Below, piece after piece: positions 1 through 64,000 of a stretch of DNA of 64,000 bases (within the stretch, counting starts at the first letter, position 1; the number at the start of each line of letters is the position of its first letter). The stretch spans positions 5,642,001 through 5,706,000 of the forward strand of contig NZ_CP150276.1 in assembly GCF_037977235.1 (NCBI RefSeq), written 5' to 3'. The notes under the pieces were generated by a model that was not told the origin of the DNA, ran no database searches, and saw only the letters and a program-made list of their open reading frames with translations. Position numbers and translations under genes: made by a program. The stretch is from Paenibacillus sp. FSL K6-0276. Its GTDB lineage: Bacteria; Bacillota; Bacilli; Paenibacillales; Paenibacillaceae.

Positions 1-1174
1 CTGCTTCTGCAAACTCTATATCATTAATGGCACAATCCATTTCGATAACCTCTACAACATTTCTGTTTACACCATTTCTTAAGGTATCAAATAACATTTT
101 ATCTTCCTCTACGCCATAAAAAGCTTCCCCTGCAACATCAATGCCGGATATCCCTTTAAGAGGCAACATTAATACTGTTTTTTCTTTGGCCATATTTAAT
201 TTCTCGACAAGCTTTTTACCGATGGCTTCATTCTCTTCTACCGTTGTTCTCATTAAAGTAACTGTAGGGTTATGCTTATAGAACTTATGTCCAGCAAATT
301 TCTCGGGTACCGTATCATAAGGTCCAAAGTTGCACATATCAAGGGCACCTACGGATACAACCTGTGGAATATGATGTTTACCAGCAGCCTCTAACCGATG
401 AGGTCCGGCATTCAGCACACCACCAATAATTTCGTCCGCCCATTCTGTTGTGGTCAAATCCAATACGCCTTCAATAAAACCAGCCTCAATCAGTGCTTCC
501 ATGGACTGTCCACCTACACCTGTTGCATGGAATACAAGCACCTCATATCCTCTAGCCTCAAGATAGTTACGTGCCGCTGTTACACAGGGTGTGGTTACCC
601 CAAACATCGTTGTAGCAACTAATGGTTTTTTCTCTATGACTTGTTTATTCTCAAATTTAAGCATACCGGCGATGGCAAAGGCTGCATTGGTAAAAATCTT
701 TGTTGAAATGGAGTTCAGTCCTGCAACGTCTACTACGGATGGCATCATGACAATATCACTAGTACCTACATATGGAGCGGTATTCCCTGAGGCTACGGTC
801 GAGACCATCACTTTAGGTACACCAATAGGCAATGCCCGCATACCAGGTGTTACAAGTGAGGTTCCTCCAGTGCCCCCAAAGGAGATAATTCCATCAAATT
901 TGCCTTGCTTATATAATTCAGGTACTAATTTTTCCATACCTTTTGCTAATACTTCTGTTGCTAAAGCTCTATCTTTCTTGGCAACGAGCTCATCTATACC
1001 TACACCTGCGGCTTCTGCTACTTCTCGGTTGGAGATATCCGGTGTAAAAGTGGGCTCAAACACACCCGTATGAATCGTAAACGTACCCAGCTCCAAGCTT
1101 TCCAGCAAATCTTTAATGTAGAGATATTCTTCACCCTTGGTGTCAAAAGTTCCGGCAATGGCAATCGTCTTCAT
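1..1174 (-). CDS. Tm-1-like ATP-binding domain protein (UPF0261), 3' end cut by window
   Basis: The ORF opens at an ATG (1174) behind a GAGGAGG-type ribosome site and stays open to the window edge, giving 391 residues; the family is about 400 residues long, so little is missing. It begins with AIAGTFDTKG (residues 5-14) and has a glycine-rich GGTGGT near residue 100, both typical of the UPF0261/Tm-1-like family. The tomato Tm-1 resistance protein carries this domain followed by a TIM-barrel domain; the gene just upstream here encodes a TIM barrel of that kind. The biochemical role in bacteria is not settled. The 198-bp upstream gap holds a terminator and a family A repeat. Identification is by recognised sequence pattern; the function is unknown. 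Confidence 0.85.
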   Translation of the reverse strand, partial: MKTIAIAGTFDTKGEEYLYIKDLLESLELGTFTIHTGVFEPTFTPDISNREVAEAAGVGIDELVAKKDRALATEVLAKGMEKLVPELYKQGKFDGIISFGGTGGTSLVTPGMRALPIGVPKVMVSTVASGNTAPYVGTSDIVMMPSVVDVAGLNSISTKIFTNAAFAIAGMLKFENKQVIEKKPLVATTMFGVTTPCVTAARNYLEARGYEVLVFHATGVGGQSMEALIEAGFIEGVLDLTTTEWADEIIGGVLNAGPHRLEAAGKHHIPQVVSVGALDMCNFGPYDTVPEKFAGHKFYKHNPTVTLMRTTVEENEAIGKKLVEKLNMAKEKTVLMLPLKGISGIDVAGEAFYGVEEDKMLFDTLRNGVNRNVVEVIEMDCAINDIEFAEA

Positions 1175-1210
1175 TTCTTCAACCTCCTCTTCAAATATCT
1201 GCAACAAGTA

Positions 1211-1303
1211 TAAACGCCTTCGGCGCCCTTTCAAGGACGCCAAGCGTTTAAACGAGAAATATAAGGATAATGTATAATGTGAAACTTATACTTTCATATA
1301 TTT
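1211..1303 (-). repeat. Family A intergenic structured element, copy A1
   Basis: Contains TAAACGC (1211-1217) pairing with GCGTTTA (1244-1250) around an inner CCTT/AAGG stem, then a second hairpin in which AAATATA (1258-1264) pairs with TATATTT (1297-1303) and GTATAA with TTATAC. It resembles 45466-45559 and 50471-50553. It lies 37-129 bp upstream of the Tm-1-like start. Confidence 0.75.
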
Positions 1304-1304
1304 C

Positions 1305-1341
1305 AAAAAAAGCATGATCAACTTATGAGTTAATCATACTT
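1305..1341 (-). terminator. Rho-independent terminator after the TIM-barrel/AraC gene
   Basis: A 14-bp hairpin (two G-U pairs when read on the minus strand) with a four-base loop at 1310-1341 is followed on the minus strand by seven T residues (1305-1311). Confidence 0.75.
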
Positions 1342-1373
1342 CTTTGATTTTTGAATGAAAACGCTTTTATGTC

Positions 1374-2573
1374 TTATGTTTTTGTGTTTATGTTAGATTT
1401 ATATTGTTTTGGAGAGTAACCTTTGTACTTCTTAAACATTTTGCTAAACTGCGCATAATCTTGGTAGCCAACTAATGGCGCTAGCTCAGATAACTGGATA
1501 TTGTCTCTATGTAATATTTCCGCTGCCTTATCCATCCGAAATTGCACGAGATACGTTTGGAAGCTGCAGCCTACTTTTTTCGAAAATAAACTACTTAAGT
1601 AACTTCGGGATATATGGGCCACCTTAGCTAAATCTGCAAACAAGATCTCATTCATATAATTTTGAGCAACGTATTCTTTTACAAATTCAACATAATCATA
1701 GTGCTTTGTTATTCCGTCTAACATTTTAACCATAAAGTCATCTTCATCAAGCGTTCCCGATACTTTAAAAGCTTTGGTTATATTAGTAATGGACTTCTCC
1801 GATGGAATTCTTTCAAAAGCAGATCCCCCGATATACCCCATCAAGTTTTGATTATTACTGTACATATACTGCACATCAATTGGCGTTTTCACAGGACCAC
1901 CATAAACCAGTTTAATTAAATCTGGCTTTAGCTCATTACATATATTAAAAATATTATCTGCTTTAGCCTTGGCAGCTTCCAGAGAGAATACTTTTTTGGC
2001 TCCTAATAATCCCCCTTCGGTTAAGCCTAAATGTGCACAAATAATATCTGCTCCAGCCTCGATCATCTGAGCTGCTTGGATTTCGTCAAATACAAAGGCT
2101 ATGGTAAACAAATCTTTTTCATGGGCTATTCTTATAGCTTCTACTTCGAGTAGATAACCATTCCCTTCTTCTTCGAGCGCTTCTCCAAATTGACCATCTA
2201 TTAATCCAACCGTGGGGTAATTATTAATTCCGGAAAATCCTTTATTCTTTATTTCACTTATATAGGTTTCCATATCTTTTGTCGGATCGGTTGCATTGAG
2301 GCCAAAAATAATAGGAACATCTCTTACCAAAGGTATGATTTCTCTAGATGCAAAGTCCATAACCATGTTATTGCTATTACAAAATGGCAAAATCCCAGCG
2401 AGAGAGCTTCTCCCCATCTGGCGAAATTTACCCGAATTTAACATCAGAATGAAATCTGCTCCGCCCTGCTTTGCATACTTTGCCGTTATTCCAGTACCTG
2501 TGGCTACTCCAATAATATGATTGCCCAGTTTTAATTGCGATCTAAGCTCGTCTAGGATTTGCTCTCTACTCAT
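1374..2573 (-). CDS. PEP-hydrolase-type TIM-barrel protein fused to AraC-type helix-turn-helix
   Basis: 399 residues. I chose the ATG at 2573 (MSREQILDEL) because GGGAGGGG lies 8 bases upstream; an earlier in-frame ATG at 2651 adds 26 residues without a good site. Residues 1 to about 275 match the phosphoenolpyruvate-hydrolase-like TIM-barrel family (GVATGTGITAK, NNYPTVGLIDG, ICAHLGLTEGG, KLVYGGPVKTP). Residues about 297-395 are an AraC-family DNA-binding domain with two helix-turn-helix units (ADLAKVAHISRSYLSSLF and LVGYQDYAQFSKMFKKY). The barrel probably senses a small molecule and the C-terminus binds DNA, perhaps controlling the Tm-1-like gene downstream; that link is inference. A terminator follows the stop, so the two genes are probably separate transcription units. 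Confidence 0.8.
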   Translation of the reverse strand: MSREQILDELRSQLKLGNHIIGVATGTGITAKYAKQGGADFILMLNSGKFRQMGRSSLAGILPFCNSNNMVMDFASREIIPLVRDVPIIFGLNATDPTKDMETYISEIKNKGFSGINNYPTVGLIDGQFGEALEEEGNGYLLEVEAIRIAHEKDLFTIAFVFDEIQAAQMIEAGADIICAHLGLTEGGLLGAKKVFSLEAAKAKADNIFNICNELKPDLIKLVYGGPVKTPIDVQYMYSNNQNLMGYIGGSAFERIPSEKSITNITKAFKVSGTLDEDDFMVKMLDGITKHYDYVEFVKEYVAQNYMNEILFADLAKVAHISRSYLSSLFSKKVGCSFQTYLVQFRMDKAAEILHRDNIQLSELAPLVGYQDYAQFSKMFKKYKGYSPKQYKSNINTKT

Positions 2574-2638
2574 ACTTACGACCCCTCCCATCCCTGATCT
2601 AAGGATAACCGTAAAGAACACTGCGAATCCAGTCGTGT

Positions 2639-2664
2639 TGTATATCGCCATTGTATATCGCCAT
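2639..2664. repeat. Perfect tandem 13-bp repeat upstream of the TIM-barrel/AraC gene
   Basis: TGTATATCGCCAT occurs twice head to tail (2639-2651 and 2652-2664), 66 bp or more upstream of the chosen start. It may be an operator for the AraC-type product, whose family often binds direct repeats, or chance. It abuts the argH terminator. Confidence 0.5.
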
Positions 2665-2672
2665 CTTTTTAT

Positions 2673-2716
2673 AAAAAAATCCCGCCTGCCACCTATTAAG
2701 GTTTGAGGCGAGATTT
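2673..2716 (-). terminator. Terminator of the arginine cluster after argH
   Basis: Minus-strand hairpin AAATCTCGCCT/AGGCGGGATTT with a T7 run (2673-2679), 15 bp past the argH stop. Confidence 0.8.
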
Positions 2717-2730
2717 AATATTTATACGGT

Positions 2731-4146
2731 TTACAAAATAGCGTCCCCGTGTTGTACTACCCATTCATTAGCTTCGTGTAGTGCCTGCTCAGCCCGTTCA
2801 ATTGCAGCCTTCACCTGAACAGTGGCTGTGCCGCCATAAACGTTACGCGCGTTCACTACCGCTTCCGGCTGGAGTACAGCATAGATATTCTCGTCGAACA
2901 GCGGTGAGAATTGCTTGAACTCTTCCAGCTTCAGATCCAGCAGGAACTTGCCTTCGTTGATGCAGTAGAGCACTGTTTTTCCGATTACTTCATGTGCTTG
3001 GCGGAAAGGAAGACCTTTGCCTACCAAGAAGTCCGCGATATCCGTAGCATTCGAGAAGTCCGTGTTCACGGCTTCACGCATACGTCCCTTGTTCACCTTC
3101 ATCGTGGAGATCATCGGCGCGAACAATTGCAGTGCACCAGTCAGCGTAGTGACAGTATCGAACATGCCTTCTTTATCTTCCTGCATATCCTTGTTGTACG
3201 CCAACGGCAATGATTTGAGCACCGTCAGCAAGCCAATCAGGTTGCCGTATACGCGGCCAGTTTTGCCCCGTACCAGTTCTGGCACGTCAGGGTTCTTCTT
3301 CTGGGGCATAATGCTGCTGCCTGTGCAGAAAGCATCATCCAGTTCTACAAAGCTGAACTCTGTGCTGCTCCACAGCACCAGTTCTTCGCTGAGTCTGGAC
3401 AGATGTGTCATCACAAGTGCTGCATTTGCCAGAAACTCAACGATGAAATCACGGTCGCTGACAGCATCCAAACTGTTCTCATACACACTGTCAAAGCCCA
3501 ATTGTTCCGCTACAAAGTGGCGATCGATCGGGAAGGTTGTGCCAGCAAGTGCTCCAGCGCCCAATGGTAGTACGTTAATCCGTTTGTAGCTGTCCGTCAG
3601 ACGTTCTGCATCGCGGCGGAACATCGATACGTAAGCCAACAAGTGATGAGCGAACAGAATCGGTTGTGCCCGTTGCAAATGCGTATATCCAGGGATGATC
3701 GTTTCTACATTATCTTTGGCTTGTTCAATCAACGCTTCCTGCAATTCATGCAGCAAGCTAACTAGCTCAACTACACGGCCCCGTAAATAAAGGTGCATGT
3801 CCGTCGCCACTTGATCGTTACGGCTACGTCCAGTGTGCAGCTTACCTCCGACTGGACCGATTTCCTCGATTAGATGTTTTTCAATATTCATATGGATGTC
3901 TTCATCCGCTACTGAGAAAACAACCTCTCCAGCGTTAACCTTGTCCAGCACTTTGTTCAAACCTTGTTTGATCGTCTCTACATCTTCTTGTGGAAGAATT
4001 CCGCATTTGCCCAGCATAGTGACATGCGCCAGACTGCCCTGTACATCCTCTTTGGCCAAAGCCCTATCAAACCCAATGGAAGCCGTATATTCCTCCACTA
4101 GCTTGTTCGTTCCTTTAGTAAACCGTCCGCCCCAAAGCTTGCTCAC
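2731..4146 (-). CDS. argH: Argininosuccinate lyase
   Basis: 471 residues, the normal length. ArgH splits argininosuccinate into arginine and fumarate, the last step of arginine synthesis in the cytosol. The fumarase/ASL superfamily signature [12 protein letters not shown] is at residues 276-287, and HTGRSRND is at 104-111. The start is a GTG at 4146, nine bases after AGGAGG. It is the last gene of the arg cluster; 94 bp separate it from argG, and that gap holds a GC-rich hairpin (GGCCG...CGGCC, about 4163-4194) just ahead of the ribosome site, which could affect mRNA stability or translation. A terminator follows the gene. Confidence 0.97.
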
Positions 4147-4240
4147 CTGTAGTTTCCTCCTCTTGGACGCCAGAGGGCCGCTCCTATCCTGACGGGAGGA
4201 ACGGCCTTCGGGATTGCCCGTTTAAGTTTATGTTATCGTT

Positions 4241-5476
4241 CTATTTCGAAGCTCCAGTTACACCTGTAGAAACTTTAAGGCGCAGTGCGTTCAAGTGGAT
4301 AAAACCAGTTGCATCCCCTTGATCATAAGCTTGTGTAGGATCAGCTTCCATCGTTGCAATTTCAGGATTGTACAGACTGACTGGGCTCTTCACTCCAGCG
4401 CCGATGATGTTGCCTTTGTACAGTTTAAGACGGACAGTACCCGTTACATTTTGTTGGCTCTGTGTTACAAGAGCTTGCAGTGCAATACGCTCTGGAGCGA
4501 ACCAGAAACCGTTATACACCAAGGTGCTGTAACGAGTGATCAGGCTGTCACGCAGGTTCATAACTTCACGGTCCATCGTGATGGACTCCATTTTGCGATG
4601 AGCGACGAACAGGATTGTTCCACCCGGAGTCTCATACACACCGCGGCTCTTCATGCCAACAAAACGGTTCTCTACCATATCCACACGTCCTATACCGTGT
4701 TTACCGCCTAGCTCATTCAGTTTCTCCATGACTTGAAGTGGTGATAAGGATTCACCATTCAAAGCTACACAATCTCCCTTAACGAAATCGAGTTCCAAAT
4801 ATTCCGCTTCATCTGGAGCATCCTCTGGAGCGTTGCTCAGCAGGAACATTCCTTTGTTCTCCGGTGCACTTGGATCGAACCAAGGATCTTCCAATACGCC
4901 GCTCTCATAGCTGATGTGCAGCAGGTTACGGTCCATCGAATACGGCTTCGCCGCAGATGCTTGTACCGGAATATCATTAGCTTCCGCATAAGCGATCATT
5001 TCCGCACGACCTGGGAATTGATTGCGGAACTCTTCCAAACGCCAAGGTGCGATTACTTTAATGTTTGGTGCCAGAGCAGCTACACCAAGTTCAAAACGCA
5101 CTTGGTCGTTACCTTTACCTGTCGCTCCGTGCGCGATAGCCGTTGCGCCTTCAGCGATAGCGATATCCACCATGCGCTTAGCGATCAGTGGACGAGCAAT
5201 ACTAGTTCCGAGCAAGTATTGGCCTTCATAAAGCGCGCCGGATTGGAACATAGGGTAGATGAAATCGCTAGCGAATTCATCTCGCAGGTCGTCGATGTAT
5301 ACTTTCGATGCGCCGGTAGCAAGTGCTTTTTCCTCTAAACCGTCTAGCTCTTCCTTTTGGCCGATATCGGCTGTGAAGGCGATGATCTCCGCATCATAGG
5401 TTTCTTTGAGCCATTTCAAAATAACGGATGTATCCAGTCCGCCGGAATAGGCGAGTACAATTTTTTCTTTAGCCAT
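4241..5476 (-). CDS. argG: Argininosuccinate synthase
   Basis: 411 residues. ArgG joins citrulline and aspartate using ATP to make argininosuccinate. The N-terminal PP-loop [10 protein letters not shown] (residues 9-18) binds ATP, and family blocks such as [15 protein letters not shown] are intact. The ATG at 5476 lies downstream of AAAGGAAG. argH follows after 94 bp. The 294-bp gap to argF upstream is unusually long for this otherwise tight cluster and carries repeat element B1, so argGH may have a separate promoter or be tuned by the element (inference). Confidence 0.97.
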
Positions 5477-5587
5477 GGTGAGGTTACTTCCTTTCGTGTG
5501 GGCTATATAAATTAAAATAACCGTGCTCTCGCTAGCACTTTAACGATTAATCGTAACTACACGGAATGTTTGGACTTCCGGTCGCTG

Positions 5588-5645
5588 TTATCATCAGATT
5601 TCTTTTATTTCAAACCGCCATTATGCGGATGAAATCTAATGATAA
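5588..5645 (-). repeat. Family B intergenic structured element, copy B1 (core hairpin)
   Basis: TTATCAT (5588-5594) pairs with ATGATAA (5639-5645) and AGATTTC with GAAATCT, around an inner ACCGCC/GCGG hairpin. Flanks shared with copy B2 include TCGCTGTT on the left and AAAGGCGAACGCTACGCT, CTACAG and ATTCCGCT on the right, so the full repeat spans about 5575-5690. It lies 112 bp or more upstream of argG. Confidence 0.75.
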
Positions 5646-5770
5646 AGGCGAACGCTACGCTCCTACAGTTCCAAAAATTCCGCTCCATTACTCCATCGTC
5701 CAAAAACCTAACTTCGCTCAACATTAATTCAATTTATATAGTGATTTATATTTTATATTATTTAAATTCA

Positions 5771-6739
5771 TTATCCCATTAGGGCAGCCATTAAGGCTTT
5801 TTGCGCATGCAGGCGATTCTCAGCCTGATCAAAAATGACCGAGTTAGGGCCATCAATCACGCCTGTACTGACCTCTTCCTCACGGTGAGCTGGGAGGCAG
5901 TGCAGGAAGAGATAATCACTCTTCGCGCCTTTTACAAGCTCCTCGTTGACCTGATAATCCTTGAATGCTGCTTCACGCGCCAATTGCTCCTCTTCAAAGC
6001 CCATGCTCGCCCACACATCCGTGTAGATAACGTCAGCGTCTTGCACAGCTTCTTGCGGGCTGCGAGTGACCACAATCTTAGCTCCGGTTTCCTTTGCGAT
6101 CTCACGAGCTTCTGCTACAACAGCTGCATCCGGCTCATAACCTTCCGGACCAGCAATGGATACATCCACGCCCAGCTTAGCGCCGCCAATCATCAGGGAA
6201 TGCGCCATGTTATTACCGTCACCGATGTATGCAAGCTTCAGGCCTTTGAGCTTTCCTTTGTGCTCGTATATCGTTTGGTAATCCGCCAACACTTGGCAAG
6301 GATGTGCCAGGTCGCTAAGACCGTTGATTACAGGAATAGAAGCGTAACGAGCAAGATCCTCTACTTTGTCATGACCGAAGGTACGGATCATAATTCCGTC
6401 GAGATAACGTGACATCACTTGAGCTGTATCTCCAACGGTTTCACCGCGTCCAAGCTGAATGTCATTTTTGCTTAAGAAAAGGGCATGCCCTCCAAGCTGA
6501 TACATTCCAACTTCAAACGACACACGCGTACGTGTAGAGGATTTCTCAAAAATAAGACCAATTGTCTTACCCTTCAGTGGCTGAAACTCTTCGCCATTCT
6601 TCTGCTTCTTCTTCAGCTCAATCGCTGAATCTATTAAGTACGTAATTTCTTCCGGGCTGTAATCGTTCAGCTCCAGTAAATCACGACCTTTCAGTTGCTC
6701 TGCAATGGTGTGTTTGTTACTCTGTACGCCCTGACTCAT
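5771..6739 (-). CDS. argF: Ornithine carbamoyltransferase
   Basis: 322 residues, normal length. ArgF transfers the carbamoyl group of carbamoyl phosphate to ornithine, giving citrulline. Visible motifs are the carbamoyl-phosphate-binding KSSTRTR (about 66-72), HPCQ (146-149) and the ornithine-binding HCLPAHR near residue 280. The ATG overlaps the argD stop by four bases (ATGA), which indicates translational coupling. An anabolic role rather than arcB-type catabolism is supported by its place among biosynthesis genes. No carA/carB is present between argD and argF, unlike the B. subtilis order. Confidence 0.97.
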   Translation of the reverse strand: MSQGVQSNKHTIAEQLKGRDLLELNDYSPEEITYLIDSAIELKKKQKNGEEFQPLKGKTIGLIFEKSSTRTRVSFEVGMYQLGGHALFLSKNDIQLGRGETVGDTAQVMSRYLDGIMIRTFGHDKVEDLARYASIPVINGLSDLAHPCQVLADYQTIYEHKGKLKGLKLAYIGDGNNMAHSLMIGGAKLGVDVSIAGPEGYEPDAAVVAEAREIAKETGAKIVVTRSPQEAVQDADVIYTDVWASMGFEEEQLAREAAFKDYQVNEELVKGAKSDYLFLHCLPAHREEEVSTGVIDGPNSVIFDQAENRLHAQKALMAALMG

Positions 6740-8001
6740 GAGCTTACCTCCCCGTTTGCTTGTATATAAGTATGAATGAGTTCAGATAGGATGTCCACCG
6801 CTTGGTCGATCTCCTCATTGCTTACATATAAATTAGGCAGTAGACGAATGACATTAGGTCCGGCTGACACGAATAACAGGCCTTTCTTTTGTCCAGCCAG
6901 TACAATATCGCCCACTGGTGTTTCACATTCAATCCCGATTAGAAGCCCTTTACCACGGATATCCTTCACAAAAGAACAGTCCGCCAGCTTCTCTTTCAAA
7001 AGACCTGTCAGGTACTTACCCATTTCTTCAGCACGCTGTGGAAGTTCATCTTCCAGCATCGTCTCAATCGTCGCTGCCATAACCGCTGTTGCGAGCGGTG
7101 TTCCCCCGAAGGTGGAAGCATGACTGCCCGCGGTGAACGCTTCACGCAAGTAACCTTTGCCAAGCATTACGCCTGCCGGGAAACCACTAGCAACCCCTTT
7201 AGCCAATGTAAAAATATCTGGTTCGATTCCGTAGTGCTGATGTGCGAACAACTTGCCCGTACGGCCCATGCCCGTTTGCACTTCATCTACGATCAGAAGC
7301 AATCCATGTTTCTTGCACAGTTCAACCACAGCATTCAAGAACTTAGGCTCAACCTCAAGTACGCCACCTTCTGCAAGCACCATCTCCAGCATGATAGCCG
7401 CTGTATGATCTCCAATAGCAGCTTCTAACGCAGGAAGATCATGCAAGGGTACAGTCTTGAAGCCTGCCGGAAGTGGCAGGAAGCCTTCTTTAACCTTTTG
7501 CTGTCCAGTTGCTGTCAGTGTTGCTAGTGTACGTCCATGGAAGGATTGCTCAAACGTAATGACCTCATAACGGTCAGCACCTTTTACTTTCTGATGGTAA
7601 CGGCGAGCCAGCTTAATTGCCGCTTCGTTCGCCTCTGCCCCACTGTTGCAGAAGAATACTTGGTCTGCACAGCTATTCTCTGTAAGAAGTGTTGCAACTT
7701 TTTCCTGACCCGGAATTTGGAATAGATTCGAGACATGCCATAGCGTGTCGATCTGATCCTTCAGCTTCGCGCCGACTTTCTCAGGAGCATGACCTAGACT
7801 GGTCACAGCCAATCCACTGGTGAAATCGAGGTACTTATTCCCTTTATCATCCCATACCCAGGTGCCCTTACCTTTGACTAAGCTGATATCATATCTGGCG
7901 TAAGAAGGGAACACTGCACTCAGCTTGCCTGTAGCAACATCCGGTGTACCTGATCCTACTGTATCGATCTGCTGTGTCCCCGCTTGTGTAAGCTTGCTCA
8001 T
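6736..8001 (-). CDS. argD: Acetylornithine aminotransferase
   Basis: 421 residues. A PLP-dependent class III aminotransferase that converts N-acetylglutamate semialdehyde and glutamate to N-acetylornithine. The PLP lysine sits in TLAKGVASG (K268), preceded by the cofactor-binding VDEVQTGMGRTG. GAEANEAAIKLAR is the phosphate-binding block. The first 30 or so residues are a slightly long, low-conservation N-terminus. Position between argB (69 bp upstream) and argF (4-bp overlap) fits arginine synthesis better than other omega-aminotransferase roles. Confidence 0.96.
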   Translation of the reverse strand: MSKLTQAGTQQIDTVGSGTPDVATGKLSAVFPSYARYDISLVKGKGTWVWDDKGNKYLDFTSGLAVTSLGHAPEKVGAKLKDQIDTLWHVSNLFQIPGQEKVATLLTENSCADQVFFCNSGAEANEAAIKLARRYHQKVKGADRYEVITFEQSFHGRTLATLTATGQQKVKEGFLPLPAGFKTVPLHDLPALEAAIGDHTAAIMLEMVLAEGGVLEVEPKFLNAVVELCKKHGLLLIVDEVQTGMGRTGKLFAHQHYGIEPDIFTLAKGVASGFPAGVMLGKGYLREAFTAGSHASTFGGTPLATAVMAATIETMLEDELPQRAEEMGKYLTGLLKEKLADCSFVKDIRGKGLLIGIECETPVGDIVLAGQKKGLLFVSAGPNVIRLLPNLYVSNEEIDQAVDILSELIHTYIQANGEVSS

Positions 8002-8070
8002 TCTAAGTCACTCTCCCCTCGGCTGCTCCTGTAATCAGATAGCACCTCTATTTTGTATTCATTTATAATC

Positions 8071-8901
8071 TTACGAACGAATAATACGTGTGCCTATCGC
8101 TTCACCTTGCAGGACTCGACTAAGCACCCGCGGTTCCTTTCCATCCACAATGATAACCTCTGATACGCTACCCTGAATGCAATCGATAGCTGCGCGCACC
8201 TTAGGGATCATGCCACCGTAGATTTCTCCACTTTCGATCAAGGCTTCAATTTCCTGTACAGTAACGGATGGAAGCACAACCTTTTGACCTTCCACCGTAC
8301 TCATGATGCCTGGTACATCTGTGACTACGATCATTTGGGGTGACTCTACATAGGAAGCTACTGCCCCTGCTGCCGTATCCGCGTTAATATTGTAGCGCTG
8401 ACCTGCAGCATCTACTCCGATAGGTGCAATGACAGGAATATATCCCATACCAATAATCCCTGTTACAATCTCCGCCTTTACTTCCGTTACTTCCCCTACC
8501 AAACCTACTTCAGCGCTATTCGCTACAGGTTTAGCAATAATCATATTGCCATCAATCCCAGACAGCCCTAAAGCTAGACCGCCACTACCCTGAATTCGTC
8601 TTACGATAGCCTTGTTGATACTCCCTGCCAGCGTCATCTCTACGACATCTAGTACTTCCTCGGTAGTCACTCGCAAACCATTTACGAAGCTGCTTTCAAT
8701 GCCCAGTTTTGCTAGATTCTCCGAAATAGCTGGCCCTCCGCCATGCACAATTACAGGCTGAATGCCTTCCTGCTGCAAATCTCGCAAATCTTCAAAAAAA
8801 GAATCAGGAAGAGCCGCCAGCGTACTGCCGCCGCATTTCATCACAAACAATCCACTACCATCTAATGCATCTATAAGTTCAAGCTCGCTATTTAGCGTCA
8901 T
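8071..8901 (-). CDS. argB: Acetylglutamate kinase
   Basis: 276 residues from the ATG at 8901 (MTLNSELEL), which has AAGGGAAGGA upstream. An in-frame GTG at 8940 would add 13 residues but lacks a site, being only three bases past the argJ stop. The enzyme phosphorylates N-acetylglutamate. The amino-acid-kinase motifs KCGGS (22-26) and IVHGGGP are present. The short N-terminus lacks the extra helix found in hexameric, arginine-inhibited NAGK, so strong feedback inhibition here is doubtful (inference). In such pathways control may rest on ArgJ and ArgR. Confidence 0.95.
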   Translation of the reverse strand: MTLNSELELIDALDGSGLFVMKCGGSTLAALPDSFFEDLRDLQQEGIQPVIVHGGGPAISENLAKLGIESSFVNGLRVTTEEVLDVVEMTLAGSINKAIVRRIQGSGGLALGLSGIDGNMIIAKPVANSAEVGLVGEVTEVKAEIVTGIIGMGYIPVIAPIGVDAAGQRYNINADTAAGAVASYVESPQMIVVTDVPGIMSTVEGQKVVLPSVTVQEIEALIESGEIYGGMIPKVRAAIDCIQGSVSEVIIVDGKEPRVLSRVLQGEAIGTRIIRS

Positions 8902-8943
8902 ATGATCGGTATCCTTCCCTTGTGGGCTTAAGCACGCCACAAA

Positions 8944-10176
8944 TTAGGTACGATATGCGGCGTTAATACGCACATAATCGTAAGTTAGGTCACAGCCCCA
9001 AGCTGTAGCCTTTCCAGTTCCATCGTGCAGATCTACAGTGATCAACACAGTTTCACTTTTTTGCAAATAAGCCAAAGCCTTCTCTTCATCAAAAATAACT
9101 GGCTTCGAGTGCAGCAGCACCTCAATATCACCTAACGAAATGTCCACACGCTCCGGCGATACCGGTACACCCGCGCGTCCAACCGCAGCAATAATCCGTC
9201 CCCAGTTCGCATCCGCTCCAAAAATAGCAGACTTCACTAGACTAGAACCAACCACTGTCTTGGCAATCGCTGCCGCTGCCTCGTCATGAACGGCTCCATT
9301 CACTTGAACCTCAATCAGGTGAGTCGCGCCTTCTCCATCACGAGCAATCGCTTTAGCAAGCGTTTGGCAGACATGCGTGAATCCAGCAGCAAAAGCGTTC
9401 CAATCCGGATGAAGCCGAGTCAGCTTCTCATTACCTGCTAGACCACTAGCCATCGAGACTAACATATCATTGGTGCTAGTATCTCCATCGACTGTAATCA
9501 TATTAAAAGTAACATTCGTAGCAGAACGAAGTAGACTGTGTAAATCTTCCGCTGAAATATCAGCATCTGTAGTCATAAATCCGAGCATGGTAGCCATGTT
9601 AGGATGAATCATCCCGGAACCCTTCGCGGCTCCAGCTATGGTAACTTCTACGCCACCGACGAGTACCTTCACGGCGATTTCTTTTTTGACCAGATCAGTT
9701 GTAAGTATGGCCTGGCAGAATTCTTCCGCTCCAGCACCCCCTCCGTCCAGCTTCTCTGGCAGTGCTGCAATACCACTACGTACGCAGTCCATCTTCAGCA
9801 GTTCACCGATCACACCAGTCGAAGCAACAGCAACATCATTAATATCTACACCCAAATGCTGGGCCGCAGCAGCGCGCATCTCATAAGCATCCGCTTCGCC
9901 TTGTTCACCTGTGCAGGCATTGGCATTCCCGCTGTTCACGATTACCGCCTGCAACGTTCCGTTCGCAAGGCTTTCCCGCGTCACCTTCAGTGGAGCCGCC
10001 TGAAAAACATTCGTCGTGTACACAGCCGCCGCCATAGCTGGAACCTCACAAAGAATCACTCCGAGATCGTTGCGGTCTGTTTTTTTCAATCCACAGTGCA
10101 GTCCTCCGGACTTAAATCCTTTAGGCGAAGTAATGCTTCCACCTTCCAAGGTAGTAAATAATTCAATCTCGCTCAT
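8944..10176 (-). CDS. argJ: Bifunctional glutamate N-acetyltransferase / ornithine acetyltransferase
   Basis: 410 residues from the ATG at 10176 (MSEIELFTTL), 20 bases past the argC stop; its ribosome site is weak (AAGG well upstream), suggesting coupling to argC. ArgJ recycles the acetyl group from N-acetylornithine to glutamate. The self-cleavage motif KGSGMIHPNMATML is intact, with the break expected between A195 and T196; T196 becomes the nucleophile of the beta chain. Whether the enzyme can also use acetyl-CoA (bifunctional) cannot be told from sequence alone. I saw no separate argA in this window. Confidence 0.95.
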   Translation of the reverse strand: MSEIELFTTLEGGSITSPKGFKSGGLHCGLKKTDRNDLGVILCEVPAMAAAVYTTNVFQAAPLKVTRESLANGTLQAVIVNSGNANACTGEQGEADAYEMRAAAAQHLGVDINDVAVASTGVIGELLKMDCVRSGIAALPEKLDGGGAGAEEFCQAILTTDLVKKEIAVKVLVGGVEVTIAGAAKGSGMIHPNMATMLGFMTTDADISAEDLHSLLRSATNVTFNMITVDGDTSTNDMLVSMASGLAGNEKLTRLHPDWNAFAAGFTHVCQTLAKAIARDGEGATHLIEVQVNGAVHDEAAAAIAKTVVGSSLVKSAIFGADANWGRIIAAVGRAGVPVSPERVDISLGDIEVLLHSKPVIFDEEKALAYLQKSETVLITVDLHDGTGKATAWGCDLTYDYVRINAAYRT

Positions 10177-10196
10177 GTTATTTGTACCGCTGAACC

Positions 10197-11252
10197 TTAT
10201 GGATACACAGGTGTGTAGCCGAGGCCAAGGGTTTCCTCCCATCCCATCATCAAATTAAGGTTCTGTATTGCCTGCCCTGCCGCACCTTTTACAATGTTAT
10301 CTATGACGGAGACAATGGTCACACGCCCTGTACGAGCATCAGTCGCAAATCCGATATCACAATAATTAGAGCCGCTAACTTCTTTTGTCGCTGGAATAAC
10401 ACCTACATCGCGCACCCGCACATACGGTCTGCCCGCATAATATTCACGGTATAAATCCACAAAATCCTGCTCCGTATAATTGCCCTTCATTCCTGCATAC
10501 ATCGTACTCATAATTCCTCGGCTCATCGGCACGAGATGTGTGGTGAACGTTACTGTTACTTTTTCTCCAGCAATCTCCGTGAGCGTCTGCTCGATTTCTG
10601 GTATATGTTGATGTTTATTTATTTTATAAGTTTTTAAGTTCTCGTTTATCTCTGCATAATGCACCATTAAGCTCGTTCCGCGTCCTGCTCCGGTAACCCC
10701 AGATTTGGCATCAATAATAATACTATCGTGCTTAATCCAACCTGCCTGAATCGCAGGAATTAGTCCAAGAAGTGTAGCTGTAGGATAACAACCTGGATTA
10801 GATATAAAATCAACCCCAGCTGCACGCTCTCCGAACACCTCACAAAGTCCGTATACAGCCTGCTCTAGATACTCATCAGCCGGAGCCGGATGTTTATACC
10901 AGTGCTCATACTCTGAACCGTCCTTCAATCGGAAGTCACCGGACAGATCCACGACCTTGAGTCCAGCTTCCAGCAGCTGCGGCACCAGCTTAGCGCTCAC
11001 ACCCGACGGCGTAGCCGTAAAAACAACATCAGCCCGTTCAGCCATCTGAACCGGGTCAACACCATCCAGATTTCGCTCGATTACACCCGTCAAATGCGGA
11101 AATCCTTCCTCTATAGCAGCCCCTGCACTTGATGAGGAAATCACCGAAGTAATCTCTACTTTAGGATGACTTTGTAGTAGCCGAATCAGCTCTACGCCTC
11201 CATAACCCGTTGATCCAACAATCGCCGCCCTCAGCTTGCCTTCCACTGTCAT
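10197..11252 (-). CDS. argC: N-acetyl-gamma-glutamyl-phosphate reductase
   Basis: 351 residues from the ATG at 11252, which sits seven bases after AGGA; an ATG at 11297 would add 15 residues and fall inside the likely operator. The enzyme reduces acetylglutamyl phosphate with NADPH. GSTGYGG (13-19) is the nucleotide loop and SNPGCYPT holds the catalytic cysteine (C155). First gene of argC-J-B-D-F-G-H. A sigma-A promoter and ARG-box-like half sites precede it, so ArgR/AhrC repression by arginine is likely. Confidence 0.97.
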   Translation of the reverse strand: MTVEGKLRAAIVGSTGYGGVELIRLLQSHPKVEITSVISSSSAGAAIEEGFPHLTGVIERNLDGVDPVQMAERADVVFTATPSGVSAKLVPQLLEAGLKVVDLSGDFRLKDGSEYEHWYKHPAPADEYLEQAVYGLCEVFGERAAGVDFISNPGCYPTATLLGLIPAIQAGWIKHDSIIIDAKSGVTGAGRGTSLMVHYAEINENLKTYKINKHQHIPEIEQTLTEIAGEKVTVTFTTHLVPMSRGIMSTMYAGMKGNYTEQDFVDLYREYYAGRPYVRVRDVGVIPATKEVSGSNYCDIGFATDARTGRVTIVSVIDNIVKGAAGQAIQNLNLMMGWEETLGLGYTPVYP

Positions 11253-11269
11253 CCCCACTTCCTGCTTAT

Positions 11270-11301
11270 CATGAATATAATAATTAATATAATGCATACC
11301 G
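11270..11301 (-). promoter_or_regulatory. Candidate ARG-box operator downstream of the argC promoter
   Basis: An AT-rich stretch with inward-facing half sites TATGCAT and ATTCAT lies just after the predicted start of transcription. A further ATGAATAAA half site lies upstream of the -35 on the minus strand (about 11361-11370). The ArgR/AhrC half-site core ATGAATA is recognised in B. subtilis. Binding is inferred, not shown. Confidence 0.45.
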
Positions 11302-11318
11302 TCTTAGAAATATGTATT

Positions 11319-11347
11319 ATTATACATCCCTATTAATATAAATACAA
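11319..11347 (-). promoter_or_regulatory. Sigma-A promoter of the arginine cluster
   Basis: Minus-strand TTGTAT (11342-11347), 17-base spacer, perfect TATAAT (11319-11324). The start would be near 11311, giving a leader of about 60 bases before argC. Confidence 0.75.
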
Positions 11348-11391
11348 CACATTGTGTAAACTTTATTCATCCCAAATATAAATCTATTTAC

Positions 11392-11443
11392 AAAAAAAAG
11401 AGAAGCGTCGCCTCCCCCGTAGGAAAGATTACACTTCTCTTTT
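11392..11443 (-). terminator. Terminator overlapping the 3' end of the YitT-family gene
   Basis: AAAAGAGAAG/CTTCTCTTTT with a minus-strand T run at 11392-11399. One arm includes the last codons and stop of the gene (stop at 11429-11431). Confidence 0.7.
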
Positions 11444-12313
11444 AAACCCTTCGCCCAGCACTTCATGTGCATCGGTAATAATAACAAATGCGCTTGTATC
11501 TACCGATTGAACAATCGCTTTCAGTCTCGAAACTTCATTCTGGCCTACTACTACCATCAGAACAGTACGTGCATCGCCAGTATACCCGCCATGTGCGTCC
11601 AGCTTCGTCAAACCACGATCCAGATCATTTAATATTGCTGCAGATATTTCATCTGTCTTGTCTGAGATAATATACGCCACCTTCGTATAGCGGAAGCCTA
11701 CCTCTATCGCGTTAATGGCCTTACCTGTTACAAACAATCCGATCAGCGCATACAGCGCCTGCTCCATACCAAGTATAAAAGCAGCCAGTACAATAACCGT
11801 CCCGTCCAGCAGAACTACGGAAATCGAGAAGCTAAGCCCGGATATCTTTTGAATAATCTGCGCCAAAATCGTAAGTCCACCTGTCGAGCCCCGTCCGCGG
11901 AACACAAGGCCAAGACCCAACCCCACACAGATACCGCCATAAATGCAGGCTAGAAGTGGGTTGGTTGTAGGTATGGGTAAATCTTTTGTCAACAAGATAA
12001 AGAGTGGTAATACAAAGCTCCCGAGCAGCGAACGAACTCCATATTGTTTACCAAGAAAGATTACCCCGAGCACAAACAGCGGGATATTAAGTGCCCACTG
12101 CGTAAACGCCGGCTCAGCCCCAAACCAAGCTTCAGCCAATACAGACAGACCAGACACACCACCAGAAGCAATCTGATTAGGCAGAAAAAAAAGATTAAAA
12201 CCCAGTGCCGTGATTAGCGAACCAATCAGAATAAGCGTTGTATCCACCACATGGCGGGCTGGTCCATTCAAAGGAATCAGCGGGGGTTTATTGCGTGAAT
12301 TGATTTTTTGCAT
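11429..12313 (-). CDS. YitT-family membrane protein (DUF161 + DUF2179)
   Basis: 294 residues. The N-terminal two thirds are five or six hydrophobic segments, including glycine-rich LGLGLVFRGRGSTGG; the C-terminal ~90 residues form a soluble DUF2179 domain (GGYTGDARTVLMVVV). Members are integral inner-membrane proteins, several per genome in Bacillales, of unclear function; transport has been proposed. The ATG lies 8 bases after AGGAGC. It is 98 bp downstream of prfB and may be co-transcribed with it. Symbol left blank because several paralogues exist. Confidence 0.85.
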   Translation of the reverse strand: MQKINSRNKPPLIPLNGPARHVVDTTLILIGSLITALGFNLFFLPNQIASGGVSGLSVLAEAWFGAEPAFTQWALNIPLFVLGVIFLGKQYGVRSLLGSFVLPLFILLTKDLPIPTTNPLLACIYGGICVGLGLGLVFRGRGSTGGLTILAQIIQKISGLSFSISVVLLDGTVIVLAAFILGMEQALYALIGLFVTGKAINAIEVGFRYTKVAYIISDKTDEISAAILNDLDRGLTKLDAHGGYTGDARTVLMVVVGQNEVSRLKAIVQSVDTSAFVIITDAHEVLGEGFKREV

Positions 12314-12411
12314 TTCAAGGCGCTCCTTAAAGTGTCATCTTGCTCTACGTAAGAAGAAACGGCTATTCCATCCATATCAAAGAATGGTATCCGTTTCCCC
12401 TAAAAAATCCC

Positions 12412-13525
12412 TTAATCCGCCTCGACCTTGATCTGGCTACGCAAGTAACCATCAATGAATGCGTCCAGGTCTCCATCCATTACCGCACCAACATTACCCG
12501 TTTCCACGGAAGTACGGTGATCCTTGACCATGTTATACGGATGGAATACATAGGAACGAATCTGACTGCCCCAAGCAATATCGGACTGCTCGCCGCGAAT
12601 CTCATCCAATTGTTGCTGCTGCTCTTGCAGCTTGCGCTCATACAATTTGGAACGCAGCATCTTCATGGCTTGTTCCCGGTTCTTGATCTGTGAACGTTCG
12701 TTCTGACAGGTTACCACCACACCCGAAGGCAAGTGAGTAATCCGCACCGCAGAGTCTGTGGTATTGATATGCTGTCCACCGGCGCCGCTCGCACGATACG
12801 TATCGATCTTAAGATCCTCGGTACGAATCTCAACTTCTACATCATCCGTAATCTCCGGAACGACATCACAGGACACAAAAGAGGTATGGCGTCTGCCCGA
12901 AGAGTCAAACGGAGAAATCCGCACCAGTCGATGTACGCCCTTTTCAGCTTTCAGATATCCGTAAACGTTGAAGCCTTTGATTAGGAGTGTAACACTCTTA
13001 ATTCCAGCTTCATCACCCGGTAAATAATCCAGTACTTCAACCTTAAACCCACGTTTCTCAGCCCAGCGAGTGTACATACGTAGCAGCATTTGTCCCCAGT
13101 CTTGGGATTCCGTTCCGCCTGCACCAGGATGAAGTTCGAGAATAGCATTTAACTTGTCATACGGCTGGTTAAGCAGCAATTGCAGCTCAAATTCATCTAC
13201 TTTACTGCCTAGGCTACGAATCGTCTCCCCAATTTCTGTTGCCAGATCCTCATCGCCCTCTTCATCAGCGAGCTCTGCCATCATCGCAGCATCATCGTAT
13301 TCCTGTTGAAGCTTCTCGTATTGATCTACAGAAGATTTCACAGCATTCATCTCGGCGATCACGCTCTGCGCTTGCTCACTATTATCCCAGAACCCTGGAG
13401 CCGCCATTTTCTCTTCAAAGTTAGAAATCATCTCTTGCTTAAGATCTAAGTCAAAGAGACCCCCTAAGGTCAGTTAGTTTCTTGCCTATTTCACGCAGAT
13501 CTTGCTTTACATTCGGTTCTATCAT
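12412..13525 (-). CDS. prfB: Peptide chain release factor 2, with programmed +1 frameshift
   Basis: RF2 ends translation at UGA and UAA codons. The gene starts at the ATG at 13525, reads 24 codons, and meets an in-frame TGA at 13451-13453 in the classic context CTTAGGGGGTCTCTTTGAC: an internal Shine-Dalgarno (AGGGGG), then CTT TGA C. Slipping +1 at CTT continues into the main frame (D-L-D-L-K-Q-E, then the residues from 13431), giving 370 residues. The SPF stop-codon-recognition tripeptide is at 204-206 and the peptidyl-hydrolysis GGQ at 249-251. Frameshifting lets RF2 regulate itself: scarce RF2 pauses at UGA and favours the shift. Calling the gene only from 13431 would miss the N-terminus. 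Confidence 0.95.
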
Positions 13526-13637
13526 AGGTTCACTTCACCTTTCAAAATAGGTTGTACGGTCGTCGCTCTATTGGAGATTTAGCGGGATATAGTGATCAAA
13601 GTTCGCTTACGCTTGCGGATTATTCTTCCGATCGCTG

Positions 13638-13692
13638 TTGTTTCCAGATTCCTTGAATTGATAACCGCATTGCGGTTGGAATCTCGAAACAA
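13638..13692 (-). repeat. Family B intergenic structured element, copy B2 (core hairpin)
   Basis: TTGTTTC (13638-13644) pairs with GAAACAA (13686-13692) and AGATTCC with GGAATCT, around AACCGCATTGCGGTT. The wider conserved region (about 13600-13735) includes CGAACGCTACGCT and CTACAG. It lies about 113 bp upstream of prfB and fills much of the 418-bp secA-prfB gap (13526-13943); beyond the terminator I see nothing else in that gap. Confidence 0.75.
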
Positions 13693-13762
13693 AGGCGAAC
13701 GCTACGCTTCTACAGAACAATTCCGCTGCTCCGCTCTATGATCACCTAACTACTAAATATCC

Positions 13763-13811
13763 AAAAAAGCGACTGGGCCGTAAACGGGGGATACCCCCGG
13801 GCCCAGCCGCT
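13763..13811 (-). terminator. secA terminator
   Basis: Strong minus-strand hairpin AGCGGCTGGGCC/GGCCCAGTCGCT with an inner GGGGG/CCCCC stem, followed by T6 (13763-13768). Confidence 0.85.
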
Positions 13812-13943
13812 CTGTATGGTTAGTATACCCATACAAGCGATGATAAGGACTAGATAGAAGGCAAGATCAGAGAAAATCACACTCCAATGCCAATTTCATC
13901 TATACCTTAGACCGTTAAATATGAGCGTTACTAAACGTTTGTC

Positions 13944-16451
13944 TTACGCGTTTTGACCGTGGCAATTCTTGTACTTCTTGCCACTTCCGCAAGGGCAAAG
14001 ATCGTTACGGCCAGTCACAGCCTCAACATGAACCGGACGTTTCTCAACAGGTTCGCTGTTTGTAGAGATCTTGTCTTCATCAATAACGGATTGACGTTCC
14101 TGATTCGCCTCGATGTGAGCCTTCATAATATAAGTAGCTACTTCTTCTTGAATCGTAGCAGTCATAGTATTAAACATCTCAAAACCTTCGAATTGATACT
14201 CGCGAAGTGGATCCGTACCACCGTAAGCACGTAAGTGAATCCCTTGACGCAATTGATCCATTGCATCAATATGATCCATCCATTTGCTGTCTACGGAACG
14301 AAGCACGATTACCTTCTCGAATTCACGTACGAGTTCTGAACCCAGACGTTCTTCACGGGCAGCATATTTCTCAAGCACACGTTCGAAAATGAACTCGATG
14401 ATCTCCTCTGCTTCCTTGCCCCATAGAATATCGCGGGTCAAAGCACCTTCTTCAAGAAGCTTACTGTTTACGTAATCAGCAACTTCTTGTAGTTCCCAGT
14501 TCTCAGGAATATCATCGCTACAGTGTGCGAGAACGATACGCTCAATCACTGGCTTGATCATTTCAAGCACGATATCTTTAATATTATCCGACTCCAGAAT
14601 CTCACGGCGTTGTTTATAAATAATTTCACGCTGTTGATTCATCACGTCATCATATTGCAATACGACTTTACGGATATCAAAGTTATTACCTTCAACACGT
14701 TTCTGAGCAGATTCTACAGCACGTGTGATCATGCGGCTCTCAATCGGCTGATCTTCCTCGAATCCGAGACGATCCATCATGTTCAGAACGTTGTCAGCGC
14801 CAAAACGCTTCATGAGCTCATCGCCAAGCGACAAGTAGAATTGTGTAGAACCAGGGTCACCTTGACGACCCGCACGACCGCGCAGCTGGTTATCAATCCG
14901 GCGGGATTCATGACGCTCTGTACCAATGATATGAAGACCCCCAAGATCTATCACACCTTCACCCAGAACAATGTCCGTACCACGTCCAGCCATATTGGTA
15001 GCAATCGTAACTGTACCTGGCTGACCTGCATGTGTAATGATTTCCGCTTCCGCAGCATGATGCTTCGCGTTAAGCACTTGGTGTCTAACGCCTCTACGCT
15101 TCAGCATTTCGGATACGCGCTCTGAATTCTCGATCGACACTGTACCAACCAGTACAGGCTGGTTCTTTTTGTGACGCTCAACAATTTCTTCCACAACAGC
15201 GTTGAACTTACCGTTCTCACTCTTGTAGACTATATCCGGCATATCATCACGCTTGTTCGGCTTATTGGTAGGAACCTGAAGAACCTCAAGACCATAAATC
15301 TTCTTGAATTCTTCTTCCTCAGTCTTCGCTGTACCAGTCATACCACCAAGTTTGCGATACATACGGAAGTAGTTCTGGAATGTGATCGTAGCAAGAGTCA
15401 TACTCTCGTTCTGTACTTCGATTTCTTCCTTCGCTTCAATCGCTTGATGCAATCCATCGCTATAGCGACGACCTGACATTAGGCGTCCAGTAAATTCATC
15501 AACAATAACGACCTCACCATCGTTCACAACGTAATCTACGTCACGACGCATAATTACATTTGCTTTTAGAGCTTGGACGATATGGTGATTCAAGGTTACA
15601 TGACTGTGATCATACAAGTTCTCGATACCAAAAGCGCGCTCAGCAGTAGCTACGCCTTTCTCAGTCAAGGCTACTGACTTCACTTTGATATCAACCGTGA
15701 AGTCTTCTTCAGCCTTAAGCTTTTTCACGAACCGGTCTGCTGTAAAGTACAATTCTGTAGACTTTTCTGCTTGTCCGGAAATAATAAGAGGTGTACGTGC
15801 TTCATCAATAAGAATAGAGTCCACTTCATCAATAATACAGAAATACAGAGGGCGCTGAACCATTTGCTCTTTATAGAGCACCATGTTGTCACGCAAATAA
15901 TCAAAACCAAATTCGTTGTTCGTGCCATACGTAATATCGCAGGCATAAGCATCTTGTTTATCAGCATGGTCCATACCGCTCAGGTTAACCCCAACCGTCA
16001 TGCCCAGGAAGTTATAAATTTGTGCCATTTGTGCGCTGTCGCGCTGAGCCAAATAGTCATTTACTGTTACTACGTGTACGCCTTTACCTAGCAAAGCATT
16101 CAAATACACTGGCAATGTGCCCACTAGCGTCTTACCTTCACCAGTCTTCATCTCGGAGATTCGGCCTTCATGCAGAGCCATACCACCAATCAGCTGTACA
16201 TCAAAATGCCGCATACCAAGTGTCCGCTTGGAAGCTTCACGTACGGTAGCAAATGCCTCGGGAAGAATTTCTTCCAAAGTTTCGCCTTTCTCAATACGGG
16301 CACGGAATTCTGCTGTCTTAGCTTGTAACTCTTCATCAGATAGCTTTACAAATTCCGGTTCCAATCCATTAATTACATCGACTGTCTTCATGAGACGTTT
16401 AACATCACGATCGTTGGTGTCTCCGAATATTTTCTTTACAAGTCCTAGCAT
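13944..16451 (-). CDS. secA: Preprotein translocase ATPase SecA
   Basis: 835 residues, the usual length for a Bacillales SecA. It drives secretory proteins through SecYEG at the membrane and serves the many signal-peptide proteins in this window. Walker [11 protein letters not shown] is at 101-110; [14 protein letters not shown] is the DEAD-type box; [16 protein letters not shown] and [13 protein letters not shown] are the second motor-domain motifs. The C-terminal zinc/SecB-binding motif [13 protein letters not shown] is intact near residues 819-831. A sigma-A-like promoter is visible upstream and a strong terminator downstream. Confidence 0.98.
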
Positions 16452-16548
16452 GGTTAACCCCTTTCACGCAACACAGATGGTGGAACCGAGCCCATCCTCA
16501 CAAAAAATTGAAAGGGCCATTTATAAATTCGATTCCGCTGCTTCATAA

Positions 16549-16577
16549 ATTGTAACAGTTTGTAAGAGATGCCGCAA
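16549..16577 (-). promoter_or_regulatory. Possible secA promoter
   Basis: Minus-strand TTGCGG (16572-16577), 17 bases, TACAAT (16549-16554), about 100 bp upstream of secA. Confidence 0.4.
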
Positions 16578-16627
16578 TACAAGGTATATCAGCCACATTT
16601 TTCAAATACAGCTGTTTATACGCACAA

Positions 16628-16659
16628 GAGCCCTATTCGCTTGCAGCGAATAGGGGCTC
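16628..16659 (-). terminator. hpf terminator hairpin
   Basis: GAGCCCCTATTCGCT/AGCGAATAGGGCTC, a near-perfect 14-bp stem with a 3- to 4-base loop 75 bp past hpf. The T tract is poor (TTGTGCG), so it may act partly as an mRNA 3' end stabiliser. Confidence 0.6.
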
Positions 16660-16733
16660 GGTTTAAATTTCTAAGTATCTGAATAAATCTCGAGGCCCAT
16701 TATACTGAATAGTATAACTGGCATCATTGAATC

Positions 16734-17282
16734 TTAGCCCTGTTCAATCAGTCCATATTTACCATCATCACGTTTGTAAACTACGCTAACTTCCGAAGTA
16801 TCGATATTGGAAAACACAAAGAAATTATGTCCTACCATGTTCATTTGAAGAATTGCTTCTTCCACATCCATCGGCTTCATGGTAAAGCGTTTGTTCCGCA
16901 CAACTTCTAAATCATCATAATCTTGTTCTTCTACAGCAACAGCGGTACTAGCTCCATCCACAAACAGCGTCTTGAGTCCTTCTTGACGGAATTTACGATT
17001 AATCTTCGTTTTGTGTTTGCGAATTTGACGTTCCAACTTGTCCACAACGGCATCTATGGAAGCATACATGTCATCGCTGCGATCTTCCGCACGAAGCGTC
17101 ACGCCAGCAAGCGGAATGGTTACTTCCACCGTATGAAGGCCGCGAACTACGCCAAGCGTCACAGACCCTTCAGAGGTAGGGGGTGCTTCGAAATACTTCT
17201 CAAGTTTGCTGAGCTTCTTATCAACATACTCTCTCAAAGCGTCGGTCACATCAATTTGTTGACCTCGAATGGTGAATTGCAT
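16734..17282 (-). CDS. hpf: Ribosome hibernation promoting factor, long form
   Basis: 182 residues from the ATG at 17282, seven bases after AGGAGG (an in-frame GTG at 17288 overlaps the site and is unlikely). The N-terminal ~100 residues are the S30AE ribosome-binding domain (MQFTIRGQQIDVTDALREYVDKK). The C-terminal ~60 residues are the S30AE_C dimerisation domain (KRFTMKPMDVEEAILQMNMVGHNFFVF). The long form pairs two 70S ribosomes into inactive 100S dimers in stationary phase. It has its own promoter and a hairpin after it, so it is monocistronic. Confidence 0.95.
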   Translation of the reverse strand: MQFTIRGQQIDVTDALREYVDKKLSKLEKYFEAPPTSEGSVTLGVVRGLHTVEVTIPLAGVTLRAEDRSDDMYASIDAVVDKLERQIRKHKTKINRKFRQEGLKTLFVDGASTAVAVEEQDYDDLEVVRNKRFTMKPMDVEEAILQMNMVGHNFFVFSNIDTSEVSVVYKRDDGKYGLIEQG

Positions 17283-17309
17283 GGCCACTCCTCCTTTAGT
17301 TACACCTTC

Positions 17310-17338
17310 ATTATACCAAATTGTTAAGGCTAAGTAAA
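17310..17338 (-). promoter_or_regulatory. hpf promoter
   Basis: Minus-strand TTTACT (17333-17338), 17 bases, perfect TATAAT (17310-17315), about 28 bases before the start codon, giving a short leader. Confidence 0.65.
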
Positions 17339-17393
17339 AAGTAATTCCTTACAGCCCTTACAATTTGCTAACAAATATTGTCCTAGTGTTCAC

Positions 17394-17436
17394 AAATAAA
17401 ACAAGTCCGGTAAGAGCACTATTCGCCTCACCGGAC
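17394..17436 (-). terminator. Terminator after the SLH protein gene
   Basis: GTCCGGT/ACCGGAC stem with a long loop, then TTGTTTTATTT on the minus strand, about 75 bp past the stop at 17511. Confidence 0.55.
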
Positions 17437-17510
17437 CAAAAGTAAACCTGTCGCTATTATAGTACGAATTCCATTCTTATATTCCCTAACTAAAACAGTA
17501 TAAGATCGAG

Positions 17511-18947
17511 TTACTTGGTATGAATTTGAATGATTTCTACAGGTGACAATTGCGTACCTGTTCCTGTAATAACGTATACCTTGTAAGCAGTATTCGCTGT
17601 CAATCCAGTCAAAGTTTGCGTATGTTTTACGCCTGGAGTAATGGAAGGCGTACCAGTCCATGGAGCATTCAATACAGCACCTGTACTATCCTGTCCTGCA
17701 GCAATCTGTGCTGCGCTAGGCGCTGCTGCATTTGCAGGCAATACAACATATCTTACTGGAGCTATAGCGCCACCTGTCACACCATATTTAACATATACAT
17801 CTGCTGTGACTGTACCTGCTTGTCCCGGTTCAAAAAGTGTAATCGAACTAGCCGTAGCCTGAGCGGTAGTTAAACGAACGGTTGTTACATCAGATAGTTT
17901 ACCCGAAGCATCAGCTACCGCGATATAAGTTGCATACTCCGTACCAGGATTTAATCCGTAAACAGAGAATGTAACCCTAGTGTTAGCTACAGTAGCTGCT
18001 TTACCATGATGTACGCCTGCAGTTCCGTCACTAATTTGTCCCTTTTCCACTTGCAGTGCACTTGGTGCACTTACATTAGCAGTATAAGGAGCTACAACAT
18101 AGTAAACTGCACCCGTTACTGAGGACGTCAGGTATACATCAGCTGTTACCGAACCAACGTTACCATAGGTTGCCCCACTTACGGTTGGTGTTGTGACATT
18201 TCCGCCACCACCATTACCTCCGCCAGATCCACCACCACTACCGCCACCTGGAGTAGCTGTTGGCATTGGTGTAGCTGTTGGTGTCGGAGTTGCCGTTGGC
18301 GTTGGTGTAGGGATTACACCACCACCTGTTCCACTACCTGGATAATAAATAACTGAGGTATTGATAATACCTACAGCCTCTGCACGTGTTAACGATCGCT
18401 TTGGACCGAAGGTTCCATCCGGATAACCGTTAATAATCTTCTTATCCGCTGCAGCGGCTACTGCACCTTTAGCCCATGCGGCAATTTGTGCATTGTCTTT
18501 AAATTTGTTTGAAGTCGTATTCGTGTTCAATCTAAGTAGTTTCGCAGTAATTACAGCTGCTTCTTGTCTTGTTAGCGGGTTATTAGGGCGGAATGTATTA
18601 TCCTCGTAACCCCCGATATATCCAGCTTCCACGGCTTTAGCCACTTCACTGTAGTTCCAGTTTGTGCTTCTCATATCTTTAAAGCTTACTGTTGCTTTTT
18701 GTGTAAAACCGAACAGGCGATTTATCAGAGTTACATACTCACCACGAGTAATTGCCTTGTTTGGTTTCACTGTTCCATCAGGATATCCTCCAAGATATCC
18801 TCTATCTAGCCATTCCTGTAGCTGACCTTGGGCCCAGTGACCTTGAATATCCTTAGGCACGGGAGCGGCAGATACGCTGCCAAGAGATCCTAATAACATA
18901 CTAATTCCTAATATTCCGGTCATAAGACCTCGCCACATCTTTTTCAT
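17511..18947 (-). CDS. Secreted S-layer-homology protein with two fibronectin-III-like repeats
   Basis: 478 residues from the ATG at 18947 (MKKMWRGLMT), after AGGAGGG. A signal peptide ends near SVSA-AP (27/28). Three SLH domains follow (about 32-80, 92-140, 150-200; e.g. GYPDGTVKPNKAITRGEYV), which bind pyruvylated wall polymer. A Pro-Thr-Ala linker and a Gly-Ser-Gly linker then lead to two related ~105-residue beta domains (VTADVYLTSSVTGAVYYVV and VTADVYVKYGVTGG), each ending in a fibronectin-III-like GLNPGTEYATYI / GLTANTAYKVYV motif. It is probably anchored to the cell wall and displays the beta domains. No enzyme motif is seen; the role is unknown. The frame stays open to 19103, but those codons lack a ribosome site. 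Confidence 0.85.
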   Translation of the reverse strand: MKKMWRGLMTGILGISMLLGSLGSVSAAPVPKDIQGHWAQGQLQEWLDRGYLGGYPDGTVKPNKAITRGEYVTLINRLFGFTQKATVSFKDMRSTNWNYSEVAKAVEAGYIGGYEDNTFRPNNPLTRQEAAVITAKLLRLNTNTTSNKFKDNAQIAAWAKGAVAAAADKKIINGYPDGTFGPKRSLTRAEAVGIINTSVIYYPGSGTGGGVIPTPTPTATPTPTATPMPTATPGGGSGGGSGGGNGGGGNVTTPTVSGATYGNVGSVTADVYLTSSVTGAVYYVVAPYTANVSAPSALQVEKGQISDGTAGVHHGKAATVANTRVTFSVYGLNPGTEYATYIAVADASGKLSDVTTVRLTTAQATASSITLFEPGQAGTVTADVYVKYGVTGGAIAPVRYVVLPANAAAPSAAQIAAGQDSTGAVLNAPWTGTPSITPGVKHTQTLTGLTANTAYKVYVITGTGTQLSPVEIIQIHTK

Positions 18948-19160
18948 CCTGCTAATCACCCTCCTAAAAGTTTTGATAGCATAGGCTATATGTATCTCTT
19001 CGTAGAAGTATTGGCCTAGGCTAACATAGTGTGCGTCAAGGTAAGATAAACAGCTCAACGTGTATCTATTACCCACCTTTTGAAGAGTTCTAACATTCCC
19101 CATAAAATTAATTTACAAATTGCGCCATTTTCTTTCTATTAACTGCCTTGATAGAGGCAT
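18948..19160 (-). other. Gene-free leader of the SLH protein gene with possible RNA structure
   Basis: The 319-bp gap 18948-19266 holds the cold-shock terminator and this leader. On the minus strand GGTAATAGAT can pair with ATCTTACC, followed by small inverted repeats (CTTCTACGAAG, ATAGCCTATGCTAT). I could not match it to any riboswitch class I know, including c-di-GMP-I, and no terminator is seen. Confidence 0.3.
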
Positions 19161-19172
19161 ATATGAGTGCAT

Positions 19173-19207
19173 AAAAAAAGGACCTTGGGAGAATTCCCAA
19201 GATCCTT
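19173..19207 (-). terminator. Cold-shock gene terminator
   Basis: AAGGATCTTGGGA/TCCCAAGGTCCTT with a T7 run on the minus strand (19173-19179). Confidence 0.85.
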
Positions 19208-19266
19208 GCTAGCGCTGTCTAAATTGCTAACCATCTACTTATATGTAGGTCGGCTTAGCCGTATGA

Positions 19267-19464
19267 TTATAATTTGATTACGTTAGCTGCTTGTGGTCCG
19301 CGTGCACCTTCAACGATATCGAACTCTACGGATTGGCCTTCATCCAAAGTCTTGAAACCATCAGTTTGAATCGCGGAAAAGTGTACGAATACGTCGCCAC
19401 CGTCTACAGTCTCGATAAAACCATAACCTTTTTCTGCATTAAACCATTTTACTTTACCTTCCAT
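19267..19464 (-). CDS. CspA-family cold-shock protein
   Basis: 65 residues, the family's standard length. Both nucleic-acid-binding motifs are present: KGYGFIE (RNP1, residues 12-18) and VFVHFSAI (RNP2, 26-33). It is a single-domain RNA chaperone that binds single-stranded RNA/DNA and aids translation at low temperature. Monocistronic: it has its own promoter, a leader of about 47 bases and a strong terminator. Paralogues usually exist (CspB/C/D), so no symbol is given. Confidence 0.97.
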
Positions 19465-19517
19465 TGATTAAACATTCCCTTCGTCATCAGATGAACGTGA
19501 GTCTTGCTCACAAATCG

Positions 19518-19547
19518 ACTATACCACCGTAACTTCTTCATTGTCAA
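19518..19547 (-). promoter_or_regulatory. Cold-shock gene promoter
   Basis: Minus-strand TTGACA (19542-19547), 18 bases, TATAGT (19518-19523), 54 bp before the start codon. Confidence 0.65.
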
Positions 19548-19639
19548 TTGGAAAAGTAAATGTTTACATGCAATAATTTACCACGTAAAATAGGAGATTT
19601 AATTTTCCATAATCAAGAAAAAGTTGCGGCGTAATGATC

Positions 19640-19675
19640 AAAAAAGAGCAGACGGTATTCAATACCCGTCTACTC
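19640..19675 (-). terminator. Terminator of the flagellin-modification operon
   Basis: GAGTAGACGGGTATT/AATACCGTCTGCTC with a T6 run on the minus strand, about 65 bp past the glycosyltransferase stop. It marks the end of the long operon that begins at 31134. Confidence 0.8.
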
Positions 19676-19738
19676 CTATAGTGAAACACTGAAAATAATA
19701 TTAATTTATTTTGATTTCGTAAGCTTAAAGGTAGGTTT

Positions 19739-20803
19739 TCAAAGCAATTCCAATCTTCTACTTGAGGGCTTGTAGCCAAACTTCTCAGAAGCTTCCCGGT
19801 AATATTGCTTAGCCTTGTCAAGCTTCCCCATTACTTCATAAAGACTCCCCAAGTTATGTAATGCCGAAAAACTTCCAGTCCCATAAACACATTCATACTG
19901 GTCTGTCTCGCCGATTTGTAGACATTTTAGATAAGATTGCTCAATTAGAGGCAACAATCCTACATACTTCGCGGTATTTTTCAAAATAAGCTTCATGTAA
20001 AGAACACCACAAACAAAGTGGAAATCTGTAAAATCATTTAACCATTCTCGTTCTCTACTGATGATAGGAAGCCCTTCTTCAAATCTCTCTGTCGCAATAA
20101 CCTCATAGAGCACGTTTACAATAACATTTGGGGCATAATTCTCCGTTCTATCTAGAAGAGAGTACGCCTTGTGTAGATGCTCGTAAGCTTGAATATGATC
20201 GCCAATCCCTCTAAATTCCTTTGCAATTTGAAAAAGAAAATAAACGTCTAGTGGATTGCTATCAATTTCCGCCTGTAATATAGGTATATTGCGATCTGCT
20301 TTAGATTCCATATAGCCATCATGATAAGCTTCAACAGAAAGGTTGATTCTAGGCAGATCAGAGCTAAGTTGTTCATGAATATGACCCTCATATCGAATAC
20401 CAGACGGAAACATACGTGAAACAAACCCATGAGCATACGATAGCTCGCCATCATTACCTTTAAATTGATTGATCAGCTTTATCCTGCCAATGGCATGATG
20501 CTTGTTGATAAATTCACGAATCACTTCACTGCAATCATTATCAATATACTCATCCGCATCTAGCACCAGGTTCCAATCACATGTCGAATGATCTAACGCA
20601 GCATTACGTGCATCGGAAAAGTTGTTGTTCCAGGTCCAGTCAAATATCTTGGCACCATAGCTTTCGGCGATGGCCTTTGTTCGATCTGTTGATCCTGTAT
20701 CTAGAATGATTATTTCATCAACCATATGACTCACGCTTCTCAAACAACGATCAATGACGGACTCCTCATCCTTAACAATCATAACTAATGCAATTGTCTT
20801 CAA
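19739..20803 (-). CDS. Family-2 glycosyltransferase with C-terminal TPR-like repeats
   Basis: 354 residues from a TTG start at 20803 (GGGG seven bases upstream). The N-terminal ~200 residues are a GT-A fold: MIVKDEESVIDRCLRSV, then DEIIILDTGSTDRT and the metal/nucleotide-binding LVLDADEYID (DAD). The C-terminal ~150 residues are helical, with TPR-like segments (PLDVYFLFQIAKEFRGIGDH; HNLGSLYEVMGKLDKAKQYY). It resembles SunS-type/SPBC2-like glycosyltransferases that modify peptides or proteins. As last gene of the flagellin-modification operon it probably adds a sugar to flagellin or extends the glycan; the substrate is inferred from context only. Confidence 0.8.
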   Translation of the reverse strand: MKTIALVMIVKDEESVIDRCLRSVSHMVDEIIILDTGSTDRTKAIAESYGAKIFDWTWNNNFSDARNAALDHSTCDWNLVLDADEYIDNDCSEVIREFINKHHAIGRIKLINQFKGNDGELSYAHGFVSRMFPSGIRYEGHIHEQLSSDLPRINLSVEAYHDGYMESKADRNIPILQAEIDSNPLDVYFLFQIAKEFRGIGDHIQAYEHLHKAYSLLDRTENYAPNVIVNVLYEVIATERFEEGLPIISREREWLNDFTDFHFVCGVLYMKLILKNTAKYVGLLPLIEQSYLKCLQIGETDQYECVYGTGSFSALHNLGSLYEVMGKLDKAKQYYREASEKFGYKPSSRRLELL

Positions 20804-20814
20804 CAGAGCACCCC

Positions 20815-22056
20815 TTACTCAGCGACTCTAGTACTTAAGATTGCTACAATATGAGCCAACGAATCAAACTCATTCTCTTTAAAGTATGTTTTGATCATCT
20901 CTAAATAATTAGAACTATGCATAGTCTCCCGATTAAAAGACTGTACTACTTTGATTACGATCTCCTCGTTTAATCCCTTGTAGTGTCCTGATATCCCAAC
21001 CAAATGAATTCGAACCATCATATAAATAACCGCCATTAATATATAATCAGAGAACAACGAATCACCACTTCTTGGGAACATACTCTCAAAAACATGATTC
21101 ACCAAATAGTTCTCTAGCATGTAAGAGTGATCACTCATAAAAGGCTCATAATACATTTTATAATTACTCAAATATTGTTGTTCTAGTAGATTAACATCAA
21201 TCGTATCACCTTGATCTAAGCCAAATCCCGACAACATGTCAGAAAAAATCGAAACATATCTTTCGCTAGAGACCCCTAATTTGGCACGAAGTGACACAAA
21301 ATGCATAATGATATGCATCTGCATCTTAACGTTACCTTTGATCATATCCAAACTAGATTGTATGTCAGGGGACTCCATCTTATCAATATACTCATGAATT
21401 AGATCAGGTATATGCTCAATACGATTCTGCGCTAATAATTGCTCCAATTTCTGAATAAACAGCCCTAGAAAAACTAACCGATCCTCAATAGACCAATTTC
21501 TATTCTGTAGAACATCGATGGTGAACACTCTAATATTCCAAAAGTAGCGCTCCGCCAATTTAGGATTATGGGTATCAATAACGCCTAGCATGGACCACGA
21601 TGGATCTAATGTAAACTCAAATTCTTCGCACTCCATCTTCTCTTTATTCAACAAAACTAATCTTGCGATTTCAGGACAAGACAATTTCGCCGACATCTCA
21701 TAAGTTTCATCTACTAGATTTACAACTCTTGGATACGTTTTACAAGTGGGAGAGAGCATTTTTTCCCCGAAATTTAATTGAATACCACATAAATTCTGTT
21801 CATTAAGCATTGGACAACGTCCGTGCTGATCTAAATGAAAGCTAGCATAATTAGCTGAAGATGCGGCATCACTCTTATTGCGTTTCATACTGTGCTGAAG
21901 TGTTTTTGACAATTGAGGATGTTTTAAATTTTTGTATTCTTTATAAGACTTTTTATCCAAGGTAACTTGCCATCCAGTACAGCAGCTATCCTCACACTCG
22001 CTACCTATACAAGCGAAGTCCTTCATATAAGTTGGCATTAATACGTGCTTATTCAT
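20815..22056 (-). CDS. fliB: Flagellin lysine-N-methylase
   Basis: 413 residues. The N-terminus carries the FliB/YkgJ-type cysteine cluster ACIGSECEDSCCTGW (about 15-29), followed by CPMLNEQNLCG and LSPTCKTYPRVVN, all conserved in FliB. In Salmonella FliB methylates surface lysines of flagellin; the cysteines resemble an iron-sulphur site. Here it lies 11 bp upstream of the glycosyltransferase and 32 bp downstream of pseC, inside the glycosylation operon. This suggests flagellin is both glycosylated and methylated. Family assignment is strong; activity on these three flagellins is inference. Confidence 0.9.
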   Translation of the reverse strand: MNKHVLMPTYMKDFACIGSECEDSCCTGWQVTLDKKSYKEYKNLKHPQLSKTLQHSMKRNKSDAASSANYASFHLDQHGRCPMLNEQNLCGIQLNFGEKMLSPTCKTYPRVVNLVDETYEMSAKLSCPEIARLVLLNKEKMECEEFEFTLDPSWSMLGVIDTHNPKLAERYFWNIRVFTIDVLQNRNWSIEDRLVFLGLFIQKLEQLLAQNRIEHIPDLIHEYIDKMESPDIQSSLDMIKGNVKMQMHIIMHFVSLRAKLGVSSERYVSIFSDMLSGFGLDQGDTIDVNLLEQQYLSNYKMYYEPFMSDHSYMLENYLVNHVFESMFPRSGDSLFSDYILMAVIYMMVRIHLVGISGHYKGLNEEIVIKVVQSFNRETMHSSNYLEMIKTYFKENEFDSLAHIVAILSTRVAE

Positions 22057-22088
22057 GAGTACTCTCCGATCCTACAACCTCTTCGTAA

Positions 22089-23273
22089 TTATTTATTAAA
22101 TCGTTCATATACTTTTTTCAGCGCCGTAATAACATCATTTACGTCAGAGTCCGACATTTTCGGGAAAATGGGGAGTGAAATTGCTGATTCATAGTACGAT
22201 TCCGCATTTGGACATAGACCTGACTGATAGCCTAATTCTTTATAAAAAGGTTGGAGATACACAGGGATATAATGAACATTAACGCCAATGTTCTCATCTC
22301 TCAAAGCTTGGAATATATCTTTTCTGTCCCCAACAAAATATTCTGGGAGCCATCGAACAACGTAGAGATGCCACGATGATTCTGACTGAGCGTGTTGTGC
22401 GGGAATGACTACTCCCTGTAACGAAGAGAAGGACTCATTGTATTTTTCCGCAATTTCACGTCTTCTCTCTACAAACGAGTCTAGCTTGTCCATTTGGCTA
22501 ACACCGAGTGCAGCTTGCATATCTGTCATTCTATAATTGTAGCCTAGCTCATGCATTTCATAGTACCATGGACCATCATTCCTTGTGAGTTCCTCTGGAT
22601 TTCTAGTCATTCCATGGCTGCGGAACATTAGAAGTTTACGATAATACTCTTCACTATTCGTTGTAATAATTCCGCCCTCACCAGTTGTTATATGTTTAAC
22701 AGGATGAAAGCTGAACATTGTCATATCAGCAATAGAACCTACCTTTTGACCTGCAAAGCTAGCTCCTAAGGAATGCGCCGAATCTTGAATCAAAACCAAA
22801 TTATGATCTCGAGCAATCATAGCTATTCGGTCCATCTCCACAGGTTGTCCAGAAAAATCAACTGCAATAATCGCCTTAGTCCTAGCTGTAATTTTATTCT
22901 CAATATCAATAGGATCGATATTATAGGTATCCATGTTGATATCAGCGAATATCGGTGTCCCACCCTGGTAGAGCACACAATTACTACTAGCTAAAAAAGT
23001 AATTGGTGTAGTTATTACTTCATCGCCCTCTTCAATTCCTGCAGCAAAGCAAGCACCATGCAGTGCTGCAGTGCCGTTTGTAAATGCTACAGCATATTTA
23101 GCGCCTACATAATCTGCAACCTTAGTTTCAAAAGCGTTGATCGCTGGACCTTGGGTAATAAAGTCCCCCTTAAGAACCTTTACAACAGATTCAATGTCCT
23201 GTTCGTCAAGCCACTGCTGTCCATAAGGAAGCAATGTTGCGCGAACAGGATTAAGCGATGATTGATCAGACAT
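22089..23273 (-). CDS. pseC: UDP-4-keto-6-deoxy-N-acetyl-L-altrosamine aminotransferase (PseC)
   Basis: 394 residues from the ATG at 23273; the earlier ATG at 23282 sits one base after GGGGG, too close to serve. It is a DegT/DnrJ/EryC1-family PLP aminotransferase and step 2 of pseudaminic acid synthesis, using glutamate as donor. K193 in FSFHPVKHITTGEGG is the PLP lysine; TNGTAALH and DSAHSLGA are further cofactor contacts. The FHPVKHIT...GEGG form and LGYNYRMTDMQAALG are typical of PseC. The other pse genes in the operon support the choice over related sugar aminotransferases. Confidence 0.93.
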   Translation of the reverse strand: MSDQSSLNPVRATLLPYGQQWLDEQDIESVVKVLKGDFITQGPAINAFETKVADYVGAKYAVAFTNGTAALHGACFAAGIEEGDEVITTPITFLASSNCVLYQGGTPIFADINMDTYNIDPIDIENKITARTKAIIAVDFSGQPVEMDRIAMIARDHNLVLIQDSAHSLGASFAGQKVGSIADMTMFSFHPVKHITTGEGGIITTNSEEYYRKLLMFRSHGMTRNPEELTRNDGPWYYEMHELGYNYRMTDMQAALGVSQMDKLDSFVERRREIAEKYNESFSSLQGVVIPAQHAQSESSWHLYVVRWLPEYFVGDRKDIFQALRDENIGVNVHYIPVYLQPFYKELGYQSGLCPNAESYYESAISLPIFPKMSDSDVNDVITALKKVYERFNK

Positions 23274-23305
23274 CGTTGTCATGCCCCCTCTTTTTGCATT
23301 CCAAT

Positions 23306-24253
23306 TTAGTTAAGACCACCAGATTGGATCCATTCAGTAGTACGTGCTATTCCTTCTTCCAGCGTAACTTCAGGTTCCCACTTTAGAAGATTTTTCGCTT
23401 TGGATGAGTTACATAACAGCTTTTGTATTTCACTCTGAGGATGGATATGCTCCACGTGCTTAATCCGAGTGGCGTCCCCAGTAATTTGAAGCGCTAAATC
23501 ATTAACGGAGATATCTCTACCAAGTCCTGCATTCACAATCTCACCGTTAACTTCATCCGAAAAACCTGCGGCAACTACAAATTTTGCGCAATCTTCAACA
23601 TACAAGAGATCACGAGTTTGTGTTCCCGCTCCATAAATATTGAGATCTTTTCCATTTAAGTGATTGTTAATAAAGATGGCAACTACCCCACCCTCACCAC
23701 CAGTCTTCTGATAAGGACCATACGTGTTAAAAGGACGTATAACTACAGTCGGTAGATTATAAGCATAGAAGTAAGATAGTACCATATTCTCTGCGGCAAC
23801 CTTAGCTCCTGCATATGGGGAAGCTGGTTTCGTTGGATGCAACTCCGTTATGCCACCTTCATCGCTGCAACGATCGTATACCATACAGGTACTCATAAAA
23901 ACGACCTTCGTGTTATACTTACGGCACTGTTCCAATATAATAAACGTTCCTACGGTATCATTGTCGAATGTGGTCTTAGGATCATCAATTGAATCCTGAA
24001 CGTTAATAGAAGCTCCAAGATGATAGCATATTTCAAATCTATGTTTATCAAATAAATCAGCTAGCAAAGCTTCATCCAGAATTGTACCTTTAATAAACTG
24101 TTGCAAACCCGGATGTGTCCGAAACTCTTCAATATTCGATTCACGCCCATTCGACAAGTCGTCAACAATCCACAACCTGTGACCTTCGTTGAGCAATCTC
24201 TTCGCGACCCAGCGGCCGATAAAGCCAGCTCCACCGGTGAGTAAAATATTCAT
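23306..24253 (-). CDS. NAD-dependent sugar epimerase/dehydratase (extended SDR)
   Basis: 315 residues from the ATG at 24253, eight bases after AAGGAG. GGAGFIG (7-13) binds NAD; Y147 and K151 in SPYAGAK are the catalytic pair; IRPFNTYGPYQ and LLYVEDCAKF are extended-SDR blocks. The protein resembles UDP-hexose 4-epimerases/dehydratases. It is not one of the six standard Pse enzymes (pseB is separate at 27646-28665). It may make a second sugar for the flagellar glycan or modify the Pse precursor; the substrate is not known. Confidence 0.8.
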   Translation of the reverse strand: MNILLTGGAGFIGRWVAKRLLNEGHRLWIVDDLSNGRESNIEEFRTHPGLQQFIKGTILDEALLADLFDKHRFEICYHLGASINVQDSIDDPKTTFDNDTVGTFIILEQCRKYNTKVVFMSTCMVYDRCSDEGGITELHPTKPASPYAGAKVAAENMVLSYFYAYNLPTVVIRPFNTYGPYQKTGGEGGVVAIFINNHLNGKDLNIYGAGTQTRDLLYVEDCAKFVVAAGFSDEVNGEIVNAGLGRDISVNDLALQITGDATRIKHVEHIHPQSEIQKLLCNSSKAKNLLKWEPEVTLEEGIARTTEWIQSGGLN

Positions 24254-24297
24254 AAAAGTCACTCCTTCTGTTCAGACTCTTTCAATGTTTCTAATAC

Positions 24298-25023
24298 TTA
24301 CTCTACAGGCTTTTGCAAAATGTGAGAATTTAACTTTGATACTTCAGGAGATCTCAGAAGATATTCTATGATTTCAGATGAGCTTATCAATACATCGTTA
24401 GCAAACTCATCAGCGATCGCCTGACATACCAGATAGTCTTCTTGTGTATCTAGAGTAATCCTGAACTGAGGTTGATTCAATTTCTCAGGCAACTTAATAG
24501 AAACAGATGTGAATAACTCTATATTTTCGTATGCAAAATAAGTAACATGTTCACGATGCCGAGACTCATTTCCAATACTATTAATCTTTTCAAGTGCATC
24601 AAATGAAATGACTTCCACAGCCAATCCACGCGGCAATTCTCCTTCATACACTAAAATATCTGAGGGATTAGCTATCATTGTTTCTACCATCATGCTTGCC
24701 AACTCATAGTCTACGAACGGACAATCTGCTGTTACACGCAATATATACTCAGCTTTAAATTTTATTGCACATTCATAATATCTCAGCAGAACATCCTCTT
24801 CTGAGCCGCGAAAACAATCTACTTTATTGACCTTGCACCATTCTTCAATGGGAGTGTCCTGCTCTAGTGTAGAGGTGGCCACAACAACTTGAGTAATACC
24901 ACTAATCTCTCTACATCTATCCACAACATAACCAAGAGTATTATGCTTACCCAGTGGCAATAGAACCTTCCCAGGTAAACGGGTAGAGCCCATACGAGCC
25001 TGAATAATTACAGTAAAGTTCAT
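24298..25023 (-). CDS. SpsF-type cytidylyltransferase, probable CMP-pseudaminic acid synthetase
   Basis: 241 residues; start ATG at 25023, six bases after GGGG (another ATG directly before it is possible). It has the nucleotidyltransferase loop QARMGSTRLPGK (8-19), and RVTADCPFVD carries the metal-binding aspartates. This is the SpsF/KdsB-like form rather than the usual PseF/NeuA form, whose loop reads PARGGSKR. Its place directly after pseI, and the absence of another candidate in the operon, suggest it activates Pse with CTP. I leave the symbol blank because the family differs from PseF. Confidence 0.75.
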   Translation of the reverse strand: MNFTVIIQARMGSTRLPGKVLLPLGKHNTLGYVVDRCREISGITQVVVATSTLEQDTPIEEWCKVNKVDCFRGSEEDVLLRYYECAIKFKAEYILRVTADCPFVDYELASMMVETMIANPSDILVYEGELPRGLAVEVISFDALEKINSIGNESRHREHVTYFAYENIELFTSVSIKLPEKLNQPQFRITLDTQEDYLVCQAIADEFANDVLISSSEIIEYLLRSPEVSKLNSHILQKPVE

Positions 25024-25044
25024 CATGCACCCCAATAAAATATA

Positions 25045-26106
25045 TTAAATAATCTCCCAACTTAGCGCAGTTCCTTGTGGGATGTCTACCTTTGCGGTTC
25101 TACCCATTACTTGGTCTAAATACTTTGGAGGTAGGCCATATCCTGGCCGAATCACTTTAATGTTATCTTTAGTAATTGTCTCGCCCGATTTAATATCCTT
25201 AGATGCATAAATAGATCTTCTGAAGCCTTTAGACTCCTGCTCACTTTTAGTAGCACCATAGGATATTTCTCCTATCGATTGCCAAGCCTTTGTAGTCTCT
25301 TCAACTAAACTTTTCATTTCATGAGGTTCCATGGAAAAAGCAGAGTCCACACCTCCATCAGCTCTTGAAAGGGTAAAATGTTTCTCGATAACGGTTGCAC
25401 CCAAGGCTACGCTAGCTATAGAAACCCCTATTCCTAAAGTGTGATCCGACAACCCCACTTCACAATTAAATAGTTGTCTCATATGTGGGATTGTAGAAAG
25501 ATTCGAATTCGTAGGCTCAGCTGGATATGTACTTGTGCATTTTAAAAGCACTAATTGACTACAACCAAATTCCCTCGCCGTTCGTACTGCCTCATCCAGT
25601 TCTGCAGGAGTAGCCATTCCAGTAGACATGATCATAGGTTTTCCAGTACTAGCTACTTTTTTAATTAGCGGGAGATCTGTATTCTCAAAGGATGCAATTT
25701 TGTATGCAGGTACATTCAGACTCTCCAAAAAATCAACCGCAGTCTCATCAAAAGGTGAACTGAAAGCGATAAGTCCCAGCTCATTGCATCTCTTAAAGAT
25801 CTCAGCATGCCATTCCCATGGGGTATACGCTTGTTTATATAAATTGTATAAAGAATTCCCTTTCCATAAACTATCAGCACCTTCAATCATAAATTCACCG
25901 GAATTAATATCTAAGGTCATTGTGTCCGCAGTATAAGTTTGCAGCTTAATCGCGTCCACTCCTGATTGTGCAGCTGCTTCCACAATAGCCAATGCTCTAT
26001 CAAGAGATTGATTATGGTTACCTGACATTTCAGCTATAATAAAGGGTCGACAATTGAGGCCTATTTCTCTACCTGCAATATTTATATTATTCCGCTGTTC
26101 CTTCAT
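25045..26106 (-). CDS. pseI: Pseudaminic acid synthase
   Basis: 353 residues from the ATG at 26106 behind AAGGTG, overlapping the pseH end by 20 bp; an ATG at 26124 adds six residues. A NeuB-family TIM barrel condenses 6-deoxy-AltdiNAc with phosphoenolpyruvate. PFIIAEMSGNHN (21-32), KLQTYTADTMTLD and VIEKHFTLSRADGGVDSAFSM are typical; the SGNHN form marks PseI rather than NeuB. A C-terminal SAF (antifreeze-like) domain spans about 290-353. This is step 5 of the pathway. Confidence 0.95.
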   Translation of the reverse strand: MKEQRNNINIAGREIGLNCRPFIIAEMSGNHNQSLDRALAIVEAAAQSGVDAIKLQTYTADTMTLDINSGEFMIEGADSLWKGNSLYNLYKQAYTPWEWHAEIFKRCNELGLIAFSSPFDETAVDFLESLNVPAYKIASFENTDLPLIKKVASTGKPMIMSTGMATPAELDEAVRTAREFGCSQLVLLKCTSTYPAEPTNSNLSTIPHMRQLFNCEVGLSDHTLGIGVSIASVALGATVIEKHFTLSRADGGVDSAFSMEPHEMKSLVEETTKAWQSIGEISYGATKSEQESKGFRRSIYASKDIKSGETITKDNIKVIRPGYGLPPKYLDQVMGRTAKVDIPQGTALSWEII

Positions 26107-26572
26107 TTTCGACACCTTCTTCAAAGATTATTTGTTTTTGCATCACCTGCAACTGGCCTTCATCTTTATACTGCCTATATCCAGACTTAATAAATGCCTT
26201 AATAGACATAGTGTTTTCTTTTTTTATATTCGCCTGCAAGAATTGAATATTCGGATTCCAAGTCAAAGAAGCATACTCTAGTTCACTTAATATCTCCAAA
26301 GAGTGACCTTTACCTCTGTGCTCCTTAGCAACATTTATACTAACAATAGCTTTATGACCAATTCCATCTAATCTAACAACAGCAATTCTCTGACCCTCAT
26401 TCCAAGCAATCATCAATTTCCTATTAGTCATAAACAAACTTTGCTCCACCCAAAGGATATGCTCCCTCAAGGATATCTCTTCGATATGGAGTGAGTTGTT
26501 ACGCGACTCAACTTCATTACGACATTCCCACATCCATTTAACATCGTCTTGCTTAACATCGCGTAATTCCAT
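26087..26572 (-). CDS. pseH: Pse precursor N-acetyltransferase (PseH), GNAT fold
   Basis: 161 residues. GNAT acetyl-CoA-binding motif VAKEHRGKGHSLEIL; the N-terminal LRDVKQDDVKWMWECRNE block is typical of PseH-like enzymes. It acetylates the 4-amino group made by PseC (step 3). Its 3' end overlaps pseI and it lies 13 bp from pseG, so the genes are translationally linked. GNAT proteins are diverse; the name rests on the neighbours as well as on the sequence. Confidence 0.88.
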   Translation of the reverse strand: MELRDVKQDDVKWMWECRNEVESRNNSLHIEEISLREHILWVEQSLFMTNRKLMIAWNEGQRIAVVRLDGIGHKAIVSINVAKEHRGKGHSLEILSELEYASLTWNPNIQFLQANIKKENTMSIKAFIKSGYRQYKDEGQLQVMQKQIIFEEGVENEGTAE

Positions 26573-26585
26573 GTAAGTCCTCTTT

Positions 26586-27629
26586 CTATATCAGATAATT
26601 TACTACTCGTGAGACACCATTTCCATCAACAGACTCCATCGCAAGTTCCCGAGCTTCTCGAAGCCAAGTTGCAGGATGAACTAGTTGTCTTATAGATCGA
26701 GTTATATCTGCCTCAGTAACCAATGATGATACTCCAATATATTTATCTATTCCTATTGATTGTCCATAATTTGCGACTTCTATTTGATTGTCAGCTATCG
26801 CGATTACAATTGCAGGAAGTCCCATACAATATCTTTCCCAAGTCATACTTCCGCCCGCACAAATTGCCATGTCACATGAGACCATTTCTTGTGCTATTGA
26901 GCTTGGCTGAATCAGAAATTCAAGTTTGGAATTATTCTCAAATAAGTTTATAAGCTCCTCAACATGAGGATTAGTTCTTCCTAATACAATTTTAACTTTG
27001 GTAATGTCATTCAAGACAGGTTCTAATGCCTTAATTGTTTTAAGAGTCTCATTACTAGGATCAGTTCCACCAAAACATACAAAAATGCTCTGAATATGTT
27101 CAGGAAACTTATCATTAATATTGCTACGCTCATCCAAAAATTCTTGACGAAGTAAAGCATACTTTGGTCCAATTAATTGAGTAACAGAAGAAGCAACTAA
27201 TTTATTGTATTTTTCATTTCCATTATTAAGATTAGTATCTAGTAACATATCGCAATCATGCCGCCTGTCAGCCAAATCATCAATCACCAAGATATTACTG
27301 AACAAATTCCTAAGAATAGATTCATAGCTATAACTAATTGAATAGTGATCAACAATTATCCAATCCGTCTGATTAATTGCATATTCCTTCTTAATTAAAC
27401 TTACAACATATTCAGATTCTTCTGTACTTCCAACGGGTTCTTTCGATTCGATTTCTAAAATATCGCAGCCCTGATTAGTTATTAATATCCGTAGATAGGG
27501 ATGCAATAATCTACAAACAAAAACCACAGTATGTTTTTTCCTAATAAGCTCAACGCTAAGTGACAAACATCTCATAATATGTCCTGTTCCCAAGTGTTCA
27601 GATGCATCAGCACGGATAAAATATCTCAT
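26586..27629 (-). CDS. pseG: UDP-2,4-diacetamido-2,4,6-trideoxy-beta-L-altropyranose hydrolase (PseG)
   Basis: 347 residues. A GT-B-like nucleotide-sugar hydrolase that releases UDP from UDP-6-deoxy-AltdiNAc (step 4). The N-terminal RADASEHLGTGHIMRCLSL holds the glycine-rich loop and the conserved histidine; the second domain has FVCFGGTDPSN and AICAGGSMTWERYCMGLP. The gene lies 16 bp downstream of pseB. A distant relative is SpsG in Bacillus spore-coat glycan synthesis, but the pse context decides the name. Confidence 0.92.
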   Translation of the reverse strand: MRYFIRADASEHLGTGHIMRCLSLSVELIRKKHTVVFVCRLLHPYLRILITNQGCDILEIESKEPVGSTEESEYVVSLIKKEYAINQTDWIIVDHYSISYSYESILRNLFSNILVIDDLADRRHDCDMLLDTNLNNGNEKYNKLVASSVTQLIGPKYALLRQEFLDERSNINDKFPEHIQSIFVCFGGTDPSNETLKTIKALEPVLNDITKVKIVLGRTNPHVEELINLFENNSKLEFLIQPSSIAQEMVSCDMAICAGGSMTWERYCMGLPAIVIAIADNQIEVANYGQSIGIDKYIGVSSLVTEADITRSIRQLVHPATWLREARELAMESVDGNGVSRVVNYLI

Positions 27630-27645
27630 TGTTTGAGAATCCTTT

Positions 27646-28665
27646 TCAAAATAACAAATTATCTTCTACTAATAAACTCCTTAATTCATCATTACTAATA
27701 GCAACTTCACTAGAGGAGCTGTAACTTTTTCTATCTGTTCTTTTCGCTTGATGATAAAGGCTTGCCGCTACTGTCATGAAGGAATTCCGAATAATAAACA
27801 TTTCGTCTGTTTCCAATGCATGATCTGATTCTTCTGCGGTCATCAATTCCTCATACATCTTCTCACCAGACCGTATTCCAATTTCTTCGATTGCAATATC
27901 ATTAGGATCTATGTTTAGGTGTTGAGCAGAGTTACTAATGATGATATCCGCTAAATCACTTAAGCGAACAATCGGCATCTTTAATACAAAAATTTCCCCG
28001 CCTCTTGCCAATCCCATCGCTTTTATTGTTAATTCTGTAGCCTGTTTTAAACTCATCATAAATCGAGTCATTTCTTTACAAGTCACTGTAATCTTTCTTT
28101 TTTCTTCAATTTGCCATTGGAAAAGCGGAATTACAGATCCTCTCGAACCCATTACATTTCCAAAACGGACAGCCGCGAACTTAGTTTGCTTAGAGCCTGC
28201 TTGATACTGTGCAGCTGCAACAAGCCTCTCTGCCATTAACTTAGAAGCTCCGTAGGTATTGGTAGGGGAAATTGCCTTATCTGTACTTGTGAAAATAACC
28301 TTTTTAACATCACACGCTAAAGCCGCTTGAATCACATTCTGCGTGCCAAGTACATTTGTCTGTACCGCTTCAAAAGGGTTATATTCACATGCAGGAACGT
28401 GCTTCATAGCTGCGGTGTGAAACACATAATCAATATCCTGCATTGCTCTTTCTAACCGGTTATAATCACGAACATCGCCTATGAGGTAACGAATATTAGT
28501 AAATTCTTTATATTCCTGCTGCAGCATAAATTGCTTATATTCATCTCTACTGAAAATACGAACGACCTCTGGATCATCTAAAAGGATTTCACCCAAGAGA
28601 CTTTGTCCGATTGTACCTGTGCCCCCAACAATTAGAATCTTCTTACCGTTAAATTGTCTGCTCAT
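27646..28665 (-). CDS. pseB: UDP-N-acetylglucosamine 4,6-dehydratase, inverting (PseB)
   Basis: 339 residues. An SDR enzyme that starts pseudaminic acid synthesis by dehydrating UDP-GlcNAc with inversion at C5. VGGTGTIG (13-20) binds NADP; FSRDEYKQ, HTAAMKHVPACEYNPFEA and TSTDKAISPTNTYGASK (Y and K of the active site) are PseB/FlaA1 signatures. The start overlaps the maf 3' end by 17 bp. Its presence with pseC, H, G and I completes the route to Pse. Confidence 0.95.
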   Translation of the reverse strand: MSRQFNGKKILIVGGTGTIGQSLLGEILLDDPEVVRIFSRDEYKQFMLQQEYKEFTNIRYLIGDVRDYNRLERAMQDIDYVFHTAAMKHVPACEYNPFEAVQTNVLGTQNVIQAALACDVKKVIFTSTDKAISPTNTYGASKLMAERLVAAAQYQAGSKQTKFAAVRFGNVMGSRGSVIPLFQWQIEEKRKITVTCKEMTRFMMSLKQATELTIKAMGLARGGEIFVLKMPIVRLSDLADIIISNSAQHLNIDPNDIAIEEIGIRSGEKMYEELMTAEESDHALETDEMFIIRNSFMTVAASLYHQAKRTDRKSYSSSSEVAISNDELRSLLVEDNLLF

Positions 28666-30541
28666 TTACTGCCTCACTCATTTCATCTATCATACTATCT
28701 AAACGTTTCATAGCCTCGCTTAATGTTCCTATCAATTCAGGGGTAAAATCATCCATTGCACTAACTAATTCACCCAAATGCTCCACAATCAGTCTGGACT
28801 TATCACGTACATTTTCAGTTTCAACGATCGTAGATACATACTTCATATAGTTGTTAGTATGATGTTTTAGTGAGAATGAATATAATGTTTCAAAAGATTG
28901 TTGACGCGTAATTCGAGTCCACAATTTATCGATCTCAACTAATCTACTCGAGATTGTATTAATACTACTGTTGGCTGACATATCCGCCAAAGCATTTAAA
29001 TGTAGAATTAATTTCTTTATTCGCTTTCCAGTATCATTGGTTTCTTTAAACATTGTACGATATTTCATTTTCAATTTAGCTAACCTTGCTGACTTATCTT
29101 CATTTGTTAATTGCAACAATAATTCATTGACATCAAAAACTCTGTTGGGCAAATGGTTCCATCTCTCGGGCATTTCATTCATAGGAATCCACTCTGTTCC
29201 TTCTATATGTGCTCCATGTCTTGAGGAATTTATCACTTTAACTCCACTAAAGTTTATTAATTTTATCTGAAGCTCCATATCATTTAACGTAACTTTCATT
29301 TTCGATGAAGTAGAGTTAAATCCTCCATCCACATTAGGTACCAATTCATTAGCCTCTTCAAGTTGTTCGGCGATTATCTCCTTAGAGATATGCTTCACAC
29401 CTGACGAATAAAACTGTTTGTCCGGATAAGATAGGTCTTGACCAATCAGAATAATCTCAGATGCTCCCATATATTCAGCAATCTGAAGTACTGTGCCTGT
29501 TACAGATGTTGTTGATCTAAATACCGGAATATCCTCTTTGTCGACAAAATTTGACGTAATTGAATCTGAACTTAGCCCTGCTGCAATTAATGGGGCTTGA
29601 TAATGTTCTAGTATATTATAGTTAATTTGCGGAGAATAAAGCAGTGTCACTTTACTTGTATCTATATTCTCAAACACTCTGTAGTTTGGTAGTCCTCCAT
29701 CAATAGAGACGACTATGTGTGGAATAATCCCATGATGTTCAAGCGCTTGTATGCTTGATCCTGCCGCAATAATTAAACATTTAGACTTTAATCCACGAAG
29801 ATAAGAAATGTCATATTGTAAAGAAGGTCCTGAGCCCACTACAATGACTGGTACGCCTAAGACAATTTCTTTTAGCTTTGAAGCAGGAGTACTCATCACG
29901 ACATAAGGCAAATTAAATAAAATATTTTGTACCCATTCACTCTTGAAGTATTTTAATGTAGCTTGATTTGATAGTTGTGTACTAAGTGCCTCTTTAACCT
30001 TAGCTTGAACGCTATTGATTATCGACTCATATAACTTTCTGTATATCGGAGGAGCAATTATATTCAAAGAATTATTAGCATATTGAGAGATATGCATAGT
30101 CAGCTGAGTTTGAAATAAGTCAAACTCCCCAACAACAACAAATCGAATTCTTTGATCCTTTAGAGCGTTCTGAACATCTCTAGAATTTACCCAGGCATTA
30201 AAAATGCTAACATCAGGCTCATAAACATATATACTAGTTGCTTTCGTATTCTCTAATAATTGTTCTATGTAGTACCCTAGCCCACACCCAATAATTAGAA
30301 GATGTTCAACCTGAAGTTGTTCAGGTCCTAAAGATAATACCCAACGCTTAGCCTCTTCTGTAGCATTATATTTACTATGCAAATAATGTTGTTTATCATC
30401 CTTTAGTAAAACTAGATTAGGCTCTTGATTTCTAGTTTCACAGAGTTCAGATCCATCATACATAATATTTTCTTTTACGATCTTCATAAATTCAGGATAA
30501 CTATCCTTTAAAAATTTTGAGTTCTTTTCGATAATATTCAT
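28649..30541 (-). CDS. Maf-type motility accessory factor, flagellin glycosyltransferase
   Basis: 630 residues. The central DUF115/MAF_flag10 domain has VIVVGSGPSL (232-241), IIAAGSSIQAL and VVSIDGG, the nucleotide-sugar-binding core. An N-terminal Rossmann-like half has LIIGCGLGYYIEQLL (82-96). Maf proteins in Campylobacter, Aeromonas and Gram-positive thermophiles transfer pseudaminic or legionaminic acid to serine/threonine of flagellin. Located directly before pseB and overlapping it by 17 bp, it is the likely transferase for CMP-Pse onto the three flagellins of this window. Confidence 0.9.
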   Translation of the reverse strand: MNIIEKNSKFLKDSYPEFMKIVKENIMYDGSELCETRNQEPNLVLLKDDKQHYLHSKYNATEEAKRWVLSLGPEQLQVEHLLIIGCGLGYYIEQLLENTKATSIYVYEPDVSIFNAWVNSRDVQNALKDQRIRFVVVGEFDLFQTQLTMHISQYANNSLNIIAPPIYRKLYESIINSVQAKVKEALSTQLSNQATLKYFKSEWVQNILFNLPYVVMSTPASKLKEIVLGVPVIVVGSGPSLQYDISYLRGLKSKCLIIAAGSSIQALEHHGIIPHIVVSIDGGLPNYRVFENIDTSKVTLLYSPQINYNILEHYQAPLIAAGLSSDSITSNFVDKEDIPVFRSTTSVTGTVLQIAEYMGASEIILIGQDLSYPDKQFYSSGVKHISKEIIAEQLEEANELVPNVDGGFNSTSSKMKVTLNDMELQIKLINFSGVKVINSSRHGAHIEGTEWIPMNEMPERWNHLPNRVFDVNELLLQLTNEDKSARLAKLKMKYRTMFKETNDTGKRIKKLILHLNALADMSANSSINTISSRLVEIDKLWTRITRQQSFETLYSFSLKHHTNNYMKYVSTIVETENVRDKSRLIVEHLGELVSAMDDFTPELIGTLSEAMKRLDSMIDEMSEAVNEQTI

Positions 30542-31134
30542 GATAGCTGAACCTTCGACTTTCCAATTTCAGCATTATATTTATCCAGTAAAGGTAATAA
30601 TTCATACTTAAACAGATCCGCAACAGCTACCAAATCATCTTCAGTGAGATTAGTATCAAGATCCTTCACAATACTCTCCAGATCAGAACAATAATTACCA
30701 ATGATAATATTGTTCAATATATCCGAGCTGTACAATATTTTCAAAAATTCAAATGAACTCGCAATCCATTGTAACCCTTCTAAACCTGTTGCTAATTCCC
30801 CCCAGAGTTCATTAGACATATCTCCATACATCTGATCAACTATAGCTGTCATCCCAGGAATGAATTTATTTAAATATTGAACAAGCTGCTCTTCTGTTTC
30901 GTTTATACTATCAAAACGCGACATTGTATGAATTTTGATGTTTTCAATTATCTGTAAGTGGTCTTGTATAAACTGCTCATATTGGTTATATAGAACTTGA
31001 CCATCGATATCTACATAATAAATTAGACGTTCGGCTTGGTAAATCTCAGTTGTACACTCTAACCAAATTTTATTGAATTCTTCCTGTAATGGAGAGGATA
31101 TGATTTCTTGTTGCTCATCGATTGTTATCTTCAT
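30538..31134 (-). CDS. Unknown acidic helical protein, first gene of the flagellin-modification operon
   Basis: 198 residues, not recognised. The sequence is acidic and almost wholly helix-forming, with no signal peptide, no membrane segment, few glycines and a single cysteine. It overlaps maf by four bases (ATGA), so the two are translationally coupled. It sits between the flagellins and maf, behind a sigma-D-like promoter. It could be a chaperone or adaptor that presents flagellin to Maf; this is inference from position and from the FliS/FliT-like helical make-up, not from homology. Confidence 0.75.
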   Translation of the reverse strand: MKITIDEQQEIISSPLQEEFNKIWLECTTEIYQAERLIYYVDIDGQVLYNQYEQFIQDHLQIIENIKIHTMSRFDSINETEEQLVQYLNKFIPGMTAIVDQMYGDMSNELWGELATGLEGLQWIASSFEFLKILYSSDILNNIIIGNYCSDLESIVKDLDTNLTEDDLVAVADLFKYELLPLLDKYNAEIGKSKVQLS

Positions 31135-31173
31135 CTATTTCACACCTTATTTATGATATTCTTATTATCATTT

Positions 31174-31200
31174 ATATCGGTCTTACAACAATAGCATTGT
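31174..31200 (-). promoter_or_regulatory. Sigma-D-like promoter of the flagellin-modification operon
   Basis: Minus-strand ACCGATAT (31174-31181) is identical to the -10 of two flagellin promoters. The -35 is poor: ACAA stands 15 bases upstream where TAAA is expected. It lies 40 bp before the start of the first gene. Confidence 0.45.
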
Positions 31201-31210
31201 ATAGAAGGAC

Positions 31211-31243
31211 AAAAAAATAAGCCTCCAAAATCTGGAGACTTAT
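31211..31243 (-). terminator. Terminator of flagellin gene 1
   Basis: ATAAGTCTCCA/TGGAGGCTTAT with T7 on the minus strand, about 20 bp past the stop. Confidence 0.85.
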
Positions 31244-31263
31244 CGTTCGTACTCTTGAAACTA

Positions 31264-32079
31264 TTATCCCAACAACTTAAGAACTGATTGTGGTGCAGAG
31301 TTAGCTTGTGCCAACATTGCAGTACCTGCTTGAACCAAAATTTGATTCTTCGTGAATGCTGTCATTTCAGTAGCCATGTCAGCATCCTTAATACGGGAGT
31401 TAGCAGCTGACAAGTTCTCAGAAGTTACACCCAAGCTGTTGATCGTGTGTTCTAAACGGTTTTGGTACGCACCAAGCTGAGCACGGTTAGTCGACACTGA
31501 ATCAATTGCTGCTGCAATAGCAGACATTGCTGCTTTAGCAGAAGTAACATTTGTTACAGAAATCTTATCAATTTTCAATGCAGTAGTACCATTCTTAGAC
31601 AAATTCACTTTAAGAGTCTCTGTCTTAGAAACACCAATCTGGAAATCAACTGTACCTGTAGTGTTCAACAAGTTCACACCGTTAAACTTGGAGTTATCAG
31701 TTACACGTCCGATTTCAGTAAGCAGTTGTGTTACTTCCAGTTGAAGTTTCTGGCGGTCTGCAGTTACATACGTACCATTCGCTGATTGGTTAGCGAGTGT
31801 GTTCATACGTTGCAGCATGGAGTGAACTTCGGTCAGGTCACCTTCAGCGGTTTGAAGGAAGGAAATACCATCTTGTGCGTTACGTTGCGCTTGATTCAAA
31901 CCATTGATTTGGTAAGTCATTTTCTCAGAAATAGCCAAACCAGCAGCATCGTCAGCCGCACGGTTGATACGGTAACCAGAAGACAATTTTTCCATTGTCT
32001 TACCCATTTGTGTATTATTGAAGCTCAGGTTACGGTTAGCGTTAATTGCACCAACGTTTGTATTAATAAACATTCCCAT
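31264..32079 (-). CDS. hag: Flagellin (copy 1, promoter-distal of the array)
   Basis: 271 residues, a short flagellin with only D0/D1 domains. Residues 1-105 (from MGMFINTNVGA) are identical in all three copies, as is most of the region from about 194 to the end; the middle (about 106-193) differs most (e.g. NLSKNGTTALKIDKISVTNV). It ends SAPQSVLKLLG, where the other two have SAPQAVLKLLG. Flagellin is exported by the flagellar type III apparatus with FliS as chaperone. It has its own sigma-D promoter, a CsrA-site leader and a terminator. Confidence 0.97.
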   Translation of the reverse strand: MGMFINTNVGAINANRNLSFNNTQMGKTMEKLSSGYRINRAADDAAGLAISEKMTYQINGLNQAQRNAQDGISFLQTAEGDLTEVHSMLQRMNTLANQSANGTYVTADRQKLQLEVTQLLTEIGRVTDNSKFNGVNLLNTTGTVDFQIGVSKTETLKVNLSKNGTTALKIDKISVTNVTSAKAAMSAIAAAIDSVSTNRAQLGAYQNRLEHTINSLGVTSENLSAANSRIKDADMATEMTAFTKNQILVQAGTAMLAQANSAPQSVLKLLG

Positions 32080-32084
32080 TTGAA

Positions 32085-32124
32085 ATCATCCTCCATGATT
32101 GGTTATTAGCCACGTCCTTGTGGC
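32085..32124 (-). promoter_or_regulatory. Flagellin 1 leader: two CsrA-type GGA hairpins
   Basis: BS1-like hairpin GCCACAAGGACGTGGC (32109-32124) shows GGA in the loop and fits the CsrA consensus ACARGGAUGU except one base. BS2-like hairpin ATCAT-GGAGG-ATGAT (32085-32099) holds the Shine-Dalgarno in its loop, five bases before the ATG. Confidence 0.75.
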
Positions 32125-32133
32125 CTATTGTAT

Positions 32134-32160
32134 ATATCGGTCAATTCATTATTTTTTTTA
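32134..32160 (-). promoter_or_regulatory. Sigma-D promoter of flagellin 1
   Basis: Minus-strand TAAA (32157-32160), 15 bases, ACCGATAT (32134-32141); the sigma-D consensus is TAAA-N15-GCCGATAT. Confidence 0.85.
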
Positions 32161-32245
32161 GTCTTTTTTAATATTTTTCTAGAGGAAATAGAACTATTTT
32201 TCCATTCTAGTTAAAGTGATATCTGTATAGAATCTTTTTAAAACC

Positions 32246-32278
32246 AAAAAAATAAGCCTCCAGACTCAGGAGGCTTAT
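32246..32278 (-). terminator. Terminator of flagellin gene 2
   Basis: ATAAGCCTCC/GGAGGCTTAT with T7 on the minus strand; nearly identical to the other flagellin terminators. Confidence 0.85.
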
Positions 32279-32298
32279 CGTACAAACTTTCGGTAATA

Positions 32299-33114
32299 TT
32301 ATCCCAACAGTTTAAGAACAGCTTGTGGTGCAGAGTTAGCTTGAGCCAACATTGCAGTACCCGCTTGAACCAAGATTTGGTTCTTCGTGAATGCTGTCAT
32401 TTCAGTTGCCATGTCAGCATCTTTGATACGGGAATTAGCAGCCGACAAGTTCTCGGAAGTCACGCCCAAGCTATTGATAGTGTGTTCCAAACGGTTTTGG
32501 TACGCACCAAGTTGAGCACGGTTAGTCGATACTGTGTCAATTGCCGCTGCAATTGCAGACATTGCATCTTTAGCACCGGTAACACTAGATACAGAAATAG
32601 CACTTACTTTCAAACTGGTTACGCCGTTATTAGACAATTTTACAGTAAGAGTCTCTGTCTTAGAAACACCAATCTGGAAATCAACAGCAGCCGTAGTGTT
32701 CAACAAGTTCACACCGTTAAACTTGGAGTTGTCAGTTACACGTTTGATTTCGCCAAGAAGTTGTGTTACTTCCAGTTGAAGCTTATCACGGTCTGCGGCT
32801 ACATACGTACCATTCGCAGATTGGTTAGCGAGTGTGTTCATACGTTGCAGCATGGAGTGTACTTCTGTCAAGTCACCTTCAGCTGTTTGCAAGAAGGAAA
32901 TACCATCTTGTGCGTTACGTTGCGCTTGGTTCAAACCATTGATTTGGTAAGTCATTTTCTCAGAAATAGCCAAACCAGCAGCATCGTCAGCAGCGCGGTT
33001 AATGCGGTAACCGGAAGACAACTTTTCCATTGTCTTACCCATTTGTGTATTGTTGAAGCTCAGGTTACGGTTAGCGTTAATTGCACCCACGTTAGTGTTA
33101 ATAAACATACCCAT
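32299..33114 (-). CDS. hag: Flagellin (copy 2, middle of the array)
   Basis: 271 residues. The termini match copies 1 and 3; the variable centre (about 106-193) has VAADRDKLQLEV, LGEIKRVTDN and SAISVSSVTGAKD. It is closer to copy 3 than to copy 1 in this part. The leader is identical to that of copy 1 over about 60 bases, including both GGA hairpins, which points to recent duplication or gene conversion. The symbol marks homology to B. subtilis hag; which copy is the functional equivalent cannot be told. Confidence 0.97.
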   Translation of the reverse strand: MGMFINTNVGAINANRNLSFNNTQMGKTMEKLSSGYRINRAADDAAGLAISEKMTYQINGLNQAQRNAQDGISFLQTAEGDLTEVHSMLQRMNTLANQSANGTYVAADRDKLQLEVTQLLGEIKRVTDNSKFNGVNLLNTTAAVDFQIGVSKTETLTVKLSNNGVTSLKVSAISVSSVTGAKDAMSAIAAAIDTVSTNRAQLGAYQNRLEHTINSLGVTSENLSAANSRIKDADMATEMTAFTKNQILVQAGTAMLAQANSAPQAVLKLLG

Positions 33115-33119
33115 TTGAA

Positions 33120-33159
33120 ATCATCCTCCATGATTGGTTATTAGCCACGTCCTTGTGGC
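33120..33159 (-). promoter_or_regulatory. Flagellin 2 leader: two CsrA-type GGA hairpins
   Basis: Same pair as in copy 1: stem-loop with AAGGAC at 33144-33159 and Shine-Dalgarno hairpin at 33120-33134, both unchanged. Confidence 0.75.
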
Positions 33160-33168
33160 CTATTGTAT

Positions 33169-33195
33169 ATATCGGTGAATTCATTATTTTGTTTA
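33169..33195 (-). promoter_or_regulatory. Sigma-D promoter of flagellin 2
   Basis: Minus-strand TAAA (33192-33195), 15 bases, ACCGATAT (33169-33176). Confidence 0.85.
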
Positions 33196-33223
33196 GTTTT
33201 TCTAATTAGAATCTATTTGAAAC

Positions 33224-33256
33224 AAAAAAATAAGCCCCCAGACTCAGGAGGCTTAT
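33224..33256 (-). terminator. Terminator of flagellin gene 3
   Basis: AATAAGCCTCC paired with GGGGGCTTATT (one G-U pair) with T7 on the minus strand. Confidence 0.85.
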
Positions 33257-33276
33257 TGAACAAATTTTCGAGAGTA

Positions 33277-34092
33277 TTATCCCAACAGCTTAAGAACTGC
33301 TTGTGGTGCGGAGTTAGCTTGTGCCAACATTGCAGTACCCGCTTGAACCAAGATTTGATTCTTCGTAAATGCTGTCATTTCTGTTGCCATGTCAGCATCC
33401 TTGATACGGGAGTTAGCAGCCGACAAGTTCTCGGAAGTTACACCCAAGCTGTTGATCGTGTGTTCCAAACGGTTTTGGTACGCACCAAGCTGCGCACGGT
33501 TAGTCGATACTGTATCAATTGCCCCTGCAATAGCAGACATTGCAAGTTTAGCACCCGCAACACTAGATACAGAAATACCGCTTACATTCAAACTCTTCAC
33601 ACCGTTATTAGACAACTTTACAGTAAGAGTTTCCGCTTTAGAAACACCAATCTGGAAATCAACAGTAGCTGCAGTATTCAACAAATTCACACCGTTAAAC
33701 TTGGAGTTATCAGTTACACGTCCAATTTCAGTAAGCAGTTGTGAAACTTCTAGTTGAAGCTTCTTACGATCTTCAGTTACATACGTACCATTCGCAGATT
33801 GGTTAGCAAGTGTGTTCATACGTTGTAGCATGGAGTGAACTTCTGTCAAGTCACCTTCAGCGGTTTGCAAGAAGGAAATACCATCTTGAGCGTTACGTTG
33901 TGCTTGGTTCAAACCATTGATTTGGTAAGTCATTTTCTCGGAAATAGCCAAACCAGCAGCATCGTCAGCAGCACGGTTGATACGGTAGCCGGAAGACAAT
34001 TTTTCCATTGTCTTACCCATTTGCGTATTGTTGAAGCTCAGGTTACGGTTAGCGTTAATTGCGCCAACGTTAGTGTTAATAAACATACCCAT
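33277..34092 (-). CDS. hag: Flagellin (copy 3, nearest fliT/fliS)
   Basis: 271 residues with the same conserved termini. The centre reads VTEDRKKLQLEVSQ, VSKAETLTVKL and SGISVSSVAGAKL. Its promoter is the only one of the three with the exact GCCGATAT -10, so it may be the strongest; this is inference. Serines and threonines are concentrated in the variable centre of all copies and are the likely acceptors for glycosylation. The gene lies downstream of fliD-fliS-fliT, a common Bacillales arrangement. Confidence 0.97.
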   Translation of the reverse strand: MGMFINTNVGAINANRNLSFNNTQMGKTMEKLSSGYRINRAADDAAGLAISEKMTYQINGLNQAQRNAQDGISFLQTAEGDLTEVHSMLQRMNTLANQSANGTYVTEDRKKLQLEVSQLLTEIGRVTDNSKFNGVNLLNTAATVDFQIGVSKAETLTVKLSNNGVKSLNVSGISVSSVAGAKLAMSAIAGAIDTVSTNRAQLGAYQNRLEHTINSLGVTSENLSAANSRIKDADMATEMTAFTKNQILVQAGTAMLAQANSAPQAVLKLLG

Positions 34093-34097
34093 TTGAA

Positions 34098-34138
34098 ATC
34101 ATCCTCCATGATTGGTTTTGTAGCCACGTCCTTGTGGC
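34098..34138 (-). promoter_or_regulatory. Flagellin 3 leader: two CsrA-type GGA hairpins
   Basis: AAGGAC stem-loop at 34123-34138 and Shine-Dalgarno hairpin at 34098-34112. Only the linker between them differs from copies 1 and 2. Confidence 0.75.
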
Positions 34139-34147
34139 CTATTGTAT

Positions 34148-34174
34148 ATATCGGCGAATCCATTATTTTGTTTA
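34148..34174 (-). promoter_or_regulatory. Sigma-D promoter of flagellin 3, full consensus
   Basis: Minus-strand TAAA (34171-34174), 15 bases, GCCGATAT (34148-34155), an exact match. Confidence 0.9.
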
Positions 34175-34206
34175 GTTTTTTTTCGAAATATCCTAACGAA
34201 ATCGAA

Positions 34207-34626
34207 CTATTTTTTCTGATCAAAATAAAGTGGAATCTGGTCGGTATTCTCCATGTGATAGTATGCATTCATTAGCTTACGCTGTGATCTGGCATGCTTT
34301 AGATCCGTTCCCACATGACCTGCTGACTGCTCTAGCAGGCTTTTCGATTGTTCCACATTTGAAGCTAGCTTTTGGACGAGTGTAATGAGTTCCTTTGAAT
34401 CATCCGAATTATCTGATTGTGCTGATGAACTCAAAAGATTCTGAACGCGATCCATGTCTTCTGTGTATTGATTCCATGTTTGTATAGATTGATCAAATAA
34501 GGATGCCATGTCATCATCCACCTCACCTGATAACATTAACAATTGAGATTCTGAACACTGGATTAATTCCAACAATACTTCACGCCTCTGTTGAATTAAC
34601 GAGCGGTATTCTTCAACTTCACCCAA
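34207..34626 (-). CDS. fliT: FliT-like flagellar chaperone
   Basis: About 139 residues, helical and acidic, with no enzyme motif. The start is uncertain and not ATG: a TTG at 34626 has AAAGGG eight bases upstream and overlaps fliS by 8 bp; a TTG at 34644 would add six residues. FliT-type proteins bind the cap protein FliD before export and are poorly conserved in sequence. The name rests mainly on size, composition and position after fliD-fliS and before the flagellins. Confidence 0.7.
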   Translation of the reverse strand: MGEVEEYRSLIQQRREVLLELIQCSESQLLMLSGEVDDDMASLFDQSIQTWNQYTEDMDRVQNLLSSSAQSDNSDDSKELITLVQKLASNVEQSKSLLEQSAGHVGTDLKHARSQRKLMNAYYHMENTDQIPLYFDQKK

Positions 34627-35008
34627 GAGTACCACCCTTTCCAATCTCCACCCATGCCACGCGTAATTCCTCTAATAAAACTATCACTTCACTAATCGGT
34701 GCTGATTGTTTCTTAATATTACCTTCTATTAATCGATCAATCATATAGAAATACAATTTCTTAAGATTAGAAGCAATCTCTCCTCCCTGCTTCTCATTGA
34801 GAGAGGAAAGCAGTTCATATACTATATCTTGTGTCTTAATGACATTGAAATTAGTTCCTGCAATATCACCATTATCGATAGATTCTTTTGCTTTGCCCGC
34901 AAATTTTATAGCCCCATCATAAAGCATCAGGGTTAATCGATGTGGAGATGCGGTCTGGAATTTATTCTTCTGGTACGCTTGATAACCAGCTAAATTGGGT
35001 GATGCCAT
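34619..35008 (-). CDS. fliS: Flagellin export chaperone FliS
   Basis: 129 residues. Starts MASPNLAGYQAYQKNKFQ, with the family block ASPHRLTLMLYDGAIKF (about 20-36). FliS wraps the C-terminus of flagellin to stop premature polymerisation. In B. subtilis it also helps free FliW from flagellin and so feeds the CsrA circuit, whose other members lie in this window. It is 17 bp from fliD and overlaps the fliT-like gene. Confidence 0.95.
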   Translation of the reverse strand: MASPNLAGYQAYQKNKFQTASPHRLTLMLYDGAIKFAGKAKESIDNGDIAGTNFNVIKTQDIVYELLSSLNEKQGGEIASNLKKLYFYMIDRLIEGNIKKQSAPISEVIVLLEELRVAWVEIGKGGTLG

Positions 35009-35025
35009 TCAAATTAGCCCCCTAC

Positions 35026-36450
35026 TCATTTATCTGAAGAGCCAGTAATACTTTTCAGAATGTTAGATACATAGCTTGACTGACTCTTCAAACTGGACAA
35101 CATTACTTCCATATTTGCATATTTCTTCTCAAGTGCTACCTTCTTCATATCCAATCGATCACTCATACTGGTAATTTGCTCACTTAGAAACGTAATATCT
35201 GAGCTATATCCTTTAACTTTCATAGTGATGAGTCCATCAACACTATCAGTCCATACTTTCAGGTTATCTTTGAACAAATCAGCCATTCCAACATTTCCAA
35301 CGGAACCGGAAGATGAACCTGTCAACAAATTTTTTACAGCTTCGGGATTAGCCAGCATCTTCTCTTTTAATAGAGTACTATTAAAAGTGATATTACCTGT
35401 CATCAATGATGCTGAAGTGACTCCTTTATCAATCTCTATTCCTATATCCGAAAGAATATTAGGGAGTTTAGTATCTCTATTCGGATCAGTACTTCCTATT
35501 ACTTGTTGCATCCAACCGCCCAACTGAGTTTGCATATCACGCAATAGTGAATCACCCATTAATGTCAGTGAAAGTGAGCCATCTTTATTTTCAGTTGAGG
35601 CCTTCGTATTGTTACGAATGGTGTTGACTATATCATTATATGCTGAAACAAAAGTCTCTATTTTTTTAGTTATTCCGGAAATATCCTGTCCAACTTCAAC
35701 TGTCGAAGAACCTACCCCTGTAAGTGTTAACTTCACACCTTCAATAGCATTTTCAACAGTATTGGTTGAGCTAGTGATATCAACTCCATTAACTGTAATT
35801 TTTGCATCCTTCGCTTCTTGCTTTTCTGCGAATGCCCAATTTGAATCTAATTGAGCGATATCAACTTTATTAGCTGTACCAAAATCAGAAGCAGTTAGTA
35901 CTAAACTCTTTTTTCCACTTTCAGTTTGGATGACAGATGCCTTTACTCCTGTACCGGACAAACCATTGATCGCATTAGAGATAAGGGATAAAGCATCGCC
36001 CATTGTTGTATCACTTTTAATTCCAATGCTTGTCAAATCTATGGATTGACCTTTAATTGTGAATGTAGTAGGAAGCCCACTCGCAGCAAACGTTGTAGAT
36101 ACATCTATACTTTTGCTCGCTACGACATGCTTCTGGGCCAGGTTGGCAACTGTAACAGAGTAAGTCCCTGCTAAGGCTTTATCTCCAACCGTTGAGGTTG
36201 ATAACGTACTAGTGCTCGAACTAGTTGCAGAAAAAGCATTATAAGTGGAAAGATCCGACAATGCCGTAGCCGCATCTCTTAAAGTAGTCGTTTTAGTATT
36301 AAGTGCAGTGAAGAAATCTTTATATGCCGTCGTAACTTCTTTTTTAGTTGTAAGGCTATTTAAGGGTACTTTTTCCTGATTCATGATTGCAGTAATTAAT
36401 GCACTGGTATCCAAGCCTGAACCTGATAGTCCCGATATTCCTAACGCCAT
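35026..36450 (-). CDS. fliD: Flagellar filament cap protein FliD
   Basis: 474 residues from the ATG at 36450, six bases after GAGGTG (an in-frame GTG at 36459 overlaps that site). The N-terminus MALGISGLSGSGLDTSALI and the C-terminal coiled region (RLDMKKVALEKKYANMEVMLSSLKS) are the two conserved FliD ends that sit in the filament; the middle is a variable D2/D3 head rich in serine and threonine. FliD caps the filament and folds incoming flagellin. Confidence 0.95.
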   Translation of the reverse strand: MALGISGLSGSGLDTSALITAIMNQEKVPLNSLTTKKEVTTAYKDFFTALNTKTTTLRDAATALSDLSTYNAFSATSSSTSTLSTSTVGDKALAGTYSVTVANLAQKHVVASKSIDVSTTFAASGLPTTFTIKGQSIDLTSIGIKSDTTMGDALSLISNAINGLSGTGVKASVIQTESGKKSLVLTASDFGTANKVDIAQLDSNWAFAEKQEAKDAKITVNGVDITSSTNTVENAIEGVKLTLTGVGSSTVEVGQDISGITKKIETFVSAYNDIVNTIRNNTKASTENKDGSLSLTLMGDSLLRDMQTQLGGWMQQVIGSTDPNRDTKLPNILSDIGIEIDKGVTSASLMTGNITFNSTLLKEKMLANPEAVKNLLTGSSSGSVGNVGMADLFKDNLKVWTDSVDGLITMKVKGYSSDITFLSEQITSMSDRLDMKKVALEKKYANMEVMLSSLKSQSSYVSNILKSITGSSDK

Positions 36451-36469
36451 TTCTGTCACCTCAAATTCA

Positions 36470-36844
36470 TTAAATTTTCTTATCGAAAAACATTCCCACG
36501 ATCTCTTTCATCTTCAACGACAAATCAATCAAGAATTCTGGGGGAAGACTGTTTAGAACTTCCTTTGTATCCGAATTCAGAACCTCTACATAAAGCTGAT
36601 GCGCCTCATCATTATATTTAAACCGAAGTTCCTTACCTGAGCTGGCTATGGATTCATTCAATTTCTTGATTTGCTCATCTAGCTTAGTCTGTTCCACTTT
36701 TGTCTGTTCATTATAAATGGTCGATTTTTTCTCTATTTCTTGCGATTTAGAGTCAATTATGGATGGTACCGGATTTATTCGATTTACAGCCCCATTACCT
36801 CTGACCTTATCCGTTTGTGTTACATCTATACGGTTAATATTCAT
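36470..36844 (-). CDS. flaG: FlaG-family protein
   Basis: 124 residues. A variable, charged N-terminal ~70 residues is followed by the conserved FlaG core (LRFKYNDEAHQLYVEVLNSDTKEVL and LPPEFLIDLSLKMKEIVGMFFD). FlaG proteins affect filament length in some bacteria; the mechanism is unclear. The gene lies directly upstream of fliD in transcription order and 28 bp downstream of csrA. Confidence 0.9.
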   Translation of the reverse strand: MNINRIDVTQTDKVRGNGAVNRINPVPSIIDSKSQEIEKKSTIYNEQTKVEQTKLDEQIKKLNESIASSGKELRFKYNDEAHQLYVEVLNSDTKEVLNSLPPEFLIDLSLKMKEIVGMFFDKKI

Positions 36845-36872
36845 ATTCCTAACCCACCTTCTTCAAAATGAT

Positions 36873-37112
36873 TTACATTTTAAAATTCTTTAGCAGGTTA
36901 AGGATTTGATCTGGTTGTAATTGTTCTTTCTGTACCTTAGCTGCCATATTCTCGGCAACAATACCTTCATATAGCTCTTGCCTCAAAATTTGAACATCTT
37001 TGGGAGCAAGGAAGCCTATCTTGATTTGATCACCATCAATACCCAAAATTTGAATTTGAATATTGTCACCGATCATAACAGTTTCACCGACTTTACGCCT
37101 CAGCACCAGCAT
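36873..37112 (-). CDS. csrA: Translational regulator CsrA
   Basis: 79 residues, typical for Gram-positive CsrA. MLVLRRKVGETVMIGDNIQI is the first RNA-binding strand; FLAPKDVQILRQELYEGI leads into the C-terminal helix. A dimer binds GGA in hairpin loops and blocks ribosome binding. It starts at the base after the fliW stop, so the two are coupled. In B. subtilis CsrA represses hag and FliW antagonises it; the flagellin leaders here carry matching sites. Confidence 0.97.
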   Translation of the reverse strand: MLVLRRKVGETVMIGDNIQIQILGIDGDQIKIGFLAPKDVQILRQELYEGIVAENMAAKVQKEQLQPDQILNLLKNFKM

Positions 37113-37538
37113 TTAGTCGTCCTCCTTGCGAGAGAGCGGATAACGAATTGGGAGTTCTTGATCCTTAATAATATATTGACATCCTTTTAAGGAGTGTGGA
37201 GACAAAAGTATTGGCGCCATGAGATTTACAAATAAATCTTCTCCTTGGATATTAACCACCAGCATCACGCCTACATCTTCCGATGTCTCTAAGGAGAGAA
37301 GTTCAATAATCTCGTCTGTTATTCGAAAGCCATAATCGACAATGGCCAACTGAGCAGGCAACAATACAAAACTCACATCTTCATCGAGTCCATGCAATAC
37401 GAAAAAGGACGTTCCCTCCATAGGAAACAAAGCGTACTGTTTAATGTCTAAAACACCTAAGAGTCCCGCTTCGAATGAATAAATTTGATCCTCTTTCAGT
37501 TTAAGAACACCATAGGTCTTACTATTAATCTCCATCAT
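37113..37538 (-). CDS. fliW: Flagellar assembly factor FliW
   Basis: 141 residues, normal length. Blocks EINSKTYGVLKLKEDQIYSF, FEAGLLGVLDIKQYALFP and LMAPILLSPHSLKGCQYI are typical. FliW binds CsrA or free flagellin; when flagellin is exported, FliW is released and lifts CsrA repression. The start overlaps the stop of the DUF6470-type gene, and the stop touches csrA. Confidence 0.96.
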   Translation of the reverse strand: MMEINSKTYGVLKLKEDQIYSFEAGLLGVLDIKQYALFPMEGTSFFVLHGLDEDVSFVLLPAQLAIVDYGFRITDEIIELLSLETSEDVGVMLVVNIQGEDLFVNLMAPILLSPHSLKGCQYIIKDQELPIRYPLSRKEDD

Positions 37539-37930
37539 CTTGGCAGTGCTCCTCTTGCATCCACCTGAATCTCAGGAGCCTGGATGCGAAAATCAATATA
37601 TACACCTTGGCGAGGTAAGGCTTCCAATGTGATCTCCTTCTGCCCTTTTCTCATATATCGGTCATGTGCAATAGCACCAAATACATTTTTTTCTCCAGAA
37701 GATATATTCGCAATGCGATCTCCCTCTTGTGCCTTAATGGCCACATTTTCAATAGCTATGCTACGATTCTGGTTCTCCAAATCTCTCATTAATGACTGCG
37801 GCCGTTTGAGATCCAAATCATCGAATACGCTTGTCCAGTCCGTTACCAATTCAGCAGGATGCAGTTGGACTGTCAGTTCTGCAGGAATATATTTGCCCCA
37901 TGATCCTGAATCAATTCCGCTAATCCCCAC
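37535..37930 (-). CDS. DUF6470-family (YviE-like) protein, short form
   Basis: 131 residues from a GTG at 37930, eight bases after AAAGGAG; a TTG at 37957 would add nine. It matches the C-terminal part of YviE/DUF6470 proteins (YMRKGQKEITLEALPR, YIDFRIQAPEIQVDARG). The B. subtilis relative is about 190 residues, so 50-60 N-terminal residues seem missing; the flgL stop at 37969 leaves no room for them. The position between flgL and fliW is the usual one. The function is unknown. Confidence 0.7.
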   Translation of the reverse strand: MGISGIDSGSWGKYIPAELTVQLHPAELVTDWTSVFDDLDLKRPQSLMRDLENQNRSIAIENVAIKAQEGDRIANISSGEKNVFGAIAHDRYMRKGQKEITLEALPRQGVYIDFRIQAPEIQVDARGALPR

Positions 37931-37968
37931 ACAACCCTCTCCTTTAACATAAATCAAGGTTCAATCGA

Positions 37969-38856
37969 TTAATTAAGAAAATTAAGTAAAGAGGATTGCA
38001 TAATTCTGGCACCAGTGGATAATGCAGATTGCAGCACAAGTTCTTTCGATTTCAAATCCGTGATCGCTTGTGCAACATCAACGTCCGCAACATTTGCTCG
38101 CATTTCTTTTAGACTGACCTGTTCGTTAGTAATTCGTGTCTCCATAAGTGAAAAACGGTTCGAACGCGCACCAATTTCAGCCCATGAGACGGATAACTTG
38201 TCTGCCACAGCATCAATTCCACTTAAGCTAGCACTGATCCCAGCACTGTTATTACTATCCAATGCAGCAGCAAGATCGTCAAGCACCTTAAATGCATTAT
38301 TAGTCCCTGCACCACCGAATATCTCTTCCCCTGTAATGCTTACTGGGACCTTCACTGCTGGGCTAACATAAAGATAAAGCACACCAGTATCGGTACTATC
38401 AGTCGCTGCACCGTTAGACGTGTAGGGAGCTTGATCTGATTTTTGTCCATTAAACAAATAATTACCATTATATTTGCTGTTTCCTATAGTCACGAGCTGT
38501 TCTTTAAGCTGCTTAATTTCAGCAGAGATCGTTAATCTTTGTTCAGCAGAATAAGTACCATTGGCGGCCTGCAAAGTAAGCGTCCGCGCACGTTTCAGAA
38601 CATCACTTGACTGCTGGAGCAGAGAATCCATAGTACTCAGAATTTCGCCACCTGTTTGTGTATTACTCAGAAACTCATCGCTTCGCGCCAAATCGGTATC
38701 ATATCGCATTTGGTAACCGAGACCAATAGGGTCATCACTAGGCTTTGTAATCTTTTGACCTGTTGCCAGCTGATTCTGACCTTGGGTTAGACTTTGGTTA
38801 ATTTTCTGCAAATTATTCATCAGCTGCATACTTTGCATCGATCCTGTTACACGCAT
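37969..38856 (-). CDS. flgL: Flagellar hook-associated protein 3 (FlgL)
   Basis: 295 residues. The flagellin-like N-terminus MRVTGSMQSMQLMNNLQKIN and the C-terminus DLKSKELVLQSALSTGARIM pack in the D0/D1 core. FlgL forms the second junction ring between hook and filament. It is 19 bp downstream of flgK and has AGGAGG before its ATG. Confidence 0.95.
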   Translation of the reverse strand: MRVTGSMQSMQLMNNLQKINQSLTQGQNQLATGQKITKPSDDPIGLGYQMRYDTDLARSDEFLSNTQTGGEILSTMDSLLQQSSDVLKRARTLTLQAANGTYSAEQRLTISAEIKQLKEQLVTIGNSKYNGNYLFNGQKSDQAPYTSNGAATDSTDTGVLYLYVSPAVKVPVSITGEEIFGGAGTNNAFKVLDDLAAALDSNNSAGISASLSGIDAVADKLSVSWAEIGARSNRFSLMETRITNEQVSLKEMRANVADVDVAQAITDLKSKELVLQSALSTGARIMQSSLLNFLN

Positions 38857-38875
38857 TTTTTCACCCTCCTAGTAT

Positions 38876-40456
38876 CTAACGACCAACGGTTCCCATGCTG
38901 TTAATTACTTTGTCGAGCATTTCATCAAATGTCGTCATCATACGTGCTGCAGCATTGTAGGTCTGTTGAAATTTAATCATATCCGATAATTCTTCATCCA
39001 TTGAGACACCGCTAACAGATTGTCTTTGAGATTCTAATGAATTTGTAAGACTTGTTTCGTTATTATAATTACGTTCAACATTCTGAGCACGAAGCCCAAG
39101 ATCTGCGGTTAGCGCTCTAAAGAAATCATCCGTTGTACCTTGAGAAAGTGAGGTCAAACTGTCCGGAAACTTAAACACCGCATCCCTCAATCCAACCAGC
39201 GCAATTGCCATATCACTATTACCACGAATAGTCTTATTAACTCCATTGACTGTCTCATATTTTGAAGAGGCAGCAATCTTATCCGTATTCTTCGCAATCT
39301 CAGGATTTAAAGTAATGTTATCTATTGTAATCTCATTACCACCGTCCTTGGCGACAAAAAAAGGAAGTCCCGATGTAGCGGGATCTGACAATGTATAGCC
39401 CAGTGCATGCAAACCGTTGAAACCATTAACTTCTACTTTCATAGGAGAAGTTATTTCTGATCCCGCCGGGATCATCTGTCCTGCGATAATCGTCGATCCA
39501 TCCTTCAAAGTTACATCATTCAGTGCTGACATTGGAGAAGAGGTTACATATCCATTATCCAAGGAAACGGTGATTTTACCGGATACTAGTGTTTTCATCA
39601 TACCGTTCAATTGATTCCGTATAGTGTCTGCCTCTTGTAAGGACATGATATATCCTTTTAGTTCTCCAGCCGTTGCAGTTTGAGCGTCCCCTGCTGTTAA
39701 TGGAGTTGTAGCATCAAGCCCATTAACCACATTAACGCCTGCTGCAGTAATGCTGACCATTCCGGTTTCATCCTCAGTTACCGTGACGTTAACGATTTTG
39801 GATAATTGATCAATTAACAAATCTCGCTGATCTCGATAATCATTGGCATGATCACCAAAACTCTCGTTGTCTTTTACCATCTTATTTAGCTTAGCAATGT
39901 TTTCGACAATATCATTTGCTTGAACAATCTTCTTATCAATATTAGATGCAGTATCTGTTGTTAAATTCGTGAGGGAATCACTGATGTGCTTTAGAGTATC
40001 TGCAAGATTCTGTGCTGTGCCTGCGACGGCAACTCGCGCACTAAGTAAGGAAGGATCACGATTCAGTGTTTCCCAAGAGTTCCAGAAATCATCCATTACT
40101 GTACTGAGTCCACTAGTTGAAGGTTCATTAATAATGTTCTGAATCGCTACCATAGATGTATTAAGAACTTCAGCTGCACCAAGTTCCTGATTCTCACGTC
40201 GAAATTGAAGATCCAAATAGCTGTTTCTAATACGGGTTATACTATCATACTGAACCCCTGTTCCCAGTTGCCCAGCTGCTTCACTTTTTGTGAACCCCAA
40301 TGCCCATATTGGCCTTGCGGCTGAAATATTCACTCGCTGACGGGTATAACCATCTGTGTTTACATTAGATATATTATGGCCCATGGTTTGTAAGCTTGCT
40401 GTAGTCACGAATAGCGCCCTTTTACTTGTCTCAAGGGTATGAAATGTAGATGTCAT
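38876..40456 (-). CDS. flgK: Flagellar hook-associated protein 1 (FlgK)
   Basis: 526 residues. N-terminal block TSKRALFVTTASLQTMGHNISNVNTDGYTR (abridged: SNVNTDGYTRQRV, the rod/hook signature) and C-terminal SGVSMDEELSDMIKFQQTYN are both present. FlgK forms the first junction ring above the hook. The middle is long and variable as usual. It follows flgN by 35 bp; FlgN is its export chaperone. Confidence 0.96.
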   Translation of the reverse strand: MTSTFHTLETSKRALFVTTASLQTMGHNISNVNTDGYTRQRVNISAARPIWALGFTKSEAAGQLGTGVQYDSITRIRNSYLDLQFRRENQELGAAEVLNTSMVAIQNIINEPSTSGLSTVMDDFWNSWETLNRDPSLLSARVAVAGTAQNLADTLKHISDSLTNLTTDTASNIDKKIVQANDIVENIAKLNKMVKDNESFGDHANDYRDQRDLLIDQLSKIVNVTVTEDETGMVSITAAGVNVVNGLDATTPLTAGDAQTATAGELKGYIMSLQEADTIRNQLNGMMKTLVSGKITVSLDNGYVTSSPMSALNDVTLKDGSTIIAGQMIPAGSEITSPMKVEVNGFNGLHALGYTLSDPATSGLPFFVAKDGGNEITIDNITLNPEIAKNTDKIAASSKYETVNGVNKTIRGNSDMAIALVGLRDAVFKFPDSLTSLSQGTTDDFFRALTADLGLRAQNVERNYNNETSLTNSLESQRQSVSGVSMDEELSDMIKFQQTYNAAARMMTTFDEMLDKVINSMGTVGR

Positions 40457-40491
40457 AGAGGAACAACTCCTTATTTAGATCTAACTATATG

Positions 40492-41001
40492 TTAAGCTCT
40501 GGCATCAAAAATCCCATTTCGTTGAGGTCCACGAGCAGTAGCTGATTGTGTATCGGGGCGTTTATAGACGGCTTCATCCTCGTCCCCGCCAATGAAAAGG
40601 TTAAGGGAGTAGTCGACAAAAGAGAGGGAGTGGGAAATTAAGATCTGATTCAATTCGTTTACTTCTTTTAATTTTTCAAGCAAGGTAACAAGTTCTTGTC
40701 GGGCAGCTAAAAGTTTATTTTTATCCTCTGGATCAAATACCAGTCTCGATAATTCAGATACAGTTAATTCCAGTCGTGATTTAATGCCTTTCTCCTTCAT
40801 CAGCTCTTGCCCAACGCTCTCTCGGACGGCTTCTTGCTTCTCAATTTCCTTAAGAATTCTGGATTCTTTAGACATCGTGAGCGTTAACTCACTTACATCG
40901 TTCTTAACGATGGCCTGCTTTTTAAGCTCTGCGACCACCAAAAGCTTCTCGTGCAACTCAATTAATGATTGCATCGATTCGAGTAAACGTTGAATAGACA
41001 T
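40492..41001 (-). CDS. flgN: FlgN-type export chaperone
   Basis: 169 residues from the ATG at 41001, eight bases after AGGTGG; the GTG at 41013 lies within that site. Almost all helical: LLESMQSLIELHEKLLVVAELKKQAIVKND is the typical FlgN start, and a second long helix ends in LISHSLSFVDYSLNLF. FlgN guards FlgK and FlgL before secretion. It sits between flgM and flgK as in B. subtilis. Confidence 0.9.
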   Translation of the reverse strand: MSIQRLLESMQSLIELHEKLLVVAELKKQAIVKNDVSELTLTMSKESRILKEIEKQEAVRESVGQELMKEKGIKSRLELTVSELSRLVFDPEDKNKLLAARQELVTLLEKLKEVNELNQILISHSLSFVDYSLNLFIGGDEDEAVYKRPDTQSATARGPQRNGIFDARA

Positions 41002-41013
41002 TTCTAATCCCAC

Positions 41014-41301
41014 CTAATTTCCCTGAAACTCTTTGAAATACGGTAACAACTTCTCAGCAAGATCTTTTGCATCAACTTGATAGGTTCCTGCAGAAAACTG
41101 TTGCTTCAAATTTTCGATCTTGAGTGCACGCTCAACGTCAGTCTTGCCAGTGTTCTGTGCTTGTAAGAGTTGAATTGCTTCATCAGAAATCGAGACTTCA
41201 TCCTTACGTGAACTTTTCTTCATTAGTTCCTGCCTTTGCGCATCCGCGCTGCGTTGATACGGATTAATCGCGTTAATTCGTCCGGTCTCGTTAATTTTCA
41301 T
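41014..41301 (-). CDS. flgM: Anti-sigma-D factor FlgM
   Basis: 95 residues from the ATG at 41301. MKINETGRINAINPYQR is the usual FlgM N-terminus; the C-terminal sigma-binding region is VERALKIENLKQQFSAGTYQVDAKDLAEKLLPYF. FlgM holds sigma-D (FliA) inactive until the hook is complete, then loses its hold on it. It controls the flagellin and probably the glycosylation promoters of this window. Its own promoter and a terminator lie just upstream and overlap. Confidence 0.95.
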   Translation of the reverse strand: MKINETGRINAINPYQRSADAQRQELMKKSSRKDEVSISDEAIQLLQAQNTGKTDVERALKIENLKQQFSAGTYQVDAKDLAEKLLPYFKEFQGN

Positions 41302-41324
41302 AACTTCCACCTACTTTCTAATAT

Positions 41325-41358
41325 AAAAAAGCCGATAATCTTTACTAAGTTTATCGGC
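41325..41358 (-). terminator. Terminator directly upstream of flgM
   Basis: GCCGATAA (41351-41358 on the minus strand) pairs with TTATCGGC (41331-41338) and is followed by T6 (41325-41330). Only about 20 bases separate it from the flgM start. The first arm is also the -10 of the flgM sigma-D promoter. Confidence 0.8.
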
Positions 41359-41378
41359 GTAGATTGAATCATTCTTTA
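41351..41378 (-). promoter_or_regulatory. Sigma-D promoter of flgM
   Basis: Minus-strand TAAA (41375-41378), 16 bases, GCCGATAA (41351-41358), one base longer in the spacer and one mismatch from consensus. Transcription would begin within the hairpin loop of the overlapping terminator. Confidence 0.65.
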
Positions 41379-41404
41379 TAGCTGCAAATGTTATTTCGCA
41401 GATT

Positions 41405-41815
41405 TTATAGGCCACGCAGCTTATCTATGGCGCGATATGCGCCTTCTGTTGTCTTTTTGGTAGTATCCACATCAGCACTTTCCTTGGCAGCATTGGTGAG
41501 ATCCTTCCTGAGCCGACTACGGCAGCTTTCACACATATGCCCATCACGAATCAGCGTTCCACACACCTCGCAGGGATACATCATATTAGGTGCATTAGCT
41601 ATAGATATCCGGCCTTCTCGAATAAAGCGGGTTATTTCCTTAATAGAAATCTCCGTAGCATCGGACAGCTCTTGAATGTTGGTTCCTTTGTTCTCCCGCA
41701 AATAATCCACGCAGATCTCATATTCATGCTCCAGCTCTTTGATGCAGGGCTGGCACAACCCCATAAGATTCTTAACAAACAACCGGCCGCACCTTGGACA
41801 ATTGTCTAGATTCAT
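41405..41815 (-). CDS. YvyF/TIGR03826-family flagellar-operon protein with two zinc-binding sites
   Basis: 136 residues from the ATG at 41815 (MNLDNCPRCG). Two cysteine clusters are visible: CPRCGRLF...CQPC near the N-terminus and CEVCGTLI...CESC in the second half. Between them is a helix-turn-helix-like stretch (IQELSDATEISIKEITRFIREGRI) resembling MerR/DNA-binding helices. Members occur between comF and flgM in Bacillales; in B. subtilis the gene is yvyF. It may be a regulator, but the role is unproven. Confidence 0.85.
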   Translation of the reverse strand: MNLDNCPRCGRLFVKNLMGLCQPCIKELEHEYEICVDYLRENKGTNIQELSDATEISIKEITRFIREGRISIANAPNMMYPCEVCGTLIRDGHMCESCRSRLRKDLTNAAKESADVDTTKKTTEGAYRAIDKLRGL

Positions 41816-41983
41816 AACAAGCAGCCGCTCCTCTCCGTACATTCTGTACAATGCATAATATTCTTATGCTCCTAGATTACATGATTGCAGAGAATTCGTC
41901 TATGGGACGGGAGAAACGCTATTAAGCGCATGAATCTCTTCAAAAAATGAATTGGCTGTTCACAATCATGCATTTCGCTCCCC

Positions 41984-42802
41984 TTAGGAACGTGCCCAAG
42001 TTAAGCTATAGACCTCTACCGCATATCCATAATCTGAAACCATTTGTTTAATAATCGCAGCGCACGCACGAATAGTACTGCCCGTTGTATAAATATCATC
42101 AATAATAACAATCTGAAGAGGACGATTTAGAGGTACTTTCCTTTTCAGCCAATTCGCAAATTGTGTTGTTACTGCCGGATTCTCTGAAAAAGCATGCTTC
42201 ATATCCGCTAGTCGTTCTGCCCGACTCTTAAAGCTCTGTTTTCCTGTATGGTGTGTGCGGATCAGTAGCGGAAGCTGTGGAACCTTCCTACGTCTAGACA
42301 GTACATCAGCCAATCTTTCCGCTTGATTAAATCCTCGCTCCATAAGCCGAGAATCACTAACAGGCACTGGCACTAACAAATCAGCAGACCAAGAGCGATG
42401 AATTATGGATGGTTTCCGGGATAAAATAGCACTCTGATTCTCTTTTTTCAGAGTTAAATAAGCACTATCTAGCATGAGACCAAGTAAAAGGGCATATCGT
42501 TCATTTCCGCGATATTTATACTGACCCAGCCATTCCCGCATAACACTAGTGTAGGCTACTGCACTCCGGTTGCACACAATCGGTGAGGGTTCACTATTGC
42601 GGGTACAGTCAGGACAACCCACATGCCGGCCACATTTCAGGCAACGAGGGAAACGTATCCAAGGAATGGATTCTACGCAAATCCTGCAAACTCCAGGAAA
42701 TTGTGAGGATCCAGGGTTACGTTTTCCGCAGGTTAAGCATGGAGTTACAGAGGGGGACAAGAGGGACTGAAATTTACTTAACCATGAGAACATAGCGTTC
42801 AT
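41984..42802 (-). CDS. comFC: Competence protein ComFC (phosphoribosyltransferase-like)
   Basis: 272 residues. The N-terminal zinc ribbon has CLTCGKRN, CRIC and CLKCGRHVGCPDC; the C-terminal PRTase domain has the PRPP-binding loop VIIDDIYTTGSTIRACAAI. LLVPVPVSDSRLMERGFNQAERLA is the ComF/GntX signature. It is needed for efficient transformation. ATG at 42802, eight bases after AAGGAG, with a 4-bp overlap with comFA. Confidence 0.93.
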   Translation of the reverse strand: MNAMFSWLSKFQSLLSPSVTPCLTCGKRNPGSSQFPGVCRICVESIPWIRFPRCLKCGRHVGCPDCTRNSEPSPIVCNRSAVAYTSVMREWLGQYKYRGNERYALLLGLMLDSAYLTLKKENQSAILSRKPSIIHRSWSADLLVPVPVSDSRLMERGFNQAERLADVLSRRRKVPQLPLLIRTHHTGKQSFKSRAERLADMKHAFSENPAVTTQFANWLKRKVPLNRPLQIVIIDDIYTTGSTIRACAAIIKQMVSDYGYAVEVYSLTWARS

Positions 42803-44802
42803 CTCAGCGTCTCCTTGCTAATATATCCTTTACGACGAGCGATAATGTTCATAGTACGGATTTGCGAGATGGCTCCACGCTGAGACCGGGTCCACTGGGG
42901 AGAGGCAAATACTACACGCCCAGCAGGATCGTTTTTAGATCGCCCGGCACGCCCCGCCATCTGAACCAATGAAGCTTCGTCAAAAAGATCGCTGTCCGCA
43001 TCCAAAATAAATACATCGCTGCGTGGCACTGTAACTCCTCGTTCCAGAATCGTAGTAGTTACTAATAGGGAGATAACGCGGCTGCGGAAAGCGGTTACCT
43101 TCTCAGCTCGGAAGGGATCTTTGGAGGAAGTACCATCAATAACTACGCCGGGAAAGTTCCGACGAAGCAGAACCAGTAATCCTTCAATATGTGCAATACG
43201 AGACACAAAGCAAAAGATTTGTGCCTCTCGCTCGATCGACTTACGAAGCGTATGTATGAGCGGTCTCGGTAAATTCCCACGCTTCAGGCATGTTTGAATG
43301 GATGTCATGGTCAGATGCTGCGGCACAGGCAAGGGATGACCATGGAAGCGGACAGGCACTCTGGCATGTGGAAGTCTGCCTGAGCGGACTAACCGCTGCA
43401 TTTCTTGCGGTGGTGTGGCTGATAAGTAGATAAAAGAACCATCTAGCTTGCAGGCTTGTTCTGCGGCATAAGCCAGCATAGGATCATTATGGTAGGGGTA
43501 CGCATCCAACTCGTCAATGATTACGAGATCAAAACCTCTATGGAAGCGCAGCAGCTGATGGGTGGTCGCGAGCGTTAAGCGACCACTCCCCCAGCGTTCT
43601 GCGCTGCCGCCGTAAAGCACGGCGAGAATCTCCGCCGGGAAAGCCCGGGCGAGCCGCGGCGCGAGCTCGAGTACGACGTCGCGTCGCGGCGTCGCTACGA
43701 GCGCCCGCCCACCGGCGGCGAGCACGGCCTCTAGGAGCGGGAAGATCATCTCGGTCTTCCCGGCTCCCGTCACCGCCCAGAGCAGGAACCGCTCTGGGCA
43801 CGGTTTGGCGGAGCGCTCACGCCGCTCCGCCAGAAAACCCAGCGCAGCGCCAGCGGCACCCGCCTGCGCTGGGCTTAACCCCCACCGGCCTGCGGCCGCG
43901 GTGGGGTCAAGGGCGGCCGTGCACCGTACGGCCGGAAGCGCTGCGCTGCGTAGCAGCAGCGCACAAGCCCGGCTGCGCCCGAGTGCGAGGCAGGCCTCGC
44001 AATAGGCGCAGCCCATAAGGCCGCACGCGGCGCATGCCGTGCGGCCGGTCGGTGCGCTGCCGCAGCGCAGGCAGCGCACAACGGCGCGGCGGGCGACAGC
44101 GCCGCGCCACAACACGTGCGGCAACTTAGCCGCCGCACGCGCCAGAGCGCCAGCACCCGCAGGGAGCTGGCGGGCCCGCGCACCGTGCGCAGCCGGGGCG
44201 GGACTGCCCACGGCGGCTGTCAGCTGCAGCCGCCCTTGCAGATGCGCCAGTTGTGCCGCCTGGCGCCAACGGCCTGTCTGCTTTGGCAATCCTTCTGCCA
44301 GCAGCGCCTCTATCTCCGGCTGCAGTAAAGAGCGGCCAGCCACCGCATGTACGAATTGTTCTACCTCCGATTCAAGCAAAGCATAATCGAGATCATTTCC
44401 TCTGCAATCATTGTTCTTCTTAGCCTGTTCTATCTCCCAACCTGGATCAGCAAACCACCATAGCGAAATCCCATCACTAAGCCACTGTTCCTCCTCCCCC
44501 ATTCCTCCTGCTTCCCTCTCCTCCTTCAACTCAGGCTCAAGAACACTGCTCACGTATTCTCCCCACTCCTTAGCCCCCCAGTTCCTCATTCCGTCTCTTT
44601 GTTTAAAACGATCGCGCAACTTCACCGCCCACCCCAGCGATAGCGCAGGAGATAGTAAGACCAGCTTGTCCACTGTTACTAAGCGCCTATCTTGGCTCTC
44701 TGGTCCAGCTCCAGACCACCACCATCTATCTACCGAAAGATCTAAAGAAATCCAAACACTCCAGATACCCTTACATTCCAAAGCATATACAGCAACTCGC
44801 AT
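42799..44802 (-). CDS. comFA: Competence ATPase/helicase ComFA
   Basis: 667 residues, about 200 longer than B. subtilis ComFA because of an N-terminal extension. A zinc finger spans about 241-280 (CLRCGSA, CAACGLMGCAYCEAC). Walker A VTGAGKTEM is at about 342-350, the DEAD-type box IIDELDAYPY at about 425-434, and helicase motif VI QMAGRAGRS near 613-621. It is a DNA-dependent ATPase thought to pull single-stranded DNA into the cell through ComEC. From about 43550 to 44330 the base composition becomes extremely GC-rich and the protein Ala/Arg-rich, unlike the flanks, yet the motifs stay intact. Confidence 0.93.
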   Translation of the reverse strand: MRVAVYALECKGIWSVWISLDLSVDRWWWSGAGPESQDRRLVTVDKLVLLSPALSLGWAVKLRDRFKQRDGMRNWGAKEWGEYVSSVLEPELKEEREAGGMGEEEQWLSDGISLWWFADPGWEIEQAKKNNDCRGNDLDYALLESEVEQFVHAVAGRSLLQPEIEALLAEGLPKQTGRWRQAAQLAHLQGRLQLTAAVGSPAPAAHGARARQLPAGAGALARAAAKLPHVLWRGAVARRAVVRCLRCGSAPTGRTACAACGLMGCAYCEACLALGRSRACALLLRSAALPAVRCTAALDPTAAAGRWGLSPAQAGAAGAALGFLAERRERSAKPCPERFLLWAVTGAGKTEMIFPLLEAVLAAGGRALVATPRRDVVLELAPRLARAFPAEILAVLYGGSAERWGSGRLTLATTHQLLRFHRGFDLVIIDELDAYPYHNDPMLAYAAEQACKLDGSFIYLSATPPQEMQRLVRSGRLPHARVPVRFHGHPLPVPQHLTMTSIQTCLKRGNLPRPLIHTLRKSIEREAQIFCFVSRIAHIEGLLVLLRRNFPGVVIDGTSSKDPFRAEKVTAFRSRVISLLVTTTILERGVTVPRSDVFILDADSDLFDEASLVQMAGRAGRSKNDPAGRVVFASPQWTRSQRGAISQIRTMNIIARRKGYISKETLR
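43550..44330. other. GC-rich island inside comFA
   Basis: About 780 bp in which third codon positions are nearly all G or C, bounded on both sides by ordinary AT-leaning sequence of the same gene. The comFA frame runs through without a stop. Confidence 0.8.
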
Positions 44803-44880
44803 TAAATCCTCCCACCTCTCGCCATTACTAATTAATTCTTCTTATAACTCGCATAACACGGCTCAACCATCCGTAAACGC

Positions 44881-44917
44881 AAAAAGCACACTCCCCCATT
44901 TCTTGGAGAGTGTGCTT
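44881..44917 (-). terminator. Terminator between the 148-residue gene and comFA
   Basis: AAGCACACTCTCC/GGGGAGTGTGCTT with T5 on the minus strand. It separates the comF genes from the gene upstream. Confidence 0.85.
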
Positions 44918-44939
44918 CACCCGTTACTCACATATTTAA

Positions 44940-45386
44940 TTAAGATCTGTTGCGCTTTGATTCGCATCCCCTACTTCCTGCCATCCCCATAAAAGGCAAC
45001 GAAAAAGACTGCCCTGACAACCGCAAGTCTACTACAATCCCTTGATGCTGCAATTCTTCTTCACTCACCTGAAGAGTATACATAGATGTTGCAAGATCGA
45101 TAGAGCAGCCAGTATCAGCCATCCTGGATACAATTCCAAGTGTTCCATCGCTCGAGCCATCATCCATGAACGTTACTCGAAATCGTTTTCCGGTTAGAAA
45201 AGTTTGAAATGTCAGCGCCCGAATGTACCATTCCACAACAGAAGCATGATTGCGGGTAATGAAAATATAATGAATCCATTTCACGGACTGCGGTGTCTGC
45301 CGCACCTTCTGCCGATTATGCAGCATATGAATAATCACTGCAGCGGATACATAAACAGCCGCAATCCATATCAACTGGGCTACCAT
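44940..45386 (-). CDS. Small membrane-anchored glycosyltransferase-like protein
   Basis: 148 residues. One N-terminal membrane helix (IWIAAVYVSAAVIIHML), then a fragment of a family-2 glycosyltransferase fold: IFITRNHASVVEWYIRAL followed by VTFMDDGSSDGTLGIV. It stops after about 130 residues, without the second DxD/acceptor region of a full enzyme, so it may be a shortened remnant or a regulatory homologue. It is preceded by repeat A2 and followed by a terminator, so it is probably transcribed alone. The function is unknown. Confidence 0.7.
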   Translation of the reverse strand: MVAQLIWIAAVYVSAAVIIHMLHNRQKVRQTPQSVKWIHYIFITRNHASVVEWYIRALTFQTFLTGKRFRVTFMDDGSSDGTLGIVSRMADTGCSIDLATSMYTLQVSEEELQHQGIVVDLRLSGQSFSLPFMGMAGSRGCESKRNRS

Positions 45387-45465
45387 GGAGATGCACCTCC
45401 TCTGTATACCAACACTATATGCCGGCTTTAAAAGGTCGGTGACTGCCCAGAGTTCCTATCAAGCA

Positions 45466-45559
45466 TAAACGCCTTCGGCGTCCTTGCAAGGACGGTAAGC
45501 GTTTAAGCGAGAAATATAAGACATAAAGTATGGTGTGAAACTTATACTTTCTTATATTT
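45466..45559 (-). repeat. Family A intergenic structured element, copy A2
   Basis: TAAACGC (45466-45472) pairs with GCGTTTA (45499-45505) around the perfect palindrome CGTCCTTGCAAGGACG (45479-45494). A second hairpin pairs AAATATAAG (45512-45520) with CTTATATTT (45551-45559) and AGTAT with ATACT. It lies between degU and the 148-residue gene, 80 bp upstream of the latter; nothing else is seen in this 237-bp gap. Confidence 0.75.
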
Positions 45560-45623
45560 TAAAGAAACAAGCTGTGCTCTCCTTGATTTCATTCCTATAT
45601 GTAACGTAAATCTGTAGACATTG

Positions 45624-46346
45624 TTATAAGGTTACCCAACCATATTTGATCGAGTTGATTACAGCTTGTGTACGATCATCAACTTCCATTTTTTGCAAAA
45701 TGCTACTCACATGGTTTTTGACCGTTTTTTCACTAATAAATAAATACTCACCGATCATTTTGTTACTCTTACCTTCCGCCATTAGCCGCAGTACTTCTGC
45801 TTCACGACGTGTTAAAGGATTGTTGTCACCGGCCACAAATTTAACACCGGCTTCCTTCACTACTGTATCTGTAGTTACCCCAGTCTCATTAAGGTAAGTC
45901 ATACGCCGCAATTGATTGATTAGCTTTCCGGTAACCTTTGGATGGATAAAAGCGTGGCCCTCACAAACCGAACGGATTGCATTAATAAGGGATTCGGCCT
46001 CCATATCCTTCAACAAATATCCATTGGCACCTTTACGAAGGGTTTCAAACACATAACTCTCATCATCATGGATCGATAAAATAATAACCTTAACCTCCGG
46101 GAACATTCCCCGCAGTTTTTGAGTGGCCTCCACGCCATTCTCAATAGGCATATTAATATCCATTAGTACGATGTCTGGTTTAGTTCCGTTACAGAACTCT
46201 AATACTTGGATTCCGTCACCACATTCACCGATGACTTCAATATCCTCCTCCATATTCAAAATACGTTTCAGCCCTTCACGAAAAAGCTGATGATCATCCG
46301 CCAAAAGAACTTTAATGGGCGTTTTAGTAGAGTTTAAGTTCTCCAT
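45624..46346 (-). CDS. degU: Response regulator DegU
   Basis: 240 residues from the ATG at 46346, seven bases after AAGGAG (an in-frame GTG at 46349 overlaps the site). The NarL/FixJ architecture has a receiver with D63 in LMDINMP, acidic pocket LADDH, and K in LLKDME, then a LuxR-type helix-turn-helix (LTRREAEVLRLMAEGKSNKMIGEYLFISEKTVKNH, abridged to LTRREAEVLRLMAEGKSN). DegU-P controls secreted enzymes, motility and competence in B. subtilis. It is 4 bp downstream of degS. Confidence 0.95.
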   Translation of the reverse strand: MENLNSTKTPIKVLLADDHQLFREGLKRILNMEEDIEVIGECGDGIQVLEFCNGTKPDIVLMDINMPIENGVEATQKLRGMFPEVKVIILSIHDDESYVFETLRKGANGYLLKDMEAESLINAIRSVCEGHAFIHPKVTGKLINQLRRMTYLNETGVTTDTVVKEAGVKFVAGDNNPLTRREAEVLRLMAEGKSNKMIGEYLFISEKTVKNHVSSILQKMEVDDRTQAVINSIKYGWVTL

Positions 46347-46350
46347 CACA

Positions 46351-47511
46351 TTACTCCTTCCCTTTCTCCACGTTCGTCGGAATGTGGATCACGATTGTTG
46401 TCCCCTGATTCTCGGCTGATATGATTTCCATTCTGCCTTCAAGCAGCTCTACACGTTCCCGCATACCTACTAGCCCGAAGCTTTCACGATTGCCCTGCGG
46501 ATTCTTTAATTTCTGCACATTAAAACCTAATCCATTATCCTTAATCACAATCTTAATTAACTGCGCTTGGTAAGTAATCTCTACCAATACGAAACTCGGG
46601 TAGGCATGTTTAGCTGCATTAGACAAAGCTTCCTGGACAAGTCGGTATACCGCTGCCTCCATGGCTGAAGATAGTCGATGTTCCTGCCCTCTGGTTTCCA
46701 AGGTTGACCGAATCTTCGTCTTTTCTTCAAAATCATGCACATATTTCCGCAAGGTCGGAATTAAACCCAAATCATCGAGAGCCATCGGTCGTAAATTAAA
46801 AATGACCTTACGCATTTCTTCCAGGCTGTAACGAACCTGCCCTTTTAAATCTAATACTTCGTCCTGCACTAGCCCAAATTCCTGCTTTACCAGCATTCTT
46901 TCTACAATTTCCGTCCTAAGGACTAGATTCGCCAGCATTTGAGCAGGACCGTCATGAATTTCCCGGGCAATTCTCTTCCGTTCTTCTTCTTGAGCCAGGA
47001 TTATCTTAAGTCCGATCATCTGTCTGTTCTTCGCAGATTCGACAATTCTCGTCACTTGTCCTAGTTCTCCCGACAAATATTCAAGAACTACGCTCATTTG
47101 CGAACCGATCGACTCTGCACGCTCTACAGAGTTTTCGACACTTCGAACTCGCATTTGTAGTTCATCACGCCTGGTTCGAAGATAAACCTCTCTCTCCCTC
47201 GTCATCATGAGTTCAAGCTGAAGCTCCGTGGCTTTCTCATAAGAAATACGGATATCCTTCTCAGAATAGCGGACAAAATCCCGGCTGACCTCAGTCAGCC
47301 GGATTCTAGAGCGGTGATACTGTAGCTCTAGCTTGTCTACTTTTTTCAATGTCTCATCCGTTTCGTCCATGACCCGCTGCAGTTCTTTGTTGAGTGCTGC
47401 AAGTTCATCGCGTGCAACCTGCAATATTTCAAAAATCTGATACTTGCTGCTCTCCATCACGTCGATGGTATTTTTAATGACGCGATCAATCGCATCGGCT
47501 TGAAATTCCAC
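46351..47511 (-). CDS. degS: Sensor histidine kinase DegS
   Basis: 386 residues; GTG start nine bases after AAAGGGG. It is cytosolic, without membrane segments: a long N-terminal coiled coil (about 1-170) carries the sensing domain, then the HisKA_3 phosphorylation site REIHDGPAQMLANL (His near 185) and a GHKL ATPase with VQEALSNAAKHA, DNGLGF and GLVGMRERVELLEG. It is paired with degU. B. subtilis DegS is also soluble. Confidence 0.95.
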   Translation of the reverse strand: MEFQADAIDRVIKNTIDVMESSKYQIFEILQVARDELAALNKELQRVMDETDETLKKVDKLELQYHRSRIRLTEVSRDFVRYSEKDIRISYEKATELQLELMMTREREVYLRTRRDELQMRVRSVENSVERAESIGSQMSVVLEYLSGELGQVTRIVESAKNRQMIGLKIILAQEEERKRIAREIHDGPAQMLANLVLRTEIVERMLVKQEFGLVQDEVLDLKGQVRYSLEEMRKVIFNLRPMALDDLGLIPTLRKYVHDFEEKTKIRSTLETRGQEHRLSSAMEAAVYRLVQEALSNAAKHAYPSFVLVEITYQAQLIKIVIKDNGLGFNVQKLKNPQGNRESFGLVGMRERVELLEGRMEIISAENQGTTIVIHIPTNVEKGKE

Positions 47512-47568
47512 GGATGCTTGCCCCTTTTCTATCGAATCATTTTAAAGGTTTTCCTTTATATTAACATA

Positions 47569-50301
47569 TCACGATTCAATAGTTACGGTCTTCGTTTTCT
47601 GTTCCCATTTTACAGTAAATCCTAGCTGTTCAGAAACTAGTCTCAACGGTACTAAAGTCCTACCTTGCAAAATGATAGGTGCTACTTCAGCACTCTGACG
47701 TTTACCGTTCAGCAGATATTCCTTTTTGTTTACGGTAAGATCCAGTGCTTTGGCTCCGCGTAAAACCATGATCTTCTTATTCACCTGATCCCAAGTAGCA
47801 CTACCTCCAAAAGCATCGAGTACATACCGAATTGGCACATAAGTACTGCCGTCTTTTACAATTGGAGCTACATCAATAGCTTTCTTTGTTCCATTTACGG
47901 TCATTGCTTTCGAGCCAATGCTCATGGAAGCCGTACCTTTCGGTAATCCTGCATCACTGGAAAGTGAAGGCATTGTAAAGGTGATATTATCAACGGCAAC
48001 TGTCCCCGTCTTCGCCCGTTCGTCTTGACCTTCCTCTACGTTGACTACATAGAGTCTCTTCAGCGTAGCCGGGAATTTAATTCCTGATCCTGACAAGTCA
48101 ATGTTAATGTTCTTCCAGCCGTTCCAATCGATAATCTTTGCAAGATCTACATATGCTGTAGCCCCACTGTTGTCTACAAATTCAGCACGCAGCCAATTCA
48201 AGCTCATATCGCCCATCACATCAACCGACATCGAAGTTGCAAGCGCTGGAACTGTTTTTCCGCTTGTACCATTAAGCTGAGCATAAGCATACATTTTGCC
48301 GCTGCCAGCCGTCATATCATAACTGAGTGACAGCACCTTGGAGCCTACTCTTTCGGCCGTTCCATCAACTATTGTTGCAGTACCTTGTACCGCTGGAACA
48401 TTGGTAGTAAAGTCGATTGGATAGCTTACCTTCTCGAAATCTTCCCATGTTGTAGCCGCTGCTGTCGATAATACAACCACTGCACTAAATCCATCATAAC
48501 GAGCAATAGCATAACCTGTAGTAACCCCTGCATCTACAGCGTTTACAGTAAGCTTGCCATCTTTCACGGCTCCCTTAAAGCCTACAAACTCCCACTTCAG
48601 GGCTGAATCTGGAACATTAATAGTTGCTCCACTCTTCGTAGCTGCCGTAACAGGGACAGACACAGTCGTTCCGGCTGTCAGTGGCGCTGTAGCTGTACCT
48701 ACACTCATACTGGATAGATCTTCTCCACCCAGAACTGTAACGGTTGTAGAGGCGCTTGCAGCACCGCTTTTAGCCGTTAAGGTAACGGTACCTGGCTTCA
48801 CTGCCGTTACTTCACCTGCACTTACAGTTGCGCTTCCGCCGCTTGATACCCAAGTAGGATTACCTGCTGCTACATCAATAGGGTTATAGTAAGTGTCATA
48901 ACCTTTTAAAGAATATGTTGCTTTCTGTCCAACTAGCAGTACGGAACTTCCGCTAATCTTGATTCCTTTCACTTCACCTTGAGGTGCGTTAGTGTAAACA
49001 CCAAGCGCGTTAACGATGCTACGTTGCTCTGTGCCATACTCCGTATTAAATGTGAGTGTAGTTGAGGTTTCACCGAGGGGCCGGTCTACCATCGTCGTAG
49101 AGCCACCTCCATCGAGATTAAGACCTTTCCAGACTCCAATATTCGTCATAAATGATTGCAATTCGGTTAGAGACATCCCTGAACTATTGCCATTTTTCTC
49201 AGCAGCTATGATATATACATAACGTCCGTCCTGAGAGTATCCTAAAGCCGTGCGTGCACGATAGCCCCCAATGCTGCTAGTTGAACGTGAGAACGTTGCT
49301 GCTTTTCCGTTATTTACTAGAATCGTATGTCCGCCAATCATTGTTTGCAGATTCGCAGGATCCAGCGATTGCTGTGTAGTCTTGGATTTCAGGGAATACA
49401 CACTTGTTACAGGTTGTCCTACCGTCAAATGGGCAGTAACATACCGTGCGGCTAAGCCATGTGCTCGCAAAATATAAGCTCCCTTCGGAACCGCCATTGG
49501 GAGTGCAGCATTTTCTGATATTTGAGTAACTACACCATTCTCAACAAGTACCTCTGTTGGAGTGGTAGAGCTATTTTTAGGACGGTCGAGTGCAGTCCAT
49601 ACATCTGTGTAGATGTACATAGCATTAGCATGACTATAAGTCGAGCTTCCGCCTTCAGGACTATAAGCACCTTTATTGATACCGGAGATCTCAAACTGTG
49701 CGCCATCTGGCGCGGTTACCATTCCCTCAAAGCTGTACTCATCAATAATAGGTTTACGATCTTTAGTCACTGCAAAGGCATACATTCCATCCAATTGTGA
49801 AGGGGTAGACACCATTACTCCACCTGACACTTGTCCACCGATCGGAGCGCCCTCACCACCTGTATTAAAATAATCGCCATTTACTGCGGCCACGGCCCCT
49901 GTTTCCTTAGCCATTCCACCAGTACTTTGCCGCGTAGTCAGGTTTCCACCTTTACCAGTCATGACATCCAAAGAAACATATGGATTGTTGAGGTCTACTC
50001 GGATAACATCCGCAAGCCCAGAAGCACTCGCACCAGAACGTGTAGTAGTATATTTATATTTCATCATAATAGCTCCCGAAGTAATCACTTCTTCTCCCAG
50101 CTTACTTACTTTAAAAGGAGCTGTGGCTGCAGCTGCGATTGGTGCAGACTCCTGACCAAACAGCAACATACCTTCACTGCCGATTACCGGCATAATCCAT
50201 AACACACCAGCCAATGAAGCAGCAATCCACTTTTTAGTGGAAGATAATTTTATTCCCCGTACAACTTCGCTACTCTTCTTCTCCATGAAAACTTCATTCA
50301 T
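47569..50301 (-). CDS. Secreted phosphodiester-glycosidase (NAGPA-like) protein with copper-amine-oxidase-N-type tail
   Basis: 910 residues. The N-terminal signal/anchor segment (WIAASLAGVLWIMPVI) starts near residue 25. The phosphodiester glycosidase (NAGPA) domain spans about 130-440 with NGDYFN, GYRARTALGYSQDG and LNLDGGGSTTMV. A bacterial Ig-like domain follows (about 445-525; WVSSGGSATVSAGEVTAVKPG), then a beta-rich region, and two copper-amine-oxidase-N-type repeats at the end (about 790-910: YVPIRYVLDAFGG and LVPLRLVSEQLGF), which often bind wall or glycan. It is probably involved in wall polymer trimming. It lies 57 bp upstream of degS. Confidence 0.85.
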   Translation of the reverse strand: MNEVFMEKKSSEVVRGIKLSSTKKWIAASLAGVLWIMPVIGSEGMLLFGQESAPIAAAATAPFKVSKLGEEVITSGAIMMKYKYTTTRSGASASGLADVIRVDLNNPYVSLDVMTGKGGNLTTRQSTGGMAKETGAVAAVNGDYFNTGGEGAPIGGQVSGGVMVSTPSQLDGMYAFAVTKDRKPIIDEYSFEGMVTAPDGAQFEISGINKGAYSPEGGSSTYSHANAMYIYTDVWTALDRPKNSSTTPTEVLVENGVVTQISENAALPMAVPKGAYILRAHGLAARYVTAHLTVGQPVTSVYSLKSKTTQQSLDPANLQTMIGGHTILVNNGKAATFSRSTSSIGGYRARTALGYSQDGRYVYIIAAEKNGNSSGMSLTELQSFMTNIGVWKGLNLDGGGSTTMVDRPLGETSTTLTFNTEYGTEQRSIVNALGVYTNAPQGEVKGIKISGSSVLLVGQKATYSLKGYDTYYNPIDVAAGNPTWVSSGGSATVSAGEVTAVKPGTVTLTAKSGAASASTTVTVLGGEDLSSMSVGTATAPLTAGTTVSVPVTAATKSGATINVPDSALKWEFVGFKGAVKDGKLTVNAVDAGVTTGYAIARYDGFSAVVVLSTAAATTWEDFEKVSYPIDFTTNVPAVQGTATIVDGTAERVGSKVLSLSYDMTAGSGKMYAYAQLNGTSGKTVPALATSMSVDVMGDMSLNWLRAEFVDNSGATAYVDLAKIIDWNGWKNINIDLSGSGIKFPATLKRLYVVNVEEGQDERAKTGTVAVDNITFTMPSLSSDAGLPKGTASMSIGSKAMTVNGTKKAIDVAPIVKDGSTYVPIRYVLDAFGGSATWDQVNKKIMVLRGAKALDLTVNKKEYLLNGKRQSAEVAPIILQGRTLVPLRLVSEQLGFTVKWEQKTKTVTIES

Positions 50302-50470
50302 TTCAACGTAACTCTCCCATCTCTTTTGTACTCTTCAAGTCATTATCAAAGTCTGGAAACTGGTTCCTATTTTTCTAGTACTCTTTTAATAGACTGAAAA
50401 TATGCCAAAAAGTTGCGAAATTGAGAGATTTCAAGCTTTATAGAGTCAAAACTGTCATAATTAAATAAGA

Positions 50471-50553
50471 AGAAACGCCTTCGGCGTCCTCTCAGGGACG
50501 ATGATCGTTTCTGCGAAAAATAGAAGGATAATTTATAGCGTAAGCATTTAAAT
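50471..50553 (-). repeat. Family A intergenic structured element, copy A3
   Basis: AGAAACG (50471-50477) pairs with CGTTTCT (50506-50512); inner CGTCC/GGGACG is kept; CTTATATTT matches the end of A2. The outer stem differs from A1 and A2 in both arms so that pairing is kept. It is 170 bp or more upstream of the 910-residue gene and, with the terminator, accounts for the 326-bp gap 50302-50627; the rest holds nothing I recognise. Confidence 0.65.
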
Positions 50554-50567
50554 TCTTATATTTCGAC

Positions 50568-50597
50568 AAAAAAAGCCCGGCATATTTGCCGGACTTT
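50568..50597 (-). terminator. Terminator of the 1346-residue surface protein gene
   Basis: AAAGTCCGGCA/TGCCGGGCTTT with T7 on the minus strand, 30 bp past the stop. Confidence 0.85.
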
Positions 50598-50627
50598 ACC
50601 AATTTCTTCATTGTTTACTAGAGTTGT

Positions 50628-53600
50628 TTACAAGTATTCTGCCTGTTTCAGCATCCGCTGCAGCATCACGGCAGCTTGAGCACGGGTGGCATTTCCTTGA
50701 GGTTGAAATTCACTTACTGTCATGCCCAAAATAATCCCTGATTGCACTGCCTTCGCTACGAACTCAGCGCTTTGATTCTGAATTTTCGATTTATCCTTAA
50801 ATCGTGCTAGTGTGGAAGCAGAGTTACCGCTTAACGTAATAGGATGATTGGTATATTCCATCGCACGAATCATCATAATCGCCATCTGCTCACGTGTTAT
50901 ATTGTCATTTGGACGGAAGGTACCATCCGTATTCCCTGTAATAATACCAGCCTTTGCCGCTGCGCCAATGTAGTCTCCAGTTTGTGTGGAAGGCTGCACA
51001 TCCCGGAAACGTTGTGCTGTCTCACGATCTCCTAGCAAACCCAGACCGCGACTAAGCATTACAGCAAACTCAGCACGGGTAATTTTTTTCTCCGGATTAA
51101 ACGCACTACCATAGCTATTATCGATAATATTCTTAGCGCTAAGCTCAGCTACAATCGCATTGCTCCAATGCTTACTCATATCCGTAAAGGCTCGGGTGGA
51201 CAAGAAGGTCCCTAACACCTGATTGCCTGCGGTACGAGCACGGATAATCGTATAGTTGCCTACCGTACTGATTTTTGTAGGTAGATAAGCCGCATCGTAA
51301 TAGGAAAGGTCTAACCTAGCTGCAGAGGTCTGCGCACTATTTAACGAAGAGGTAGTACGTACGGTATATTCTCCTGGTACAGTCAATGCTTTAGCATTCG
51401 AATAATTACCGCTAACGATCGCCGTCACCCGGACATCCATAAGACTAGTAATGGTTCGCATACCCATCGTTTGTAGCTTTTGCTCGAAAGGTGTAAATGT
51501 ACCTGCTGGAACTTTATCTAAGCGAAGCACGAGTGAAATATTTTTACTGTCTGAGATCAGGCTGCTCGCAAGCCCGTTCATATCAATATCATCGAGCCCT
51601 ACGCTAAATAGATTATCTCCATGACGAATCATAAACTTAGTATTTTTATTACGATTTACCGCGTCAAGCAATGGTTTTAGCGGAACGGTCACAAAAGCTG
51701 CTTGCTCAGTGGAAGGAACCTCAAAGGTTAATATATCATTGTTCATCTTATACAGATATTCATAACTGGCAGCTATTCGGTCTGCGTTTAAAGTATATCT
51801 TTTTACAGATTGATTATATAAAGAACGGTCATCCACAATTTGTGAGGAATCGCTCTTTAGTAGTGCATACTCTTTTCCAAACTCACTCGTTGCAAGTGTT
51901 CCTAGATAAGATGGACGACTTCCAGATCCGGTGGTCACGCCGGTTAGATTCTGAACGGATAGTGCAGAGAATGAGGACAGTATATTACCACTCAAATCCT
52001 TAATAGTACCGGTACCAGACATATAGGACAGGTCGACAGTTTGCCCGGTCTTTACAACCGAGGATAACGTTATTTTTAGAATATTGCCTGAGAGATAGTA
52101 GGATTGCACTCCCAAGCTACTGCCATCTACTCTAACTCCGAACTGATTGGCGTAGAGGGAACCGGATGCCTGCATATTCTTGGCAAAGGTAACTGTTAGC
52201 TCGTCACCTGAAACGGTCGCCGAATTAATCTCCGGTATGGTAGTACCGCTGTTTTCCGAGATCGATACAGGCTGCAGATTAATATATGCCGCACGGTTTC
52301 CATTCAGATCGCTTAACCCGACAGAACCTGGCACATAAGATAAGCTCACATTCTGATTAACTTTCAGCGCAGTTTGAAGAGTTAAAGTAACCTGAGTGCC
52401 GCTGACCGATACATTAGTCACATAATTAGGTGTGCTGCCCACTAACACAGAGAATTGGCTATTCAGCGGGAGATTTGTTGTAGACAAGCCTTCATTATAA
52501 TTCAGAATGATTTTAGTGCCGCCTCCGGTTGCACTTTGAAACACTGGCGCAATCGTATCGTTACTGTTACGGATATTAAAATCAGTAAAGTCCGCAATAT
52601 TTTGTCCATAAGAATTTTGCAAAGGATAAGAACCTGCATAGTAGGACACCCGAACGTTCTGCCCATTCGAAGCTTCACTACTCAATGTTAAATATACTGT
52701 ATTGCCACTGGAACTTATCGAGTTGACCCCAAGTGAGCTTCCATCTGAAGTCACTGAGAACTGGTTATGAGCGTAATAGGAAACCGGCTTTAGTGTGTCG
52801 TTAAAATTTAATACTACGGATCTTCCCGTGATTCTCCCGTCTTTAGGTGTCGGCATGGAGGACTCGATGGAATTCGTGATCTGTTTAGAGCTAAAAGTGC
52901 TAGCCGCATTTCCGCTTGGATCCTGAATCGTCCGCAGTCCGCCATTATAGCTGACCTTTACAATCTGCCCAACAGCAACTCCTGTACTCAGCACCACATA
53001 GGCGCTGTCTCCCTGAATATAGACACTTTCAATCGCTCGATTCTCGTCATTCACCGTAACTCCAAAGCTTGAGGTCAACAGCGCTATGGATGAATTGAGA
53101 GACTCATTATATTTCAGACGAATCGTTCGGTTATTCTCAAGCTGTGCAGATGTGAGCTGTGGAGCTGTTTTGTCCAGAGACAAGGTCTTGAAGCTCCATG
53201 AATTTTTACCACTGAGTCCGTCATATAGAACGTTGGCATCACTTGCATCTACAAAAGACCCTTTGGCGATGTCAATGTAATAAGTTGAATCACTATCTAA
53301 CGCTACGGAAGGTGTGATTATATACTCTTTAGCTGTAGTGGTACTCCGAGTAACGGTAACCGGTACCTGAGATCCTCCACTTTTATAAAGAGCCACACCA
53401 TTTGCCAATGCACTGTTGTAATTCACATCCCGATTAAACGCGATCGAAAAGGATCTGTTGTTAGCTATAGATTCACTTCGATCAGATGGATTCAAAGCAC
53501 TTATGCTTAGTCCAGTCAAAGATACTGTTGTAAATGTCCAAGTGTACGGGCCCGAGGCAGGAAATATATTTCCGTCTTGATCATAAAAAGCACCTTGGGG

Positions 53601-54668
53601 GATCGTAACCGTATATTGCGTACCGTTTAGCAGCGGTGAGGCTGTTGAGGCTGGATTCAATGTTATGGTTCTGCTACTTCCTCCAGTAACGGCTGGGGAG
53701 TTCACATTAAGCCATCTTGTTCTAGCATCGTTAGCCGCCCCTGGGGACACCGTAATTACACCTGATGCAGGCATCATAGGACGGTCAAAAGTGAGCTGTA
53801 GCGCTCCTGTGGTAGATATACCACCTGCACCGTTAGCCGGTGATGGGGTCATCGGAATTTCAGCTACACCTTTCGTAGAGAAACTCCATACATTCCCGCT
53901 AGAAATACCAGAAAACGTTCGATTATCAACATCCTTAAAAGCGTAGGAATCGATAAGAACATAATAATTTCCTCCAGCTGCCAACGCTTTCTCTAACGTT
54001 AATTTAACTGTAGTAGAGTTAGCATCAGTTAGAACGTTAACTCTAGTATCATCATCTTTGATTTTGAACTCTTGCACTGTTGTATTATCTGCTGAGGATA
54101 GGATTCGGATAGAGCCTCCACCTTTTAACAGCTGCTTATTTAGTGTCAGACTAAGTTCCTTTAAACTCCCGGCATCCACTCTTGCATTACTAGCCGGTGT
54201 AAAGTTGCCTGCCGTGATAGCCGTATTACTCTCAGGAGCGGTGGTAAATGCCCATGAAGTAAGTCCTGATTCATTACCCTCATTATCTTTGAATAATCCT
54301 TTTGGAATTGTCACCGTGTATGCTTTATTCGGAGTGAATTGTTGGTTTGCCCCTAACTTAAGCTCGTATTCTTTTGAACTACCAATTAAACCATAACTAC
54401 CAATAGGAATCGTCACAAAAGGTGTACTATCACCCTGACCTGTGATGGTAATTTCTCCAGCCTGTGGGTTTACTTGACGATCGAAGCTTAGTTTAAGAGA
54501 TGATCCTATATTTACATAGGTTGCTCCGGGTGCTGGCGAGACCGTTATACCAAACTCTGATGCAGCGTACACTGCTGAATTCCCTATTCCGATCGCAGGA
54601 TAACCCGATCCAAGTACCAGCTCTCCTGCTAGAATAAGTGCCGTCCATATTGAAATTTTTCTTTTCAT
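50628..54668 (-). CDS. Large cell-surface protein: Ig-like and SwmB-like repeats, C-terminal SLH domains
   Basis: 1346 residues from the ATG at 54668 behind GAGGAG. After a signal peptide come about four Big_5-type Ig-like domains (about 35-505; e.g. AYTVTIPKGLFKDNEGN), then about four repeats with the SwmB-like pattern (about 505-950; QNVSLSYVPGSVGLSDLNGN and similar), a 200-residue region of unknown type, and three SLH domains (about 1165-1346; FNPEKKITRAEFAVML, FRPNDNITREQMAIMM, FQPQGNATRAQAAVML). The SLH domains would bind secondary wall polymer. It is likely an adhesin or envelope component; no catalytic site is seen. Repeats are diverged, not recent copies. Confidence 0.88.
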   Translation of the reverse strand: MKRKISIWTALILAGELVLGSGYPAIGIGNSAVYAASEFGITVSPAPGATYVNIGSSLKLSFDRQVNPQAGEITITGQGDSTPFVTIPIGSYGLIGSSKEYELKLGANQQFTPNKAYTVTIPKGLFKDNEGNESGLTSWAFTTAPESNTAITAGNFTPASNARVDAGSLKELSLTLNKQLLKGGGSIRILSSADNTTVQEFKIKDDDTRVNVLTDANSTTVKLTLEKALAAGGNYYVLIDSYAFKDVDNRTFSGISSGNVWSFSTKGVAEIPMTPSPANGAGGISTTGALQLTFDRPMMPASGVITVSPGAANDARTRWLNVNSPAVTGGSSRTITLNPASTASPLLNGTQYTVTIPQGAFYDQDGNIFPASGPYTWTFTTVSLTGLSISALNPSDRSESIANNRSFSIAFNRDVNYNSALANGVALYKSGGSQVPVTVTRSTTTAKEYIITPSVALDSDSTYYIDIAKGSFVDASDANVLYDGLSGKNSWSFKTLSLDKTAPQLTSAQLENNRTIRLKYNESLNSSIALLTSSFGVTVNDENRAIESVYIQGDSAYVVLSTGVAVGQIVKVSYNGGLRTIQDPSGNAASTFSSKQITNSIESSMPTPKDGRITGRSVVLNFNDTLKPVSYYAHNQFSVTSDGSSLGVNSISSSGNTVYLTLSSEASNGQNVRVSYYAGSYPLQNSYGQNIADFTDFNIRNSNDTIAPVFQSATGGGTKIILNYNEGLSTTNLPLNSQFSVLVGSTPNYVTNVSVSGTQVTLTLQTALKVNQNVSLSYVPGSVGLSDLNGNRAAYINLQPVSISENSGTTIPEINSATVSGDELTVTFAKNMQASGSLYANQFGVRVDGSSLGVQSYYLSGNILKITLSSVVKTGQTVDLSYMSGTGTIKDLSGNILSSFSALSVQNLTGVTTGSGSRPSYLGTLATSEFGKEYALLKSDSSQIVDDRSLYNQSVKRYTLNADRIAASYEYLYKMNNDILTFEVPSTEQAAFVTVPLKPLLDAVNRNKNTKFMIRHGDNLFSVGLDDIDMNGLASSLISDSKNISLVLRLDKVPAGTFTPFEQKLQTMGMRTITSLMDVRVTAIVSGNYSNAKALTVPGEYTVRTTSSLNSAQTSAARLDLSYYDAAYLPTKISTVGNYTIIRARTAGNQVLGTFLSTRAFTDMSKHWSNAIVAELSAKNIIDNSYGSAFNPEKKITRAEFAVMLSRGLGLLGDRETAQRFRDVQPSTQTGDYIGAAAKAGIITGNTDGTFRPNDNITREQMAIMMIRAMEYTNHPITLSGNSASTLARFKDKSKIQNQSAEFVAKAVQSGIILGMTVSEFQPQGNATRAQAAVMLQRMLKQAEYL

Positions 54669-54799
54669 GCCGTAATAGACTCCTCTCAAACCATACTAAC
54701 GTCTTTATGTATATTCTTATATTTCGGTTAAAGGGCTTACAAAGTTTAGTAGTCTACTTCTCTAGGTTTAGAATCACTAGCATTACTGCCCATTACACG

Positions 54800-54843
54800 A
54801 AAAATAGCCCGCAGAGCTGACACCAAGTGCCAACTAGCGGGCT
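54800..54843 (-). terminator. metK terminator
   Basis: AGCCCGC/GCGGGCT stem with a long loop and T5 on the minus strand, 27 bp past the metK stop. Confidence 0.75.
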
Positions 54844-54869
54844 AACCTATAATAAGAGCTATAATTAAA

Positions 54870-56072
54870 TTAAAGTTCTGCTTGACCTCTTAGCAATTCT
54901 GCTTTGTCTACGCGTTCCCAAGGAAGATCTACATCAGTACGTCCGAAATGGCCGTATGCCGCAGTCTGTCTATAGATCGGTTTACGCAAATCAAGCATGG
55001 AGATGATACCCGCAGGGCGAAGATCAAAGTTGTTGCTAATCAGTTGAACCATCTTTTCCTCACTGATTTTACCTGTTCCGTATGTATCTACATTAATCGA
55101 GACAGGAGTAGCCACACCGATGGCATAAGCAAGCTGGATCTCACATTTATCAGCTAGACCTGCAGCTACAAGATTCTTCGCTACATAACGAGCAGCATAA
55201 GCCGCAGAACGGTCCACTTTCGTTGGATCCTTACCAGAGAATGCGCCGCCGCCATGACGAGCATATCCGCCGTACGTATCAACGATAATCTTACGTCCAG
55301 TCAGACCGGCATCCCCTTGAGGACCACCAATAACAAAACGTCCTGTTGGGTTAATAAAGTATTTGGTTTCAGCATCAAGCAGCTCCGCAGGAACAACAGG
55401 CAAAATAACATGCTCTTTAATATCAGCCTGAATTTGTTCAAGAGAAATTTCCTCTGCATGCTGTGTAGATACTACAATAGCGTCTACGCGTACAGGCTTC
55501 TCATCCTGATACTCAATCGTAACTTGTGTCTTCCCGTCTGGACGCAGATATTCCAAAGTTCCGTTCTTACGAACTTCAGATAAGCGACGAGCAATACGGT
55601 GTGATAAAGCGATCGGAAGCGGCATCAGTTCAGGTGTCTCATTCGTAGCAAAACCGAACATTAACCCTTGATCACCCGCACCAATATTTGCCGTTTCTTC
55701 AGCCATTTGAGCTGGATCACGGTGCTCCAGAGCAGAGTTTACACCTTGAGCAATATCAGCCGACTGCTCATTAAGCGAGCTCAAAACTGCACAGGTATTA
55801 TAATCAAAACCATATTTTGCACGTGTGTAGCCAATTTCTTTAATGGTATTGCGTACGATGGCAGGAATATCTACATACTCAGATTTGGTACTGATTTCCC
55901 CGATCACCAAAACAAGACCAGTTGCTACTGCTACTTCGCAGGCTACACGTGCATTTGGATCATTAGCTAAAAACGCATCCAATACCGCATCGGAAATCTG
56001 GTCACAGATTTTATCCGGATGCCCTTCAGTCACGGACTCGGAAGTAAACAAATGACGTCCTTTAATAGACAA
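54870..56072 (-). CDS. metK: S-adenosylmethionine synthetase
   Basis: 400 residues. The start is a TTG at 56072, nine bases after GGGAGG, giving [17 protein letters not shown]; another TTG at 56081 is too close to the site. GHPDKICDQ is the ATP/methionine loop; [19 protein letters not shown] is the second MetK signature. It makes SAM, the donor for FliB and all other methylases. A strong promoter lies 140 bp upstream. No S-box was recognisable, in contrast with B. subtilis metK. Confidence 0.96.
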
Positions 56073-56160
56073 GTATAACAACCTCCCTTATGGTTAGTCT
56101 GACGATGTATAAGGAGTTCCTTAATAATCACAGGCCAAATTAATAAAAAACTATAAATGC

Positions 56161-56191
56161 AAAAAATGAACCTTTCCCATATGGAAAAGGT
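56161..56191 (-). terminator. Hairpin plus T run within the metK leader (possible attenuator)
   Basis: ACCTTTTCCATATGGGAAAGGT (abridged: ACCTTT, CCATATGG core, AAAGGT) at 56170-56191, then TCATTTTTT on the minus strand. It lies between the metK promoter and start, about 15-45 bases into the transcript. Confidence 0.5.
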
Positions 56192-56212
56192 CTAAGGCTT
56201 TCCTCAAAAGTC

Positions 56213-56241
56213 ATATTATCTTATTTGGGAGGTGGTGTCAA
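56213..56241 (-). promoter_or_regulatory. metK promoter
   Basis: Minus-strand TTGACA (56236-56241), 17 bases, TAATAT (56213-56218), giving a leader of about 134 bases. Confidence 0.75.
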
Positions 56242-56339
56242 TTGCTCCGAAACCCCTCCATCACAGTATAAATATTGATTCCACGGTATTAAAAAGCAAT
56301 ATCAGATAGGAGTAATAAGAGTTCCTTCACCCGATATTA

Positions 56340-56606
56340 TTAAAGAAGAGACTGTTCGGCTTGCTTAATGAGTCTCTTCGTGATTTCTCCGCCAACAGAG
56401 CCATTATCTCTTGAACTAAGATGTCCAAGATACTGGCTACGGCCAGAACTACTACCTCCGATTGCTCCCAATTCAGAAGCAAACTCCGTGTCTGCTCCGC
56501 CTCCATAATGAGCTCCATATAAACCAAATTCAGCTGCAATTTCATATTGCATTTGCTTCAGCATTGCCCGACTTTCCGGTACCACTGTACGATTGTTACG
56601 TGCCAT
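56340..56606 (-). CDS. Alpha/beta-type small acid-soluble spore protein
   Basis: 88 residues. The two SASP signatures are visible: LKQMQYEIAAEFGL near the start, and GSVGGEITKRLIKQAEQ at the end. EFASELGA is the GPR protease cleavage site (cut after E in T-E-F-A-S-E). The proteins coat spore DNA and protect it from UV damage. AGGAGG lies nine bases before the ATG. Several paralogues exist per genome. Expression is expected in the forespore (sigma-G); I could not place a clear sigma-G promoter. Confidence 0.95.
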   Translation of the reverse strand: MARNNRTVVPESRAMLKQMQYEIAAEFGLYGAHYGGGADTEFASELGAIGGSSSGRSQYLGHLSSRDNGSVGGEITKRLIKQAEQSLL

Positions 56607-56760
56607 GTTACAGCACCTCCTGTGAATTTGTAAGATTACAGGAATATTGTGCGTTCAACATCCACTCTTCAATCGCGCCAATGATTTGTAACTTTGGAAA
56701 TTCAGTTTGTAGGTATGATTATTCACTTCTAAGGGCATTATGAATATAAATCATTACACC

Positions 56761-57297
56761 TTATTTTAGGGTATATCCACCGCGAACCATGACAACAAGG
56801 CCAAGGGTTTGTCCCTCTTGAACCGTTATACCACGGCCATTACGAGGGAAGGATAATAAATGGTTAGTCGGTGCAGCTACACCATTAAGAAGATCTTTAC
56901 CGTCAGTTAAATCAGCAACGCCATTTGCATCTTGTGAGAAGATAACTGCTTTACCCGCGCGAACAATAAACTCAGCACCTGCGGAAGCAATTAAGGTTTG
57001 ACCTGGTTTTACATCGACAATTACGGATTCATTACTGCTAGTAGTTGGACTTGTTGTTGCTGTTGGAGCTGAGCTTGGACTCGGAGTTGCTGTAGCTACT
57101 GGAGTTGTAACTGCACCACCTGAGAGTGCTTTCTGAATTTGCTGATCAACGTAGCTTTTGGTAACTACTGGGTCATCTGCTGTTCCAGGTTGTGAACCCA
57201 CACCTGCACCTTCAGCAGTAACATTTAGGAGTGATCCAGCCCATACGCCACCAGCCAGCAATACAGCAGCTGTTGTTACTTTCCATACCGATTTCAA
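56761..57297 (-). CDS. Secreted small protein of unknown function
   Basis: 178 residues from a TTG start at 57297, seven bases after AGGAGG. Signal peptide (VTTAAVLLAGGVWAGSLLNVTA), then TKSYVDQQIQKAL, a Pro/Thr/Ser/Ala linker (about 65-88), and a C-terminal ~85-residue beta-rich domain with two similar halves: VKPGQTLIASAGAEFIVRAG and TVQEGQTLGLVVMVRGGYTL. The halves recall a short wall- or glycan-binding fold, but I do not recognise the family. It is transcribed just downstream of the S-layer gene terminator in reverse gene order terms: the S-layer gene lies upstream of neither; its own start is 87 bp from that gene's 3' end. Confidence 0.75.
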   Translation of the reverse strand: MKSVWKVTTAAVLLAGGVWAGSLLNVTAEGAGVGSQPGTADDPVVTKSYVDQQIQKALSGGAVTTPVATATPSPSSAPTATTSPTTSSNESVIVDVKPGQTLIASAGAEFIVRAGKAVIFSQDANGVADLTDGKDLLNGVAAPTNHLLSFPRNGRGITVQEGQTLGLVVMVRGGYTLK

Positions 57298-57333
57298 TGA
57301 AGTTCCTCCTCCTGAGTGGGGATAAAAGCCTAT

Positions 57334-57365
57334 AAAAAAAGAATAGCCTCCGAAGAGGCTATTCT
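57334..57365 (-). terminator. Terminator of the S-layer-type gene
   Basis: AGAATAGCCTC-TTCG-GAGGCTATTCT, a perfect stem with a tetraloop and T7 on the minus strand, 20 bp past the stop. Confidence 0.9.
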
Positions 57366-57384
57366 GTGCTTCGGTAATCGGAGA

Positions 57385-60159
57385 TTACTTAGCGGAGATT
57401 TCTGTTTCACCTTTGATAACGTTGTTGTCAGTATCAGTAAGTTTAGCGTCTTTTACGACTTTAATTACGATTCTGTTAACATCATTACTGTTAAGATCAA
57501 GTACTTCACCTGTAGTTACTTTGTTGTCGATGGCATGTTTCTTAAACTTAACAGACCATTTGCCTTTGTCAGAACCATACTCAATCTTAGTGATTGAATA
57601 GATATCATTTTGATCAACAGCAGTTGTATCGGAGTTGATGAAGAATTTCAGATCTCTCTTCATATCAACATCAGTAGTCTTATCGTTCAGATCCTTAGTG
57701 AATCCGAGGATCAGTTCAGTAGAACTACCGCTGGATACTACAGCAGAAGTGAAGACTGGAGCAATTCTGCTAGTCAACTTACCTGTTTTCTTAGAAGCGG
57801 AACCATCGATTGGGTTGCCCGCTACATCAGTAACACCATTAACTACGAATTCATAGTTATCAGTCTTCTCAACACTGGAGCTTGGAATGTGTACATATGC
57901 ACGAGCATAAGTTGGATTAGTTGCACTTTCGATTCTTACACCAGCAGCATTTAACGTATCGATTGTTACGAAAGATCCTGCAGGTAGACCTTTGTTACCT
58001 AATGTGTAACTATTGATATCTTGCATAGAAGCACTATTCAAGCCACCTGCATCATACAGATTGACTTCGATTGTGATATCGCTATAAGTTGATGTTCCTA
58101 CAGTCAGTTGGCTATCTTTGAACACGATGCCACTATTATCAGCATTGAAGCTGTACAATGCTGGTACAGTAGTATCATTCGAAGCACTACCGATAGAAAC
58201 AGTCAATACAGTTGCAGTGGACTCATTACCCGAGAAGGACTTATCTTTGAATAGTCCTTGTGGCAAACGTACAGAGTACGATCCAGCAGGAACATTCACG
58301 CCAGTCAATGTAAATGTTTTGCCGCTTCCCACTACGCTACTAGCGCTGTGTGTCAATTTAGTGGAATTACCATTTTTATCGTTGATCAGGTATACATCAC
58401 CTTTACCAAGATAAACGACATCTTCGGAGAATTTAAGAACAAGACCTTTATTAGTTGCAGTAGTTGTGTAAGTAGCAGTAGTTACTGTAGGAGCTACTGT
58501 ATCCTTAGTAAAGGTGATATCTTTTTTAGTTTCAGTACCTAGGATGTTACCCAGAGTATCCTTAACTGTTGCTCCGAAAAGAACTGATCCAGTAAATGTA
58601 CCAGAGCTAGGGAAGCTGCTCAAAGGAGTTTCCAAAGTGAACTTCTTACCATTGTCAGAAGTAACTACACGGAAAGTACCTTGGCTTTCACCTACAGCGT
58701 TAAGCAAACGAACATTACCTACTAGGGAAGCACGCTCAACGTTTTTATCGAATTCAACTTCGACAAATTTGTCGCTGATAGCTGTTACGCTCTTGATTAC
58801 TGGAGCAGCTACATCAGACACTACAGTAACTGTAGTTTTGATTGGGTTAGGGTTAGCTACATTACCAGCATAGTCAGTAACGTTTGTAAGCGATACGTCA
58901 TAAGTCTTACCACTTTCCAAAGTATCTGCAGTCAATTTGAACTCAGTGTAAGTGTCATTTTGAACAGATACAGAAGCACTCTTACCATTTACGGTAGCAA
59001 TAATACCAGTTGTTTTAACCGGCTCGCTGAATTTAACATAAACATCTTTAGTCGTTGCTTTAGCTGTAGAACTAACAGATGCAACAGTCGGTGCAACAGT
59101 ATCAGCTACAGTCAACAACGAAGTGAAAGCAGGAATCTTTTCACCAGCAGTAGTAGTCACAGCATCACTTACAACAACTGTGTAGTTACCTTTAAGAGCT
59201 TTAACGCCTGGCAAAGTGATTACAGCTTCAGTGTTATCTGCGTTGAAAGAAACATTTGCATTAGCAGCTTCATCATCTTTGTTGCCAACCTTAGTTACTT
59301 TTACAACACCATCGATAACTTTGCTGGATTCAGCCAAAGTACCAGTATCGATTGAACGGTTGAATTTAACAACCACTTGCTTAGCATTTGGAGCTTCTAC
59401 AGAAACAACCTTAGGAGCTGCCAATGTTACTTTTGTAGTGTAATCGTGGTTGTTGTGTTTGAAGTTAATTGTAGTTTCAACGCCTGCTACAAGAGCAGTA
59501 GTCAATTCAACAGTTGTAGTAGTTTTATCAGAGAAAGTAACAACTACTTTAGTTGGGCTTACTGCGTCTGCAGAAGCTACAGTAGGAGCTACAGTCAATT
59601 GATCAACTGCATAAGCTGTTTCAACTACCAAAGAACGGCTAGCGTTAGCTTTGAAGTTAGTGTCTTTAGCAATCAGACCAGCATTGATTACCGCTTGAGC
59701 ATAACCTTTAGCCCATGCAGATGCAGTGTTGTCAGTTGTAGCTGGTGTTTCAAGTTTCAAAGCGCGGAACAATACAGCCGCTACTTCTTCAACTGTTACT
59801 TTACCATTGTAGTCAAAGATACCTTTAACAGTATCTTTACCTTGCATCAAGTTAGCTGCAGTAACAGCTTCGATGTAAGGAACTGCCCAGTTCTTAGCGT
59901 TGTAACCTTTGTCTTTGTAAGACAATTTGTTAGTTACTTCAGTAAGATCGAACAATTTAGTAACGATCTTCGCGAATTCAGCGCGAGTAAGATCTTTTTC
60001 AAGGTGAGCTTTACCATCTGGGTACCCATTGAGAATACCTTTCGCTGCCAAAGCATCAAATTTTTGTTGCGGAGTTGTTGCTGCGTCACCAAACGCTACA
60101 GAGGCAAACATCGAGAATGCCATTGCTGTAGATAATGCTACGGATAAAATTTTCTTCAT
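57385..60159 (-). CDS. Major S-layer-type protein: N-terminal SLH domains and Ig-like repeats
   Basis: 924 residues from the ATG at 60159 (MKKILSVALSTAMAFSMFA). Upstream in-frame codons to 60264 are part of the leader. The signal peptide ends near VAFGDA. Three SLH units span about 28-205 (LEKDLTRAEFAKIVTKLF, VTVEEVAAVLFRALKL, plus a third weaker unit). The rest is a run of Ig-like beta domains with the recurrent pattern VKFSEPV..., e.g. AYVHI and GSYSVRLPQGLFKDKSFSGN. Lysine-rich and nearly free of cysteine, as usual in S-layer proteins. A long leader with a hairpin suggests a stable, abundant mRNA (inference). Confidence 0.9.
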   Translation of the reverse strand: MKKILSVALSTAMAFSMFASVAFGDAATTPQQKFDALAAKGILNGYPDGKAHLEKDLTRAEFAKIVTKLFDLTEVTNKLSYKDKGYNAKNWAVPYIEAVTAANLMQGKDTVKGIFDYNGKVTVEEVAAVLFRALKLETPATTDNTASAWAKGYAQAVINAGLIAKDTNFKANASRSLVVETAYAVDQLTVAPTVASADAVSPTKVVVTFSDKTTTTVELTTALVAGVETTINFKHNNHDYTTKVTLAAPKVVSVEAPNAKQVVVKFNRSIDTGTLAESSKVIDGVVKVTKVGNKDDEAANANVSFNADNTEAVITLPGVKALKGNYTVVVSDAVTTTAGEKIPAFTSLLTVADTVAPTVASVSSTAKATTKDVYVKFSEPVKTTGIIATVNGKSASVSVQNDTYTEFKLTADTLESGKTYDVSLTNVTDYAGNVANPNPIKTTVTVVSDVAAPVIKSVTAISDKFVEVEFDKNVERASLVGNVRLLNAVGESQGTFRVVTSDNGKKFTLETPLSSFPSSGTFTGSVLFGATVKDTLGNILGTETKKDITFTKDTVAPTVTTATYTTTATNKGLVLKFSEDVVYLGKGDVYLINDKNGNSTKLTHSASSVVGSGKTFTLTGVNVPAGSYSVRLPQGLFKDKSFSGNESTATVLTVSIGSASNDTTVPALYSFNADNSGIVFKDSQLTVGTSTYSDITIEVNLYDAGGLNSASMQDINSYTLGNKGLPAGSFVTIDTLNAAGVRIESATNPTYARAYVHIPSSSVEKTDNYEFVVNGVTDVAGNPIDGSASKKTGKLTSRIAPVFTSAVVSSGSSTELILGFTKDLNDKTTDVDMKRDLKFFINSDTTAVDQNDIYSITKIEYGSDKGKWSVKFKKHAIDNKVTTGEVLDLNSNDVNRIVIKVVKDAKLTDTDNNVIKGETEISAK

Positions 60160-60695
60160 AACCTTTTTTTCTCCTCCTTGGACGTTCATAAACTGAGATT
60201 TTTCTTTAGTTGAGTAGCTCGTGTCACTCATTAGCCGATGCACCCCCTTTCCAGAGTTGAGCAAATTAAGTATAAATAATGTCTGTGACGGGTATCACAG
60301 AAACTGGTAAACAATGATCAGGACATGACAATACTAGATTCCTAATTATACCTAAGTATTATACAATGTGCCTCAAGTCACGTAAAGCTAATTTTTCCAT
60401 TTTGTTAAATTTGCTTTACCACCGGTTAATTTCAACTGCCTGTGTAAATGACTCTACACCTTAAACGCAGAAGATTTGGAAAAGTTGCGGTTTTTCAAAA
60501 AATAATTTATTCTTTTATTTTTTTCCGGTACAATCCCAATAGAAGATACATATGTATATTCTACTAACTATTGTTAATCATGGGTCGCTACGGAAAACAG
60601 TATACCATAGTCGCTTTCTAATCGTCATTATGCAATATTTACTAAGCATCATTAACACTACTTCATGATAATCAAACATTATTACAACAACAAAA
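60160..60695 (-). other. Long untranslated region upstream of the S-layer-type gene
   Basis: A gap of 574 bp up to the next gene (60734) with no ORF of note. It holds the promoter at 60358-60386, a small hairpin CTGTGA/TCACAG at 60283-60300 in the leader, a leader of about 190 bases, and AT-rich sequence further upstream, including a possible second promoter (TTGTAC then TAAATT on the minus strand near 60500-60535). Confidence 0.5.
60358..60386 (-). promoter_or_regulatory. S-layer gene promoter
   Basis: Minus-strand TTTACG (60381-60386), 17 bases, perfect TATAAT (60358-60363). A second TATAAT lies 16 bases further downstream. Confidence 0.6.
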
Positions 60696-60715
60696 AAGCG
60701 CCGTTACCGGCGCTT
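60692..60715 (-). terminator. Terminator of the 113-residue gene
   Basis: AAGCGCCG-GTAA-CGGCGCTT with T6 on the minus strand, 20 bp past the stop. Confidence 0.9.
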
Positions 60716-60733
60716 GCTTCTATTACAGAAGGT

Positions 60734-61075
60734 CTAACGAATCTTCATTGATAACTGGATCAATTCCTGACGCTTCTCAGGACTGGAGTTTACATTGTCA
60801 TACATTGCATCAATAGCCGCACGGTTCTCGCGGTAGCTCTTCTCATGCTTAATTGTAGTATGAGACCATTCGATCAGAGCGTTCTCAGCAACAACAAGTT
60901 CGTTGTATGAATCATGGAATCCTGTAGCCTGCACAAGCTCCTCCATGACCTCCTGTGTAATCTCCTGTAATGCCCGCTTAGCCGCAATTTCCTTTTCCAA
61001 CACTTTTGCTCTATTCTCAAACATATTCTTGGCTTTCATGTAATCCAACTGTGCTTTTGCTAAAATCGGTTTCAT
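60734..61075 (-). CDS. Small helical protein of unknown function
   Basis: 113 residues, charged and almost entirely predicted helix, with a coiled-coil-like first half (ENRAKVLEKEIAAKRALQEI). No cysteine, signal peptide or membrane segment, so it is cytosolic. I do not recognise the family. ATG behind AGGTGAAAG; terminators on both sides make it a one-gene unit. Confidence 0.8.
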   Translation of the reverse strand: MKPILAKAQLDYMKAKNMFENRAKVLEKEIAAKRALQEITQEVMEELVQATGFHDSYNELVVAENALIEWSHTTIKHEKSYRENRAAIDAMYDNVNSSPEKRQELIQLSMKIR

Positions 61076-61176
61076 GGATGGCTTTCACCTTTCAGAAAAT
61101 AATGTTTATACGTTATTGTATCGTAAATCAGAGCAGATTACAAAATTTATGTCCTTGGTAATTGCTCTCATTACAT

Positions 61177-61215
61177 TAAAACACCGGTCTGCGAGTATTT
61201 TTTCGCAGACCGGTG
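61177..61215 (-). terminator. Terminator of the partial SLH protein gene
   Basis: CACCGGTCTGCGA/TCGCAGACCGGTG, a perfect 13-bp stem, with a short T run (TTTT) on the minus strand, just past the stop at 61231. Confidence 0.85.
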
Positions 61216-61230
61216 AACAATCTTTTTGCC

Positions 61231-64000
61231 TTAGTTAAAGTTCTTAGGGAAGATGCTTGTACTCTTTTGCAAGAGTGCAACTGTAATCTTTCCAGCCTCT
61301 GCTCTAGTCAATTTACCCTTTGGATTAAAGTTATATACAGGTTTCTTCTGTCCCGTAACCGTCACAGCGCTTCCTTCCATAATCTTAGCTTTGGATACGG
61401 CCTCAATTGCAGGACGAGAATAGAAATCCATATTACTTGTATCAACGAATGATTTACTTAAGCTTGCTAGCAGTTTGTTATCATTCAAAGACATCTTCAG
61501 CTTCAGTGCCCTAGCAATCATTACCGCCGCTTGTTCACGTGTTAAGGCTTGGTCAGGACCAAAGAAGCCATCACTGAGTCCTGTAACAATACCCGCCCTA
61601 GCAGCAGTCTCAATATGTTTGAAATCCCAGGTAGCCGAAACCGCTTCTGGCACAATATCAAAGAATGTTTGCTTACTGGCATCATAGTTCAAAGGAATAC
61701 TTAATGATTTTACCAACAATGTAGCAAACTCGCCACGAGTCGTTATATCATCTGCGCCAAATGCATCTGCGCGAAGGTTAGTCATGAACCCTTTAGAGTA
61801 CAACCCATTCAAAACATTTCTGCCCCATGGGTGATTCGTAATATCAACAAAGCCACGACGTAGCTTCATAACAGTGTAATAACCAAACTCATCAAACGGA
61901 ACACTGATAGTGTGTTTCTTCGTATCTACTACACCACCTACATTTTCCCATTTCCCTGAATCGGTATAGCGGAATACTGTAATTGTAGACCCAACTTCAT
62001 CCACAATGCTGGAGTTAAAGGTAAGCGTCAATTCACCACGTTTGGAAGGTACAATTTTTCGAGTTTGACTATACTGTGTAAAATACCCTGTCTTACCGCT
62101 AGCATCCACAAAATGTGGAGTAACTCCGTTGGTTTGAATATTAGCACCGTCTTCTCCTAGGCCACCACTGAGCCAGTAAATGTCGGATACTCTTGAAAAG
62201 TTATTCGTGGAGACAGATGACGTGAACCGCAACGCGAGATCCTGCGGGATCACAAGTTGGCCTCCGCCACCTTCTGTTCTGTCATCGCTACCAGTGACGT
62301 TAATAATATTCCCGTAATCATTCTTACGTTCTACGACGCCATCCGCTGGATCCGCAATACCAAACAAAAGCTTTGTATTAGGATAATATTTCGCAGCACC
62401 AGAGCTTGAATATCCCTTCATAATTGTACCCTTAGGAAAATTCAATTCCAGAGCTTTATTGAAAACACTGTACTTCGTAGCTACCTTCTCTGCCATATAC
62501 TGCGTGTCGATTTGTATTGCACTTGCATAATACACATCAATAGTATCGCTTATTGTAGAGTTAGCGCGAACAACCTGTATCTTAATTTGATTGGATTTAT
62601 CTGCCTTCAAACCTACATAATCATAGGTAAAACGATCTTGATTTGGAAAGTCAGTACGTTTTTTGGCTTCCTCTTTACCAATTATTACTTTAGTTGCGCC
62701 CTCGGCCTCAATATCAAAACGAACAAAGTTTTTGTTAACGACGATTTGTTTACCAACCGTTGGTACAGGTGAGAGAAGACGATATGGGGCTACTTCTCGT
62801 ACTACCTCAAGGCGCTGTGTAGTTCTTGCCCCTGTCTTGTTAATAAGCTCAAGGGTATAAACTTGACTGCCTGGAGCATCAAATTTAATATCACGTAACC
62901 GTAAGATAAAATTCTTAGCGCTTCCGATGTACTCATAGTACAGACCATTTGCAGACACATCATCTGGATAACGTTTTGGTCCAATAGGTCCCTCATCATT
63001 GCCGCCTGTCAGGAGCTTATCTTGTCCTGTTGAAGTAAATACCAGAGTTGAACCTTGATATAGATTTAACGTCGATGCTCCGCTTCCTTGTAGTACCAAA
63101 TCAAATTTATCTTTGCTGGTTGTATATTTTTCGTCCTTATAAACAATTTCAGATGGCAATGCAAGAATTGCATTACGCTCGACTTCATTAGTAAGAGTTG
63201 TTGTTGTAAAAGGTAGACGATTATCTCCCAAAGTAGGATGGAATTGCTTCAACCCTGATATATTGGTATCAATGATGTAGAGTTTCAGTTCTTTCTTAAT
63301 AATACGCTGATTCCCAGCATTATCTCTTGAGACTCCAGTAAATACGATTTTATTCTCACCGTATACCAAGGGTCCTTTTTGACTAATTGGCAAAGTAAAA
63401 TTAAAATCTGTTTTGGTTGTTGTTGAGTTCTTAATTACTTTGAGGTCAAAGTCATTACCGTCCGGCAATGATTTACTATCAGTACCATTAATTTGCACTT
63501 GTGCATTCTCGATATTCTCAAATCCGATATATTCACCAGAAACATTTAGAGTTCTATCAATACTAGAATCGAATTCATAGGTCTGTCCATCCTGTAGATT
63601 ACTTACATAAATATAATTTTTCGATACATATGAAATATCAGCATTATAGAAGGATTCTGATCCTTTATAGCGGAACTGCACTTTCTGTTGACCGTTCGAG
63701 AAGCCCGTTATTTTATAAACATATTCGTTTGTACCTGTAGTCGCACCAGGAACATGAGATATAGCTAACGGTTTATTACTCAGAGGTAAATAGTTGGCCG
63801 TTAAATCATCTGGTGTTGCTGTTTTATTTGTTTTTGCCATAATGTAGAAGCTATCACTCTCCAATTGCTGACCATTTAAGGGCAGTTTAGAGATTTTTGT
63901 AAGATCTCCTGAGCCCGTATATCCAGGGAGATAGTACATTTCTGTTATGACAGTCTCATCTTTTAAGAATTTATAAGAATAGATATGAGAGCTACTGTGG
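61231..64000 (-). CDS. Large surface protein with three C-terminal SLH domains, 5' end outside window
   Basis: At least 923 residues; the frame is open to the window edge, so the start and signal peptide lie beyond 64000 and the Met at 63939 is internal. The visible part is beta-rich (Ig-like) with repeated blocks of about 90-100 residues, then a ZU5/GPS-like-looking region (LTLTFNSSIVDEVGSTITVFRY) and three SLH domains (about the last 190 residues: FGADDITTRGEFATLLV, FGPDQALTREQAAVMIA, FNPKGKLTRAEAGKITV). It is probably wall-anchored. No catalytic motif was seen. Confidence 0.87.
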   Translation of the reverse strand, partial: HSSSHIYSYKFLKDETVITEMYYLPGYTGSGDLTKISKLPLNGQQLESDSFYIMAKTNKTATPDDLTANYLPLSNKPLAISHVPGATTGTNEYVYKITGFSNGQQKVQFRYKGSESFYNADISYVSKNYIYVSNLQDGQTYEFDSSIDRTLNVSGEYIGFENIENAQVQINGTDSKSLPDGNDFDLKVIKNSTTTKTDFNFTLPISQKGPLVYGENKIVFTGVSRDNAGNQRIIKKELKLYIIDTNISGLKQFHPTLGDNRLPFTTTTLTNEVERNAILALPSEIVYKDEKYTTSKDKFDLVLQGSGASTLNLYQGSTLVFTSTGQDKLLTGGNDEGPIGPKRYPDDVSANGLYYEYIGSAKNFILRLRDIKFDAPGSQVYTLELINKTGARTTQRLEVVREVAPYRLLSPVPTVGKQIVVNKNFVRFDIEAEGATKVIIGKEEAKKRTDFPNQDRFTYDYVGLKADKSNQIKIQVVRANSTISDTIDVYYASAIQIDTQYMAEKVATKYSVFNKALELNFPKGTIMKGYSSSGAAKYYPNTKLLFGIADPADGVVERKNDYGNIINVTGSDDRTEGGGGQLVIPQDLALRFTSSVSTNNFSRVSDIYWLSGGLGEDGANIQTNGVTPHFVDASGKTGYFTQYSQTRKIVPSKRGELTLTFNSSIVDEVGSTITVFRYTDSGKWENVGGVVDTKKHTISVPFDEFGYYTVMKLRRGFVDITNHPWGRNVLNGLYSKGFMTNLRADAFGADDITTRGEFATLLVKSLSIPLNYDASKQTFFDIVPEAVSATWDFKHIETAARAGIVTGLSDGFFGPDQALTREQAAVMIARALKLKMSLNDNKLLASLSKSFVDTSNMDFYSRPAIEAVSKAKIMEGSAVTVTGQKKPVYNFNPKGKLTRAEAGKITVALLQKSTSIFPKNFN

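Follow-up and report, generated by a model that had tools for sequence, protein, structure and literature searches.

Gene context of flgM

The window analysed here is a stretch of 64,000 nucleotides from Paenibacillus sp. FSL K6-0276 (contig NZ_CP150276.1, positions 5,642,001 to 5,706,000), and all positions below are counted within it. Its minus strand carries, in this order, comFA-like, comFC-like and yvyF-like genes, flgM, flgN, flgK and a gene with a flagellin domain. The four genes around the element described below are:

42799..44802, minus strand: comFA-like helicase gene, co-directional upstream (Pfam Helicase_C, DEAD and ResIII)
41984..42802, minus strand: comFC-like gene, co-directional upstream (no Pfam match at 0.001)
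41405..41851, minus strand: yvyF-like zinc-ribbon gene, directly upstream of flgM (Pfam DZR_2, 27.5 bits, cut-off 27)
41014..41301, minus strand: flgM, anti-sigma-D factor (Pfam PF04316, 51.5 bits)

FlgM, FlgN and FlgK all passed their Pfam cut-offs. We placed the start of flgM by eye, from conservation, at the ATG at 41299-41301, while the mechanical list of open reading frames begins it at a GTG three codons upstream. The gene at 41405..41851 is presumably yvyF, and we take those at 41984..42802 and 42799..44802 to be comFC and comFA; the flagellin-domain gene after flgK we assume to be flgL. The yvyF and flgL assignments fit the order of the Bacillus subtilis operon. The comF-yvyF-flgM order given for that operon in the available text of one report matches these com, yvyF and flgL names (PMC8849057). 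A yvyF-type gene, detected with an HMM built in this analysis, lies upstream of flgM in 237 of 245 loci, and in our window this gene is the presumed source of read-through into flgM.

Two further features of the window were observed. Within the comFA-like reading frame a GC-rich, alanine-rich stretch (43500-44400) reaches 76% GC, against about 40-52% around it, and carries many overlapping antisense reading frames. Three similar flagellin N-domain matches lie close together at 31654-34080.

The -10 element of the flgM promoter forms one arm of a hairpin

The interval between yvyF and flgM reads, on the minus strand, CTATAAAGAATGATTCAATCTAC-GCCGATAA-ACTTAGTAAAGA-TTATCGGC-TTTTTT-ATATTAGAAAGTAGGTGGAAGTT-ATG, and contains the following features:

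41375-41378, minus strand: -35 element TAAA of the sigma-D-type flgM promoter, assigned by sequence (CTATAAA or CTATTAA in most loci of the genus)
16 nt, minus strand: spacer between the -35 and -10 elements
41351-41358, minus strand: -10 element GCCGATAA, also the 5' arm of the terminator hairpin
41339-41350, minus strand: hairpin loop ACTTAGTAAAGA, 12 nt, with the predicted sigma-D start within it at about 41345
41331-41338, minus strand: hairpin 3' arm TTATCGGC, which covaries with the -10 element
41325-41330, minus strand: T6 tract, following the hairpin without a gap
41307-41312, minus strand: flgM Shine-Dalgarno sequence AGGTGG, outside the hairpin, placed by eye

An initial sequence-only reading had proposed a promoter of the form TAAA-N16-GCCGATAA whose -10 element doubles as a hairpin arm, with T6 and the flgM ribosome site following, and every one of these parts is present on the minus strand, with promoter, hairpin and T6 at 41325-41378. 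The stem is a perfect 8 bp, lengthened by inner CTT/AAG pairs (CUU/AAG in the RNA) within the loop. The hairpin RNA folds at -12.9 kcal/mol (z -4.8), a value equalled by none of 200 shuffles. When 121 nt were folded, the best structure still contained the hairpin but was, taken whole, less unusual (z -2.1; equalled by 6 of 200 shuffles). Taking a stable hairpin followed directly by a T-tract as the criterion for an intrinsic terminator, the site qualifies (-12.7 to -12.9 kcal/mol, then T6). A consensus terminator scan, which allows a loop of at most 8, left the flgM hairpin unflagged, and an Rfam search of the region identified no known structured RNA family, its three matches (E 1.3 to 8.1) all lying far below gathering scores. 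The flgM hairpin is the sole match to GCCGATAW-N4-20-WTATCGGC in the 6.1-Mb genome, and the flgM element the sole match to TAAA-N15-18-CCGAT-N10-20-ATCGGNTT. Three places in this genome match a looser 7-bp inverted repeat, CCGATAW-N6-18-WTATCGG.

The B. subtilis sigma-D motif consists of TAAA, a spacer of 14-16 nt and a GCCGATA-type -10 element, all of which are met at flgM. The genome encodes one FliA/WhiG sigma factor above the cut-off (TIGR02479, 250 bits, cut-off 189.6). The motif TAAA-N14-16-GCCGATA is not enriched genome-wide, with 13 matches against 10 for a reversed control, and our assignment of the flgM promoter therefore rests on its place and conservation. The E. coli sigma-28 consensus, as given in the accessible part of one study, is TAAAGTTT-n11-GCCGATAA (PMC2859248).

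Within the genus, the flgM promoter contains, in addition to its -35 and -10 elements, a conserved block, CAGCTATAAA-n-AATGTTTCAA (41360-41385 in the window), that extends into the spacer. It was not seen at the flagellin promoter of the source genome and is perhaps a regulator site. We also considered a leader peptide starting at an ATG in the spacer, the frame of which ends on the flgM start in this genome, and rejected it on account of early stops seen by eye in loci such as L004 and L021.

Conservation across Bacilli

The sequence-only reading had suggested a search for the same overlap upstream of flgM in related species. We scored the promoter by its -10 and -35 elements and required a hairpin that includes the CCGA of the -10 element, with an energy of -6 or below, followed by at least four T in the next 8 bases and at least three in the next 5. 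FlgM was found in 99 of 100 genomes of the genus, giving 98 loci with upstream DNA, and the overlap was present in 96 of these by the rule; both misses have it by eye, making 98. Among the matches listed, it was also present in 46 of 59 loci from other genera of the family and in 31 of 88 from other families of the class. These 31 fall in ten families (f2, f7, f10, f11, f12, f17, f19, f21, f34 and f35), or eleven counting Paenibacillaceae. The search was thus strongly positive. A further 80 loci (79 Paenibacillus, one Fontibacillus), many from genomes already counted, gave 76 with the overlap.

The 59 family loci came from a search of 295 genomes, 31 of them picked for spread over genera, and the class sample comprised 89 loci, 60 of them picked from the matches listed. 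Locus L010, whose contig begins inside flgM, was left out of all counts. L191, cut by a contig end, was a miss in the first scan by the rule; it has the overlap by eye and was left out of the class, arm-pair, T-tract and yvyF counts. The overlap is likewise visible by eye in L098, L141 and L160, which the rule missed, and in L270 it lies on the third-ranked promoter, which has a poor -35 element. When the DNA behind the -10 element was shuffled with dinucleotides preserved, such a terminator arose in 47 of 1450 shuffles, compared with 115 of the 145 distinct real sequences, which represent part of the loci.

None of 30 flagellin promoters of the genus carried the overlap, which rules it out as a common trait of flagellin promoters, the only other sigma-D promoters this comparison covers. 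Most of these 30 flagellin leaders (L202-L231) share GGGCGGCCGAC, or a sequence near it, about 30 nt behind the -10 element, and it may be a leader element. Outside the class, the overlap was found at none of the 30 best-scoring flgM loci from other classes of the phylum, although 23 of them have a promoter-like motif.

Several members of the family have lost the hairpin. The promoter is kept while the hairpin or T-tract fails in all three loci of genus g9 (two without both parts, one with a hairpin and no T-tract), in six of eleven loci of g8 (weak or no hairpin) and in three of four loci of g5 (two with a hairpin and no T-tract). The element is therefore dispensable. The decayed loci L116, L124, L125, L128, L129 and L132 (g8) and L148, L149 and L155 (g9) are natural contrasts to the intact ones. 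In locus L019 (genome G061) two such hairpins stand in tandem upstream of flgM; both carry ACCGATA in the first arm and each has a T-rich tail, which looks like a duplication of the element.

Of 100 genomes of the genus, 77 contained a match to a strict pattern for the full layout, and apart from flgM some sites recur in a few genomes. We examined eight non-flgM sites, of which four lie behind the end of a permease-like reading frame, two behind another reading frame and two inside coding sequence. From these positions they look like ordinary gene-end terminators or chance matches, and we did not accept them as further cases. Two of them (L408 and L409) represent a near-identical site, CCATACAAAAACCCGATACTGGATCAGTATCGGGTT, found in genomes G006, G029, G040, G089 and G093; both lie behind the end of a long reading frame and are terminator-like. 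In four genomes (L404-L407) a hairpin of the form TAAA-n-GCCGATTCCGAAATA-n-ATCGGCTT lies between a permease-like reading frame and the next co-directional one; this may be another instance of the layout, or a terminator of the usual kind.

The hairpin arms covary and the T-tract accompanies the hairpin

If the hairpin acts as a terminator, its pairing should be conserved by compensating changes. In relatives the -10 element and 5' arm also reads ACCGATAA, GCCGATGA, GCCGATTA, GCCGATAT or GCCGATAC, each with a matching 3' arm. The stems differ by family (GCCGATAA, GCCGATGATAC, GCCGATTACTT, GCCGATATTACAA and others) and the 3' arm tracks the -10 element, giving pairs such as GCCGATAA with TTATCGGC, ACCGATAA with TTATCGGT, GCCGATGATAC with GTATCATCGG, GCCGATTACTT with AAGTAGTCGGC and GTCGATAAG with TTATCGAC. 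Across 59 distinct arm pairs, 449 of 472 cells pair. We counted 34 two-sided changes, whereas 500 shuffles averaged 4.4 and reached 18 at most, and slid registers gave 0 to 13. The arms in this test were placed from predicted folds, which biases it in favour of pairing; the shuffled and slid controls were anchored in the same way. When 31 sequences were simply aligned, 15 two-sided changes were counted against 2.0 in shuffles, and none of 500 shuffles reached as high. The expectation of compensating change is thus met.

The T-tract was assessed separately, with hairpins scored regardless of T at an energy of -5 or below and a T-tract defined as five of nine bases. It was present in 168 of 175 loci with a hairpin but in only 8 of 61 without one. 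In some loci the U-tract is broken.

RNA from the predicted sigma-D start loses the hairpin

At the E. coli aer promoter, which depends on sigma-28, the mapped start lies 6 bp behind the -10 octamer, according to the available part of that report (PMC2859248). Transferring this distance to flgM would place its +1 at about 41345 (41343-41346), inside the loop; the start is thus an inference. An RNA that begins at 41345 and ends with the U-tract forms no stable structure (0 kcal/mol), compared with -12.7 kcal/mol for RNA that includes the first arm. The same loss is seen over 173 loci, where the mean fold is -0.6 from the predicted start and -12.2 with the first arm, and the sigma-D RNA is weaker than -3 in 160 of the 173.

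The earlier proposal that sigma-D RNA begins in the loop, without the first arm, agrees with this geometry and with the fold loss, while the actual start remains only predicted. Its interpretation of the locus is supported, as both the geometry and the comparison between genomes fit. That flgM is limited to the sigma-D route appears likely, although in the absence of RNA data neither this nor the dependence on sigma-D has been shown. In the predicted sigma-D leader (41299-41345) the Shine-Dalgarno region can pair with the U-tract and with the second arm, which has lost its partner (-8.2 kcal/mol, z -2.6), and this pairing might damp flgM translation.

A probable insulator in front of flgM

We consider it probable that the locus carries an intrinsic terminator which uses the -10 element of the flgM sigma-D promoter as its 5' arm, and which so acts as a self-exempting insulator. 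Polymerase arriving from comF-yvyF would transcribe the whole hairpin and the U-tract and release its RNA ahead of the flgM ribosome site. Sigma-D polymerase would start in the loop, and because this leaves out the first arm its RNA could not form the terminator and would run on into flgM-flgN-flgK-flgL. With sigma-D transcripts spared and read-through stopped, FlgM, the inhibitor of sigma-D, would be made mainly while sigma-D is active, as negative feedback, rather than incidentally whenever the upstream genes are transcribed. Sequence and comparison establish the promoter motif, the hairpin and the T-tract, their joint conservation and covariation, and the absence of the fold from the predicted start. 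Actual termination, its efficiency, the start site, the dependence on sigma-D and this physiological purpose are inferred without RNA data. Termination may be partial, because the stem is short (8 bp, four of them G-C) and has a 12-nt outer loop.

Insulation does not itself require the overlap, because one placed ahead of the promoter, as a separate terminator, would do so equally well. It is therefore possible, though we think it the less likely case, that an ordinary operon-end terminator and an ordinary promoter have simply been packed together by compaction, so that the insulation is real and the overlap has no role of its own. The usual spacing would suit this reading, since the gap from hairpin to flgM has a median of 29 nt (162 loci) and yvyF ends a median of 52 nt before the -10 element (172 loci). 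However, the gap ranges from 20 to 404 nt and exceeds 100 nt in 17 of the 162 loci, and since the overlap is kept even at the widest of these it is not forced by lack of space. It is also kept across families with unrelated stems, where two independent elements should at some point have separated.

We also entertain, no more than tentatively, the existence of two designs by lineage, one in which ComK-driven read-through from comF into flgM is used and one in which, where ComK is absent, the terminator closes that route. In B. subtilis, as the accessible text of one study reports, read-through from comFA under the control of ComK increases FlgM and reduces motility (PMC4793158). No match to ComK (PF06338) was found in the source genome, nor in the 19 other genomes of the family shown. 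Among the class matches listed, the overlap was present in none of 31 loci with strong ComK, compared with 31 of 57 others (27 of 48 with no ComK match and 4 of 9 with a weak one; Fisher p 2e-8, uncorrected for kinship). Against this, 26 of the 57 loci without strong ComK also lack the overlap. Dividing loci without strong ComK by their upstream gene, the overlap was present in 30 of 50 with yvyF upstream, leaving 20 that lack it, and in one of seven without yvyF. A YvyF tree of 111 rows shows two changes of ComK and at least 13 of the terminator, and paired contrasts gave no support (p 1). In that tree the family rows were set to no ComK, not all having been searched, only a few rows per genus of the family were kept, and L098, L141, L160 and L270 were set to overlap present. 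ComK changes too seldom on the tree to provide an independent test, and we therefore keep the link to ComK as a rival only; it may be one historical split.

A conditional attenuator seems unlikely. The hairpin would then be leaky or anti-terminated and let a set fraction of comF-yvyF transcription through as basal FlgM, which the short stem and the broken U-tract of some loci could accommodate. An extra block conserved in the genus, CTATAAA-AATGTTTCA, lies upstream of the hairpin and would be present in read-through RNA; but it sits in the -35 element and spacer, with a variable stretch before the hairpin, as in a promoter.

For the insulator, the point least explained is why promoter and terminator stay superimposed over such varied distances to flgM. 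Compaction is one option and evolutionary locking another, as a mutation in the first arm always alters the promoter too. The third, which we regard as improbable, is a polymerase relay. Polymerase would release its RNA at the T-tract but remain on the DNA, some 20-30 bp in front of the flgM -10 element, take up sigma-D where this is free and re-initiate at that element. Transcription from comF-yvyF would then feed flgM only when sigma-D is free, making read-through a sensor of unbound sigma-D, and this would explain why the two signals are kept superimposed. Diffusion and re-initiation after termination, raised by added sigma, have been described in vitro for E. coli polymerase, and in the portion of that report available its authors state that re-initiation after termination has not been observed in vivo (PMC6978380).

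That the inverted repeat is an operator for a flgM regulator and no terminator is very improbable, for although it is a near-perfect palindrome over the -10 element, conserved within the genus including its loop, the T-tract is tied to the hairpin and at the source locus lies on one side only, and a fixed DNA site would not explain stems that differ between families with pairing kept.

If the self-exempting insulator is correct, it constitutes a compact rule of insulation, a stop signal that includes the promoter as an arm and acts only on transcripts begun elsewhere. The gene it guards encodes an anti-sigma factor, stray expression of which would shut off motility. The layout occurs in 11 sampled families of Bacilli, none with strong ComK in our sample. 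This differs from B. subtilis, where read-through from comF to flgM is documented. The design could be reused in synthetic operons and can be tested directly and cheaply with reporters. It also holds a caution for genome annotation, in which promoters and terminators are generally predicted separately.

Comparison with known systems

The transposase genes of IS10 and IS50 provide a close parallel. There, RNA from outside promoters folds back and hides the ribosome site, while the gene's own start lies inside the inverted repeat. Only outside RNA has both arms there, as would hold at flgM with the start inside the repeat that its geometry predicts. At flgM, unlike in the transposase genes, the hairpin (41331-41358) ends before the Shine-Dalgarno sequence (41307-41312) and is followed by T6, which would place the block at transcription, and the gene is a chromosomal regulatory one. 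In phage T4 late genes such as e and soc, early and late transcripts differ in the first arm of a hairpin, so that the promoter used decides whether the RNA has this arm, as predicted at flgM. In T4 this controls translation and timing, whereas termination is predicted for flgM.

Insulation by upstream terminators is known as well. Type II-C CRISPR arrays are insulated by Rho-independent terminators (PMC12080349), and, as proposed for the flgM element, these are intrinsic terminators directly upstream that shield a unit from outside transcription. They differ in lying upstream of an array, and the available text of that report makes no mention of a promoter element as an arm. In front of the B. 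subtilis fla/che operon a terminator excludes outside transcription, and deletion of one arm raises expression of the operon (PMC4526659). It keeps upstream transcription out of a flagellar operon, as we propose for the flgM element; the point changes described in the accessible part of that study lie at -291 and -294 from the fla/che start, and the terminator is thus apart from the promoter, unlike at flgM. The B. subtilis comF-yvyF-flgM locus itself has the same gene order as ours, with sigma-D among its regulators, as far as the available text of two reports goes (PMC4793158, PMC8849057). It differs in that comFA read-through reaches flgM under ComK (PMC4793158), and in our class sample, which does not include B. 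subtilis itself, none of the loci with strong ComK had the overlap.

We found no description of a sigma-D -10 element as a terminator arm, or of such an element at flgM, in the open-access papers listed by our searches, several of which covered only the top-ranked matches, with subscription journals mostly outside their scope. A search there for a promoter inside a terminator likewise returned nothing, and related topics gave loosely related work only. The logic of a promoter within a hairpin and the use of upstream terminators as insulators are thus already known, and what is apparently new is the use of the sigma-D -10 element as a terminator arm at flgM.
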